Assembly (NCBI GenBank): GCA_950295325.1
Contig: OX485806.1
Location: 56,105,169-56,169,168, forward strand
Length of the DNA stretch: 64,000 nucleotides
From: Polytrichum commune
Taxonomy: Eukaryota > Streptophyta > Polytrichopsida > Polytrichales > Polytrichaceae
Direction of reading: 5' to 3'
The notes beneath the pieces are model-generated. The model had not been told where the DNA came from, searched no databases, and was given only the letters and a program-made list of their open reading frames with translations. The position numbers and the translations under genes were made by a program. Position 1 is the stretch's first letter; every line of letters begins with the position of its first letter. Shown here one piece after another: positions 1-64,000 of this stretch.

Positions 1-1188
1 GAACAAAGCGCTCAAGAATAGATGGAGTATCAATGAAACTTTAAGAGGAGTTGTTATGAGTAGTAACGTCAATTTGAACGTCGGAATTACGATTGACTCT
101 CAAAAGTGGAACTTATCATTAAACTCCTCAAAAGGGAATTATAAATATACATGTGATTGAATGATTGAAAAATTATATGCATGATATGATTAAAGCAAAA
201 CCACTTAACGATTACAAACTCCTTCAAAAGAGGAGGAGCTTATTATTGAAAACTACACAATTGGCTTATAAGTATTATACATATTATACTACATATTGAT
301 TGTTGAACTTATGATTGACAAGAATGATGAAGACATTAATTCACATCAAAGTTTGAATACATATGAATGAAGTAATATTGATATAAGATATTCTACTTAC
401 TATAATTATTATTGGAACTTCTTTCTTTGTGAGTTGTTGGATGTCATTACAATTTGAAGGATTATTTATTCAAGAGAAGATCTCTCTCTCTCTCTTGAGC
501 AAAATTCAAGAGAGATAGGTTTACTTCTCGTCATCAAGAAACACTTTGTAGTAAAAATGTTTTCTTCCTTAAGATACTTTGTAAGTTGTTGGATGTCATT
601 ACAAGTGAAGGATCAACTATCGAAGAGAAGAGTTCTCTCTCTTGAGTAAAACTCAAGAGAGTTATAATTACTATCGTCATCAAGAAACACTTTGAAGTTA
701 AACGTGACATTGCAAAACAATCAATGATGTGTTCATGAAATTTCAACTACTATATGTATACATGTCAAGTTACAATATTATAATTAGTAACACTTGAGCT
801 TAAAAAGGAAGACTCAAGAATATTAGATCTTCTTCATCATTATAAGATTACTATCATTTGTATGATTGATGTTTATGAACTATGAACCTTAAGGATTCAT
901 ATAACTTATTGAAACTATATTATTATTAAGGATATTGTTACACCTCTTGAAGCTTTCTTTACATCTAATGGTTCTTATTATCAATGATGCCTTACATTGA
1001 AAATAAGAATTAAGATAATGAAATTGTGTTCACTCTGATAAATATATTCATATCATAAGGAGAAGAGAGGGATTATTAATTCGAGACCGAACATATTAAT
1101 GAGGCACGGTAGTTCTCAAGCGAATATAAATTTACATGATGTCTCACCGTGAGTCTTCTTGAGCTAATTTGCAAGGGAACAACCCACG
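1..1188 (+). repeat. Left arm of a long inverted repeat
   Basis: The reverse complement of this stretch recurs at about 5006-6220 with only scattered substitutions and small indels. Shared landmarks include the outer GAACAAAGCGCTCAAGAATA and an inner stretch ending near AACCCAC. The arm runs off the left edge of the window, so its true length is unknown. It is AT-rich with no credible gene. Either two copies of one non-coding repeat inserted in opposite orientation, or this is a foldback element with arms longer than 1.1 kb. The sequence does not decide between these. Confidence 0.85.
429..707 (+). repeat. Two tandem units of about 152 bp, each with a hairpin
   Basis: Two adjacent units begin GTGAGTTGTTGGATGTC (429) and GTAAGTTGTTGGATGTC (581). 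Each contains a short palindrome of the form CTCTCTTGAG...CTCAAGAGAG, followed by a shared CGTCATCAAGAAACACTTTG segment. The same pair is present in inverted orientation in the right arm at roughly 5480-5780. The duplication therefore predates the formation of the large inverted repeat, or was copied with it. Confidence 0.8.
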
Positions 1189-1488
1189 GGGTGCATTACC
1201 TCCACCTAAGAATACATGAGAAGGGGCCATTAGAACTTGAAATGCAAGACACAAAGTCCAAGACAAAAAATGAGGAAAAGAAGAAAAAAAATTGAAATGG
1301 GGTGATGGTTGGGAGTTTGTCTTGTGGATTCGAAATGGCCATGGAGGTTTAAATTTGGACATTCATTCAAGCAATAAACTGTAGATTTTGTAAGTGCAGC
1401 CGCCGCCACACAATCACCAGCCAACCTACACACCCATAACTCCAAGAGATCTAAAGGGTTCAACTACCAAATACAAAGTGAAGATGAC

Positions 1489-1930
1489 ATGAGAGGCACT
1501 GAGGATGGAGCAGCAAGGACCGAGGATGGAGCAGCTGGGATGGAGCACCACAGAGCGGGGATGCAGAAACACAAAGCGGGGAAGGAGCGCCAAGGACCAA
1601 GGATGGAGCAGCGAGGATGGAGCGCCAAGGAACGGGGATGGAGCAGCGGGGATGAAGCAACAAGGAGCGGCCACATCAACAAACACGGCGCGGGGAAGGA
1701 ACTAGGTGCAGTTGCCAGTCGGGTGCAGGTGCACAGAGCGGAGCACGTGCAGGGAGCGGGAGCGGCAGCTACAAGGACTCAGGAGCGGAGCAGGTGCAAG
1801 GAACGGAGCGGAGCAGAGCAGGAGCAGGAGCACATGTGGCTTCAGAGCGGCAGGAGAGGAGCAAAGCGGCGATGGAGAAGCACACAACGGGCTTGGGGTG
1901 GCGAAGGCAGCAAAGGGAGGAGATGACAGA
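1489..1930 (+). repeat. Purine-rich imperfect minisatellite
   Basis: Degenerate short units resembling GGATGGAGCAGC, GGAGCGG and AGGAGCAGG run on the plus strand. Long open frames exist on both strands here, but their low-complexity content (Met-Glu-Gln/Ala-Gly, or Ser-Pro-Ala-Leu on the other strand) is what the repeat itself would encode. I do not call a gene. The flank at 1931-2221 is GC-rich and unrecognised. Confidence 0.65.
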
Positions 1931-2221
1931 AGAGACGAGGGGTTGGAGTGAGGGTTAGGGTTTGGGCCCCCTATCCCTCGGCCGTTAGATCGACGGCGAT
2001 ACGGGCGGCCGTGATTGAGCCGGGGGGTGGCCTCTAACACCGTGATAACGGGGCCGGGTTGGCTACAATGCATGCCGCCCGACCCGGTTTGAGGCTAACC
2101 CAACGGGCATTTTCAAAATAAACCATGTGTAAACATAGCATGGCCCTAACTAGTGTAGCAAAAAACATCTGTATAGCCAGATATAAAAACGCTGGTGCCA
2201 AGTAAACCAAACCTCTTACCA

Positions 2222-3390
2222 AAAGCTAGGAATCTTCTTGCAACCGTTGCCTATCCCGTCGGTGCCTTGGCATAGTATGTGCATGGACTTGATCACAAGT
2301 TTGTCGGAGTCACATAGGTATGATGCCATCTTGTTGATGGTAGAGCGGTTTGCCAAGTTGGCACACATGGTGCCGATTGTGGGAACCGCCACCGCGTTGG
2401 AGACCGCATAGCCTTTTCTCAAAGGATGGTTGAGGCACCACGGGTTGCCAAGAGTGATTGTGTGGGATCAAGATCCAAAGTTCACAAGTGCATTTTCAAT
2501 GCAATTCTCTAAGGAGGTCGGAATGAAACTAAGGTTTAGCACGGCCTTGCATTCCCAAATGGATGGGAAAGCAGAGCGTGTGAATGGAGTCTTGAAGCAA
2601 TACTTGAGGAACTTGGTGGGGGCGGACCAAGGAGATTGGGCGGACTATGTGGGTCGAGCGGAGTGTAATTGCAATGTAGCCACACACTTGGCTACCAAGG
2701 GGTGGTCTTTGGTGGTGGTTTATGGAGTGGATGTGCTCCAACCTATTAACCTAGCTCTCGAGGGGGCACATTCAACACTATAGTTCAACCAAGATGGTGA
2801 GGACTTGGCCAAGGATGGTAAACAAGTCTTGGAGATGACCAAGTTGTTGGTGGAGAAAGCCCGAAGGTGCTACGGAGTGCAAATCAATGCCGGAAGACGC
2901 AAAGTGGAGAATGAGGTGGGCCAAAAGGTGTTGTTGAATGTGAACAACTTCATTTAGCCGGAAGGCCTCACTCCAAAGTTCATGTCCAAAATTGGAGCTT
3001 CGTTTTCCATTGTGGAACAAGTGTTCAAGGACATATATAATTTGGAATTACCGCCCGAGATCAAAGTGCATTTGACATTTCATGTCTCATTCCTAAAGCC
3101 ATTTAAGGACGACACCTTGTGGCCCGATCACAAACAAGTGATTAGGCCACCTCCCGACCTTGTGGACGTCATTTGGAACATGAGGTAGGAGGGCATCCTC
3201 AAGTGTAGGAATCCCAAGTTAAAAGGAAAGAAAATGTACAAAGGAGTACTTGGTGAAATGGTGAGGATAGAAAGAAGACGTTTGGGTAGCGGCAAGAGAC
3301 ATGATGAACGCCAAGGAATTGGTAAAGCACTTTGAAGAAACTAAGGCTAGACATTCCAATAAAATGAAGCGTAGGCATTGATGAGGACAT
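2222..3390 (+). pseudogene. Ty3/gypsy chromovirus integrase plus chromodomain remnant
   Basis: This is the 3' part of a retrotransposon pol polyprotein: the integrase, which joins element DNA to the host, and a C-terminal chromodomain that targets chromatin. The frame from about 2235 reads LQPLPIPSVPWHSMCMDLI (first catalytic Asp), then VIVWDQDPKF (second Asp), then KAERVN (catalytic Glu), the usual D-D-E order. A GPY/F-type tail follows (HLTFHVSFLKPF). A chromodomain sits in another frame from about 3238 (KEYLVKW, then WVAARDM and AKELVKHFEE). In-frame stops (for example after LETA, HSTL, NNFI and NMR) and at least one frameshift make it non-functional. No reverse transcriptase or gag accompanies it. 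It lies in the loop between the inverted-repeat arms. Confidence 0.9.
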
Positions 3391-4485
3391 CAATCTCCTT
3401 TAGTGGGCGAGAGATGCTAGTAGCACACTTAGCTTCGAGGTTAATTTCTCCACAACATGAACTTGTTCTTTGGCTTGAGGCAATAAAGTCCAAACTTTAG
3501 TGGTGCAAAGAGAAAAGTATGAGATGAGGTCCTAGTTTTGTACTTGTGCTTGGTTAGTGGAAGAAGGGGAATAGATATGCCAAACTAGGTTGGGTAAGCC
3601 GAGTAATTGGGGGCCATGGCTTGGAGGGGCCTTGGATAAAGCCAAGAAACTTCTTAATTGTGGGCTTGTCCGGGCGGGGACAAGGTGATGGCGCGTGCTC
3701 ATAAAAGTGCTACCCGTGAGTTAACGAGAGTTGGCGCATGGGAGTCATGAACCCATGTCTCGAAAGAGCAAAGTGGGAACCGAGTCGGGCGGGACTTGGC
3801 ATCACCCCCGTGCGATCGAGGCGTGGCTTAACAATGGAAAGCCATCTCGGAGTTGCAACCGAGACAACTTAGTGGAAGCGTTGAGGTCTCGCCTAGATGT
3901 GTCATGTTAGGCTAGTGAAACCTAACGGGGGATGCCCCAAAGGAGGGGCAACCCAAGTGAGTCCCAAAGTAGGTGGGTCTAGTTTCAAACCTTGCAAAAC
4001 CATACCCAAAACCCCAAATGACCTGTAAACATTCACACAATTTACACAAGCAATGGATACAAGATCATAAAACAAACTAACAAGAAAATGATTAAAGCAT
4101 TCACAAGGGCATTCACACGCCTAGTTCCATCCTCCTCCATATAAACTCGACCATCAGTCTTTGTATAAACACCCACAAATTCCTTTAAAAAAACTCATGT
4201 ACTTCAATTAACTTCATTCAATTTCTGTGACAATGCACCACTTGGTAATAGAACTGAAATTAATTACAACAATAGCCAAAAATGCACATTTGCATAACAT
4301 ATTGTGGCAAGATCATATGGTTTTGGGGCCATGAATGCTCGTTGGTTTGCTTTACCCTGCAAATCACATCCAATCAACAGACATACCCCAACTTAATTTC
4401 TTAATACGTTGGCCATTGTGCTATATAAATCAACAAACTATTAAGTAAGATCAATCTAAGGGTTTGATGGCAATAAATAATCTAG
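3391..4485 (+). other. Probable polypurine tract and LTR remnant of the chromovirus; no gene
   Basis: Directly after the chromodomain, the bases near 3399-3412 (TTTAGTGGGCGAGAG) sit where chromoviruses carry a purine tract, usually in the form AGTGGGGGAGA. A 3' LTR would then begin around TGCTAGTAG. I cannot find a matching 5' LTR in the window or a clear LTR end. The GC-rich part (3560-4000) has only short frames, and the rest is AT-rich and featureless. Confidence 0.4.
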
Positions 4486-4522
4486 GATTTAGGGTTTAGG
4501 GTTTAGGGTTTAAGGGTTTAAG
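4486..4522 (+). repeat. Interstitial telomere-like repeat (TTTAGGG)n
   Basis: Three to five adjacent copies of the Arabidopsis-type telomere unit TTTAGGG, the last ones slightly degenerate (TTTAAGGG). Short internal tracts like this occur in plant promoters (telo-boxes) and at repaired breaks. There is no clear gene directly downstream, so a promoter role is not supported here. Confidence 0.85.
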
Positions 4523-5005
4523 GCATCTATGAAATTTGCTGCCAACAACAATGAATCTTGGCAAATCAGATGTTGCATTGCATCCTTATGAAGAATTGTT
4601 CCTTATGCAAGCCTGCAACTTTAGATCGTTAGAATCCCCATCCTTGTCCACCACAGCAAAAGTAATCATGATGGGAACGTTGGTTGTTGGTTGCAAGGGC
4701 AACCAGAGCATTTGCAACACATATACACCTAATTGTGGAGAATCTTTAGCAAAAACATTTCATCTGCAATATCATTAAGTTCATTACTTTCTTGCATTCT
4801 GGATAGGAAGTCTCAAAACCCACATGCAATGCCATTCAGCAGAAGATAATGAACAGATGGGATGCAGTGGCTCACTGTATATGGCGGTGTCAATTTGTTC
4901 TGGTAGCTCCTTGATGTCCACTTCAAAACGCTCTTGTACCTGATAAAACATGTATTTTTTATCAATATCCACAGAGTCCAGACTTTGCCAACGATTGATG
5001 GACGC
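4523..5005. other. Unrecognised sequence inside the inverted-repeat loop
   Basis: An 80-codon plus-strand frame (4536-4778) and overlapping minus-strand frames (4784-5025) are open. The minus frame includes QERFEVDIKELPEQIDTA, which looks protein-like rather than random, so a captured exon is possible. I recognise no family, and splice sites are not convincing. Confidence 0.3.
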
Positions 5006-6220
5006 TGTGGGTCGTTCCTTTGCAAATTAGCTAAGACTCACGATGCACATCATATAAATTTATATTCGCTTGAGAACCACCGTGCCTCATTAATATGTTC
5101 GGTCTCGAATTAATAATCCCTCTCTTCTCCTTATGATATGAATATAATTATTGGAGTGAACACAATTTTATTATCTTAATTCTTACTCTCAATGTAAGGC
5201 ATCATTGATAATAAGAACCATTAGATTTAAATAAAGCTTCAAGAGGTGTAACAATATCCTCGATAATAATATAGTTTTTAATAAGTTATATGAATCCTTA
5301 AGGTTCGTAGTTCATAAACATCAATCACACAAATGATAGTAATCTTATAATGATGAAGAAGATCTAATATTCTTGAGTCTTCCTTTTTAAGCTCAAGTGT
5401 TACTACTTATAATATTGTAACTTGACATGTATGCATATTGTAGTTATAATTTCATAAACACATCATTGATTGTTTTGCAATGTCACGTTTAACTTCAAAG
5501 TGTTTCTTGATGACGATAGTAATTATAACTCTCTTGAGTTTTACTCAAGAGAGAGAACTCTTCTCTTCGATAGTTGATCCTTCACTTGTAATGACATCCA
5601 ACAACTCACAAAGTATCTTAAGAGAAAAAACACTTTTACTACAAAGTGTTTCTTGATGACGAGAAGTAAACCTATCTCTCTTGAGTTTTGTTCAAGAGAG
5701 AGAGAGATCTTCTTTTGAATAGATAATCCTCCAAATTGTAATGACATCCAACAACTCACAAAGAAACTTAAAGAAAGAAGTTTCAATAACAATTGTAGTA
5801 AGTAGATTATTTCATATCAATATTATTTCATTCATATATATTCAAACTTTGATGTAAATTAATGTCTTCATCATTCTTGTTAATCATAAAATAAGTTCGA
5901 TAGTCAAACATATGTTATATAATATAATATGCATAATACTTGTAAGTTAATTATGTAGTTTATGATAATAAGTTCCTCATCTTTTGAAGGAGTTTGTAAT
6001 CGTTAAGAAGTTTCACTTTAATCGTCCATAACATGCATATAATTCTTCAAACATACAATCACATGTATATTTATAATTCCCTTTTGAGGAGTTCAATGAT
6101 AAGTTCCACTTTTGAGAGTTAATTGTAATTCCGATGTTCAAGTTAAATTGACGTTACTACTCATAACAACTCCTCTCAAAGTTCCATTGATACTCCAACT
6201 ATTCTTGAGCGCTTTGTTCT
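5006..6220 (-). repeat. Right arm of the long inverted repeat
   Basis: Reverse complement of 1-1188, including the duplicated hairpin units. The outer end visible here matches window position 1. The homology may continue beyond 6220, where the partner would lie outside the window. The sequence from 6221 to about 7000 is AT-rich, with (GA)n around 6330, and holds no gene I can support. Confidence 0.85.
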
Positions 6221-7164
6221 CACCCTCACACTAATACTTTGAGTTCTTTCTCAAAACACCTACTTTTCTTTCGTTTATCAATCACTTAAGTCACAAGTAC
6301 CAATTGACAACTCGTAGTTCAATTTGAGAAAGAGAGAGAGAAAGGTCACACACACATTTTGTGGAAAAGATAATGTATTGCAAAAAAACTCCGAGAGGAG
6401 AGATACAAAAGTAACTCAAGTGTTGTTGACACTCAAATTTGTGATAACTTTGTTGTGTAGAAAATGAGGTGTAGGTTCCCTAAATTGTTCCGCTTATATA
6501 GTCTTTTCTATCTATCTCAAAATTCATAATAAGAGTGGTTGTTATCTCCACTTTCCTAGATAACTAACTATCTCCGTCATATGTAGATGATATCTAACCT
6601 AAACGGTTATAACCGTTTCACCACTCTAATGTTTGTAGTACTAAGATTTTACTATATCTTTGTCGTGGCTACATTGTAATTATTTTTGAGAATCCAATCA
6701 AGTCTTCATATTTAATTGATTATTTTTCAATGGTTTGTATTTAAAACATACTAGTAGAATCTATCTTTGTCCTATATGCTCATAATGCATCTTCAAAATG
6801 GTTCTAAATTTAATATCCCAACATTCCTATATATTCCATAATCATGCCTCTTCTTAATAATCATTAACTCAAAATATCCTTGATCCTTATATATATTTCA
6901 TAATCATATCTTCTCAATAGTCATTAACTCAAAATCCTATGCTCCCTAATTACCCATAATATTTCTCTAATTGCTCTCGGCTTAATACCCTACTTATCCT
7001 TTTACTAACTCCGGTTGTCCCTAAGGCCGCGGCTTGGGGACCCTAATACCGCGTGTTTGCCTCGTAATTCCGTGAATGGCCTTAAACCCGTGGCCGAGGG
7101 GTCCAGGTACAGGTGTCGGGACTGAGGTTCATTCCTCGCCTTCCTCGGTATTCAGACTCGGCTC

Positions 7165-7410
7165 TTCCCTTTGCTCAGTGCCCACTGCTGCATACAGGCT
7201 CTCCCTTGGGCTATTTGCTTTCCACTTGCTAGTGCCTGTTGCCGCATACAGGCTCTCCCCTGGCTAGTTGCTCTCCTCTCGCTAAGTGTCTGTTGCCGCG
7301 TACAGGCTCTCTTCTGGCTAAGTGCTTTCCTTTTGCTAAGTGCCTACTGCCGCGTACAGACTATTTTGTGGGCTAAGTGTTTTCCTCTGCAGATTCAACT
7401 CTCTTGTGGC
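7165..7410 (+). repeat. Minisatellite of about 52 bp
   Basis: Four to five units share the core GCCGCATACAGGCTCTC followed by TGGCTA..TGCT and TCGCTAAGTG. In layout it resembles the internal arrays of the TGTGAGCC-type LTRs found elsewhere in this window, so 7000-7611 may be part of an older LTR of that superfamily. The two open frames over it are repeat-encoded. Confidence 0.6.
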
Positions 7411-7611
7411 TAATTGCCTTCCTTTTGTACCATCTGATTACTTCTCCTTAAGCAGCTCTTCTCGAATTTAATTTGTTACTTGTTGTAATGTTATCACTTA
7501 ACAACGATTAAGTGACTCCAAATTATTTCGGTGTTTGAATAACACCGGTCTACCTTCTCAATCTCCTGACCAATCTTGTGTCAACGAAGTTGGATGAGTA
7601 ACCTTCTGAAG

Positions 7612-10250
7612 TGTGAGCCCAAACTTGTGCCCACATTAAGACTTAACTATAAAACCTTGTGAAAACCTTGATATGGTATTTTCGGGGTTAGTCAAAAGGA
7701 TAAGAAACGCGAAAGGTCAAAAGTCTTGATCGGATTAAGTTAAAGGGTGAATAAGAGCTAGGAAGGGCAATAAACCTTAGAGGATTAATGGGGAGTAAAG
7801 GCATAAGTGTTTTAAGTGTGAGCCTAGTAAAAAAACGTACTAAAAACAACCAAGCAATATCAATAGAATAAAAGAAAGGGTCATCATGATGATCATTATT
7901 TATTGACCAATATGTATACAGATAGCTCAGGAAGATGGGTAGGAGCCGGTTGGTTGATGCAATTTTCCTGCCTAGAAATCACTAGCAACACCAAGTCATG
8001 TGTAACACACTAAACGATCAGACGGACTCAACGGGAATCGAACCCGGGCCGTCTAGGTGTAGTACAAACATCCTCCCTCAACCAACCGAGGAAACATGAC
8101 TTGGTGACCACCAACACAACAAACCACAACTTATACTATAACCCAAGCGTGATTACTTGCTAACAACTACGGTGGGTTACTCTTAATTGTCCTACCTAAC
8201 TATCTATCTATCTATGAGTTTTATCTATCTATGAGTCTAGGAGAAGAAGAGGTCAAGTGAAGAAGTGGAAAAGTGGAGTGGGAAGGGTGAAGGCCAAAGG
8301 AAAAGGTCTTAACCCGTTATTTCTCTCGGGCGGCCCGAAAGATGCCGGGCAACCGGGAAAGAAAAAAAAGGTTGGAGGGGTCTCGGGAGGTAGGAGGCAA
8401 GGAACTCATTATGCATGTAAGAAGAGGGGAGAATAGAGAGGAGGCAAAGCCCTGCCTCGATGGGAAATGGGGTAAGCTAGGAGGGGGAGAGAGGAGTCGA
8501 ATGTGTAAGGAAAAGCATGCTCTGATGGGAACGCACTTCGACTGGGGGACTAGGAGGGACCTCATAGCATCAGAGAATCCTTCCTCCATTCCTCGGAAGG
8601 AGTTGTGTTTCGTGGCAGAGCATCTTATCTCCTAGTGGAAGGGTGAATGGGGGCAGGGAGAAGGAATGTGGGATTGGGGCGATACCGAACTCGAGATCCG
8701 GGAAAGAACCCCCATGGGCACTGCAAGCTGCCATCATTGAAATTGGGGAAAGAACGGCACAAGCGACGCTGGTGGTGATTAGCCGTGCACACACCATTCC
8801 GACCTCGCCGATCTGCGATCGCTCGGTGTTCGCCTGTGGAGGCCGGGCAAAACAACGTCTGAATCAGAGAAGAGCAAATTCGATGAAAACGAGTGCCAAG
8901 GGCGAGGGGAGTATAACGAGCGGCCAACCATCTGAAGGTGTCGGAGGGATGCACTAGGGTGGCTAGCCGAGTGGGCCAAAGCCTCATTCATCGCACGCAT
9001 CGATGTTATTGCACACTCAATCCGGGAGCACTCTCACCTCCCTGGTGTTGTTTTTCTTTTCTTTCTTGGTTGTTCAATGGTCAGAGTTCAAGTTAAAGGT
9101 CGGCGTAGGAATTTTGTCGTGCGGAGTGAGAACCAGCACCTCATCGATGCAGTGAGGTGGAGGGATGTTTAAGGTTGTGTTGAGTCGGGTGATTGAGTCC
9201 GTCCTTGCTAAGTAGGGTAGTGTGAGCATTCCTCGCGTTTCAACTGCCTAGGAGCAGCCTCGAATCGGAGGTAGTTGGTAGTTGCCTACAACCATGTGCT
9301 ACCGTTATTCATTCCGACCATGGGGTGGTGCTGAATTAGCGTAGATTTGCAATAGAATAGGCCAGGGCGAGACGAGTGTGGTGGTGTTGGAAGGAATTCA
9401 TGTCTTTGGACCACTGACTCACACTGACTGCAATCCAGAGGTAGTGGAAGTGTGCACGGGGGGTAGGGCGCAGGATTGGCTGGGCGAGAGGAATTGTCCG
9501 TGGGATGCAGATGCACTGGCCTCAACCCTAGTAGTTTGAAGCGGCCGGAAGTCGCTGAGGCAACTGGAGTTACGAATACCCAGCGCACCAGGGCCCTGGA
9601 CTTTTTGGCACCGAGTTGGGGTGAAGGTGATCACGACGGAAGGATGGGGATCGGACCAACGGGGGAATTGCTCAATAGAGCCATCAAGACGCGCGGGGGC
9701 TGCTGAGCAACCGAAAGCTGGATAATGCCGAGGGGAGTTGCGTTGTGGGGTAGGCGAATTATTGACAGATGAAGGTGTACTCAGAGTGGAGGGCACTTAA
9801 GAGAGACTTGGGACAGAGCCGGTTGGTGTGATGATGTTGATGTCTTGGGGTGGTTGGGCAATCCAGAGGCCTACCGGTTGACAGCTCGGAGTGCTAATGG
9901 ACAACATAGGTAACAGGAGGAACCGAGGGGGGATATGTCAATGGTATGAGTGCAAATTGAGCTTGTAGTTAAGGAAAGTCTTAAGTAGGTTGGGGATTTA
10001 GGCACCCATCCTTGAAGGAAAGGGAAGTGGTTAGGGTGTGGTAGATACTTACTTAGTCCAATTGTATGGATATTGTTGATGACCAAGCATTTGTGAATGC
10101 TTATATTCTCTAATGAAAAGGGTGTTATACACACCATTTCTCCCAATCCTTTTAAATTGCTTGCACATGTGAATTGTAACTTGAGTGTAGCTCATGATCC
10201 CTCACCCGGACTAGGACGCAATCAAAGGGTGAGGGGGATTGAGGCTTACA
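7612..10250 (+). mobile_element. Solo LTR, 2639 bp, TSD TGAAG
   Basis: The element starts TGTGAGCCCAAAC and ends GAGGCTTACA, a near-perfect terminal inverted match of the LTR kind. It is flanked on both sides by TGAAG (7607-7611 and 10251-10255). No internal region, primer site or second LTR is present, so it is most simply a solo LTR. Near its 3' end it carries CTCACCCGGACTAGGACGC, a module shared with the LTRs ending at 19184, 28147 and 35332. The GC-rich open frames at 8317-8987 and 9286-9796 overlap on both strands and look like LTR sequence, not genes. Confidence 0.85.
8023..8105 (-). mobile_element. tRNA-like segment, probable SINE head
   Basis: On the minus strand the segment has a box-B-like GGGTTCGATTCCCG (near 8032-8045) with an A-box-like GGTTGGTTGAGG about 35 bases upstream. 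This is the pol III internal promoter layout of tRNAs and tRNA-derived SINEs. It does not fold cleanly into a complete tRNA by eye. It is bracketed by an 11-bp inverted repeat, ACCAAGTCATG (7990-8000) and CATGACTTGGT (8095-8105). It lies within the solo LTR. Confidence 0.5.
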
Positions 10251-10447
10251 TGAAGCGATAGAAGACAAAATTCCCTTGTCAAGAAAAAATGACCTAGAAA
10301 ATCTCAAGTCTGCAAATAGCTACATTTATCCCTATGAAGTTATGGTAAAATTAAATATTTCATTTGAGAACTTGATACTTGCGTTCTGCAATCCTAGGCA
10401 GAGTAGTATGAAATGACCAAAAAAAATTCTAGAGGGAATTCAAATAC

Positions 10448-11734
10448 CTAATTGATGGTGGTGATGGTGACCCCATCAAACTCAACAATTACATCATCAT
10501 TGTGTACCCCTGCCCGTGATGCAGGAGATCCAGGAATCACCTGCATACTCCACATTGCCTTCATCAATAATTATTTGAAACTTCTACGTGGTATTTTATG
10601 AACATTAACGATGCTCTTACACTAATTGCAAAAGCTAGAGATTTACAGGGGTGACAACAAGTTTCACTGATATAGACAAAACATACATATTTGTATGGGG
10701 CAAAATAATCGTGTAAGACAAAATCAATGGAAGGACTGAGAACCACTCCATGAATGGCACCTTGTGTGCTTAAGTATCAACTAAGGTAGATGAGCCTTAA
10801 TTGGTTATTTTTTTCTGTTTGCTACCTTATACTACTCAATTTTGTGAGGTTGAAATTCTGTGCATCCACATTCGTATCTGAAGAAGTCAGGATCAATCCC
10901 AGAAAGTTTTGGAGTTATTCTAGAATTTGAATTATCAACTGACAGTGAGCCATAAGAAGGCCACATAGCCAATGACCTCACCATCTAGGTTCACCAAAGG
11001 TCCCCCTGAATTCCCCTAATTATAAGCACACCCAAAAATGCTATATTAAACTGTATGATGACTTATACAACCCTCCAGAAATATCTTGCCCAATTGACTA
11101 AGAAAAAAATACTTGGAGTTGTGGCTAATCTCATCAAATTTTAAGTATGAATTCCAAAGAGAATGAAATAATGTCTTCACTTAGAAAAAGTTCCACGATC
11201 CCTTTGCACACTGAGGATATGCAATTTCTCTGATACCTGGTTGATAGTTGCATCAGTCTGAATGTAGCCTGTTCCAACTCCTTCAAGTCCTATTTCTGAG
11301 CTTTTTCGATCCACACAGCTGATCAAATATATAAAATTTAACAATCAGTCACGATACCTAGATGTACATAAGAAGCAACCTTGGCTCTACAAGTGTCCTT
11401 GCAATGCACTTGCAGTCACATACATCAGACACCTTCCATTATCCTGGCCTGGTGTTCAAAAGTTTGCATCTTCATGTCACTTGAAAAAAATACAAATGAA
11501 ATTGAGCCTCAAAATATACTGAAACTGGTACTTGGAAACAAAAAAATCTCCTACACCGTCAACCCTAAAAAGCTTATGAGTAGTTGTATGATTTTGACCC
11601 TTCAGATAAGAGCAAAAAGAGGTAAATTTCACCTGATAATGCCAGCTGTGACCGTATTCTGTAGGTGAAGAGGACTACCCAAAGCAACCACCCATTCTCC
11701 AGGCCTGAGATCTCTGCTTGTTCCAAGATTGAGC
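10448..11734 (-). pseudogene. DEG/HtrA-type serine protease fragment (DEGP14-like)
   Basis: Four exon-like blocks in correct order on the minus strand. (1) 11734-11633 encodes [20 protein letters not shown] and [10 protein letters not shown]. (2) 11318-11237 encodes CVDRKSSEIGLEGVGTGYIQ. (3) From 11015 comes GNSGGPLVNLDGEVIG, containing the catalytic Ser of the GNSGGPL motif. (4) 10540-10448 encodes VIPGSPASRAGV and DDVIVEFDG, the start of a PDZ domain. Blocks 1 and 2 have AG/GT borders and matching phases. HtrA/Deg proteases degrade damaged proteins, and plant DEGP14 has this trypsin-plus-PDZ order. The His and Asp of the triad are absent, block 3 runs into a stop, and block 4 ends with TAG. 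This is therefore a partial copy, not a working gene. The 5' end abuts the ALDH fragment. Confidence 0.8.
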
Positions 11735-11908
11735 CTAATAAGCTTCACAAAAAAAGAAACAACAAAAGAAAAATTCAACAACGAGAGATTCAATTCAGAG
11801 GTGAAATAAAGACAAACTCCTAAGTGAAATTTCAGAAGGAAAAAAAAGTGTTTCCTTATGTAAAGCTGAGGACCAGAGGTGCGTATTAGGTAGATTAGTG
11901 ACATTAGT

Positions 11909-12115
11909 GAGATCCGAAATGAGAGCGGAGTAAATTTCATCCTCATTTTCACACACAAGCTTCCAAACTGCCTCCAATTGTGATAACCTCCACTCCAAGC
12001 TCCGAGTTCTTCCACTCCGAGCACATCGCCTTAGATCGCTCACAATTTGGCTAGCATCAAATACCGGTTCTTCATCCGGAGTGCTCATTCCTCTCACTTT
12101 AAAAACTCTCCACAA
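11909..12115 (-). pseudogene. Aldehyde dehydrogenase (ALDH3-type) N-terminal exon fragment
   Basis: From an ATG at 12088 the minus strand encodes [37 protein letters not shown] and [15 protein letters not shown]. This is the N-terminal helix region of plant family-3 aldehyde dehydrogenases (NAD(P)-dependent oxidation of aldehydes), typically followed by a Lys-Pro segment and the rest of a protein of about 480 residues. Here similarity ends at SDL (about 11909). No cofactor-binding or catalytic Cys region follows. The next coding block on the same strand belongs to an unrelated Deg protease, so this is a captured or rearranged first exon. Confidence 0.8.
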
Positions 12116-13140
12116 ACCTCACTAAACCTCAAAAATAACCAATCTTGATACCACAACAACTACAACAACCAAACAAACATTTCTTGAGGAGACTAAGAAG
12201 TTGAGATGATACTTTCTTGAGGATGCAACCCCCTAAACCTACTTTCTCAAAAGTTCATAATAAGCCTCAGTGCGAAAAGAGGGCCTTGTAACTCAACTTA
12301 TACAGTCTTTCCTTCTTTCAATCTTTCATGTGGCAAGAAACTTCACCGGAAATTCTTTGGCCCACATTTCAAATTCTCAATTTCTGGGTAACACCCAAAA
12401 GGGGAAGTGAAGTTGTTAATCACCGTGACCCAGAATCGTAACCCTAAGAATCAAAACAGGAGACTCTGTTGGTCAATCACACTGCAACTAAAGTGAAACT
12501 GAGAGCATGGAGCTTGGAACAAGCCAAAAGCATACCTCATACGTAGATAAATTTCCACAGCAATTTCCAGTAGGACCTCGTCCTCTGGCTCTGAAACCAC
12601 CTGTTATACAAAATCCGAATGACACCTCTCATCGAAACATACACACTTTTACAACTATTGGTGTGACATCAATAGCATGTCATCAAAAAACGGACAGTGG
12701 AAGGAAAAAATCAAGAAGTTGGAGTTTGAAATTGACTCTTACCGCACGAGAGCGGAGCAAGCCGAATCTTTGGCGCTTGTGAAACACCTTATGTGAATGC
12801 TATGAATGCTATGGAACAAAGAAGAAAGCTCCAAAAAATGTGTTTTACCTACCGCCTTGGTGTCACGCTTCACTGCTTCACGCTTCACCAATGCAAGACC
12901 TCCTACCCAAACGCTTCACCGCCTTCACGCCACTATGCTTGTCCAAACCCTAAGCAAACCCAAAGGCCGTTCAGAAGTCACAACATTCCTTCCCCAAAAA
13001 AATCCAGAACATTTCCCTCCATACTAACGCGCTTCATTCAAATTTGGACAGAATTTACACAATTCTTCATCCAAGTAGTCAAACCCATAATTATTCTATT
13101 GATTCTACTACACACATTTGGAGGGATCCAATATCTATAA
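12116..13140 (+). other. Unrecognised stretch with a possible coiled-coil fragment
   Basis: Mostly non-coding. Around 12690-12840 one plus frame reads WKEKIKKLEFEIDSYRTRAE and QAESLAL, and, after a stop and a shift of frame, NAMNAMEQRRKLQKM. The charged heptad-like pattern suggests a coiled-coil tail of some protein, but I cannot name it. Frames at 12507-12782 and 12793-13140 otherwise look random. Confidence 0.3.
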
Positions 13141-13451
13141 TCTTGTTTTTTTTCTATTGATTTATTAAAATGGAAGAATTATTCACCGCCTTATTTTACA
13201 TATAATCATGTAGGGAACATATTTCCAAAGCTATGGTAGATCTAACGAATTTATAAAATTTACCCTCAACAAATTAAATTGACATTTTTTTTTCTCACGT
13301 GGTTTCTTAAATTCCGATAGTCACCTCCCCATGAGTGTTTCATCTCAACCTTCAATTCAGTCATGTCAACAAACGTCAGGCTTGATCAATTTGAAAATTT
13401 TCCTCAAAACATGGATAGTGAAAGTGAAACTCAATTAGGTGAAGACACAAG

Positions 13452-13668
13452 GAAGTCACTTCCTCTTTAATTAATGCATATACGTGCACTCAAGACCTAT
13501 TTTTTGGGGGGTTATTTACCTTGTAGAAAATATTATAAGGTATGGTATTCTTTAAAATAAAGGTGAATGCTTGTATTTTAATACACCCTATCAATCATTA
13601 TAATTTTTTTGTGGAATCATTTAAAAATAACCTATTTTATTTATACTACATTTGGAGTCCAACATCAT
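13452..13668 (+). repeat. Direct repeat, copy 1 (about 215 bp)
   Basis: Starts near GTCACTTCCTCTTTAATT and ends near TTTATACTACATTT. It is repeated with about 85-90 percent identity by eye at 16456-16663, in the same orientation, 3 kb downstream. It is AT-rich and non-coding. The sequence between 13669 and 14545 contains no gene I can support, only scattered TTGGTTGAT-like motifs. Confidence 0.8.
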
Positions 13669-14545
13669 TAGGTAAAACATTGTTGATTTCACATCCTACT
13701 ATTAAACCATGACAATTTGTCCATCTATTTTGATTAGTTGATCTCATGCATTGGCTTGTCAGCCTACATAGACGAATTGATTTTAATTGGTACTCTAACC
13801 TCTAAACATGTTACTGTGGCATGCCATGTGGATTGGTCACCATATCATGTCAACTGGACAAGCCAATATGTTGTTAGATTAGCATGCAATGCCATATAGA
13901 CCGGTTGGCAAGTTGTTTGTTGTATCATTTCCCAACACAACCAATCCACTTAGCATCAAATGGATGAAATTCATGTCAATTGGTTGATGGGGTCGCACAA
14001 TAGCCATATCACATCTTGATTAAAAATATAGTTGGTCGATTATTTGGGACAACCAACGTTTTCAACCTGTGTTTAGGTCTCACACTTAGGACAACCAATT
14101 TAGTCAACTCAAATTCCAATCAAAGACACTTGCAATTGGTTGATTATTTTACTACCAAGAGTAAAAAAATATACACCATTTTCTAGGTCTTTTGGCATAA
14201 CATCGTTGCTGACCATTTGTGTCTTGATCTGTCCTGTAAAGTTGGATGGGCCAATCAACAATAAAATCAAACATCCCATGTATTTTCCAACCTTGATTCA
14301 TTTTGGTTTTTGAAATCCACCAACTGATGGCTACCATTTTGTAGAGGCTATAAATTTATCTTGACATTTTTTGAAATTTGAAAATCCATGTTGGAGATAT
14401 ATATTCTTTATTTTTGTTTGAGAACCCATTCTTACAAAAAATCTTATATCTAAAGAAACAAAGGTTGTACTTTGCATCAATGTAATCCTAGAAATTGACT
14501 AAAAAATCATGGTCTTGTTTGTAATTTCTAAAAGACCATGCATGT

Positions 14546-15957
14546 TGTGAGCCCAAAATTGCGCCCACATGTTTTCTCAAGCGTAAAAATTACAAAAACC
14601 TTAGAGTTCGTGTTTGTCTGATTTGTCAAAAGCATACAAAAAAAATGATGTGTTAGAGTTTAGTTATAGTTGAGTTAAGTGCTGAACTTGAGTTAGTAAA
14701 AGATAAAAAGACCAAAAACAAGTAATTAGTTTAATTCAGTTTTAAGGACACCTATGTTTGAGAGACTTAGACTAGGCTTGGGTGGCCGAGCTTAAAGTAT
14801 TGTTTGTATTAGGCTTAGGCTACAATTGTGTAAGGGGGGGGATCCCTCCTCAATTCGGATCAGGCACTGAAAGTTCGGATCCAGGAGAGAGACCTGGAAT
14901 GCTCGGAGAGGGGACTGACACTCTCTCTTTCGGGAAGATGGTGGCAAGAGCACCAAAGAGGCCTCCCTATTGGGTTCCGAACTAAATGGTTGCAGCCGCG
15001 GGCACCAGGGATTTTGGCCTGGTGTAATGCGAGTGCTGAAGAAAGGAGACTGGGAGGCTAAAAGGCGGAATGCCAGATGACTACCTATGCTTTTCGTTCA
15101 AGGTAAAATGCTCTCGGCCAGCAGCCGAGCAGGTGGATTTGGCAATGGCTTGAATCAAAAGGGATTCAGCAATGTGCACTGATCGAAGGACCAGCAGTTA
15201 AGGTGGAGGGGGTAAGACTTCACAGGTTCGGTGAGGAGTGCCGAGCGAGGTAGCTGGTGGACCCAACGAGACCACTCGCTCACCATCAAAGGTGTGCGGA
15301 TGCGAGGGTTGCCACGGTGCAGCGGGAGGTGCAGTTCCGAGAATAGCTGAGACTATACAGGTGTTGTAACCGGCAGTTGCATTAGCTGCAAACTCAACTG
15401 AAGGAGGAGAGGTTCAATCTGGTGGGCTCGGTGAATGGGAATTGGAGAGGAGATTGGGTCAGCGGCAGAAATCAAGGGGAGAGAGTGCTGGGAATGCGGT
15501 GGATTATTGATGATTTCGTGATGAAGGCAAGGAACGGTGAGGGTGCATTAGGTTGAGATTAGATCTTCTTCAATTTCCATGTTTCAACGAGTTCTTGAAG
15601 GTTGTCCGAACTCGGTTGCTGCCTTAAGGCAGGGGGCAGGAGGCAAGATTTGAATGCTGGGTGGTTGCTCATCAACTTGGAAAACACACAGGCCGTGGGT
15701 CGAAATGGCTGGGCAGTGGCGATCCTCTACTGGACTGGGATTTGAAGGAGTCCTTGAGGCGACTGGGCAGGCTATGGTTCCACTGTCGAGCACAGTGTAA
15801 GGAGGGTGAAGGCCCTGGTGGCACATCAGTGGCTAGTGGAGATGTGAGCTGGCCGAAGGAAGGAAAGGAAATTAACGAGGTGGCAGGGAGGACCGTGGGT
15901 TTAGGTTCTCTTTGAGAAATGCATAACCAGCCCTCAGTGAGAGTTGAATAAAACACA
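14546..15957 (+). mobile_element. LTR fragment of the TGTGAGCCC superfamily
   Basis: Begins TGTGAGCCCAAAATTG followed by CGCCCACATG, the same opening as the LTRs at 7612, 44510 and 62602. The GC-rich middle resembles the 62602 copy in layout. The expected GGCCTCACA end and a second copy of the flank CATGT are not found, so the 3' end is lost or too diverged, and the right boundary given is approximate. Open frames inside overlap on both strands and look fortuitous. A motif GTGGGTTTAGGTTCTCTTTG occurs at its end and again near 16118. Confidence 0.55.
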
Positions 15958-16455
15958 TTAATCTTTCTTTTATTTTCTTTATTGCTTGGTCTTCAAGTAT
16001 TAACAAATACTTGTAGCTCAACAAAACTCATCTAAACCCTATACTAACACTAATCTAAGTCACTAATCCCTTCACTACAAATTGATTACTATCCCCTGCC
16101 CAGCTGCCGGTACTGTGGGTTTAGGTTCTCTTTGAGGTTGTTGAAGGTGCAAAATTGCTTGAAAAATGCAAAGCTTGACCCAAAGGACTCGATATGCCTT
16201 TGCTACAATCTTTTGATGTTCACCTACAACAACACTTACAAGTCAGTCCAACTGCAATAACCAAGGATAAAAAAACTCAGATGCAACTTTGCCACCTTCC
16301 ACAATTTTTGTTGTCTTTACCTTAGTTGCCCAAGGTGTTGTTTTCCTTAATTCTCTATGAAAATCTCCACATTCCTATGGCCACCTACAACATCAAGTAC
16401 TGAAGGTGAAGCATCTCTTCAAGAACCAATATATGCACATCAACACTCGCAAATC

Positions 16456-16663
16456 TCGGGGAGGTCACTTCCTCTTTAATTCATGCATATACGTGTGCTC
16501 AAGACCTATTTGTCGGGGGGATATTTGCCTTGCAAAATATATTATAATGTATGGTATTTTTTAAATATAAGTAAATGCTTGTATTTTAATACACCCTATC
16601 AGTCATTATAAATTTTTGGTGGATTCATTTAAAAATACCTTATTTTATTTATACTACATTTTT
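16456..16663 (+). repeat. Direct repeat, copy 2 (about 210 bp)
   Basis: Same-strand partner of 13452-13668. It ends about 13 bp before the 5' LTR of the large element at 16677. The intervening 15958-16455 is non-coding. Confidence 0.8.
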
Positions 16664-17059
16664 TTCCTTATACCCTTATGAGCCCAAAATGGTTGCTCAT
16701 ATTTGTTTTATGTCTAGAATTTACTTAGAATTGCATTTGAAGTCGTTATTGAAACAACAAAAAGCATTAAAAAGAGTGAGGCTTGGTGTGGAGTTATGTT
16801 TTAGGCCTTAGGCTTATTTTTGTGTGGTTAATTAGAAGCTTAGCGGCATTAAGGGATTGGGTGAATTAAGTTGATAGTATGTGTGTTAAGTAAGGGGAAG
16901 GGCCTCGGGATTTAAGTGTTTGAATTGGGACCTATGGTGTTGGTTTAGGGGGTGAGGGTTTAATGGATAAGATGAGGTCCTACTAAATAGGAGAGAGGTG
17001 AGGGGTTAAGCCCTCTTGGTTTTGTGTATGTCTCCCTCTCTTCTTCTTGTGTGTGGGGA

Positions 17060-18810
17060 GCGGCGGGGGAGCTCTCGGCTACTGATTCAGGCTTTGGGTA
17101 ATGGTTTGTTGCCGCTGGAGGAGCTCGGTTACTGATTCAAGCTTTGGGTAATGGCTTGTTGCCGCTGGAGGTCAGCTCGGCTACTAATTCAGTCTTTGGG
17201 TAATGGCTTTCTGCCGCTGGAGGTCAGCTCGGCTACTGATTCAGGCTTTGGGTAATGGCTTGCTGCCGCTGGAGGAGCTCGGCTACTGATTCAGGCTTTG
17301 GGTAATGGCTTGCTGCCGCAGGAGGTCAGCTCGGCTACTAATTCAATCTTTGGGTAATGGTTTTCTGCCGCAGGAGGTCAGCTCGGCTACTGATTCAGGC
17401 TTTGGGTAATGGCTTGCTGCCGCTGGAGGAGCTCGGCTACTGATCCAGGCTTTGGGTAATGGCTTGCTGTCGCTGGAGGTCAGCTCGGCTACTAATTCAG
17501 GCTTTGGGTAGTGGCTGCTGTCGTTGAAGGTCAGCTCGGCTACTAATTCAGTTTTTGGGTAATGGCTTGCGGCCGCTAGAGAAGCTCGACTACTGATTCA
17601 GGCTTTGTGGTAATGGCTTGTTGCCGCAGGAGGTCAGCTCGGCTACTCATTCAGGCTTTGGGTAATGGCTTGTTGCTGCTGGAGGTCAGCTCGGCTACTG
17701 ATTCAGGCTTTGGGTGTCGCAACCCTTGCTAGTTTTCCTTCACTTAGCTTGACCGCCTTTCCAACCTAGCAAGTGCCACGAGCGCTAACCTGCACATCCC
17801 AAGCACATGCATGGTTAGCTCCCAAAACCGCGGACCTTCAAGCTCATGGCTTGGTCACCAAACCCTCCTACACATGCATTCGGGACTCTCCCCTTAGTAG
17901 GTAGCCAATGGCTAAGGTGGACTTCCATCCATGGAAGTCCACTCTTGAGTTGATCATCGTGTTGCCAAAACAACACTACAACCACCCGGAGCACATTGCC
18001 AAGTATGCTCTGGGGGGGTCGGTCGGCTAAGCCGCCTCACCCATATAAGCCTCTAGGACTTTGGGCGGGGCCCCTACCCCACCTTCAAGTACCCTTTTGT
18101 CTCTCTACAAGGGTTGGGGCCAAGTGGACATTTTCCCTTAGCCGCTGGGGCTGGAACCCCCCAGCAGCTTCAGACCACCATAACTTCTACATATGATGTC
18201 TGATGCCCTCAATCCACCACTCTATTGTCACCTACTCTTTGCGTAGATGCCGATGGACCTCTCACTTGCCCCATTCGGGCAAGTATTGAGGAAGTTATGG
18301 CTCCTCAAACCTTGGCAGTCCTGGGCACCATTCCCAGGTCACTGCTGTTCCAGGGTGCTGTCCCGGGACAGCGCCCCACTCAAATTGCCATATCTCCTAG
18401 CTAGCACCTCCGATTGAGGTGTTCCTTAGCATTCTAGAATTCCACCGCCATAAGCTACTCATAACTTATGGCCTTACCCTCATGACTCTTAGTCCCCGTG
18501 GGTGAGAGGCGTTCTCAACGCCCGGGGTCCTCACCCACACTAAGAGTACTTGGGCCCTCTCACCAATGGCGCCACAAGCCCCGGGTATCACTCCGGGGTC
18601 CCCCTTGTGCCCATGCAGTTGCGGGCACTCCTCATGGAGAGGTGCGCGACATTGGGTAATGGCTTGCTGCCGCTGGAGGAGCTCGGCTACTGATTCAGGC
18701 CTTGGGTAATGGTTGTTGCCGCTAGAGGAGCTCGGCTACTGATTCAGGCTTTGGGTTATGGCTGCTGCCGCTGGAGGTCAGCTCGGCTACTGATTCAGGG
18801 CTTAGGCCCG
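17060..18810 (+). repeat. LTR minisatellite, unit about 52-56 bp (interrupted)
   Basis: Repeats of GGCTTTGGGTAATGGCTTG, then CTGCCGCTGGAGGTCAGCTC, then GGCTACTGATTCA. About 12 units lie before the nested LTR at 17715 and two to three after it. Some units lack the GTC of GAGGTCAGCTC. The same array, with a different unit order and number, fills the 3' LTR (33955-34950). Confidence 0.9.
17715..18651 (-). mobile_element. Solo LTR, 937 bp, TSD TTGGG
   Basis: Starts TGTCGCAACCCTTGC and ends GGTGCGCGACA, with TTGGG on both sides (17710-17714 and 18652-18656). The plus-strand copy at 45835-46243 is followed by a primer-binding site, and this shows that the element's own orientation is minus here. 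The same family flanks the methyltransferase-bearing gypsy element at 46244. No coding content. Confidence 0.9.
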
Positions 18811-19188
18811 GAGGGAATTGCTGGTTTGAAGACCGGGTATGAGCCGGGTATGGGACCGGGTATGGGACCGGGTATGGGAAAAGGCCAAGGGCCAAGGGTA
18901 TTAAGGGGATTTGGCTCCACCATTAGAGGGTGGCCTAGGGAGATGAGCTTTTGGTAGTGAGTTGAGGGTTGGTGCGTAAATTAGTGTACGGAGAAGGGGA
19001 TAAATAGAGAAGAGCATTTTTCAATGCTTGTACTCTTATTATGGAATAAATTGGTGTGCAAGAGTTTATGAGAAATGAAATGGATTTTTACGAAGTTGGT
19101 AAGAGGGAGTTATGTGAACATGAATGTGATACCCATGCCCTCACCCGGATTAGGTAGCATAAGGGTGGGTGGTTTGGCCTCACATAAA

Positions 19189-19206
19189 TGGTGCGTCCAC
19201 TGGGAG
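19189..19206 (+). promoter_or_regulatory. Primer-binding site, tRNA-Arg type
   Basis: Four bases after the 5' LTR lies TGGTGCGTCCACTGGGAG. It matches the 3' end complement of plant tRNA-Arg (TGG..G..TCCACTGGG core), as used by Tat/Ogre-lineage elements. This supports both the LTR end at 19184 and the lineage call. The core match is clear, but three to four positions differ. Confidence 0.65.
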
Positions 19207-20067
19207 TGAAGCGGGATTAGGGAAGATTTGGAGGCGACATCGTAGGAGAAGGGAATGAATGTTTAGTTCATGGTAAGTGTCTTACTTAGAGTTTTTTATT
19301 TTTGTCATTGACTAGTTTATTTCAATTTCTTTATTTTCTTGGAATGAATTGCATATTTCCTTTATGCATTTTGTTTTGAGAAGGGAGCACGGCCAATGTA
19401 TGGCCTCAACCTTTTTGGGGATTTGCTAAAAACATAAAAATAATTTATGATCGTTAGTTCACTAAGACCTTAGAAGGATAATTAAATTTAGGAAGATTAG
19501 ACTTTGACACTCACCTCGGGGTGAGTCTCCAAGTCTTGGGGATTTGACATTTGGTGCTCTAGATTAGATTGTTAGTTTAGAAATTTTGTTGTTATTGTCA
19601 CATTGAGTCACGGTCGAGAGGAATGCTAATTTGCAGAGGATGACAAATTTCTTAAGGTATGGCATTCTTTCCATTGAATTTATTAAACTAATTAAGGAAT
19701 GATTTTTTGTAACTGTTATTGTCATTATCTATTGGAGAGGGTAATTCCCTAGTTGTGCTATTGTGCGAGGATAAGAGGGTGATGCCTCGGTTCTCCGCAT
19801 AATACATGGCGAAGGTCAGCCCCTCACAATTGGTATTGTGGTGAGTGTCATTTGGAGGAAAAGTTTTAGAGGTGATGCTCTAGCCTAACCAAAAATTGAC
19901 ATGAACATGCCTATCCCCTATTTGGGATTGTTCATTTAAGTGGGCTTGCAGGTTCTCTTCCTCACCTCCTCAATCTTTAAATCACATCAAGAAAAGTGGA
20001 AACATTAATGAGTGAAGGCAATGAGGAGTATGATTGGTCAAGTGAGGGTTGATCGATTTTTTGGGGA
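19207..20067 (+). other. Untranslated leader of the large element
   Basis: AT-rich sequence between the primer site and the gag start with many stops in all frames. It is long for a leader, but that is common in Tat-type elements. I see no gene or obvious structure. Confidence 0.5.
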
Positions 20068-20886
20068 ATGCAAGGTAAGACTCGATCCCAAAAACCAAAG
20101 TTGGAATTAGAAGTAGATAGACTTACTCGTAGAAGAAGATCATCTAGGATTATTGAAGTGGTGGAAGAAGTTGAAGTTAGGATAGAGAGTCGTTTGAATG
20201 TGCAACCTAGTGTTAGTCCATTGTTAGGAACATTAGAGGAGCATGCTCAGTTAGAGGACGACGATATTCTGTCCAGGTGGGGCGTCGAGACACCATCGAA
20301 AACTAATTCACCTAGAGAAGACAATTCAATAGGAATCGATAGACACATAGGAGAAGATCCACCGGTCGACATGGCACGGCGAGAGGATGACGAGGGACCC
20401 ATACCGGAAGAAGACCCCATTGATCCATTGGTTAGACCGAGAGGTTTACCAATTGTGGTTCCACAAAACTTACATGGGGTGGATATGCCATCCCACCTCC
20501 TTAAGTTTTATGAAACCAATGATGAGGATCTTTCTAGGCACATGGAGAGGTACATGGAGAGGTTGGTTAGTTCTCTTGTGACCAATCTGGGATATTGGTT
20601 GGTATGGTTTCCTACTACTCTAGAGGATGAGGTTTATGAATGGTATAGAGACCATACCGAGGGACATTTTAGAGGATGGGAGCAATTGCAAAGGGAGTTT
20701 TTGAATGAGTTTCGGCCGGAGATTGGTCAAAGCACGACTTTGAGGGCATTGGCTTCATTGAAGCAAGGTAGACAAGAGAAGATTTCGGCTTACATTAGGA
20801 GGTTTGATTTAGTGTGTACACAATTTGTGGGCACCATGCTCAATGATGATACACTAAAGCAATTTCTTCATTCAAGGATTCTTTAA
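20068..20886 (+). pseudogene. gag, N-terminal and capsid part
   Basis: A 272-codon frame starting MQGKTRSQKPKLELEVDRLT. The C-terminal half has the plant gypsy gag capsid pattern: LEDEVYEWYRDHTEGHF, then WEQLQREFLNEF, then LASLKQGRQEKISAYIRRF. Gag packages the RNA into the particle. The frame stops at 20886 just before a solo LTR (20918-23831), and gag resumes after that insertion in another frame. The N-terminal 150 residues are acidic and low in recognisable features. It is broken by the stop, the frameshift and the insertion. Confidence 0.8.
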
Positions 20887-20917
20887 GTCGGGGACAATTA
20901 TGGGTGTTTTTTAGAGG

Positions 20918-23831
20918 TGTGGTACTTTTGGGCCACCCCCTTTCGAGGGAGCCTAAAAGTATCACACAAGCCCTTCAGTGAAGGTGGCCTGCACTTACAA
21001 GTGCCCAAGCCGAACTCGGATTATAGGTGTATAACGTGAGTAGTTAGATTTTTAAGGGAAATTAAATATGCGTCGTACTACCTCCGGTGGTTGGGCCTTA
21101 GTTTTTTACTATTGTGGCTCTAAACTCCACTAACTGATTTCATATCTAGTTCAAACCTTAACATACAACCTATTCTACGCGCAGACGCAACAGCCTTGAA
21201 ACCAAGGCAATCCTAATTTGTAATGGTTTTGATACACACCAATCGGGTGTGACTCATACCACCCTAGCTCAATGAACGGAATAACGACAATTTGATGGAC
21301 CATTTAATTTTTCATATTTCTTTACTTAGTTCTATTTAATTTTCTAAGCGGGGGAACTCGGCCTAAGTTCCATCCTTTATACAAATTATTTCTTAATTAT
21401 TTGATTTCGGTTGCACCTCCTACTTCACTACATTCACATATTAGGCATCACCCCTTATCTGATTGGTGCACCTCTTACCTCGGAACCTTCTAAGGCCTCG
21501 TGCAGGTCTTTTGAAGGTCGAGTAACATCTCAAACCCTTCGGACTTCAACGGTCCGACGGGTGGTGTCACCCTACCGAGTTAAGTTTCCGATTCGGGTCT
21601 CTTGCCAACAAGGGTTTACGATTTATTTGTATGTTTTAATTGTTAAGTGGGTTTACATTCGATAGGCCACGAAATTACAACTTAATGGGACTAAGGTGAC
21701 GGGCAACCTGTAGGTTCAATCTGTTGCACAATTTTCATAAATTGGGGTCATTACTCCCAATCTATGGGGCCAACAACATAATAGTGGATTCGCGGGTCAT
21801 TAACCCCACCTTTCCACCAACAACATTCAGAGTGGTCGTGTCGGTGATTAATCCGACTTACCACACACAAAACTTGCTAATAAATGAAGCTACTACCACA
21901 AAACATACCAAGGGCCCCGAAAACAATGGAATTGGGTACTCCCTTGGCGGTCAAGTGGTCAAGCCACTTGACCTTACGAGATAGGTGAATAGGTTAAGAG
22001 ATGCGTACCTTAGCCGCGCTCCCTCCAACCCTAAATGGAAGGCTAGCGTTAGTAAATTTACCTCAATTCTCCTCGGTTGAATTGGGCTCAATGTAGGCCG
22101 AGCCGCTTCCTCCTTCCTTGCTCCACTTCCCGAGCGTCGACCTTGCCTCTTTCTTTGTAACTAGTTTGGTAGTTTGGGAGTAATATTAAAATATAAAATA
22201 TTTATTCTACATCATAATTTAATCCTAAGCATAATATTTATACTTAGTGCACCTAATTATCTTTCTAAGGATCTAAAAATCACTTTAATCGGATAAGAAA
22301 TGCAAAAGTTATGAGGGTTGGAAGTATGAGGTCGATTCAACCGACCCTTCCAACCCACCTATCTACCTTCTAATTTTAAAACTTCATAGCACATTCCTTA
22401 CTATTTGGATCTAGGATTTTCTTATACCATTGGAAAGCTATGAACAAGTTCTAACTAGGAAAATTATGATATCAGCAAGTTAAGCTAATAGAAATTCAGC
22501 AGACTCCTTGTAACACAGCAGTCAATCAAGAAGGCTTACACTATGTATCTCGCCTTCAACAATTCATATCTAATTCAATTCTTATTCAAATCAAACGTTC
22601 TATATGACCCTGGAGAGATATTAAAAAGACATATTTGATAAAAATATGTGATTGGAAAGGTAAGCCGAATTGAACCCAGCAGATCCTCTGTAATGCAGCA
22701 GTCAACCAAAAGTTCTCAAACTATGTGTCCCATCTTCCACAATTCATATCTAATTCAAATCATGCTCAAATCAAATGTTCTAAGCCATTTTGGAAAGCTA
22801 CACAAAAGTTCTACTTGGGAAAAATATATCTTTTTAGAATTAAAATTTTAATTGGGCTCGCAGGTCTGATCCAGCAGCCGCTACCCACAAGACCACCCAG
22901 TTCTTCTACTCCATCTTTGAAAATCCATAACTAATTGTCATCTTAACCAAATCACAAATGGGAAACGGCTATGGATAGCTATAGGAAATCTCCCTAAGAG
23001 AAAAATGATAAGTATCTTGTTCTAGGTTCTGAACTAAGCCTTCAGGGCATTGGCAGATGAGGTCTATAATGCTTCCACTCAAAGTCTACCATCCAACCTA
23101 CCTCTACAAAAGAAGGAATAATTTTGTTGGTGTGTTAATAAACACACATTCTAACTAGGAGAGAGAGTAGAGGAGGTTCTCAAACCTTTTTTTAGGCCAT
23201 TGAGAATGCATGCTAAAGGATTTTTTCCTAACTACATTGAAGCAGGGTGGAAGAAGGGGTTTTTAAACCCTCTCACAAAACGGTTGGACCCCTCCTCCAC
23301 CGGATCCATTTTTCAAACCCTTTCCCAAAATTTTGGCTCGGGGGTTTTCCGGGTTGAGATTGCCACCCTCTCGCCGAGGTGGCTCGGACGGGAAACCTAG
23401 AAATCTTTCTAATTTTTCGCCATCGAGTTGGCAAGAGGGCAAGTGGGCAAGTAGCCCCCTTGCTCTCTTTCTTTTTTGTCTTCAAAAGTCTTCAAGCCGA
23501 TTTTATCATCTTACGCAAAACACCTCCAATAGTCTTGTGTTCCTCACACTAATTAATAAACTAACACTTGCTTAGCTAGCATCTACTAACATTTGCTTAA
23601 TAGCTAGCATCTACTAATATTTGCTTAGCTAGTTGTCTTTACTAGCTAGCATATTTTTTTCTACTTTGCTTATCTTCTAGCACTACTTAGTTTCATTTTG
23701 ACCTTCCTTTTTCTAGGCTAAATGCTAAATGAACTAATTTTCCCAAAATTCCCTATCAATTCTAACTTTTAATGCTAACATTCTAACTAAAAGTGATCCC
23801 GCGGAGTGGTGGACCACTCAAAGGGTTCACA
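20918..23831 (+). mobile_element. Solo LTR, 2914 bp, TSD AGAGG
   Basis: Starts TGTGGTACTTTTGGGCC and ends CAAAGGGTTCACA. AGAGG flanks it on both sides (20913-20917 and 23832-23836), and it splits gag. A homologue of similar length lies at 36708-39498. Shared internal landmarks include CTACGCGCAGA and ACCCTCTCGCCGAGGTGGCT. Orientation is inferred only from TG...CA ends. The open frames within are short and not shared with the homologue. Confidence 0.9.
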
Positions 23832-24821
23832 AGAGGAATCCTCATACATTGGCGGATGCCAAGAGAGCGGCTAGAGATATAGAAACCTTGGATAGAGATC
23901 ATGAGAGATTGTGGAGAAGGGATGATGAATTGATACCACAATTCATTCCCATTCGACCTAGAATGGTGGCGGGAGAGCCGGTCAAGTATGAGAGTCAAGT
24001 GCCCTATGCTCTTGTTGACACGGGTCCACGTCCTTTAGCGGTTAGAGAACCGACACTACTTTTGGCATTACCGGCTTCTAGAAGTGATCCTCACCTAGAA
24101 GAAGTGGAGAAGAGATTGGGAGCTAGTCAATTGGGATTTCAAGAGGCCATGATTAAGCAAATACAAAGTCTTACGGATCAAATATCTTTGATAATCAAAA
24201 GCCAACAACCGGGCCTTCCTCCTCCGGTTGAGTCGGGTAGACATGCATCGGGATTGTGGTGTGTTTAATGTGGCCAACCGGGCCACACTCGTCAGTTTTG
24301 TAGAAGTGGACAAAACCATGATAAAAAAAAAATGGTGGTCCACCTCCACAAACCAAAGTGGTCAAGGACAACCTCAATATGGGCAAGGTAACAATAGGGG
24401 ACCTCCTCCTAAAGGTCAAGGTGGTCAAAACGTGGAGACAAAAGAGTTCTATTCATTTTGTGGGAGATGACATGCACAAGGTCAATGTTGGTCCGAAGGA
24501 CAAGGTCACGGTTGTAGCAATTGTGGAGGAAACCATCCTTCGGATGAGTGTCGTCAACCGGATAAGATTATTAGTGTGAATTACCCGGTGGCCAATCCAC
24601 AACAACAAGCGAGGGACAACATGAGGGGAGCTAAACCTCAAGGTGGACCACCAAATGAGCTTAGGCCACCGAATTTGTATTACGACCATAGTAACGCGAG
24701 ACAAACTTCTCATCCACCGGCGGGATTGCAAACTGCGAATGCTTTCATTCCGATTCAAGGTAGGTAAGGAGGTCTACAATACTTCGACCCGGGTCCGTCT
24801 AACTCTCAGGATGTCAGGTTT
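23832..24821 (+). pseudogene. gag C-terminus with CCHC zinc knuckles
   Basis: Resumes gag after the solo LTR. The frame from 23849 reads KRAARDIETLDRDHERLWRR, then a linker, then a CX2CX4HX4C knuckle (residues CGQPGHTRQFC, with one stop codon inside the first CX2C). A frameshift in the A-run at 24322-24330 moves the reading frame. A Gln/Gly/Pro-rich linker and a second knuckle-like CSNCGGNHPSDEC (about 24510-24550) follow. Knuckles bind the RNA genome. Stops at 24468 and 24765 also interrupt it. Confidence 0.8.
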
Positions 24822-26630
24822 ATGGATGGTGTAGTGGAGTCACATCATGATGACACTCTTCCTCTCCAAATGGAGATTGGAGATGAACAAGGTCAATGGT
24901 CTCCACACACCAATGCCATTACCTATGAATCGAAGGGTCTAGGAGATGACGTTACCCATGAGGCACCGGCATTAACGGTTACCACTAGAGCTAGGAGAGG
25001 GAAGACCCCATTAGAGGTAGGAATAGAGGATCAAGAGGAGTATTCTTCGGACGAGGCTCCTAACATTTCCGAATTTGATAAGGTAGCTAGAGTAGCTAGA
25101 AGGGCCACTAGCGAATTAGAGAAAGAGAATATGATTCTTCATGATAGAGAGAGACCTAATGTCATTCATGATTTGAAGGATAGTGAGATGGGAGAATGGG
25201 AAGGACCGGGAATTCCTTTGGATGACTTCGATGGTGTTGGCAATGCCAAAGTGGAGAAGTCGAGTGGCTACGATTTATGGGCCGATCTTAGCTCACTTAA
25301 GGCCGATATTACCTTTGGACAATTGTTGGAGATTTCACCCATAGCTAAAAAGACTCTCAAGGAAGGGATGCCGATGACTAGGAGGACTAAGAAGGTTAAG
25401 ACTAGGGTAGCGGCTAGAGTTCAAATGCAAGGAGGAAGACGGGATGTCAAACCAATTGAAATTGAGGTTATGGTGGTGGACAAAGTGGTTCCTAATGTGC
25501 TAGTGGATGGAGGTAGTGGAGTAAATATCTTACCGGAGCATACCATGAAGAGGTTGGGTCTTAGTTTTATGGGTCCGTTACATTTTATCATCAATGTGGC
25601 GAATAAAAGTCCGGCCGTGCTGTTGGGAATGATTAAAAATTGTAGGATTAGCACCGGAGGGGAAAAATATATAATCATCTTTCATATCATAAAAATGCAT
25701 TCTAACAAGGATACATTTCCCATCTTGTTAGATAGACCTTGGTTGAGAATGTCAGATGCCATAGTGGATTGGGGTGGAGTCAAGCATTCCATTACTTATG
25801 GTCCGGAGGATAATAGGGTCAAAGTTCCCATCGGGTCGTTAGGTGGTTGGATTAGACAAGAGATTGCTTCCTCTTCGGACGATGAAGGTGATGCCAAGGA
25901 TGATGGCAAGAATGATGAAGCATTGGTAGAAGTAGTTCATTCGGGTGGTCTAGGTCCTAGTTTTTACAATTATGGGGATGATGGGAAGTATGCCCAATGG
26001 TTGAGAGATTATCCGGAGTCGGAATTCGATGTCATGACGACGTCCCACCATGCATGTTTGAGAGATGACATTCTTCATTCACGGAGTGAGAAATGTTCTT
26101 TGTTAGAACCATGTGAGGTGCTCACCGAGGAAGAGTGGATTTTAGGGGGATTGACACCTTGGGTAGATAGTATGGAAGAGAGTGACGTTAGTTTAGTACA
26201 TGTGGATGGGACTCAAGATAAGGAGGCTATCATAGAAGCGGAGAAGTTGGAGGAGCCTTTGCACTTCAAGACTACGTTAACAGGAATTGTGGTTGGTCAA
26301 GATGTCAAGGATTATCCCAACGTACCGGCGGATTGGTATAGAAACAAAGATGGGCAAGTTCATGTTACGGATGCGAATTGGAATTATGTAGATGTTCCAA
26401 TTAGAGTTGGACATTGGGTGTTAGAATGGTCATCTTGCGACCCCCATCAATGTTGGGTTGAAATTTGGAAACTATGGATAGAAGATGGAATTAGGATTCA
26501 ATTGGGGTACCAACAATGTTACATCAAAATGTCTAATGATGAAGAGGAAGACCAATGTTTTTCTAGTTCTAGAGGAAGGTTGCCTAGACATCGATATAGT
26601 TTGCAATGGAGTTTCTTAAGGTCGCAATAG
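24822..26630 (+). pseudogene. Aspartic protease region of pol, fused to a deleted pol
   Basis: A 602-codon frame. The retroviral-type aspartic protease centres on VLVDGGSGVNILPE (Asp codon at 25506), followed by the HFIINVANKSPAVLLG flap-like segment and FPILLDRPWLR, the Tat-lineage layout. It should cut the polyprotein. Downstream of about 25850 the frame is acidic linker of unknown role. Reverse transcriptase and RNase H, expected next, are absent. Near 26590-26605 the sequence passes straight to the integrase C-terminal region, so at least 3 kb of pol has been deleted. Confidence 0.8.
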
Positions 26631-26857
26631 GTTCGCGCCTTACCGAGAGTCAATCATTGAAAAATAGGTTGACCGACTTGGAGGAGCTTGATGAGAGAAG
26701 GAGAATGGCGGCTCAACATATCGAGGCCATTCAACGGCGAAGGAAAATCACAAGACAAAAGACACAAGAAGAGGGCGCTACGACCGGGAATGATGGTGAT
26801 GATTCAAGATGGTAGGAAACTTGAATTCCCCGGTACGTTCGATGCGGTTTGGTTGGG

Positions 26858-28147
26858 TATGAGCCCAAAATGGTTGCTCATATTTGTTTTATGTTTAGAA
26901 TTTATTTAGAATTGCATTTGAAGTGTTATTAAAACAATCAAATGTATAAAAAGAGTGAGGTTTGGTGTGGTTTATATTTTAGGCCTTAAGCCTGTTTTGT
27001 GTGGTTAAGTAGAAGCTTAGCGACATTAAGAAGTGTTTTGGTTGAGTGAGTAGTATTTGGTGAAGCAAGGAGAAGTGCTTTGGATTTAAATGTTTGATTT
27101 AAAACACGTTTGTGTTGGTTTAAGGGTGAGGGTTTAGTGGATAGAATAAGGTCCTACTAAGTAGGAGAAGGTTGAGGGGGTTTGTGGTCTTGGGTGGCCT
27201 CCCCTCTCTCCCCCTTCTCTCTCCCTTTCTTCTTCCTCATCTCCTATCTCTCTCTCTCTTCTCTAGGAGGTTGAGCTCTTAGAGCTTGAAAAAAAATTTG
27301 GGAATTAAGTAGGGGGACTTAGTGGAATTAGTGAAATTAGGAGGGGAAGTAAGTAGGGGGACTTAGTGGAATTAGTGAAATTAGAAGGGGAAGTAAATAG
27401 GGGGACTTAGTGGAATTAATGAAATTAGGAGGGGAAGTAAGTAGGGGAACTTAGTGGAATTTAGGTAGGGGACGGCCATATTAAGAAGGGCTAAGGAGCT
27501 CGGACTAAAATGCAAGTAGTTGCAGCTGCTGGGGAGCTCGGACTGAATCCAAGAGCTCGGATTGAAATGCAAGTAGTTGCAGCTGCTGGGGAGCTCGGAC
27601 TGAATCCAGGAGCTTGGACTAAATCCAAGGGTCTCGGACTGAAATGCAAGTAGTTGTAGCTGCTGGGGAGCTCAGACTGAATCCAGGAGCTTGGACTGAA
27701 ATGCAAGTAGTTGCAGCTGCTGGGTAAGGAGCTTGGACTGAAATGCAAATAGTTGCTCCTGCGGGGTAAGGACTGATGCCCGGAGGGAAGACCGGGTATG
27801 AGAAGGTCATTGCACCAGGTAGAAGACCGGGCACGAGCCGGTTACGGACCGGGTAGGGCCAAGGACTTAATGGGGGTATTGCTCCATCATTAAAGGGTGG
27901 TCTAGGGATGAGCTTTTGTAGTGAGTGAGGGTTGGTGTGTAAGTTAGTGTAGAAAGAAGGGGATAGATAGGGAAGAACATTTTTTAATGCTTGTACTCTC
28001 ATTATGGAATAAATTGGTGTGGAAGATTTGATGGAAAACGTGATGGATTCTCACGAGGTTGGTAAGATGGAGTCATGGGAACACGAATGTGAGATCCATT
28101 CCCTCACCCGGACTAGGACGCTTAAAGGTGGGCGGTTTGGCCTCACA
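26858..28147 (+). mobile_element. Solo LTR, 1290 bp, TSD TTGGG
   Basis: Same family as the host element's own LTR: starts TATGAGCCCAAAATGG and ends GGTTTGGCCTCACA. TTGGG lies on both sides (26853-26857 and 28148-28152). Removing it restores the integrase reading frame across WLG/PY. Its 5' and 3' portions align well with the 16677 and 33565 LTRs, but its internal minisatellite is different. Confidence 0.9.
27480..27770 (+). repeat. LTR minisatellite of a different type
   Basis: Units of GAGCTCGGACTGAATCCAGG and CTGAAATGCAAGTAGTTGCA with GCTGCTGGG, about five copies. Just upstream (27300-27450) four copies of AGTAGGGGGACTTAGTGGAA occur. It occupies the same place in the LTR as the GGCTTTGGGTAATGG array in the sister LTRs, yet shares only short cores (AGCTCGG, GCTGCTGG/GCCGCTGG). 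Confidence 0.8.
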
Positions 28148-29145
28148 TTGGGTCCTTATCTTTTCCGTGAAGTATTTCCCAACAATTCTATGCAATTGGA
28201 AACATTGAACGGGGAGAGCTTCCCAACTCGAACCGCGGGGAGTAGGTGCAAGGAGTATCGAGTTTGAACGACAACTTGCCTTCGAAGCAAGATATTCGGG
28301 ATCCATCCCCTGTGGAAGTCCAAATTCGACGGAAATACGGAAATACGGATCCATTTTCCGTATTTTTGCTTGCCTACATGAGAACAATAAGGTCTCTTAG
28401 GTTAAAAATTAGGGTACTAGGGAATAGGGCAATCTAAATCCGTCTCGCACGATGAAAAGAGTAAAAAAATGTATGATTACCGGTCCGGTAAATTGGATTA
28501 GGGGGACCGTTTGATCATGGTCCGGACCGCTGGGCCGGACTAAGTAACGGTTATGCCACGTTCAACTAACGGCCCGGAAGTGGAGAGATGGTTACAACGG
28601 ACTTATGATGGTTGGGGGAAAGAGAAAGCCGTTGGTAAAACTGTTAGTGAAACCGTTGGTAAAAACTGCCAGAAAACGGTTGGCAACCATTTTCCGTTAA
28701 ACCAAACGGTAACAGGGGAAGGAAGAGGGAGGAAAGATATTTAAGGGTCCCTTCCTTCTCCTTCCCACATTTTTTTCTCTGTTCGCAAAGGGCAAATTGT
28801 TGAGAGAACGAGTGGTGAGTTTGTTGTTATTTCGAGCCGCCAGCAGTTAGATTGCTCGGACTCCGCACTTTCCGGTCACCGGCAGTTGGCTTCCGGGACT
28901 CTGTAGCAATTAGACGGAAGAGAGGGAATCCGGAGGAGAGAGAGAGAGTTTCCGTAGTCGAGCCGGAAACTGAGAAAGGAGAGGAAAATGCCGGAAGCAC
29001 GGGAAGAGGATAAGAGGGAACCCATCCCGGTTCCGCTCAAAGCCCTCATCCCTGCAATTCCGAAGGAGGATAGGGAGCTACAGGAGCTCGCGGAAGATCT
29101 CTGGGTTATGGGCTGCGCGGGGTTGCTCGCCAAACCCTGGAACCT

Positions 29146-30858
29146 TGTGAGGCCAAATCCACCACCCTTTAGCGTCCTAGTCCGGGTGATGACTTTGAGA
29201 ATCACATTTGTCTATTACAACATTGAACCGTGTGCAAGGTAATTTTCATGTTCAAATGAACCCGTATTGTCTCACTCATTGTGCTTTATTAATATTAGCC
29301 TCTTGGCTTGTGGTAGAATGGTCTTTATCAAGAGTCCAACCCGCGGCTTTAGCCACGCATGCCCTTAAGGATACTCCCCTCACTCTTTTAATCTTTACTT
29401 CCGTCTTCTTGCTATTGCAAGAATCCTCCACATTCTCCATTAACTGTGCACCTAATTTATGGGGACTTGAGAGTGTGCAAGTGTTGAAAAACACTTTACT
29501 CCATAGTCAATGTTACATTTACTCACATGTGACCTCCACACACACACCTCCTATCCTATTGAGCTCAACACTTATCTAAAGACTATTTTAATTCATGATT
29601 GGCATAACACCCTCACGGCTAGTTTAGTGGCATTCTTCCACACAATTTCAGCCTTAACTTGCTAAACCCTCCAACTATCTAATTAACCTGATGGTACGAC
29701 TCTGGCCTGGTTACCGACAGTCCCTTGGTTACCCGAGTCCAAGCCTAATCCCACATGGTTCGGCAGTCGGCTTCCAAGCCTAATACCACACAGTCCAGCA
29801 GTCGGCTTCCAAGCCTAAGCCCACACAGTCCAGCAGTAGGCTCCAAGCCTCAGCCCACACAGTCCAGCAGTCGGCTTCCAAGCCTAATACCACACAGTCC
29901 AGCAGTCGACTCCAAGCCTAAGCCCACACAGTCCAGCAGTAGGCTCCAAGCCTCAGCCCACACAGTCCAGCAGTCGGTTTCCAAGCCTAATACCACACAG
30001 TCCAGCAGTCGGCTCCAAGCCTAAGCCCACACAGTCCAGCAGTCGGCTCCAAGCCTAAGCCCACACAAACCAGCAGTCGGCTCCAAGCCTCAGCCCACAC
30101 AGTCCAGCAGTCAGCTCCAAGCCTCAACCCACACAGTCCAACAGTCTGTGGTAAACCCAGCTACTAGCTACCCTCAATACAAGCCCTTTCACCCATTAAT
30201 CAAATGTTTCCTAGGTCTTTCCTTCTTTTCTTTTCCTTGCCCTAAGTCATGAACTAATCTAACACACTACTTTCACTAACTACTACCTAATCACCACATG
30301 CAATCCTAAGCTCTAAGAGCTCACTCCCTTGAGAGGCCTTGAGAGAGGGATCTTAACTAGCTAACTTCACTAAAAATTAATAACCCACACACGTGGCTCA
30401 AGCTCTTAAGAGCTTGCTCCCTTGAGAGAGAGGAAAATGATAGAGAAAACACCTTAAGTAGCAAAGAGGGAGAGAGGGAGAGAGGGAGAGAGAGGTGAGG
30501 ATAGGGTGAGAGGATTAGCACCTCCAATCACAATCCCTTAACCTTCACCTTCAAAGTAGGGACTAATCCCCTTCCACCAAGCTTCCTTCTTCCTAAACTA
30601 CCAAGGTGGATCCAAAAGTGGGCATTTAACCCGCGGAGCTCACCTTGCTTCACCTTACCCCCTACTCACATTATCAAGGCATACTCTTATTGAATTCAAC
30701 CTTGAAATAATCACACAACACATTCTAAAGCCTAACCTTAAATCCACACCACACTTCACTCTTTTTATGTTTTGTGAATAATCATAATACATCAAAGTCA
30801 AACTAAAATTGGTTTCGAAGAGTTAATCACCACATGTGGGCACCATTTTGGGCTCACA
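29146..30858 (-). mobile_element. Solo LTR, 1713 bp, minus orientation, TSD AACCT
   Basis: Begins TGTGAGGCCAAATCC and ends TTTTGGGCTCACA, the reverse complement of the TGTGAGCCC...GGCCTCACA layout. AACCT flanks it (29141-29145 and 30859-30863). Excising it restores an open frame of the accessory ORF. Near its start is the reversed CCGGACTAGGACGC module (29172-29190). It contains its own array at 29740-30150. The forward ORFs inside are not genes. Confidence 0.9.
29740..30150 (+). repeat. Minisatellite of about 40 bp in the minus-strand LTR
   Basis: About ten units of CACACAGTCCAGCAGTCGGC plus TCCAAGCCTAAGCC, with variants (CAGTAGGC, CCTAATACC). It produces a repetitive open frame rich in Gln/Ser/Lys that is not a gene. 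It is the third distinct array type found at the equivalent place in this LTR superfamily. Confidence 0.9.
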
Positions 30859-32722
30859 AACCTCCGAGCAGAAGATACCCTCCGAGAGTTCAAATTCGAG
30901 AGAGGAAATCAGTGGCTAGGAACAAAGAGGAGGGATCCGGAAAATTGGACTCCGGATATTTGGAATAGGGTCTATGGGTTTCCTAGGGGGATTGCAGAGG
31001 GGTGGGCCGGCCGCCGCGACGGCCTGTTCGCCGGAAAATTTACAGGGGACGCGGACCCAAAGGAACTGGAGGGTGTTAGAGTTCCTCTTACCTATCCTTA
31101 ACCCGGACGAGCCGAAGCGGATTAGCCTTACCATGGCTAACACCCTGTTCGGTGCTCTGTCCGGAGTTCGACCCGTGAACTGGGGGTTGATTATCCAGGA
31201 AATAGTAGGGCGGGCCCTCCCCCATATTGGCCGGAAACCCTCCTTCCTCTCCCCCTTCATTCTGCATCTCTACCAGCATTTCGACTGCATCACGGCCGAG
31301 GAGGAGGACTTGCTAACGATAGCGGCGGACAAGGTCACCTACAAGCTCCACCCGGAAGCTGGAGACCTCGAGACGGAGACTTCCAGCGACCCAATCATTC
31401 CGGAAGCACCTCCCTCCTCACCCGGAAGCCCGCCGCCGACCCACCAGAGGCCAGTCTCTCCTCCCCCTCATCATCATCCGGAACCCGGACCCAGCCGGGA
31501 GACCACCTGGTGGAATGTGGATCTCTCCGCTTGGGACTTTCCAGAAAACCCCTTCAAGCGGGTCCAGGAGGGGTTGGAGAACCTGCAGAACCAGTATTAC
31601 CGGCTAGAACACATCGTCCGGGGAGCGAATCAAGCCCTGGACGACTGCGGACCTGGAAATATTCTTCGGGAATTGGCAAAGAGGGCGGACAGGAAGGAGC
31701 TTGAGTAGGCAAAGATGGAGAATGCTCATCTCACCGCGCAGGTGGCGGCCATGACTCAGGAGCTGAGTCAGAAGAGCGAGGAGATCCGGAAGTACCACGC
31801 GGAGCACGCAGTGGTCTCCAGTCGGATCCGGGAGTTGGTGGGGCATCCGGCGGAGATCGTCAACAAGGCGCATCTCTACGATCGGATGATGAAGTCCGGA
31901 GAACCTGCTTCCGCCAGGTAGACCCTCCCCATCCTCGTGAAGTATTCACGGACGATGAAGGATCTCCTGGCGGAAATCCAGAAGGTGGTTCCGCCAAACG
32001 GAACACCCCGGCGGGTACTCTATCCGGGTCCGCCTGGATCACCAACCGGAACCTTCTATGAGGTGGTTGGTGAAATGGCCCTGGTTCAGAATCCGTCGAC
32101 GTCTGCAGGACCCAGCCAGCAGGGAGGCGGCTCTCGGCCTGGTAGTTCCGGAGGGGCTCCGGAAAGGGTCCGCTCTCCCCAGATGAGGAGGAAGAGCACC
32201 GGGTCCGTTCGGTCCGGACGAGGCCAGTCCCTTGTTCCGCGGACCTCGGATCGGTCCCGGACTCCGGATAGGGCTAGGACGCCAATTCGGCACCAAACTT
32301 CGGATCGGGAGGCAACTCTGAGTAGGGGTAAGACCCCTATGACTCAAGCCTCACCGTCTTCTCCTCCGGACTGCCAAATGGTTAGTCCATTCCCTCCGCC
32401 ACCTTCAAGAGCGGCCTCCAACAGGGATCCGCGGACTGCTTCGATCTCGGGCGGGCAGAATCCGGAACAGCGTACCGGAAGCGATCCTTCTCCGGTCCGG
32501 AGCATTCGGAAGGGGAGTACAGTTTCCGGAACCCCAGGGACCGGAACACCGCGGACTGAGAGAACCGCGGACTCGGAGGATGAGATTGCCCCTTCTCCGA
32601 ACATGAGGAGGATGCTCACGCGGTTGCAGAAGGCGGCGCCGGGAGGCGGCTCATCCGCCGTCAGTGGACTAGGCAGCCATTCAAAGGAAGGATCGGCTCA
32701 GAAGAAGCACCGCTCTTCTTAG

Positions 32723-33564
32723 CTTAGAAGGGCGGCTAGATTAGTTAGGTAGAATAGAGGTAGGAAGGTAGGACTCAGGAGTTTTTGAAGATGAGGAATG
32801 AAATTCTCCCTTGGGTGTGTTAGCGGAAAATCCGGATCTTGATCCGGGAAATCCGGGAGAACGGGTGCAGTTAGGGTTTTCCTTGGGGGCGGCCGCCTCG
32901 GCCGCCGCCCTCTGGTTAGGGATTTTGGGCCTCTACTTAAGGCTGAATAAGAAGTTGGGGAAGGGTTCCTTCTCCATTGTTGTATTTTGATTGCTCCTAC
33001 TCTAATAAATTCTTTGTTTTTTCTCACTCCTTGACTTTCTTTGATTGATGTTTGTATGAATGATCCGGAGATCGTTAGCGGAGGAGGGAGAGCATGAGGG
33101 GTAGGAGTTACGGATAGGACATGGGAGAGGAAACCCAGATCCGATCTGGTTATTGCCTTGTAGATCCTCTCTGTGTGTAGTGGGAGGGAAACCTCACTGA
33201 CCCGGATGGTTGAGTAACGTCTAGGTGGGATAGCCGCTGGGAGGATTCGGTGAAATCCGGAAGGGATCCGGATGTAGAGGGTAGATGTAGAGGAGGGGGT
33301 AAGCATTATAATTAGAACTTAGAAATACGATCCGGAAAGGCACACTCTGGAAGAAGAAGAAGAGTGTCCCAAAGACCAAAAGTTCGAAAATCAAGGTTTT
33401 CGGAAATTTGGCTAAGGAAGAGAAAATAAGCAGGTACGGAGCGTTCTAGACCTCCTACACTTCACAGAATCCCTGGACGATACTAGGGTCATCCGGACTC
33501 AAAAACGCCAATCCGGATATGTTGGTGTTCGCGTGTTCCCACATCCCCCGATGGTCGCCAATTA
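32723..33564 (+). other. 3' untranslated region of the large element
   Basis: No gene. A TTTTGATTGCTCC...AATAAATTC stretch (about 32986-33012) could act as a polyadenylation region for the accessory ORF transcript. The bases immediately before the 3' LTR (CCCCGATGGTCGCCAATTA) are not purine-rich, so the usual polypurine tract is not visible where expected. The minus-strand frame at 32719-33306 is probably fortuitous. Confidence 0.4.
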
Positions 33565-35332
33565 TATGAGCCCAAAATGGTTGCTCATATTTGTTTAATG
33601 TTTAGAATTTACTTAGAATTGCATTTGAAGTCGTTATTGAAACAACAAAAAACATTAAAAATAGTGAGGCTTGGTATGGAGTTATGTTTTAGGCCTTAGG
33701 CTTATTTTTGTGTGGTTAATTAGAAGCTTAGCGGCATTAAGGGATTGGGTGAATTAAGTTGATAGTATGTGTGTTAAGTAAGGGGAAGGGCCTCGGGATT
33801 TAAGTGTTTGAATTGGGACCTATGGTGTTGGTTTAGGGGGTGAGGGCTTAATGGATAAGATGAGGTCCTACTAAATAGGAGAGAGGTGAGGGGTTAAGCC
33901 CTCTTGGTTTTGTGTATGTCTCCCTCTCTTCTTCTTGTGTGTGGGGAGCGGCGGGGGAGCTCTCGGCTACTGATTCAGGCTTTGGGTAATGGTTTGTTGC
34001 CGCTGGAGGAGCTCGGTTACTGATTCAAGCTTTGGGTAATGGCTTGTTGCCGCTGGAGGTCAGCTCGGCTACTGATTCAGGCTTTGGGTAATGGTTTGTT
34101 GCCGCTGGAGGAGCTCGGTTACTGATTCAAGCTTTGGGTAATGGCTTCCTGCTGCTGGAGGTCAGCTCGGCTACTGATTCAGGCTTTGGGTAATGACTCG
34201 CTGCCGCTGGAGGTCAACTCGACTACTAATTCAGGCTTTGGGTAATGGCTGCTACCGCTGGAGGAGCTCGGCTACTAATTCAGTGTTTGGGTAATGGCTT
34301 GCTGTCGCTGGAGGTCAGCTCGGCTACTGATTCAGGCTTTGGGTAATGGTTGTTGCCGCTGGAGGAGCTTGGCTACTAATTCAATCTTTGGGTAATGGTT
34401 TGCTGCCGCTGGAGGTCAGCTCGGCTACTGATTCAGGCTTTGGGTAATGGCTTGCTGCCGCTGGAGGAGCTCGGCTACTGATTCAGGCTTTGGGTAATGG
34501 CTTGCTGTCGTTGGAGGTCAGCTCGGCTACTAATTCAGGCTTTGGGTAGTGGCTGCTGTCGTTGAAGGTCAGCTCGGCTACTAATTCAGTCTTTGGGTAA
34601 TGGCTTGCGGCCGCTAGAGAAGCTCGACTACTTATTCAGGCTTTGTGGTAATGGCTTGTTGCCGCAGGAGGTCAGCTCGGCTACTCATTCAGGCTTTGGG
34701 TAATGGCTTGCTGCTGCTGGAGGTCAGCCCGGCTACTGATTCAGGCTTTGGGTAATGGCTCCTGCCACTGGAGGTGCTCGGCTACTAATTCAGTCTTTGG
34801 GTAATGGCTTGCGGCCGCTAGAGAAGCTCAGCTACTAATTCAGGCTTTGGGTAATGGCTTGCTGCCGCTGGAGGTCAGCTCGGGTACTGATTTAGGCTTT
34901 GGATAATGGTTGCTACCGTTGGAGGTCAGCTCGGCTACTGATTCAGGGCTTAGGCCCGGAGGGAATTGTTGGTTTGAAGACCGGGTATGAGCCGGGTATG
35001 GGACCGGGTATGGGACCAGGTATGGGAAAGGACCAAGGGCCAAGGGCATTAAGGGGATTTGGCTCCACCATTAGAGGGTGGCCTATGGAGATGAGCTTTT
35101 GGTAGTGAGTTGAGGGTTGGTGTGAAAATTAGTGTAGGGAAAAGGGGATAAATAGAGAAGAGCATTTTTCAATGCTTGTACTCTTATTATGGAATAATTT
35201 GGTGTGCAAGAGTTTATGGGAAATGAAATGGATTTTTACGAAGTTGGTAAGAGGGAGTTATGTGAACATGAATGTGATACCCATGCCCTCACCCGGACTA
35301 GGACGCATAAGGGTGGGTGGTTTGGCCTCACA
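33565..35332 (+). mobile_element. 3' LTR of the large element
   Basis: Starts TATGAGCCCAAAATGG and ends GTTTGGCCTCACA, followed by the TSD ACCCT. Outside the minisatellite it is nearly identical to the 5' LTR. The minisatellite (33955-34950) has about 18 units, against about 14-15 in the 5' LTR, so the two arrays have changed length since insertion. Confidence 0.9.
33955..34950 (+). repeat. LTR minisatellite, unit about 52-56 bp
   Basis: About 18 units of the same GGCTTTGGGTAATGG / GCCGCTGGAGGTCAGCTCGG / CTACTGATTCA type as in the 5' LTR. A short ACCGGGTATG triplication follows at 34980-35030 and is shared with 18830-18880. Confidence 0.9.
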
Positions 35333-35337
35333 ACCCT

Positions 35338-35928
35338 TTGTAATCATTTTTTTTGATTTTACCCCAATTAATTTTTCTCAAAGCCCAATTATTGTCCATT
35401 TTTCTCTTACACCACATTTTATTTTGTGCACCTCATTTTTTTGGTTTTGTAAGCGACATTTTTTTCATGAAGGACATTTTTCTTTTTACAACCATGAATT
35501 GTGAAATTCAAGTACAATATTAAATTCATGTGAACTAAATCAAAACAATAAACCTAATGCAAAGACATGCAACTGAAACATTGTCTTAGACTATGAAATA
35601 AAGTCAAATATGATAAGTTAGTTTGTATTTAAGAACACAATGTATCCAGCCTCTTGCGGGTTCAATTTAGTCCAATTTGGCTCATATTTGTGGGTCCAAT
35701 TCGGATCCTAAAGCTCAAACATAAACATTTCTAATATGCTAGATATGACAAGAAAATTATAGAGATGATTGCATCCACATCAATCCAAACACAATCACTC
35801 TCCATATACTTATACTTGTTGTGGTTTGGATGCTTTTGAAACCAATACAAGTAGACCATTGCAATTGGCAAGGTAGATCCCCTGTTTCTGTTTTGAATTG
35901 CCTTCTTCATCAAGTCGATTGCCTACCT
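35338..35928. other. AT-rich sequence flanking the element; no gene seen
   Basis: This is the continuation of the insertion site of the large element. Short frames on both strands (for example 35731-35913 minus) show no recognisable similarity. Confidence 0.4.
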
Positions 35929-36691
35929 TCATGGAAGTCCAATCTTATGTTGATCATCGCATTGCCGGAGCAACATTACAACAACCCGAACCATACTAGG
36001 CAACTATGGCCTCATATTGGGCCAAAGCCCATGGAGGCCGTGCCGTTCGGCCTCGGGTGGGTGAGGCCACACCACCTCACCCATATAAGCCTCTAGCACT
36101 CTAGGCGGGGCCCGTACCCCACCGTCAAGAATCCTATTGTCTCTCTACCAAGAGGTGGGGCCAAGTAGACATTTTCCCTTAGCCGCTGGGCCTAGAAGCC
36201 CCTAGCAGCTTCAAACCATCATAACTTCTTTGTATGATGTCTGATGTTGACAAGCAACCACTCCATCTTCATCTACATTTCACGTAAATGCCGATGGGCT
36301 CTTCACTTGCCCCATTCAGGCAAATATTGAGGAAGTTATGCCTGTTCAAACCTTGGCAGTCCCGGGAATCACTTTCAGGCACTGCTGTACGAGGGCGCTG
36401 TCCCGGGACAGCGCCCCACTCAAATTGCTATAACTCCTAGCTCACACCTCCAATAAAGGTGTTCTTGAGCATTATGGAATCTACACGCCATAAGCTACGC
36501 ATAGCTAAAGGCTTAACCCTCGTGCCTCTTATTTTCTGTGTTTGGGAGGCGTTCCCAACGCCCGGGGCTTTTGCCCACACTAGGATCACTTGGGCCCTCT
36601 CACCAACGGCGTCACAAGTATCGGGTGTCACTCCGGGGTCCCCCTTGTGCCCATGGTGTTTTGGGCACTCCTCATGGAAAGTTGCGCGACA
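35929..36691 (-). mobile_element. Truncated LTR of the TGTCGC family
   Basis: Homologous to most of the solo LTR at 17715-18651 (ATGGAAGTCC start, GCGCCCCACTCAAATTGC, TCCGGGGTCCCCCTTGTGCC) and ends GTTGCGCGACA at 36691. The part corresponding to the first 200 bp is missing. It ends only 16 bp before the next LTR. Confidence 0.85.
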
Positions 36692-36707
36692 TGAATTGAT
36701 AGTTGCA

Positions 36708-39498
36708 TGTGGTGCTTTTGGGCACCCCCCTCCGAGGGAGCCTAAAAGTACCGCACAAGCCCTTCGGTGAGGGTGGCCTGCCTTGGCAGGTGCCCAAGCC
36801 GAACCCGGTTGTTTTGATATTTAGTGGATGTTTTGTGTTTGTGGAGGGGTTTGATAATCGTGTCGTAATCTTCCAAAAGGTTGTGCCTAGATTCTAAGTG
36901 TCTAATAAAATTATCAAGTTCCCTAACTTAATGCCTAATCTATCCTAGTCTACGCGCAGAGGCACCAGCCTTGGGATCAAAGCAACCTAACCCTAATGAA
37001 TGAAATAACCTTACACTTTACCTTGGGCCACCTCTAATTTTTTACTTCTTATATATTAAATTCTCTAAACGGAGGGACCTTAATTAAGTACCACCCTCTC
37101 AACCTTCATTCTTAGTTTATTGTTGATTGAACAAAGCCTATGTTACTAAGTTCATAATATATGGCATCACCACCTACCTGTTTGGTGCACACCCTAACCC
37201 GAACCCTTCAAGGCCCTGTGCGGGCCTCTTGAAGGTTGATTGATACTTACACCCTCCGATCTTTGCCGTCAGAGGGGTAGTCTCAATCCTCCGAGTTAAG
37301 TTTCTGGTTGGTTTTTTGCCCACGGGCGTCGTACGAATGTTGTTGGTTATTAATTAGTTCAACATGATTTGACCACAAAAATTCAACTTGATGGAACTGG
37401 GGAATAAGGCAACCTGTATGTTCAAATTGTTGCACAATCTTCAAGGGTTGGGGCCATCACCTCCAACCCTTGGGGCCAACAACATGATGGTGGTTTCGTG
37501 GGTCATTACCTCCACCTTACCACCTACAAACATACAGAGTGGTCATGCCAGTGATTAACCCGGCTTCACCACACACGAACGAGCTATGAATGGAAAACTA
37601 CTATCACAACATTTAACCAAGAGGCTCCACACACATGGGAGTTGGAATCCCACTTGGCGGCTAGGTGGGTGATGCCCCCCTAGCCTTACATGGATAGTTG
37701 GGTTGGGGTGAGAATTTACCTTTGTCGCGCTCCCTCCAATCCTAAATTGAAGGGTGTAGGGTTGGTGCGGAACCCTTACTCCAACGCTAGGCCGCCCACC
37801 ACACCAACTCGTACCCGCCAACCTTGGATGGACGAACCTCTTCTCGTAAGGCAGCAGATACCCTTTGTTTAAACGACCACAAATTTTGCTCACAAGCTTC
37901 AATTGGAATAATTGTTAGTTATCTATAAATCTTAAAATAATAAATATAATTCATCCAATTATTAAAGCAATTGTATGGATCTTCTTAAAGATATGAGCTT
38001 ACAAAGTCAGCTCCTAACATTCAAGAGGCAGTTGGGATACCTTCATTCAAACATCCATAACTTTTGCCTATTAACTTAGATTCCAGCAAACTTAGACTTT
38101 CTAGAAACCTTAAAATCAGATCTACAACTACCCGAGATATCAAAACAACTGCATGCTTCATCTTGCAGGTATGAGCTTACAAAGTCAGCTCTTATATTTT
38201 AAGAGGCAGCTGGGATACCTTCATTCAACATCTATAACTTTTGCCTATTAACTTAGATTCTAGCAAGCTTAGACTACCTAGAAACCTTAAAATTAGATCT
38301 ACAAATATTTCAAATATTAAAACAACAGCATGCTTCCTCTTACGGGTTTAAGATTATAAAGTCAACTCTTATATTTTAAGAGGTAGCTCGGATACCTTCA
38401 TTCAAACATTCATAATTCTCATTCCTTAAATATGATTGTGACAAACTTATACTTTCTTAGAAGCTAACAACAAGAACTATAACGCATTTGAATATCAAAG
38501 CAACTAGATCATTTCTCTTTTAGTTATGCGCTTGCAAAGGTAGCGCTTGTAATTTCAGAGGCAGCTTAGACATCTTCATTCAAATACTCATAACTTTTGC
38601 TACCTAACTCTGATTCTAACAATCTTAGGCTTTTTGGAAAGCTAACATCAAAGGCTAAATTAACTTCAAATCTGAAGGCTAAACTATAGTATTTGTGTTC
38701 ATTATACTTGCTTGAAAGTGGCACAGCTACTTAGCGGCGTGTTCAAAAACATACTATCTTCTCTCAAGAATTCTAATTTATGGCTATATTGAATTAATGA
38801 GGATGTTTTCTCCTTCTAACTACGATTCTAGAAGGCTTCGCCGTGCAAAAAATAAAAATGTGGAGAGAGATTGAAAAGGAAGAGGAGTTTTTCAAACCCT
38901 CTCCAAAAAGAGTTGGACCCCTCCGCCACCGGCTTCATTCTTCGAACCCTTTCCCGAAATTTTGGCTTGGGATTTTTTTTCGGTTGAGGTTGCTACCCTC
39001 TCGCCGAGGTGGCTCCGACGGGGAACCTTAGAACATTTCTAATTTTTTGCCATCTAATTGGCAAGGGGGCAAGTGGGCAAGTAGTCCCTTTGCTTTCTTT
39101 CTATTTTTTCTTCAAAAGTCTTCAAGCCGATTTCGTCTTCTTACGCCAAACACCTCCAATAGCCTTGTGTGACCCCTATTAACTAATAAACTAATATTTG
39201 CTTAGCTAGCATATACTAACATTTGCTTAGCTAACAGTTTTTATTAGCTAGCATATTTTTTCTACTTCGGTATTTTTCTATCACTACTTAGTTTTCATTT
39301 TAACCAACCTTACCCTTCACTAGAATTTTGTTACTTCCGGTTGAAGGCCCGAAGTCTTTAGTACTCGACCTTCATTCTTCTAGGCTAATTACTAATTGAA
39401 TTAATTTTCCCTAAATTCCCTATAAATTCTAACTTTTAATGCTAACATCCTAACTTAAAGTGATCCCGCGGAGTGGTGGACCACTCTAAGGGTTCACA
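36708..39498 (+). mobile_element. Solo LTR, 2791 bp, homologous to 20918-23831
   Basis: Starts TGTGGTGCTTTTGGGCAC and ends CTAAGGGTTCACA. Flanks are TTGCA (36703-36707) and TAGCA (39499-39503), a duplication with one mismatch. Colinear with the 20918 copy throughout. It includes a threefold degenerate repeat of GCTTACAAAGTCAGCTCTTA with CATTCAAACATCCATAACTT between 37990 and 38600. No coding capacity. Confidence 0.8.
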
Positions 39499-39528
39499 TA
39501 GCAGGCCTAACTCTGGTTGTTTTTCCAG

Positions 39529-39631
39529 CTGCCTTGACCGTAGATTCAAAACCTCGCATTTCTTTAAAACAGACACCAACATCAGACCCTAGATGTAGCA
39601 ACATAGATGTGGTGGATGATGATACAACAAG
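39529..39631 (+). other. Orphan exon-like block
   Basis: A TTTTTCCAG acceptor-like border is followed by 103 open bases (encoding ALTVDSKPRISLKQTPTSDP and CSNIDVVDDDTT), then a GGTAATC donor-like border. It could be a captured exon next to the solo LTR end. I do not recognise it, and no neighbouring exon is evident. Confidence 0.3.
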
Positions 39632-41854
39632 GTAATCATCAGAATTATTAAAATAAATAAAATTCTTCATGTGAGTTAACCTATCCTTGGATAGATATGG
39701 ATTTCCATTTAACTGGCTAACTAACCTGGATTGGTAAATGAAATGACCCTAGAATGTGATTACTAGGAGAACTTTGGAAGACGGTGGAATACTAGAAACT
39801 TGTTTCTCATGCTTGCTGAGTAGCTCCACAAACACCTGTCGAGTATCCATCAACATGTTTTTTTATAAGCAAAAAAATTAATTTACTTGCACAAGATCAA
39901 ACAATTTCCTCTTTGCACTAAATCTTGCAATTGCATCACATCTATTTTTCTTGTTTGTACATGTTCTAACAATGGATATTTCAATACAACAAATTTGTAT
40001 GCCTCAAGGCCTCTGTTTGTGTTTGATTTACATTGCTATCAATTAGTGTGGGCAAGCATGTGAAGATCAATCAAACACCACAAAGGATAAGGAAAACCTA
40101 TACTTTGAGTAGTCAAACTAAAAGGCAAACATTATGAGTCCTATTTAAACTTTGAAGCTTTATACGATCAAACCTTACCCTAGACCCAATCTCACACCCA
40201 ATAGATTGAAATTGAAGGATGATTTTCAAGCACCTTAACATACAACGATTTCACAACCCCATTGCACATGTACCTTAACCCTCAACTCAAAATTCCTAAA
40301 CCTTGATCTATGTTGCAATGAACTTTAATAACCCTTAACACAAAAGAATCCACTCTACTTATTGGATCAACTCCCGTCGCTAAAGGCTCCTTGTTGCTAA
40401 TATGACAAGAACACACACGCCTTTCATTGAAGCAGGGTTGCCGTCCTCCCTTTCCTACTCTTATTCTCTTGCTACATAATGAGCCTCTCACCCTAGACTA
40501 CTGAGACCCCTCCAACTTAGCTTTTGTTTTCCCGCGTTGCCCAATGGCCAATGGTCTCTAGGCAGCCTGAAGAAAAAACGAGTTTTTCTCTTTTGTATTG
40601 GAAAAAAAAATATTCAAACAAAGCGCCAAAATTTTCCCTCCCCGCACGTGAGGAGAGACCATTAACTCCACATTGGAACCATTGGTTTAATAATGTTCAA
40701 GCAAGCCAACGTGCAAAATCATCCATCCAAGAATTTTCAACAAAAAATTATGTTTTTTTCATTCACTAGCATAAACCCTACCCTAGATCCACTACCCCTA
40801 GTAATTATTTTCATGTTGTTTTACATGTGCCAACAAGATAAAAGAGGCCATTATATGTGATGGTAATCTACATTGTTGTGTAAATAACGATTGTGTGTCA
40901 CTGCAGCTTGAGTACCAACCAGCACTAACAAACAACACTAAAACATAACAAAGTAATACATAAACAATACATCTCGACAAAGAAAAAACCAAACCCTTAC
41001 AAAAGCTTTAAATCTCTCTTCAAATGCACATAATTAATCAAGTTATCTCTCACTCCACCACGGGAGAATCCAAGAGTGTAAGTAGGGGAAGAAGAATTCA
41101 AGATTCATTGCAAAAACATATAATCTTCACCTCACACAAATTCTTTCCACACTCTCATTCACAAGGCTTGACTTGGCAATAATGCCAAACCAAAAAGGAG
41201 GCTCCTCACTTAGGAACTTCCCTCTCTGCATATTATATTGATCCATCCAAACCTAAATAAATAAAACCCAACGGATAAGGTGCGGCCGCCGACGCCGCAT
41301 ACTGTGACAGTTGTCGTGTAAATAACGATCGTGTGTCACTACAGCTCGAGTATCAACCACCACTAACAAATAACACTAAAACATAGCAAAATCACACATA
41401 AACAACACACGTTGACATGGCCCCCTCAACTGACTATGGAGTCCTACCAAACAGCTAGGACCAATGCCAATCCAAAGGGCATAGATAATGAAGGATTGCT
41501 CCATAACAAACTAGTATGGTGAATATCATTCCACGGAACTGTAGGCTAGGTGCAGTGTGAGCCCCATCTTTAATTGCCTTTGATGATTGGCCATCAAATT
41601 CCAAAGAATTAATTCCACCATCTCATGTTCGATCGCGTGTCTAAACTATAACTCATTATTTTCCATTTGGACATGCATAACACAGTGAAAGCCACACATG
41701 ATCATTGAGTACGACTAGTGAAAGCACTAGGTACTAAGAATCCTCGACAACAAGGAAAACTCCACTGTCCAACTGGTAGAGAAGTCAAGGGTGGCCTCAA
41801 ACATGCCATGTGCCAACCACGTTGACATTAATCACACAAGAGCATGGTAGCCGT
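39632..41854. other. Gene-poor stretch with a pair of direct repeats
   Basis: Mostly AT-rich with short random frames. Two same-strand copies of about 110 bp lie at 40871-40980 and 41310-41418, sharing GTGTAAATAACGAT, GTGTGTCACT and AACACTAAAACATA. No gene can be supported. Confidence 0.5.
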
Positions 41855-44509
41855 TCATTTCTTGTCCCCCCACACAAAACATGGAAAACCCTCTGAAACG
41901 ACGGCCAATTCAGGATGGATTATACCGTTGATGGGTACATGACATGGACATTCATAATTTTTGGAATGCTCACGACATTCCCAACCATCCTTGCCTTCCA
42001 ACAACAACAAACCACACAGCAACACCTCCTTCATCTGAAGGATAATGCTCCCCGCCGTGACATCCAATGTCGTGGGTACATCACATTGGAGATAGACATA
42101 ATCCCCTTGTCGGAATCTCCACAATTGAGGTCGGTAAGCACCACTACAAATGCGTGAATAACGTAGCGTGTCACGGTGCTGAGCAATGGACAAATTTTCC
42201 ATGGCCATAGGCATGGCCCTCTAGAAAAGTTGAGCCCGCTCCTGCAAACACTTTGCCCAAATGTTTGGGTCATCCAAGTCCACAACAGGAGCTAGCTTTT
42301 CCCGAATGGAACTTGGAGTATAAGCTCACGTCCATACAACAACTGATACGGGCTGTAGAACGCCAAAGAGGCATGCCTACTTAATCGATAGCCCATAGCA
42401 ATCCAAGGCAACATAAGGTTCCAATTCCGGTGGCTCCCATGAAGTAATCCATACTTCCTCAAGCCACGCTTGGTTGTCTTAACAATCCATTCACCCAAGC
42501 CATCTGCCTCCGGATGATCCCGAGAGGTGATACGGTGATCTATGAGAGCCTTTGTGTACAACTCCTAAGAAATACCCGGAATTCCTTCCCTTGGTCCGTT
42601 AGTATCTCATCCGGTGCTCCAAAACGTGCCAACACACGATCCCAAAAAGTGGTCGTGGCCAACCTTGCAAAGTTTTGGGGTAGAGCAACAAGCTCAATCC
42701 ACTTGCTAAAATGCTCCACCATCACCAGCATGTACTGTGCTCCACGCGGTGTGACAACCAACAGTCTTACAAAGTCCAACGACCAACGATAGCCCAATCT
42801 CATGATAGGTAAGGGTTGTAACTGAGGTGACAAGGTGTTAAAGCTAGATTTGACCTGGTCATAAACTTCATATCTCCTGACATAAGCAGCTACATGGTGA
42901 TACATGCCAATCCACCAATATTGGCCACACAACATTGAATGTGTCCTGCGTATGCCAAAATGGCCAAGTTCCTCGTGCACTCGTCGCACCAAGGAAGACC
43001 TCTGATCCGGTCTAGGGACAATACGCCTTGTCCCATCCGACCATAATCAAAATAAGAAACCGTTCTCCCAACAAAACCTTGTTGTTCGATGTCCAATCCT
43101 ATTCCTTTCCATTGCCAAGGTAGACGAAGGAAAGGTCCCCTACTGAAGCTTATGTAATACAGGAAGATCCTCCTATATATCCGCAATAGCTTCAAGTCGA
43201 TCGGTCTCATCATCCGATCCATGTATCGGAACCTCAATAGCATCGCCAAAAAACAAAGTGAGGTAAGCAATCATGTGCCAACCTGGAACCTCCTCTCGAT
43301 CATATTTTCCACGCCACCTGGCCCCGGTCAAGTCCTAATCCGAAGGACTTGGATTGTGTAAAAGTCCATCTACATTCAAGTTGGTAATCCCAGCATGGTG
43401 CACCACATCAAATTCACACTCCTAGAGCAACAAAGGCCACCTTGCAAGCTTGTCAATAAACTTATTCGACTCTATGACCCACCGTAACGGCTGATGGTTA
43501 GTCACCAAAGTAAAGCGTTGATCATAAAAATATGGTTGGAAATGGGCAATAGCCCACACCGCCGCCAATGCTTGTCCCTCATAGGACGAATAATTGGCCT
43601 CCATAGTGTTGATGCTTCGCAAAGTATAAGCAACAACATACTTGCGGCCAAGATCATCCTTCTAATTGAGAAATGCTCCCAAACCCAATGAACTCTAGTT
43701 TGTGTGCAACAGGAAGGATTTGGAGACATCCGGACGTCGAAGCACTCGAGCCGCACCTAAATTTTACTTCAATGTCTCGAATACCTACTGTTGCTCACGA
43801 TGCCAAGTCCAAGGTTGGTCCTTGCTCATGAGAATGGTGAGAGGCTTGGTGATCAAGCTAAAGTTCTTGACAAATCGGCGATAATAATTCGCCAAGCCCA
43901 GAAAAACACAAAGTCTCGGCACATCGACCAGTGCCAAGATTTTTTGCAATGCGTCCACCTTAGTTTGTTGCACCCAAAGACCTGCACTAGTGGAATAATC
44001 ATATGATCTAGATATACTAGTCGGTCATGGAAAACTTGCACTTGCTATGATGCAAGCGCAATCCCCACCGCCGCAACCGTTAAAAAACGGGTTGCAGATG
44101 CCTCACATGCTCTTGCGGTGTCTTCTTGAAAATGTTAACGTCATCAATGTAACACCGAGCAAAGGGCAAGCCAAAGAGAACTTGGTCCATCACTCTTTGA
44201 AACTCAGCATGTGCATTCTTGAGGCCAAATGGAAGAAACTTCCAATGATATACTCGATCATTCCCATCCTGATCAACTCCCCAGAATGCGGTTTTCACTC
44301 GATCTTCCACCAAGTAATGAGAACTGTTGATAGCCGAATCTCAAGTCTAGGGTGCTAAAGACTCGAGAAAATCCGATCACATCAAACAACTCCTCCAAGA
44401 TTGGCATGGGATACCGATCCGATTTGGTCTTCCAATTAACTGGACTGTAATCCCTGCACATCCGCTTCTCCGTTCAATTGCCAAAGATATCCTTATTTGA
44501 TGGCATAAC
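41855..44509 (-). pseudogene. Ty3/gypsy pol: reverse transcriptase, RNase H, integrase
   Basis: Reading from high to low coordinates: RT motifs MCRDYSPVNWKTKSDRYPMP (44461 on), WGVDQDGNDRVYHWKFLPFG and the catalytic RCYIDD; then LGLANYYRRFVKNF; RNase H with YSSYEGQALAAVWAIAHFQP; integrase zinc-binding VHEELGHFGIRRTHSML; catalytic core LDFVRLLVVTPRGAQYMLV, LTDQGKEF and DGLGEWIVK. It would copy and integrate an element. It is broken by many stops and frameshifts. The RT is close to the plus-strand RT at 47953-48588, so both belong to one family. Its 5' part is cut off at 44510 by an LTR. No methyltransferase segment is preserved with this copy. Confidence 0.9.
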
Positions 44510-44931
44510 TGTGAGCCCAATATGGTGCCCACATATGTTCTTAATCTTAAAGTTCATTAAAACTTAGAGATTGTGAGTGCATTGAAATTTCAAAAAGATA
44601 AAAAGAGTTACGTCCTTAAGTTTAGATTTGAATTAAGTTAAAGCCTATGTTATGAGTCATTTAGAGGTTAGGATCTTTGCGGAATTAATTTAGGAATTAG
44701 TTTGAGAATTAGGTAGTACTTCGGGCAAATTGTTTAAAGTCAAGGTTTTAGCGTAAGAATTAGGCTCCTTACTGTCCATTTTAGGGAGGGGTTAGAGGCA
44801 GGTGGTTGATTTTCCCACAGGGCAGAGGTCGGGAAAACCAGGGAGGCCCCAGGTCAGGGAAGCCAGGAATGGCTCAGGTGAATAGGGCAAAAACTCGACG
44901 AAAACACTTTTTTTTTCGTCTGGGTGCAGGG
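44510..44931 (+). mobile_element. 5' fragment of a TGTGAGCCC-type LTR inserted in pol
   Basis: Begins TGTGAGCCCAATATGG at 44510, directly after a broken RT codon run of the minus-strand pol. The opening matches the LTRs at 7612, 14546 and 62602. It is itself cut at 44931 by the TGTCGC LTR. Its remaining part is not found in the window. Confidence 0.65.
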
Positions 44932-45834
44932 TGTCGCAACCCTTGCTAGTCCCCTTAAAAATCTTGCCAATTTGCATTTCTAGCAAAGGTCACGAGCGCT
45001 AACCCTTCACATTCCGCCATGCTAATGAATAGCTCCTCCTACCTCGGACCTTATAGTTCATAGGAGGGAACCAACCCTCCTACTTTGCTTTCGGGACTTG
45101 CCCCTTAATCGGTAACCCATTTCCCCAATGTGGACTTCCATCCATGGAAGTCCACTCCTATGTTGATCATTGCATTGCCAGAGCAACACTACAACAACCC
45201 GAACCATACTAGGCAACTATGGCCTCACAATGGGCCAAAGCCCATGGAGGCTGTGCCGTTCCGCCTCGGGTGGGTGAGGCCACACCACCTCACCCATATA
45301 AGCTTCTAGGACTCTACGCGGGGCCCCTACCCCACCGTCAAGAGACCTCTTGTCTCTCTACCAAGAGGTGGGGCCAAGTAGACATTTTCCCTTAGCTGCT
45401 GGGCCTGGAAGCCCCTAGCAGCTTCAGACCACCATGACTTCCTTGTACGAGGTTTGATGCTAACAAAAGACCAGTGCATCTTCATCTACGCTTCACGTAG
45501 ATGCCGATGGACTCCTCACTTTCCCCATTCAGGCAAGTATTAAGGAAGCTATGCCTGTTTGAACCTTGGCAGTCCTGGGAATCACTCCCAGGCACTGCTG
45601 TACCAGGGCGTTGTCCCGGGACAGCGCCCCACTCAAATTGCCATAACTCCTAGCTCACACCTCCGATTGAGGTGATCTTGACCATTCTAGAATCACCATG
45701 CCATGAGCTACGCATAGCTTATGGCTTTATCCTTGTGCCTCCTAGTCTCCGTGGGTGGGAGGCGTTCCCAACGCCCAGGGCCCTCACCCACACTAGGATC
45801 ACTTGGGCCCTCTCACCAACGGCGCCACAAGTCC
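44932..45834 (-). mobile_element. Near-complete TGTCGC-family LTR, minus orientation
   Basis: Starts TGTCGCAACCCTTGC and is colinear with the solo LTR 17715-18651 until CCAACGGCGCCACAAG, where the last 50-60 bases are replaced by an inverted piece of the same LTR (45835 on). Confidence 0.85.
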
Positions 45835-46243
45835 CTTGACGGTGGGGTAAAGGCCCTGCCAAAAGTCCTAGAAGCTTATATGGGTGAGGTGGTGTGGCCG
45901 AACCCAGCTGAGGCCGAATGACACAACCTCCAACATTGGCCCAATGTGAGGGCATAGTTGCCTAGTATAGTGTGGGTTGTTATAGTGTTGCTCCAACAAC
46001 GTGATGATCAATACAAGATTGGATTTCAATGGATGGAAGTCCACATTCAAAAATTGGTTACCAATTAAGGGGTGAGTCTCGAAAGCAAAGTTGGAGGGTT
46101 GGTTCCTCTCTTATGAATTATAAGGTCCAAGGTATGAGGAACTAATCATTAGCATGGCGGAATGAAAAGGGTTAGTGCTCGTGATCCTTGCTTGAAATGA
46201 ATATAACCAAGTTAGTTAAAAAGAGCTAACGAGGGTTGCGACA
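45835..46243 (+). mobile_element. 3' part of a TGTCGC-family LTR, plus orientation
   Basis: The reverse complement of about 44932-45347, ending GAGGGTTGCGACA. A tRNA-Met-type primer site follows two bases later, so this is the 5' LTR (3' part only) of the element that carries the methyltransferase and RT at 46461-48588. Its upstream half was lost when the head-to-head junction formed. Confidence 0.85.
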
Positions 46244-46245
46244 CG

Positions 46246-46261
46246 TGGTATTAGAGCAGGG
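46246..46261 (+). promoter_or_regulatory. Primer-binding site, initiator tRNA-Met type
   Basis: TGGTATTAGAGCAGGG differs at one early position from TGGTATCAGAGC, the usual primer site complementary to initiator tRNA-Met in many plant LTR elements. It sits two bases after the LTR end and fixes the orientation of the following element as plus. Confidence 0.8.
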
Positions 46262-46460
46262 TCCCAATATTTGAACTAGCGTTTGTAGGAAAATATGGCT
46301 ATCAAATGTGCGAATTATAATGGTAAGCCCGGGACTTCCAAATATATTCGAGGCTTAGAATACCAAATGCATCCAAAAGCTTGAAAGGTCGTAATGTTGG
46401 AATGAAACTCCAATTCAAAATGCCTAAAAGGTGATAATGTGGGAATGACCTTAGTGCAAA

Positions 46461-47660
46461 TAAGGCACCCGGGGTCTCTTAAGGCCTATGTGCGCGAATT
46501 CCACAAAGCTACTCCAGCGATGTGAGGACATTATCCTCTATCTCGGTTCTACGACACCGGTCACACCGGATAGCCCATCGGCGTTGGCACACACCATTCT
46601 GTGATGCCCACCGGACAAGGGGATTACTTTGGTGGAAGTGTTTGGGGGCATCGGAATAGGATTGACAGCCGTGTTGGAGGCTGGCCTCACGGTTCGACGG
46701 TATGTCCATGTGAATAACAGTCAAGTGTCCACCCGTGTGGCTCTTCAACATTTCCACTAGTTGGTGGTGTTGTACCCATAGCAGTTACACCCGACTACCA
46801 TTCGTGGGTGTTTTGCACGTCTCCCTCGTGATGTTACACTTATCAATGAAACAAACTTACAACAGTTGGGTCCGGTGGATATGGTGATCGCAGGATGGCC
46901 ATGCCAGGGCCACTCACGTGCTGGAGCAGGCCGAGGTCTAGAGGATCCCAAGTCTAGTCTATTATGGGACCTCATCCGGCTCATGCAGAGGTGGTTTGCC
47001 CACCAACCTTCCCTTCCAGGGTATATCTTCAATAATGTACCTTTGTTGAAGAAGACTTAGGTCAAGGTGTTAGAACACCGACATTATGTTTGTCAGCACC
47101 TTGGAGATCTCATTTTTGTGGATGTCACGAGCCTTGGTTCTTATTCCCACCGGCTTCGGTGGATTTGGACCAACCTCTCACCGTTATCCACTTTAGTTGC
47201 AATATTTTCTGCAGTGCCTCCACCTTTTGATCAGAAGGTAGATAACATCTTGGATCCAAACCGGACCTCTTTGCCGGTTGTTCGAGATGATTTACTCCCA
47301 TTGGCATTGGTCAACAAAGTGGGGCCACCACGGAGGGCCTTCCCCACTTTTATGACGTTTCCACAGTCATTCGCATTCTGCGATCGGGGGTCGGGTATGG
47401 TGTGGGATGCTCACACCAAAACCCACACTGAATCATTGGCTGATGAATGGGAGCATACCATGGGATTCCGCACTGGCACCACTGCAGCTCCTTGCCTTTC
47501 TGAGGGCCAACGACGCTTTGTGTTGGGCCAAGCCATAAATCTTTATACCATGGTGGGGACTGTTGATTTATGCCTTGCATTGCAACGACATCATGGTGAC
47601 CAGTTGTTCTATATAGGGGCAGAGGACTCTGGTCAGGGGCATAGCAATTCACATCCATAG
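46461..47660 (+). pseudogene. Cytosine-C5 DNA methyltransferase domain in a Ty3/gypsy element
   Basis: A single plus-strand frame carries the C5-methyltransferase motifs in canonical order: motif I TLVEVFGGIGIGLTAVLEAG (about 46626 on), the acceptor-like RRYVHV, motif IV DMVIAGWPCQGHSRAG with the PCQ catalytic Cys (46899-46907), motif VI IFNNVPLL (47025-47048), motif VIII SHRLRWIWTNL (47145-47177), and motifs IX-X MGFRTGTT, CLSEGQRRFVLGQAINLY. Such enzymes methylate cytosine in DNA with S-adenosylmethionine. The un-permuted order and the HR.R..W.NL motif resemble DNMT3 rather than the permuted DRM type. Four in-frame stops (46602, 46758, 46779 and 47058) and Asn in place of the ENV Glu make this copy inactive. 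It lies between the element's primer site and its RT, with no recognisable gag. Confidence 0.88.
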
Positions 47661-47952
47661 ATAAGGGAATTGAGGTCATGACTGGAGAAGCCGAACGAAT
47701 ATTTTGATTCAAACAACAGGTGATGGAGGAACTTCGAGCTCAATGGATTTATACTGCTTTGGCTTCTTCACCTCCGGTGGTGGCTTCATCATCACATATT
47801 GGTGGTGATGAAGAGGGGACAGACTTTATTGCTAGCACGAAGGTTGGGGCATGGTTAATGCCCCCTCCTCTCAGTAGTAGTTAGAGTCCGTGCCAGCACC
47901 AAGTGGCTTCCCCCTGGTGGAGAGGGAGACCACATAGTTTGATGATTGGCCA
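47661..47952 (+). other. Linker between the methyltransferase and RT regions
   Basis: One frame reads VMEELRAQWIYTALASSPPV and VASSSHIGGDEEG before hitting a stop, suggesting a degraded low-complexity polyprotein linker. No protease motif (D[TS]G) is visible here, although gypsy elements usually carry protease upstream of RT. Confidence 0.4.
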
Positions 47953-48588
47953 TTGGAATTAGACCCTCATCTTATTACTGCTGAGGCACGGAAAACACGA
48001 GTGTTCATTCACTCGTGCCGTAGGTGTTTTGCTTTTAGCCTTGAGGATTTTGAAGGTTATAAAAGAGAACCCATCCACATTCAATTGGAAGACGACCATC
48101 CCATTTTTCAGAGACCTTATAGGCTCAGTATTTCCGAGCGTATTGGTGTTCATGCTCGTTGCCGAGAGCTCTTGGCAGCAAGGTTAATTGAATTTTTTAA
48201 TGGGGAGTATGCTTGTGCTATGGTTATGTCATCAAAGAATGATATCTTTGGCAATTGGACGGAGAAGCGGATGTGCGGAGATTACCGTCCAATTAATCAG
48301 AAGACCAAGTTGGATCGATATCCCATGCCAATCCCAGAGTAGTTGTTCGATGCCGTCAGATTTTCTCAGGTATTTAGCACTTTGGACTTGAGATCCGGGT
48401 ATCACCAACTCACATTACTTCCGGGAAATCGAGTTAAAACCGTATTTTGGGGAGTTGATCAGGATGGGAAGGATCAACTGTATCATTGGAATTTTCTTCC
48501 ATTTGGCCTCAAGAATGCACCTGATGAGTTTCAGAAAGCGATGGACTAAATTCTCTCTGGCTTGCCCTTTTCTCGGTGTTACATTGCA
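47953..48588 (+). pseudogene. Ty3/gypsy reverse transcriptase, truncated before the catalytic YxDD
   Basis: The frame reads IHIQLEDDHPIFQRPYRLSI, GNWTEKRMCGDYRPINQKTK, VFSTLDLRSGYHQLTLL, VKTVFWGVDQDGKDQLYHWN and FLPFGLKNAPDEFQKAMD, the standard gypsy RT fingers/palm. Two stops interrupt it (48340 and 48547). It breaks off after RCYI at about 48586, where the minus-strand sister copy continues with the DD of the active site. RNase H and integrase do not follow, and unrelated sequence takes over at the break. It belongs to the same family as the pol at 41855-44509. Confidence 0.88.
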
Positions 48589-48799
48589 GAGTGCAAGTAA
48601 ACATTAGTGAAACTAGTAGGAAACTAATAAATCACATAGTAAGCCACTTAGGATTAGTGGACTTCAAGGTGGCAAGTAATCGTCTAGGCCACATAGGTAA
48701 GGCAAACGAAGGTGAAAGTAAATAAGGGCCAAGAAATGATTTCTTGGTTAGCCTTAGGAATCTTCCCATACCTAGATAATGTATAGGTAGTTTTTAGGC
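48589..48799. other. Unrecognised sequence between the broken RT and the transposon
   Basis: Non-coding. Contains a short palindromic CCAAGAAATGATTTCTTGG at 48730-48748. It is continuous with 60245 onward once the transposon is removed. Confidence 0.4.
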
Positions 48800-48823
48800 T
48801 ATAATCTACGGGGAATGCTATCT

Positions 48824-48875
48824 TGTGAGCGGTGAGCAGTGAGCGATGAGCAGTAATTTGTGAGCGGTGAAGAAA
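48824..48875 (+). repeat. Left subterminal repeat array of the transposon
   Basis: TGTGAGCGGTGAGCAGTGAG, CGATGAGCAGTAATTT, GTGAGCGGTG: six near-copies of a 7-bp unit GTGAGCR, starting 14 bp from the left terminus. Such arrays in DNA transposons usually bind the transposase. Confidence 0.85.
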
Positions 48876-51800
48876 ACAAAATATTTGGTAATAGGTCCCC
48901 TAATATCCTATAACCGTGGCCTAAAGAAATAAATTTTTAGGGTTCAATAATAAGAAGAGTGGGAAGGACAAACAACATGAATGCTAGATTGTGAGTAGTG
49001 AGCAACGAAAAAGACCAATATGTACATGACTAGGGGCATATATATATTTATCATATACAAATTTTCATAGTTGTATTGCATGTCGTATGACAATGGAATG
49101 GACAAAGTTGAAGTGAATGATGCTCATGATAATGATGATCATTAACATTCATAATATGAACACATTGAACAATAAAACAAAACATGATGCAATGATACTA
49201 AATTTTGTAATTGGTCATTATACAACATAAATATAGAGAGTGCAAAAAAAATAGAGTTGGACATTAAACATGTGTAAGTCCTTCAAGGTATATTATAAGT
49301 TAATGTATTTTAAAATATTGATACCAAGTGTAAATATAAGAGTTGAACACGTGCCAACAAAAAATAATTATTAGTATAAGTTAAAGTGATGGAGGTTGAT
49401 TATGATTCGGCCTCTAAATCTATGAACTCCAAAAGCCGACAATCATACCGTTTAGATTTTCTATGGGTAGAGGAAGGGGAAGATTGAGCAGCAAAAACGG
49501 AACCCATGGTCTCGGCATAGATAGGGAGGCTTCGTGGAGGTGATGGACTTGCTACAAAATTTGGATCTTCAAAAAAAGGTCGCCAACGTCGGCGACAATG
49601 TGGTATCACATTGCTAGCACATGACAACATAATTGTGTTAGTATTCATAATAATCCAACTAAATGCATATACAATATAATGCAAGTAAAAATTATACAAT
49701 CAACCATATGAAGGTTTCAAACAAGATAAACAAACAAAACTTACTCACAAAATAAATTGACGGCCTCACGATTAACAATTAGAGAATCATCCAAGTCTTC
49801 AAAATTGATATCTTTGCCAATAGGTAAAGGGGATTGTAGAATTAAAGGCTTCAAGACGGAATCAAAAACATCTTTATCACCTTCCAACGCCAAGAGGTCA
49901 CGCTTCAAAGCGCGGCAAGCATGTATGGAAGGTCCTATCAAAGATATAAGAAAAAATTATCAAAACATAAATAAATGAGAACATGTTAGTTTATAAAAAA
50001 AACGTAATAAAATCATTTCAAAGCAACAAGAAAATGTTTTATATCTATGCCAGCAGTGAGGTCTGCAACAATGCCTTCGGGTTTTGAGAAAACATCAATC
50101 AAACATTGGAAAAACAATGGATGTTTTTCTCGCGGGCCTCTCCAAGGTGTGCTACCATCATCTCTCATTAGTTAAGAACTAGCATCCGTGAAGTTGTATA
50201 AAACATCATCATCCAGACTCATACCATTCTCCGAAAGATCTTTGTCAATGTTCATTTGAAAAGGCAAAGGCATGCGTTTCAATTGAGTAGTATCACTGAA
50301 AGAGCGTCGAAGCAAGATGGCAGTGAATTTGATGGTCTGCACAACAAATGTAACATAAGTAAAATAACAGACTAATCAAACTATAATGTTCAGAAACAAC
50401 AAAATTCATTGAAAAGAATAAATTATGATGAAAAGAGATGTGACACTAATTATTTTGTTTGGATTGTGAGGATTGGCTAGACAAAGTGGGTTCACACAAG
50501 TCCAAGGTCCATGACCAACCTTGAAATTATAATTGAAAAAATATGTAGATAATTCTTTCGTCGACTTTGGATCTTCATGATGAAATATCAACAAAACACT
50601 ATTGTTGTGAAGATATTGCATGCAAAATGAAAAAAGAACAAGAAGGTATGGAAGACGAAGGTGTTGAAATTCCAAGCACAGGAAGCCCCTCCGGAATATT
50701 TGCAATAACCAAATCAACTGATGGTGTTGCCTTTGGAACACCTTGAAAGCAAAATGTGCAATTTGCACCAACCTGAACAACATAAATACAATCAATAGAA
50801 TTCAGTATATTATTGAGCCACAAAATGCAAAACAAAATTGGATTTGTTATTTAACATAAAATTTACAAAAATCGGCAAGAAAAATAACTTAGTAAGAAAT
50901 GCATTGACGTCATGGAAAGATTGAGGCCAAGAGTCGGTTTTTTCTTTGACATTCAATATGTTCAAAAAAAAATCATTCAAAATGGACTCAAATGAGTCAT
51001 TGTCATAACTACGTTATGTAGTTTGAGAAACTTTAGTCTTGATTCTCAAATAAGTAAAAGGCTCTTAAATTGTAGAAAAACCAGGGTTGGTACTTGATGA
51101 AGTTGAAGGTTTAGAAACCTTAAGCTTCTTGCTAGAAGGTTCATCTTTCATTGGACCATTGTCTTTGGATTGTTCAGGCACTTGAACACTATTCTTCCTC
51201 TTGCCTTTAATGGGTGCACTACGTGGGAAATCTTCCTCCACTGTAGGTGGAACAAATGCTGGCTCAAGATGATTACACAATTCCAATTCAGAATGTGGAG
51301 TTTTACTCTTAGGACAATCCAAATACCATCCGCATTCATACCAATGGACCTCATTCCAATCTTTGCATATTTCACGAGTGAACATCGAATTCTCCGATTG
51401 AATATCCTTGAAACTGTCAAAAAATGTTGGTAGCTTATTTAAAGCATTGGCAGGCAGCAACACACGCTTAAAGTATCTGTGTAAACCAAAAAATTAGATT
51501 CAAGTAAAAAGAGTTACAAAAATTGGAAAAAAATGAAGAATGCCAAACATAAAATATAGTCAAGACAAATATCACATATACCTGTAAACAATCCCCCTCA
51601 TGGCTTGAAGTCCCCCAGGCTGCTTATCAAAAGTCTTGTTTATCATGATGTCGTCATTCGATTTGAACAATTTGAAAAATGCCGTTTGCCAACAAGTAAC
51701 CCTCCAAGATTCAACATAATCAGCAAAAAGTGAAAATGTTTCACTATTTCAGGAGCGATCTTGATGGTGATGTTTAATTCAGAAATTGTGGATTCATGGA

Positions 51801-53339
51801 GAGCAAGAGCTTCTTTAGCCAACTGTTGAAAGAAAAAAAACAATTAAGAAAAAAAATATTGAATATACATAATATGAAAATAATACTTTCAATTATTCAG
51901 ATCAAAACAGACTTCAACGAGATATTATTACATGACTCCAAAAGGTTGCTTTGTGTAAGCCTTATCGGAAATAGGCATCTTTGGAAATTTCAAAGACATA
52001 CAAAATGCAGGAATTGAATTCCACAGCTCCAACCATTTAACCTTCTGCGCGGCATCTACTTTCGATGTCACAAGATGCTGAAGTTTTTCTTGATTCATTT
52101 GAGGTTCTTTATAATACAAATCATAATGCCGTTTGATTTGAGCCAAGAAATCATGTCCCAAACTAATATTCACAACGGGTAAATGCTTTGTAAGACTAGA
52201 GTCTAGTTTGACACGTTTGGCATCCATTGCTGCATTCATAAATTCTGTAACTTCTTCGACAAACCTCTCATGCTCTTTAGTGACCTCAAAATATTTTTTT
52301 GGGTCAAATCTCCTGCATCAGCAATATCATGCTGAACAAATAACACAATCAATTAAACACAGAAATACGATTAAAACCAGAAAGCTAATGAAAAAAACAA
52401 AGAGTGCGTAGAGTGGTATGAAACTTACATTATATAAATAATGCAAAAAAAAGATCCTGTGTAAGCGAGTACCACGTTGCAATTGTCTTTGTGATGCACT
52501 TTTTGTATTGGTCAGGTGTCAATAGATTTTTTAAGTTTCAATGGGTAAACTTCCGATAGCTTGCACACAATATGATTGATGCACGACGTTGGTCTTCACA
52601 TGAGAATGTTCAATGTGACTGAAACAACCAAAACGAATTCAATAAGAAATATAAAAAACGAATGAGAAACAAACTAAAAACTTGAAAAATGAAAAAACAA
52701 ATTACAAATTACACGGTAAAAACTTACTTGTTGAGATCGTGCATTGCCGTGAGCAACACCGCAACATCAGGGGATGGATTCCACAAAATATAATCCACTG
52801 AAATGTACGAAGTTGCATCTCTAAAATGATGCTTATCGATAACAGACCTCCATACTTGCAAATGATCATTCCCATCCCAAACCTAAAACTTCTTGTCCAC
52901 AAATTTGTTGAGAATATCGTCTTCTTTTAGAAACTCATCGAATTTTGCACTTTCATTTTTCCAGTGTATATTCCAAGAATTTATGAATTCAGAGGTCACA
53001 TCTTCAGTTTCTATTTGATTGTTTATAACTAAGATAAAGAACACGGCATTTTTGGATATATACCTATCAATAAATCCATGTTCCAACTTGAGAACATCTG
53101 ACATGAAGGTTGGTCGAACCAAAGGCATTGAAAGCAAACGATATAACGGACTGAAGAATCTTGATTTTGAAGTAGGTTGAAACTGTAGATTCTCAATCAC
53201 TGAGTTAGAATCAAACGAATGATCATTTAAAATAGCATTTACTTTCACATGAGAAGAAGTCACTTCACACAATTCATCATCTGGCTTGTTATCAGAAGCC
53301 AAATGTTTTGAAGTATCGTTTCTCTCCATCTGCAACAAA

Positions 53340-53940
53340 GATGAAGAAACTTGTCAAAACACAAATTGTTGATCACTACAACTAAATTCAAAACAACAAA
53401 CAACTTCTTATGTAGAACTTCAATAAATTTTTAAACATAAAAAATGAACTCATATGAAAAAACATTTTACGAACAAGTAGTAGAGCCAAACAAAATGAAT
53501 TTGATCGTACTTATTTTCTAATTTTTCATTAAAATCTTCAATTTTTATGGACCTTCAAAGTTGCCTAGTTGAAAGAAACACTGCATAAAACAAATTTTAG
53601 AATGTACCGTGGGGGTACATTAGACTACAAATATTCAACCCCACAAAAACAGTAGACTTTGGAAAATTCCTAAAAATGCAAATTCAAGTTTTAAATTCCA
53701 CAAAAAATCATGTCTACTGGCATGATCAAAATATATACACTTTTTTGTTTTCAACGTAATCTAAGGTGTTTTTATAATTTTAAAAATTCACCTTTTAAAA
53801 AACCCAAATCTACCAATTTCGGTCTTTGAAAAAAAAAACAAAAAAAAAACACACAAACACAAACACAAACACACACAAAAACCCACATATGCATACACTC
53901 ATATTCACACCAACATACATATACATACAGTCTTTGGTAT
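53340..53940 (-). other. Intron sequence of the methyltransferase-like gene
   Basis: AT-rich with an (AC)n/(A)n tract at 53828-53885. No coding potential. It forms the 3' part of the 2.2 kb intron between the acidic exon and the exon starting ATGGAG at 53329 (acceptor TTGCAG just upstream). Confidence 0.5.
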
Positions 53941-53947
53941 ATTGGTT

Positions 53948-55065
53948 GTGCCGCCAATATCCTCAGACTGTTGATACATAGTAGAATTGGTTCTTCATTA
54001 TGTTATCAAAACATTCAGTACTTCAATATTTGGTTCTTACAAGGGTATTGGCGGTACCGCCAATACCCTCAAATACAAATTCATTTGTCTATACAGATTA
54101 TAACAACATATACTTGTACAGATTACAAACACATGTTTTTAAGCTTGAAAACAACTTTTCATATGCATTTTCAGAATACACAATACATACATACACAAAT
54201 GAAGATAATCACCTCATACTTTGTTGCATCCGACCTTCCGACAACCCGCGACAACTAATATTTTTTTCCACCACCTCCCTACTACCACCACGGCTTGCCA
54301 CTCTTCTCAATGTTCAGCAAACGAAAAAGAATTGAACTTCAGGTTTCCTACCTTGTCTATCAGAATTTTCTGACGAATAAATCTTATTGGATGAAAATTT
54401 ACATTTGGATGAGGACGATGCTTACCCAAAAATACTTTCAGTTTCCTACCTGGATGGTATCGGCGGCACCGCCAATATCTTCATAAACATCGCAACTTTA
54501 GGCCTTAGGGATATTAGCGGTACCGCCAATACCCTTGGTAATTTCTAATGCATTACCTCTCCTATACCCTGAGGGGTATTGGCGGCACCGCCAATATCCC
54601 CAAGCCCTTGTACGTGCTTCCTCTTTCATACCCGAGGGGGTATTGGCGGTGCCGCCAATGCCCCTTAGACCTCATATTTATTTCCTCCTTCATACCCGAG
54701 GGGGTATTGGCGGTGCCGCCAATACCCGTGAGACCACATACGTATATCTATTTCCATACCCATGGTGGCCAGGAGGGTGTTGGGGGCACCACGAATACCG
54801 TTGGGGCCTTTATACATGTTTTCATTTTAATACCCGGGGGGTATTGGCGGCACCGCCAATACCCTTCGGGACCTCCTTCGTATTTCCCATCTCATACCCA
54901 AAAGGATAGTGGCGGGTACCGCCAATACCCCTGGGGCTGTCATACGTGTATCCACTATCATATACGGGGGGTTGTGGCGGTACCGCCAATACCTTGGGGG
55001 CCCTCCTACATATTTCCACTCTCATACCGGATAGGGTATTGGTGGTGCCGCCAATACCCTATCCG
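53948..55065. repeat. Array of GC-rich palindromes (GGGTATTGGCGG...CCGCCAATACCC)
   Basis: About 12 copies of a near-perfect 24-26 bp palindrome whose halves are GGGTATTGGCGG and CCGCCAATACCC around a 2-3 bp centre. The first four are spread over 53948-54535. From 54574 on they recur about every 66 bp as a tandem array with a conserved spacer (TACGTRTTTCC, TTCATACCCG). Several centres alternate between GTGCC, GCACC and GTACC. The ORFs across it are repeat-encoded. It lies inside an intron of the methyltransferase-like gene and centrally in the transposon. Confidence 0.9.
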
Positions 55066-55544
55066 GTCCTCATACGTGTTTCTACTTTCATACACCGGGA
55101 AAAGAGTATAAAATTTGCAGTCCTGTTAATACCTTCTGGACTCTTAGCCGTAATTGTGGTTGCTTATAGTAGATTAGCTAGAAGTGATCATATACCTTCG
55201 CGAATTGACTATAACTGTGTGGAAAAGGATTTAAGACATCTACCTGTGGATGCGAGTAGTCTAAATAGACTAATGTTTCGGTCTGCACTAACCGGTTGGT
55301 TGCATTGACTCGTGATATCCCTTAATGAGCTAATGGTTAGGCAGGAAATAACATAGGTTGGATATATAGAAGGTTTTCCTATGCAAGTATGCGTAGATCC
55401 TTCTTAATAAATTTTTAATGAAATTATCTACTTTCAACAAACTAATGCATTTGCTGAACCATTTGGCTGACTATTGCTCTCATCAAATTGCAACTCCAAT
55501 AGCATTTGTGTTATGTCAAATATGTGTTATTTTCTATGAGATGC

Positions 55545-55961
55545 TCAAAGAATACTTACGCAATAAATTTCGTCTCCAACTTCATCTTCATCTTCATCTT
55601 CATCTTCATCTTCTTCGTTTCCGTGCGGGGAGTTGTTGTCATCTTCTTCATACATCTTGATTTGATCATTTTCTTCCTCTTCACCATCATCGTAGACTCC
55701 AATCTTATCCGCAGTATTGTTGTATACATCCCTATCAACCTCTTCTCTTACCTCTTCACTTTCTTCGTCCAAATCATTCAAATCTATACTCTTTTGTGTT
55801 TTTGCTAAATCATCTATATATTTCTGCACTACAATGTTAGATTTTTTCCTCATACTGCTTGCTTGTTCTTGAACTCTCTTTGTTGTAAAGTACAATTATT
55901 TTCGTCTCTTCTTTCTTCCACTCAATTGTATATTAGTCTCATGTTGATCTATCTCTTGCAT
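55545..55961 (-). CDS. Acidic first exon of the methyltransferase-like gene (with stop)
   Basis: From an ATG at 55961 the minus frame gives a basic stretch GRKKRRK (possible nuclear signal) and a stop, then continues LYFTTKRVQEQASSMRKKSN and a long acidic region ending EDEDEDEDEDEVGDEIYC. The Glu/Asp run is encoded by a (TCATCT)n-type microsatellite at 55578-55615. A strong donor, GTAAGTATT, lies at 55559-55551 in phase 0. The acceptor before ATGGAG at 53329 is also phase 0, so the two probably splice. It could alternatively be a separate small gene. The start faces the transposase start at 56335, leaving a shared divergent promoter region of about 370 bp. Confidence 0.55.
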
Positions 55962-56334
55962 CTGTGATAGTAAATGCTAAACGCTATACAACTCACTTTC
56001 TAAAACATTCATACGAAGTTTGGTGCATACTCCTACATATATATATTCAATCTTATTAACGCATGGTTCTATTCTATTGATTAGAATATTTATTTTGAAA
56101 TATATTGACACCGTGTATTTTCTTTGTTATTTTTTTTCGAAGCGAAAACTCGCTTATTGTAATCTATTTTATCATTTGAATGTGATCGCCTTTATTGTTA
56201 TTATATTTTAGGGTTTCTTCATTTTTTTATTGTTTTCATTTAGGGTTTCTTGCGAAGGTCCAATATTGCCAATACAAATAGTCTTTCATTTGCACATTCC
56301 AATGTCTCTCATTCTCCAATACCCTTAATTCAAA

Positions 56335-59300
56335 ATGGCTACCATTAAAGCATCTCGATCATTTGTGCCCTTCACTTTGCCTCTTGAGGATGATCATCAT
56401 GTGAAGGTCTCAGAAGAGTTGCTTAGTTTGAGGTTCAATCTCCGGATAGGATCTATGTACGTGGAGCAAGAGATGTATTCCACGAACGGCGATATCTTGG
56501 AGACAATTTTGATTCCAAAGAACATGTGTGAAGATGGATACTTTTGGATTTTAGATCCAGGATCATTTAGAGTTATAGGGCTTACTGATTCTCAAATGCA
56601 AGCATCCACTGTTTTGTTGACAAATGGGTCTGGTGCATCTACTGTCGATGATGTGCCTAATATGACTAATGTTAAGATAGAACCAAGTGACGATGATGCT
56701 CTTGTGTTGTGGGATTCAGATGAAGAGGTTTGTCATGTTGTTGATCTTTTTGATACATCACATTTTCCTTATAAGACTAAGTCTTCCAATCTGGTTTTGG
56801 ACTCTGTGGATGTTGATAAAACCCCTCACAATTCGTCGTACATGAAATTGATTCGCCATGGTGTTTCGTCTCAACGTCCACCTCTTCATCTTTCTTCATC
56901 TTCTTCAGGTTTTAATATTATCGATGCATTAAAATGTGACAAACTCTAGGAGAAGGTCTAAATACAATCTTACTGCAATTGATTTTGACACTATAGATGT
57001 ACGTGATGTCAAGTACTTGCCACCATCTTTTGATTGTGATGTTATCTTTATTTTGCCTCCAATAACTGTGGATGTTTCAAATACGTATGGGCGTTCCATG
57101 GATGGCATGGATAAGATGTACGACGGACATCCTTGGTGCACAACCAAAACAATAAATATCCAAAACGATTTTGGATTTTCTTTCAGATGTTCTTCATGTT
57201 CCGGTCATTTACAGTGCACAAATACATATTGTGATTATTTGTATCGCAATGGAGGTGTTCACAACTGCACCGAATGGATTGGATCGACTCCTATCCCATA
57301 TTTTGTAAGGTATGTCTATAAGATTGGAGTGTAAAGTATGTCGTTCAACACCAGCGTGTATTGCGTTGTGTCATGCTTACATAATATATGTTCACTCCAC
57401 ATCCCCATGAATTTTAAGAGCTTGTTTACATCTAGGTGTTCATAAACACCCTGTATCAAATTGTACATGTCGTGAGTCACTTGACATGGCTTACCAATGC
57501 GTTGCCAATGAGGTCATGAAACCACCCACTGCCAAAAACTCTGCAATAGTTATGGCAGCGAGCAAAAAAATTCCTAGCAGACTACCTTCTAAAATCTCCA
57601 TCAAATGGTGAAGGACATCACCTAGCAGGTTCGTCATTAAAGGTCGTCATTGATAAATTCAGTACTCTTGCCACTCCAAATTGTCGTAACTTTGTATCGG
57701 GCTCAAAGCGCTTTGTTCATAGTGGAATGGGCACAATGGATAGTATCATGGCATTCAAAGATCATTCAGGCTTCAAGTACGTCCATGATAGTAGATTCCC
57801 GGGACAATCCAAAGACAAAGAATTTATCTTCAAAATGTCAGTAGATCTTCCGGGAAGTGGTGTGGATCTTGTGAAACGTATGCAGGTGGGAGGAGATATG
57901 GAGAATTCATGGATAATGTTTGATCATATCAAACGTCTGAAGGGCTGGACCACCTTTGCGTGTCATGTGTATGATAGCAAGTACTGTAAGGTGTTGCGAC
58001 ATGCAATCTGAAGATGGCGTAGCTCAAACGCTCTTTTGGGAAAACTTGAACTCCGTCATGTCGGAGAATGGAGTGTCAAAAGTAAATTTCAAAGGTTTCA
58101 TGGCAGATAGCGCTCAGGCTAATTGGAATGCGGTCAAAAAGATTTATGGTGTAGGTGACCCAAGTTTGCCAATGGTGGGTCGTGAACGTACTTGTCTCTT
58201 TAATTGGTCACAAAGTTTGGATAAGGTGACGCAGAAGTATATCAAGACATCTTTGCAGTTTCAGCACAAACAACTATGCAAGGATTATAAAGACGCGAAA
58301 ACAATTGATGAAGCTGAAACTAAATATCATGTCATTCGTTCATGGTGGTTGTCATCCGGAACTGCCACAGAAGAAGGCATTCTCGGCTTGTCCGAGTGGT
58401 TGGGGTTTTGGCACTTTCATTATAGGCAATGGGGTGGTTACATGATTTTTGTAAGTGCTTCATTACTATGTATTTCAGATGTTATTTTAATTTTTAGAAA
58501 TCCATGATATATATTTACATATACCATCTATTCTAATTTGTGTAATATTTTTGCAGGATATGACAATGGATGAACGTGCAGAAATGCCAACGTGTAATCT
58601 TGTAGAAACAGTGCACAACAAATGGCTCCAGTAGTCTGGAAACAAGATGACTTGTCTGTATGAAGCAACAGTGTTTGATTTGATCCGTGCATTCATGCAG
58701 ATTGCAAATTATAGATCATGGTTGAGAGGTGGTTCTACTGGTAAAGGGCCTGATTCTGCGTCCTTGGAATTGAAAGTTGCTGCCAGGTGCGGAGATCCGA
58801 AACTATTGGCAGATGCCATGAAGTCCTATCCAGGGTTGCAAGATCTCAATACTAAGGATTGTGCTTTGGAGGGGTCTAAGTTGTTTGGATCCACCAAACG
58901 AAAGCTTGATCTGCCACCGGGTGCAGATTGTGACCCACACTGACCCGATAAAGTGAACCACTCCATTCTTCGCCCTAACACTAGGGTTAGAAGGGCAATC
59001 ATAGAGGAATCTTTGGTTTTTACAAAGCATGGTGTGGCACATACCACATTAGTGTTAGAGACTGATTGTTTTTCTTCCCATTGCCATATTGCACGATTGC
59101 CAGCCAACTCTGCCAAAAGATGTTGGGCAATGCAAGCCAATACAGGGACTTTGTGCAATGCCAAAGTCGGAACTGGCAAACATGGCACACCAACTCCCAC
59201 GTACAAAGGATTGAAGAAGGAATACCGCTCCACCATCAATGTGGAGTACGAGTTTTGGTTTTGCCCTGATGACATCAAACGTTGTGTAAGTGGGAACAAG

Positions 59301-59924
59301 AAGAAGTATGTGTTAGATTGGCATGTAGTTCCCAGCATATGGCCTGTGAAGATAGGTACCAATCTCTCAAGGCAAGAAGTATTGGCACTCGAAGATGCTG
59401 GGTTCCAATTGCAGCAGAGGGAGGCTCTCTCTCCTCGCCGTAGGCTTTCAACAATTGCGATGCTCCCAATCCCTCGGACGGATTTTCATGTGCCACTAAA
59501 TTTGGATGCCCACCCAACTTCTAGGTTTGGCAAGTAAGTGCGCCGCAATCTAGCAGCACCAACAGTAGATCATAAAAACAAATGGGAGAACGCCGGGCTT
59601 ATGGACGGATATTATGTGGTTGGAATAACTGCCTTTCCATATCCAGGATTTGGAGTGCTAATCAACATCGTCTCCAAGGAGGACATCACATATCGTGTCA
59701 CAATTGGCGACATGCCGCATTGCACATGCCGTGACTTCACCAAAATGTCATGTCAGTCATTGGGAAAGAAAGGGAAATGGGTGTATTGCAAACATCTTTA
59801 TTACGTGTTTAGATTTTTGTGCAAAGTGGATTATGATAGTGACAAGTTCATTCATGCTCCAACGTACTCCTACAACGAGGTCATGCGTTTAATTGAACTT
59901 GCAGGTGTTGTAGAATGTGAGTAA
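56335..59924 (+). pseudogene. MULE-like transposase with DDE core and SWIM zinc finger
   Basis: Starts MATIKASRSFVPFTLPLEDD (56335). A Cys-rich region follows in a shifted frame (GHPWCTTKTINIQNDFGFSF, RCSSCSGHLQCTNTYCDYLY, HNCTEW), then CLHLGVHKHPVSNC. The core includes FACHVYDSKYCKV, CDMQSEDG (Asp 57998), FKGFMADSAQANW (Asp 58106) and GLSEWLGFWHFHYRQWG with candidate Glu. An intron, 58451-58556 (GTAAGT...TTTGCAG, phase 0), precedes DMTMDERAEMPTCN. The C-terminus has a SWIM finger CxC-x19-CxH (PHCTC to YCKH, 59718-59795). The protein would cut and paste the transposon. Frameshifts (56935, near 57600, 57995) and stops (58632, 58941, 59535) break it. Length and order fit a large plant transposase of about 1100 residues. 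Confidence 0.85.
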
Positions 59925-60151
59925 TATTTCAAGTGTTGTATTTAACTGCATGTTTGAGAATTTGAATAAGTGACATGTATTAGTGTGGATTTCTATAATA
60001 AAAACCAGCAATGGACTAAGTATCCATGGTAATAAGTTGCCTTCATTTTTCTTCAATCATAATGCGAGTACTTTATATTCCAAAAATATGAGTGCCAATT
60101 TTAGAAAATATTACCTAGAACCATGCCCAATTGATAAATTTGGTATCATTG

Positions 60152-60220
60152 CTCACATGTTACTGCTCATTGCTCATGTGTTACCGCTCACCGCTCACTG
60201 CTCACGGCTCATTGCTCATG
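60152..60220 (-). repeat. Right subterminal repeat array of the transposon
   Basis: Inverted counterpart of the left array: GCTCACATGTTACTGCTCAT, then TACCGCTCACCGCTCACTGC, then TCACGGCTCATTGCTCATG. About nine units, interrupted by two ACATGTTAC/ATGTGTTA spacers. It ends about 14 bp from the right terminus. Confidence 0.85.
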
Positions 60221-60244
60221 TGTTAGCTTCCCTCTATAATCTAC

Positions 60245-61027
60245 TACATCTTGAATGTCAAAAAAAATGAAGATTATATGAGCTCTTTCCAAGGATGACT
60301 GGAAGAGCTATCTATATTTTTATAGAGTAATTAAAGATATAATAAATTAAGAGAACGGCACATGTTAGGCACCTCCTCTCACTATATAGAGAGTTAGGAT
60401 TAATGTTAGAAGACCTTACCTTATTCATGTCAATAGACTACACAAGAGCTAGGTCCTTTGTATCCTTTACCATTTTGGAATATACGAGCTTCAAACTCAA
60501 CCTTCTTCATAGTTATTCAAGGTGGAGGCAAAGTAAAATATTAACTTAAACATAGTTAAGTTGAATAATTGTGAAAGCAACTTGAGATGTCTTATAACAA
60601 CTCACATGAGGTGAAATATTACATAAGTTAGAGAGAGGTAGCTTATGTAAAAAATTGAGAGACAATTATGTAGGAGTGACTTATGGAGTCAAACATATGA
60701 TAAGAGAATTGGATACTCACATAAAGAGATAATAGACACGAGAGTGGATAGGAATTTTGTTGAAGTGATTATACAAAAGTAAGTGAGACTTAAAGGGTTC
60801 TAAGTGCGAGTGTTAACAATTGAAATTGAAAGATTATAGATGTGAGAAGATTGGTTGATACGCAAGGCGACCATAAAAAGTATAAAAAAAAAAGATGATG
60901 AATGCAAAATTGTATGCGGAACTATTGCATGAAAACTAACCTCCATATAATTCTTTTCATTCTTCCTATCTTATAATTCTCGTAATATAATGAAGTTGCT
61001 TGGTAATTGATAATTTGAAAGAACCCC
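60245..61027. other. AT-rich sequence; no gene seen
   Basis: Continuation of the pre-insertion site of the transposon. Only short random frames. Confidence 0.4.
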
Positions 61028-61438
61028 ATGATCAAATCATTTCAATTACAAGTGTATTATGATCCACCCCAACCTAGACTCTTGAATTCTATCTCGACTA
61101 ATGGTCTAACTATGCAATTTTTAGGGAAAGTTTCTGGAATGGATAGGCATATTTTAACAGATACCGCTGCTAGTCATTGTTATTTGAGGTCATCATATGT
61201 CAAACGTATTGGTTTGCATATGAAAGAAAATAATGGTAAAGTGGTATTGGGAAATGGATTGGAAGTTGACATGGAGGGGACCGTCAATGTGCATGTGAAA
61301 ATTCAACAATACCAATCTCAAGTCTCTTGTTTGGTTATCAAATTAAGTGATGGCTTTGACTTGATTTTGGGAGATAATTTGTTGAATAAGCATAGAGCCC
61401 ACATTGACTATGATTCTACGATATATTCTACGATGTAA
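61028..61438 (+). pseudogene. Ty3/gypsy aspartic protease fragment
   Basis: A 136-codon frame with HILTDTAASHCYLRSSYVKR (active-site Asp-Thr-Ala), then GKVVLGNGLEVDMEGTVNVH and LSDGFDLILGDNLLNKHRAH, the pepsin-like retroviral protease fold (D-T-G/A, then ILG before a hydrophobic tail). It would process the polyprotein. The preceding gag and the following RT are absent. It stops at 61436 on ATG-TAA. It could be the missing protease of the element cut at 48588, but linkage is not shown. Confidence 0.75.
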
Positions 61439-62601
61439 GCGGCTATTACTAAGTATCAATGAATTCTATATACCTTACAATATCTAAGAGGGTAATGAAT
61501 CATAACTTGAATGTTTTTGGAATACAATACAGAAAGTTATGAACAAAGAATAAAGTGTGATGAGTTCTTTATTCACTTTGATTTGACTACATGATGATAT
61601 TACTGTAATCATTGATTGGTTATGTTATGACTATGCTAAATACAATCAATTATATCTACGACAAAGATATATTATATACAATGTTAAAAATAGACTATAT
61701 ATAAGATAGTGGCGAATCCATAATTGGTTGTGACATTGATAATTTGAGAAATAAAAAGAAGAAGAAAAATATTAGAAAGAAGCGCAAAACGGTTACTTGG
61801 CCGTTTGAAGAATAACACTTGGATACTCAAAGAGTATTGGAAACAAACGCAAAACGGTTACTTGGCTATTTGAAGATGGACACCCGTAGGAGGTTGTTTA
61901 GTTACATTGAAAACGATCACTTGGCCACTTGAGGAAGATGATTTGGATACTTGAAGAAAGTTACGTGTGACTTGGACACTTGTCATTTTAAAAAAAAATT
62001 AGTTTTTACTCTGTACTCGACGACTTGAAGAAATTTCCAACCATTTGAATACTCGAAGAAATATCATTAAGAGACTATTTTAAAATAGATTGTAATGTAT
62101 ATCATTGAGGAGCCAAAGGGCATACAAGGGAAAGAAGATTATTATGAGAGGAATGACTAAGTTGAGTTAATAACTCAAGGATGCCTCCTCAAAAGTTGAT
62201 AAGAAAATGGAAGATTAATAAAGGTATTACTACACATGTGAAAATAATATTTAACAATCACTTCATTATTTTTAAAATATTATCAACACATGTTTCAATA
62301 GAGGGAAGTTCCGGTAGTGGAAACTAACAATAAGAAACTAAGATTAAGACTTGCAATAGAGGAAATGTTTTTGGAATGAAAGGTAACTTGGTTCATTGAA
62401 GACGGTTATTTGGCTACTTACCAAATGTAAAAGAAATGACAACTGCGAGATGATAATAACGCACAATGAGGAAATTAGGTAGTTAGGTCATCATAATCCG
62501 GATGACGCTCTAAGTCACTACGATACGGTCAACCCTAGGAACAAGTAGAGGTAGTTGAGCTCTACAACTTTCACCAGTCGTACTCAATGATCATGTGTGG
62601 T
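61439..62601. other. AT-rich region with a dispersed GGTTACTTGGC motif
   Basis: Between 61780 and 62420, degenerate copies of AAAACGGTTACTTGGCCGTT and CTTGGATACTTGAAGAA recur irregularly. No gene. Confidence 0.45.
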
Positions 62602-64000
62602 TGTGAGCCCAAAGATGGGCCCCCATGTGTTCTTAATCGTAGAATTCATTGAGAATGGGTATTTGGCTTTTTATTGGTTATTCTAAAAACATAAACAGAG
62701 TGAAGTTAGAATAGATCATGATTTCAAACTTTAGGCTTAGATGTTGGCTTTAGATTCAGGAATTGGGTGAAGAATTAACTTGGGCTTGGCTTAGATAAGT
62801 GTGAGAGTGGGGTCGTTGTGACCGAATTAGGCTAGTCGGTGTTCGCATTGAGGGGGGGTGCTGTACCCCTAGGAAATCCCGGAATTGGGATTAAGTGGGC
62901 TGCGGTTGGAAGTCGTTTAGTAGTTCCAGGGAGGTATGTGTGAGCTCGGGGACGAGGAGGTCGGCGGCCACCACCAGGAGGAGGCAGCCGAAGTGAGGAG
63001 AATTGGCTTTGGAAGAGAGCTTGGAAGGTTATGGAGACTGGGAACAGAGTAACTGGGTAACAGAATGTGACTCAAGGGAAGCAACCTGGTTTAGTGGCCG
63101 AGAGGAATTGCCACTGACGCAGAATGTGAAAGAATTAGTGGCTGAGACAGGCGGCATTCCGATGCAACGCTGTTGGTCACGCTCCGGGTGGCTGAAATGA
63201 GATTTGGGAACAGAAGTTGAGCATTGAGGGAAGAGGGAAATGCCGAGAGGGGTAGCGAGCTGCCTGGGGTGAGCGGCAGGTCAGACTCGGTTTTACTTGG
63301 ATTATTTCCGTATGCGCAAAGATCTGCACTGAACCAAGAGTAGGAGGTCTGCTGAGGTGGAGGCAACTTTGCTCGAATGCCATGAGGGAGGCGACTTCGA
63401 GGTATGTAATGAGGTCGGAACGTGGAAGGACCAAGCATCCATGGATTCGTTAAAATCTCATGGCACTCTGTTTTGTGCTCAAGTGGGCAACTCGGTCTAA
63501 GAATGTTGAGCCTGAATTCAATGAGGGGGTGCTCCATGAGACAATGTGGCCCAGGCTTCACACTGGGTTTGGGCTTGAATGCTTGGATTAGCTAGGTGAG
63601 TGTGTGATTTAGTTGCAGGAGGTGTGGCGAGACAACAGGTTGCTGCCGCTTCGGAATCGGCGGAGTTGGGAATTACAGGCAAGGTACAGAGAGTTTTTGA
63701 TGCAGCAAGCTGCAACCTATTCACCTGAATGGAGATCTGGAGGAGGCAGGGCGAGGGAATTCACAATAACTTTTGGATCACTGGGATTCAAGGTCAAGTC
63801 CGCTATGATGGCCGAATCAGAGGTAGTATGGTGCAGAATTCTACTCACCAAAAAGAAAAACTTGTTGGTTGCAGCTGTCTGAGGCAAGGTGTAGCTAGTT
63901 TTTTGGTTAGGAACAAAACCCAGGGGAACAATCAGGGAAGATTTAAAAGGTGATTTGTACAACATCTAGGTGTCTTAGATAAGATTTGTTAGGGAAAACA
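62602..64000 (+). mobile_element. 5' part of a TGTGAGCCC-type LTR (runs off the window)
   Basis: Starts TGTGAGCCCAAAGATGGG, then CCCCCATGTGTTCTTAATCG, matching the opening of the 44510 and 14546 copies. The GC-rich interior (62850-63900) has overlapping open frames on both strands, as in the other LTRs of this group, and I do not call genes. The left flank is GTGGT (62597-62601). The right end is outside the window. Confidence 0.65.

Follow-up and report, generated by a model that had tools for sequence, protein, structure and literature searches.

A decayed two-gene Mutator-like element of Polytrichum commune with a partner gene carrying a beta-class methyltransferase-like domain

Introduction

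The transposase of Mutator-like elements (MULEs) has as its signature a DDE motif with CxxH between the second D and the E, and some MULEs have no terminal inverted repeats. Few accessory genes are named for these elements in the accessible texts, including that of PMC6446971; they comprise mudrB, mutB, vanB/vanC, ULP1-type and zinc-finger genes. The Arabidopsis MULEs VANDAL/Hiun carry VANB and VANC, and VANC targets are, according to the available part of PMC5735166, tandem motif arrays that lie within introns as well as ahead of the gene for the transposase. The element described here resembles VANDAL/Hiun in having a transposase with an additional gene, a 10-bp target-site duplication in the MULE range, and motifs arrayed in tandem within a partner-gene intron and upstream of the transposase. 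It differs from them in its partner, which has a putative methyltransferase fold behind an N-terminal part with no Pfam match, in its short ends with subterminal TGAGC arrays, and in its transposase, which gave no match to the Pfam MULE domain. Partners of the mudrB and ULP1 types are likewise second genes on a MULE, as far as the accessible descriptions go, and the present partner appears to be set apart from them by its N-terminal region, which lacks a Pfam match.

The beta-class enzymes of the PF01555 family, such as DpnA (5hek/5hfj), CcrM (6pbd), RsrI and MboIIA, have the motif order IV ... VIII - X - I - II, and this order is shared by the partner. In contrast to these enzymes, the partner has DxP(E/D) in place of DPPY, is encoded by several exons, is borne by a transposon and begins with a long N-terminal stretch, devoid of known domains, that precedes the methyltransferase-like part. 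The N4CMT of bdelloid rotifers is also eukaryotic, of the permuted PF01555 class and tied to transposon biology; however, it is a host gene from bacteria with a catalytic SPPY, which marks transposons and is not carried by them, and it is said to have no eukaryotic homologs (all from the accessible sections of PMC8885841). No transposon-borne PF01555 gene was found in the titles and abstract beginnings of the openly licensed PMC papers listed for this theme, which is weak evidence of novelty.

Results

Element, termini and transposase

The element occupies positions 48810–60234 (11.4 kb) of the window, which is the whole 64-kb stretch of P. commune DNA analysed, and this copy is decayed, both of its genes having broken frames. 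It is flanked by an exact 10-bp target-site duplication, TATAATCTAC (unstranded; left, 48800–48809; right, 60235–60244), whose sequence occurs only twice in the 64-kb window. Since an extra base (C) matches on both sides the duplication is possibly 10 or 11 bp long, and in the window copy, where it was checked, its 10 bp fall in the range of 8–11 bp given for MULEs in the accessible text of PMC6446971. The left end (48810–48874, plus strand) consists of a GGGGAATGCTATC terminus and a subterminal TGAGC array, and the right end (60146–60234, minus strand) of a subterminal GCTCA array and the terminus. TGAGC is present five times at 48826–48865 (plus strand) and GCTCA eight times at 60151–60218, forming inverted subterminal arrays with arms 78–81% complementary, and the termini proper, matching at 14 of 21 positions, are short terminal inverted repeats. 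The element is multi-copy, as a 1-kb probe returned 43 genome rows at 71–100% identity, and a near-identical left end, typically GGGGAGTGCTATCTTGTGAGC, was found with unrelated flanks in 12 of the 18 other loci resembling the left side. A preliminary description of this DNA had proposed a Mutator-like transposon bounded by a 10-bp duplication and inverted subterminal arrays, and both the identity and the boundaries are supported.

The transposase gene (56335–59924, plus strand) has one probable intron at about 58452–58557, and its frame is broken in the window copy. It displays D/D/CxxH/E and SWIM-like motifs; D545, D581, C610 and H613 (P0002 numbering) are invariant in the alignment of 39 protein relatives, and NLVETVHN is present in the window transposase. 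The SWIM-like segment, with a visible CTC-x(n)-CKH pattern, scored E = 0.039 and 14 bits against PF04434, below the cut-off of 19.6. The Pfam MULE domain was not matched in the window transposase, and nothing relevant emerged from a Pfam scan of five of its relatives.

Architecture of the partner gene

The partner gene lies on the minus strand, divergent from the transposase gene, and is composed of several exons with the beta-class methyltransferase-like domain toward its end. Exon 1 (55560–55961, minus strand), overlooked in the preliminary description together with the palindromic array of the intron that follows, encodes basic, NLS-like and acidic stretches and has the donor TTGC|GTAAGT; its protein was matched in 18 of 20 copies, and its donor was found again in other copies, in some of them mutated. 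The middle exons (51066–53329, minus strand) encode the N-terminal region, contain stops and frame breaks in the window copy and were matched at the protein level in 15 of 20 copies, in one case weakly, and the acceptor ahead of ATGGAGA recurs in several copies. The methyltransferase-like domain (49742–50772, minus strand) is distributed over about three exons, of which the one at 49742–49934 (minus strand) holds the helix of motif I as well as motif II (PSIHACRALKRDLLALEGD). The last exon (49400–49613, minus strand), with an LPxYAExMA stretch, was matched in 5 of the 20 fetched stretches, and corresponding sequences exist in families B, C and D. No Pfam match was obtained for the N-terminal region, Pfam searches of exon 1 and of B and F frames disclosed nothing relevant, and an NCBIfam search gave no match. 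The scanned pieces of the partner gave no match, at limits of E ≤ 10 and E ≤ 1, to DUF1985, the Pfam model of the VANC family.

The palindromic array in intron 1 (53940–55056, unstranded) consists of ten units around GGGTATTGGCGG-yr-CCGCCAATACCC, with four of the nine unit spacings at 64–65 bp. Upstream of the transposase at least one unit occurs in 16 of 20 copies and at least three units in 12, the array being missing in four of the 20. By its position in the first intron of the partner, the array recalls the VANC targets of VANDAL elements.

Homology of the methyltransferase-like domain

The domain of the window copy alone matched DpnA with E = 0.001 and PF01555 with E = 0.036, the latter below the cut-off, and unrelated PDB chains were nearly equal to DpnA (1ykd, E = 0.0072; 9loc, E = 0.0082). 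A chance resemblance was nevertheless rejected: single-copy E values were 0.001–0.036, but a domain profile of six families (A1) reached E = 1.4e-8 with DpnA. The match of profile A1 to CcrM (E = 1.3e-5) extended across the entire domain, profile positions 16–235 being aligned with CcrM 31–253, and in this alignment motif IV precedes motif I, which is the permuted, beta-class order. The same order had been assigned beforehand to three segments, and all three were located on the minus strand in that order: DLVIANIPEG at 50715–50686, VFSKPEG-IVADLTAG (VFSKPEGIVADLTAG) at 50093–50049 and LKRDLLALEGD at 49908–49876. Matches after CcrM were weak (E of at least 0.016), and among the 16 chains listed at E ≤ 10, 12 were DNA or unspecified methyltransferases and four were not DNA methyltransferases. 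PF01555 was matched in five of six members, one of them above the curated cut-off (27.8 bits). Neither outcome that the preliminary description had named as refuting its proposal was observed, since the profile search leads to the methyltransferase family and the gene is present in further copies. At the aligned positions motif I appears as D-x-x-(A/C)-(G/S/A)-(T/V)-G and motif II, in the families read, as (L/F)-E-x-D, motif II of family E being unread; most of the signature of the two motifs is retained.

A search for partner homologues among proteins of about 520–1660 aa scored 8000 candidates, none with E ≤ 0.001, and in a second one, covering the same size range, all 47 candidates had E values above 1. 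The lack of matches may be due to the length of single open frames in the listed B loci, which do not exceed 460 aa. Scans of viral and prokaryotic contigs confirmed no relatives.

Catalytic tetrad

At the position of motif IV (50689–50700, minus strand) the window copy reads NIPE; DIPE is the commonest reading, and the canonical DPPY is absent. None of the 26 readable independent loci has (D/N/S)PP(Y/F/W), nor has any of them an aromatic fourth residue; this residue is acidic in 21, and the usual form is DxP(E/D). The six divergent families display DIPE, DIPE, DLPE, DYPD, EYPD and QFPD. Decay of a single copy was rejected as the origin of this motif, since six families share DxP(E/D) and long open frames are kept in some of these. 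The gene had been presented as resembling that of a beta-class N4/N6 methyltransferase; the beta-class homology stands, while a plain N4/N6 amino-methyltransferase is unsupported, the tetrad being replaced by DxP(E/D). Judged from its sequence, the partner would be a protein of the methyltransferase fold whose catalysis has been altered or lost.

Pairing with the transposase and selection

Pairing was evaluated at 22, 32, 21 and 9 loci, picked among the matches listed, of 227, with rows of one locus merged; group B (32) takes in one F-type locus and group C (21) three E-type loci. In three groups a divergent transposase was present within 20 kb at 13/22, 24/32 and 11/21 loci, counted with preference for the divergent match when several lay within 20 kb, against null means of 0.16, 0.26 and 0.17. 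No listed transposase lay nearby at 9, 8 and 10 loci of these groups or at any of the nine group D loci, so that group D scored 0 of 9. The nearest transposase match was also divergent in 47 of the 48 paired loci, one group C locus having a nearer match on the same strand; in an earlier count on separate smaller lists three nearest matches were not divergent (one in B, two in C). The 289 distinct transposases pooled derived from 39 of the 43 probe rows (split rows were dropped), 150 rows of a second search and, out of 150 rows of a third, the first 100; the remainder of the third, at 65–69% identity, consisted mostly of rows already present in the second. With the partner present in other copies, as well as paired in three groups, capture of the gene by one copy only was rejected.

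For the domain, dN/dS was 0.25–0.54 (median 0.37) in 67 pairs with dS ≥ 0.45, which are non-independent and share a small number of deep splits, and had a median of 0.86 in 23 pairs with dS < 0.1. The deep comparisons indicate purifying selection.

Discussion

We regard it as fairly probable that the locus is a decayed two-gene MULE whose partner is a DNA-binding methyltransferase-like protein, not an ordinary base methylase, with an element-directed role of the VANC kind. Such a protein would have retained DNA binding, and perhaps S-adenosylmethionine binding, without acting as an ordinary N4/N6 base methylase. It may be directed to the DNA of its own element, plausibly via the palindromic array upstream of the transposase, and would help the element to be expressed or to evade silencing, a function comparable to that of VANC in VANDAL elements. 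Our best guess is a regulator, or a protein counteracting silencing, that the element encodes for itself and that is specific to it. A further-reaching version is tentative: several MULE families might encode a sequence-specific epigenetic control protein of their own, built on the beta-class fold with the tetrad remodelled to DxP(E/D), which would read the palindromic array of its element and in this way block silencing by the host or rewrite it, independently of VANC and possibly with new chemistry. With the partner family, the permuted amino-methyltransferases gain a eukaryotic branch, and a methyltransferase-fold partner in three element groups, with a remodelled motif and a cognate-looking array, offers a testable case of transposons evolving tools for chromatin or DNA modification.

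Loss of the tetrad in a conserved fold family would also suit a catalytically dead methyltransferase-fold subunit, structural or DNA-binding, for example one aiding the transposase at the ends. METTL14 and ciliate AMT6/7 are like cases, and non-catalytic MT-A70 partners are known (accessible text of PMC12695648); yet motif I and the acidic residue of motif II are conserved beyond the needs of a pure scaffold, and the window element showed no recognisable gene for a catalytic partner, so that we hold this possible but doubtful. That the partner, in spite of DxP(E/D), acts as a DNA amino-methyltransferase and writes 6mA or 4mC on element or host DNA is unlikely. Activity is favoured by the beta-class homology and motif order, the kept motifs I and II and the purifying selection, but the canonical tetrad is missing at all 26 loci, E/D stands in place of the aromatic fourth residue in six families, and the motifs of known enzymes given in the accessible sections of PMC8885841 (SPPY, DPPY, NPPY, DPPW, DPPY/F) all have PP followed by an aromatic residue. 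Chance capture of a fragment from a host gene in the Pack-MULE style, with no role for the element, is very improbable, for although MULEs often take up host sequence (accessible text of PMC6446971), the same divergent pairing recurs in three groups, dN/dS is low in deep pairs and the multi-exon architecture has recurring splice signals.

Last, five matches were listed when the genome was searched with PF01555, and a 577-aa frame at C1:9662150, which matches the family above the cut-off along almost its entire length, may represent a canonical enzyme.

Boundaries and genomic copies of the element

The Mutator-like transposon (MULE) was delimited at 48810-60234 because it is flanked by the sole two copies in the window of the 10-bp target duplication TATAATCTAC (48800-48809 and 60235-60244). 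The two termini agree with each other at 14 of 21 positions, and TGAGC-type arrays occur in opposite orientation at both ends. The limits are those given in the preliminary description. By eye, a frame at 48343-48549 of the window reads like a Ty3-type reverse transcriptase.

A 1-kb transposase probe gave 43 matches, some being fragments of one copy, in the Polytrichum commune genome (G000, 407.8 Mb in 64 contigs, with the window at C4:56105169-56169168), the window matching at 100% and the others at 71-95% identity. Comparison of left ends disclosed 18 other loci resembling the left side of the element. At 12 of these the likeness ends at about GGGG(A/G)TGCTATCTTGTGAGC, with slight variation in some, and the DNA beyond is unrelated; three of the 12 are just 68-69% similar across most of the left side. 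As for the other six, the L056 stretch is cut at its end, L025 ends at a similar GGAGGAATGCTATC, and the likeness ceases earlier at L012, L043, L049 and L057. Since the likeness ends at a common terminus before unrelated flanks, the gene with the methyltransferase-like domain also lies within the left end of other copies. Segments resembling the element's right part (59505-60013) were found near another copy's left end at L046 (about 2668-3291) and L047 (about 2990-3215), the latter directly adjoining it, which suggests nested or tandem insertions.

Transposase

The transposase gene (56335-59924, forward strand) is interrupted by stops and frame breaks in the window copy. Alignment of its 39 protein-database relatives (E <= 0.001, among 4980 candidates) revealed invariant D545, D581, C610 and H613. 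A CxxH motif belongs to MULE DDE transposases, and the invariant residues fit a transposase of this kind. The window copy reads NLVETVHN at the expected site of the last acid and contains a SWIM-like segment, CTC...CKH, scoring just 14 bits against PF04434. As the Pfam MULE domain was matched neither by the window copy nor by the relatives scanned, placement with Mutator rests on the duplication length, the SWIM-like segment, the motif pattern and the layout. Three transposase matches (C3:13620523, C3:58494821 and C3:12064395) lie in unusually long stop-free frames of 2390-2527 aa and are candidate fusions or domesticated genes.

Partner gene and intron array

Exon 1 of the divergent partner (55961-55560, reverse strand) encodes basic and acidic stretches and has the donor TTGC/GTAAGT; further exons follow on the same strand at 53329-49400, behind a 2.2-kb intron. 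Strand, phase and splice signals argue that these form a single predicted gene. Among 20 copies, taken as 8-kb genomic stretches, the exon 1 protein was matched in 18 and the middle part in 15, with one weak match, while the splice signals recur in many and are changed or absent in others. The methyltransferase-like part falls within the 8-kb stretch in nine; for no fewer than three others (L009, L011, L013) position data place it further off. No Pfam relatives of exon 1 and the N-terminal part were found.

Intron 1 contains 10 units around the palindrome GGGTATTGGCGG-yr-CCGCCAATACCC, with four of nine spacings at 64-65 bp and two about double. All 10 matches in the 64-kb window fall within this intron; shuffling the bases of the window 20 times yielded a single match in total. 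Of the 20 copies, 16 have one or more units and 12 at least three, with a range of 0 to 18; the units usually lie upstream of the transposase, at a distance of 1.0-3.4 kb. According to PMC5735166, the motif bound by VANC, the anti-silencing protein of the Arabidopsis MULE VANDAL21, forms expanding and contracting tandem repeats in the VANC and VANB introns and also upstream of VANA. The window element likewise has a motif array in a partner intron upstream of its transposase, the parallel being anatomical. Such a palindromic motif would fit a protein that works as a dimer.

Relationship to beta-class methyltransferases

Taken alone, the window copy is only suggestively related to methyltransferases at the sequence level: its best PDB match was DpnA (E=0.001), closely followed by an unrelated chain at 0.0072, and PF01555 (N6_N4_Mtase) gave E=0.036. 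The genome contained 227 matches to the partner domain, among them families with long open frames, and a profile was built from six diverged representatives: A (the window family), B (L059), C (L061), D (L062), E (L060) and F (L063), where B-F are 39-45% identical to A. With this profile, E-values reached 1.4e-8 for DpnA and 1.3e-5 for CcrM; the CcrM alignment spans the domain in full length, and in it motif IV comes first and motif I last. Next, at E 0.016-1.2, came further DNA methyltransferases, RsrI and MboIIA among them; four of the 16 chains at E<=10 were not DNA methyltransferases. PF01555 was matched by five of six members, with B above the curated cut-off and D spanning profile positions 30-218, and phage DNA-methyltransferase profiles concurred (best 3.5e-8). 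The resemblance to beta-class enzymes first noticed in the window copy is thus upheld by the six-family profile and its motif order.

Two further matches, of 30.6 and 32.2 bits, exceed the curated PF01555 cut-off, and each lies in an open frame of 577 aa: C1:9662150-9662797 (+), covering profile positions 1-216 of 221, and C4:44111740-44111898 (-). They may represent an additional family, whose tetrad could be canonical. Strong PF01555 matches on the minor contigs C10 and C12 (98.5, 68 and 55 bits) lie in frames open for 248-722 aa; either contamination by bacteria or genuine gene acquisition could explain them.

Pairing with the transposase

Picked domain loci were compared by coordinates with transposase matches within 20 kb, against random positions (500 runs). 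A divergent transposase match was present for 13 of 22 A, 24 of 32 B, 11 of 21 C/E and none of nine D loci (null means 0.16, 0.26, 0.17 and 0.06), the script favouring a divergent match when several are in range; by nearest match, 47 of 48 paired loci are divergent, the exception being a C locus with a closer same-strand match. The transposase match lies 3.8-14.5 kb away in A, 9.8-18.8 kb in B and 3.6-19.1 kb in C. That many loci remain unpaired is due in part to the searches, which score best candidates only; decay probably contributes, and group D could be part of something different. One series of B-type loci has identical scores, each locus being 39% identical to the query, and the nearby transposases are 98-99% identical to the query P0028 with open frames, which suggests recent activity.

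Catalytic position and selection

Motif IV, aligned to the DPP motif of CcrM, follows DxP(E/D), reading DIPE in A and B, EYPD in C, QFPD in D, DYPD in E and DLPE in F. Tetrads listed for known enzymes in PMC8885841 are SPPY, DPPY, NPPY, DPPY/F and DPPW. None of 26 independent loci (21 A-type, five others; duplicate records removed) has a canonical tetrad; the fourth residue is acidic in 21 and the third is proline in 23, the non-acidic fourth positions (K, K, Q, V and one stop) all being in A-type copies. Motif I (DLTAGTG, DVNAGVG, DLTCSTG and others) and the motif II acid (LEGD, LEED, FEGD) are kept. The replaced tetrad argues against the N4/N6 DNA methyltransferase activity initially proposed, and SAM binding is not thereby disfavoured.

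Nei-Gojobori dN/dS was calculated for 18 A-type loci (stops excluded, 153 pairs). Median dN/dS was 0.86 in the 23 pairs with dS <0.1, eight being at or above 1, and 0.37 (range 0.25-0.54) in the 67 pairs with dS >=0.45, which share a small number of splits and are non-independent. Old differences were filtered and recent ones far less, the pattern to be expected of genes that were maintained during movement of the elements and later decayed.

Possible role of the partner

Direct evidence underlies the pairing, homology, altered tetrad, selection pattern and array. For the role of the partner, a self-targeted regulatory or anti-silencing function ranks first: the protein, with its basic stretch in exon 1, would be nuclear and directed to element DNA, where it would alter element expression or silencing without catalysis or with changed chemistry. 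A non-catalytic subunit ranks next, and third a plain writer of 6mA or 4mC, against which stands the tetrad count. That the partner is a host gene fragment captured by chance is very improbable.

Accessory genes named in the available portions of MULE sources are mudrB, mutB, vanB/vanC, ULP1-type and zinc-finger genes, and the word 'methyltransferase' is absent from the main texts of PMC6446971 and PMC13317346. No transposon-borne N6_N4_Mtase gene was found in the accessible literature joining that family, transposons and plants. This evidence supports a new sort of partner within a known sort of transposon.

Other repeats

Self-comparison of the window disclosed short tandem-unit arrays at 17074-17715, 18652-19184 and 33962-34947 (offsets of about 50-100 bp, about 83-94% alike between places), which adjoin longer shared repeats. 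A 1.2-kb inverted repeat pair with 90% identity, at 1-1196 and 4998-6219, is probably another mobile element.
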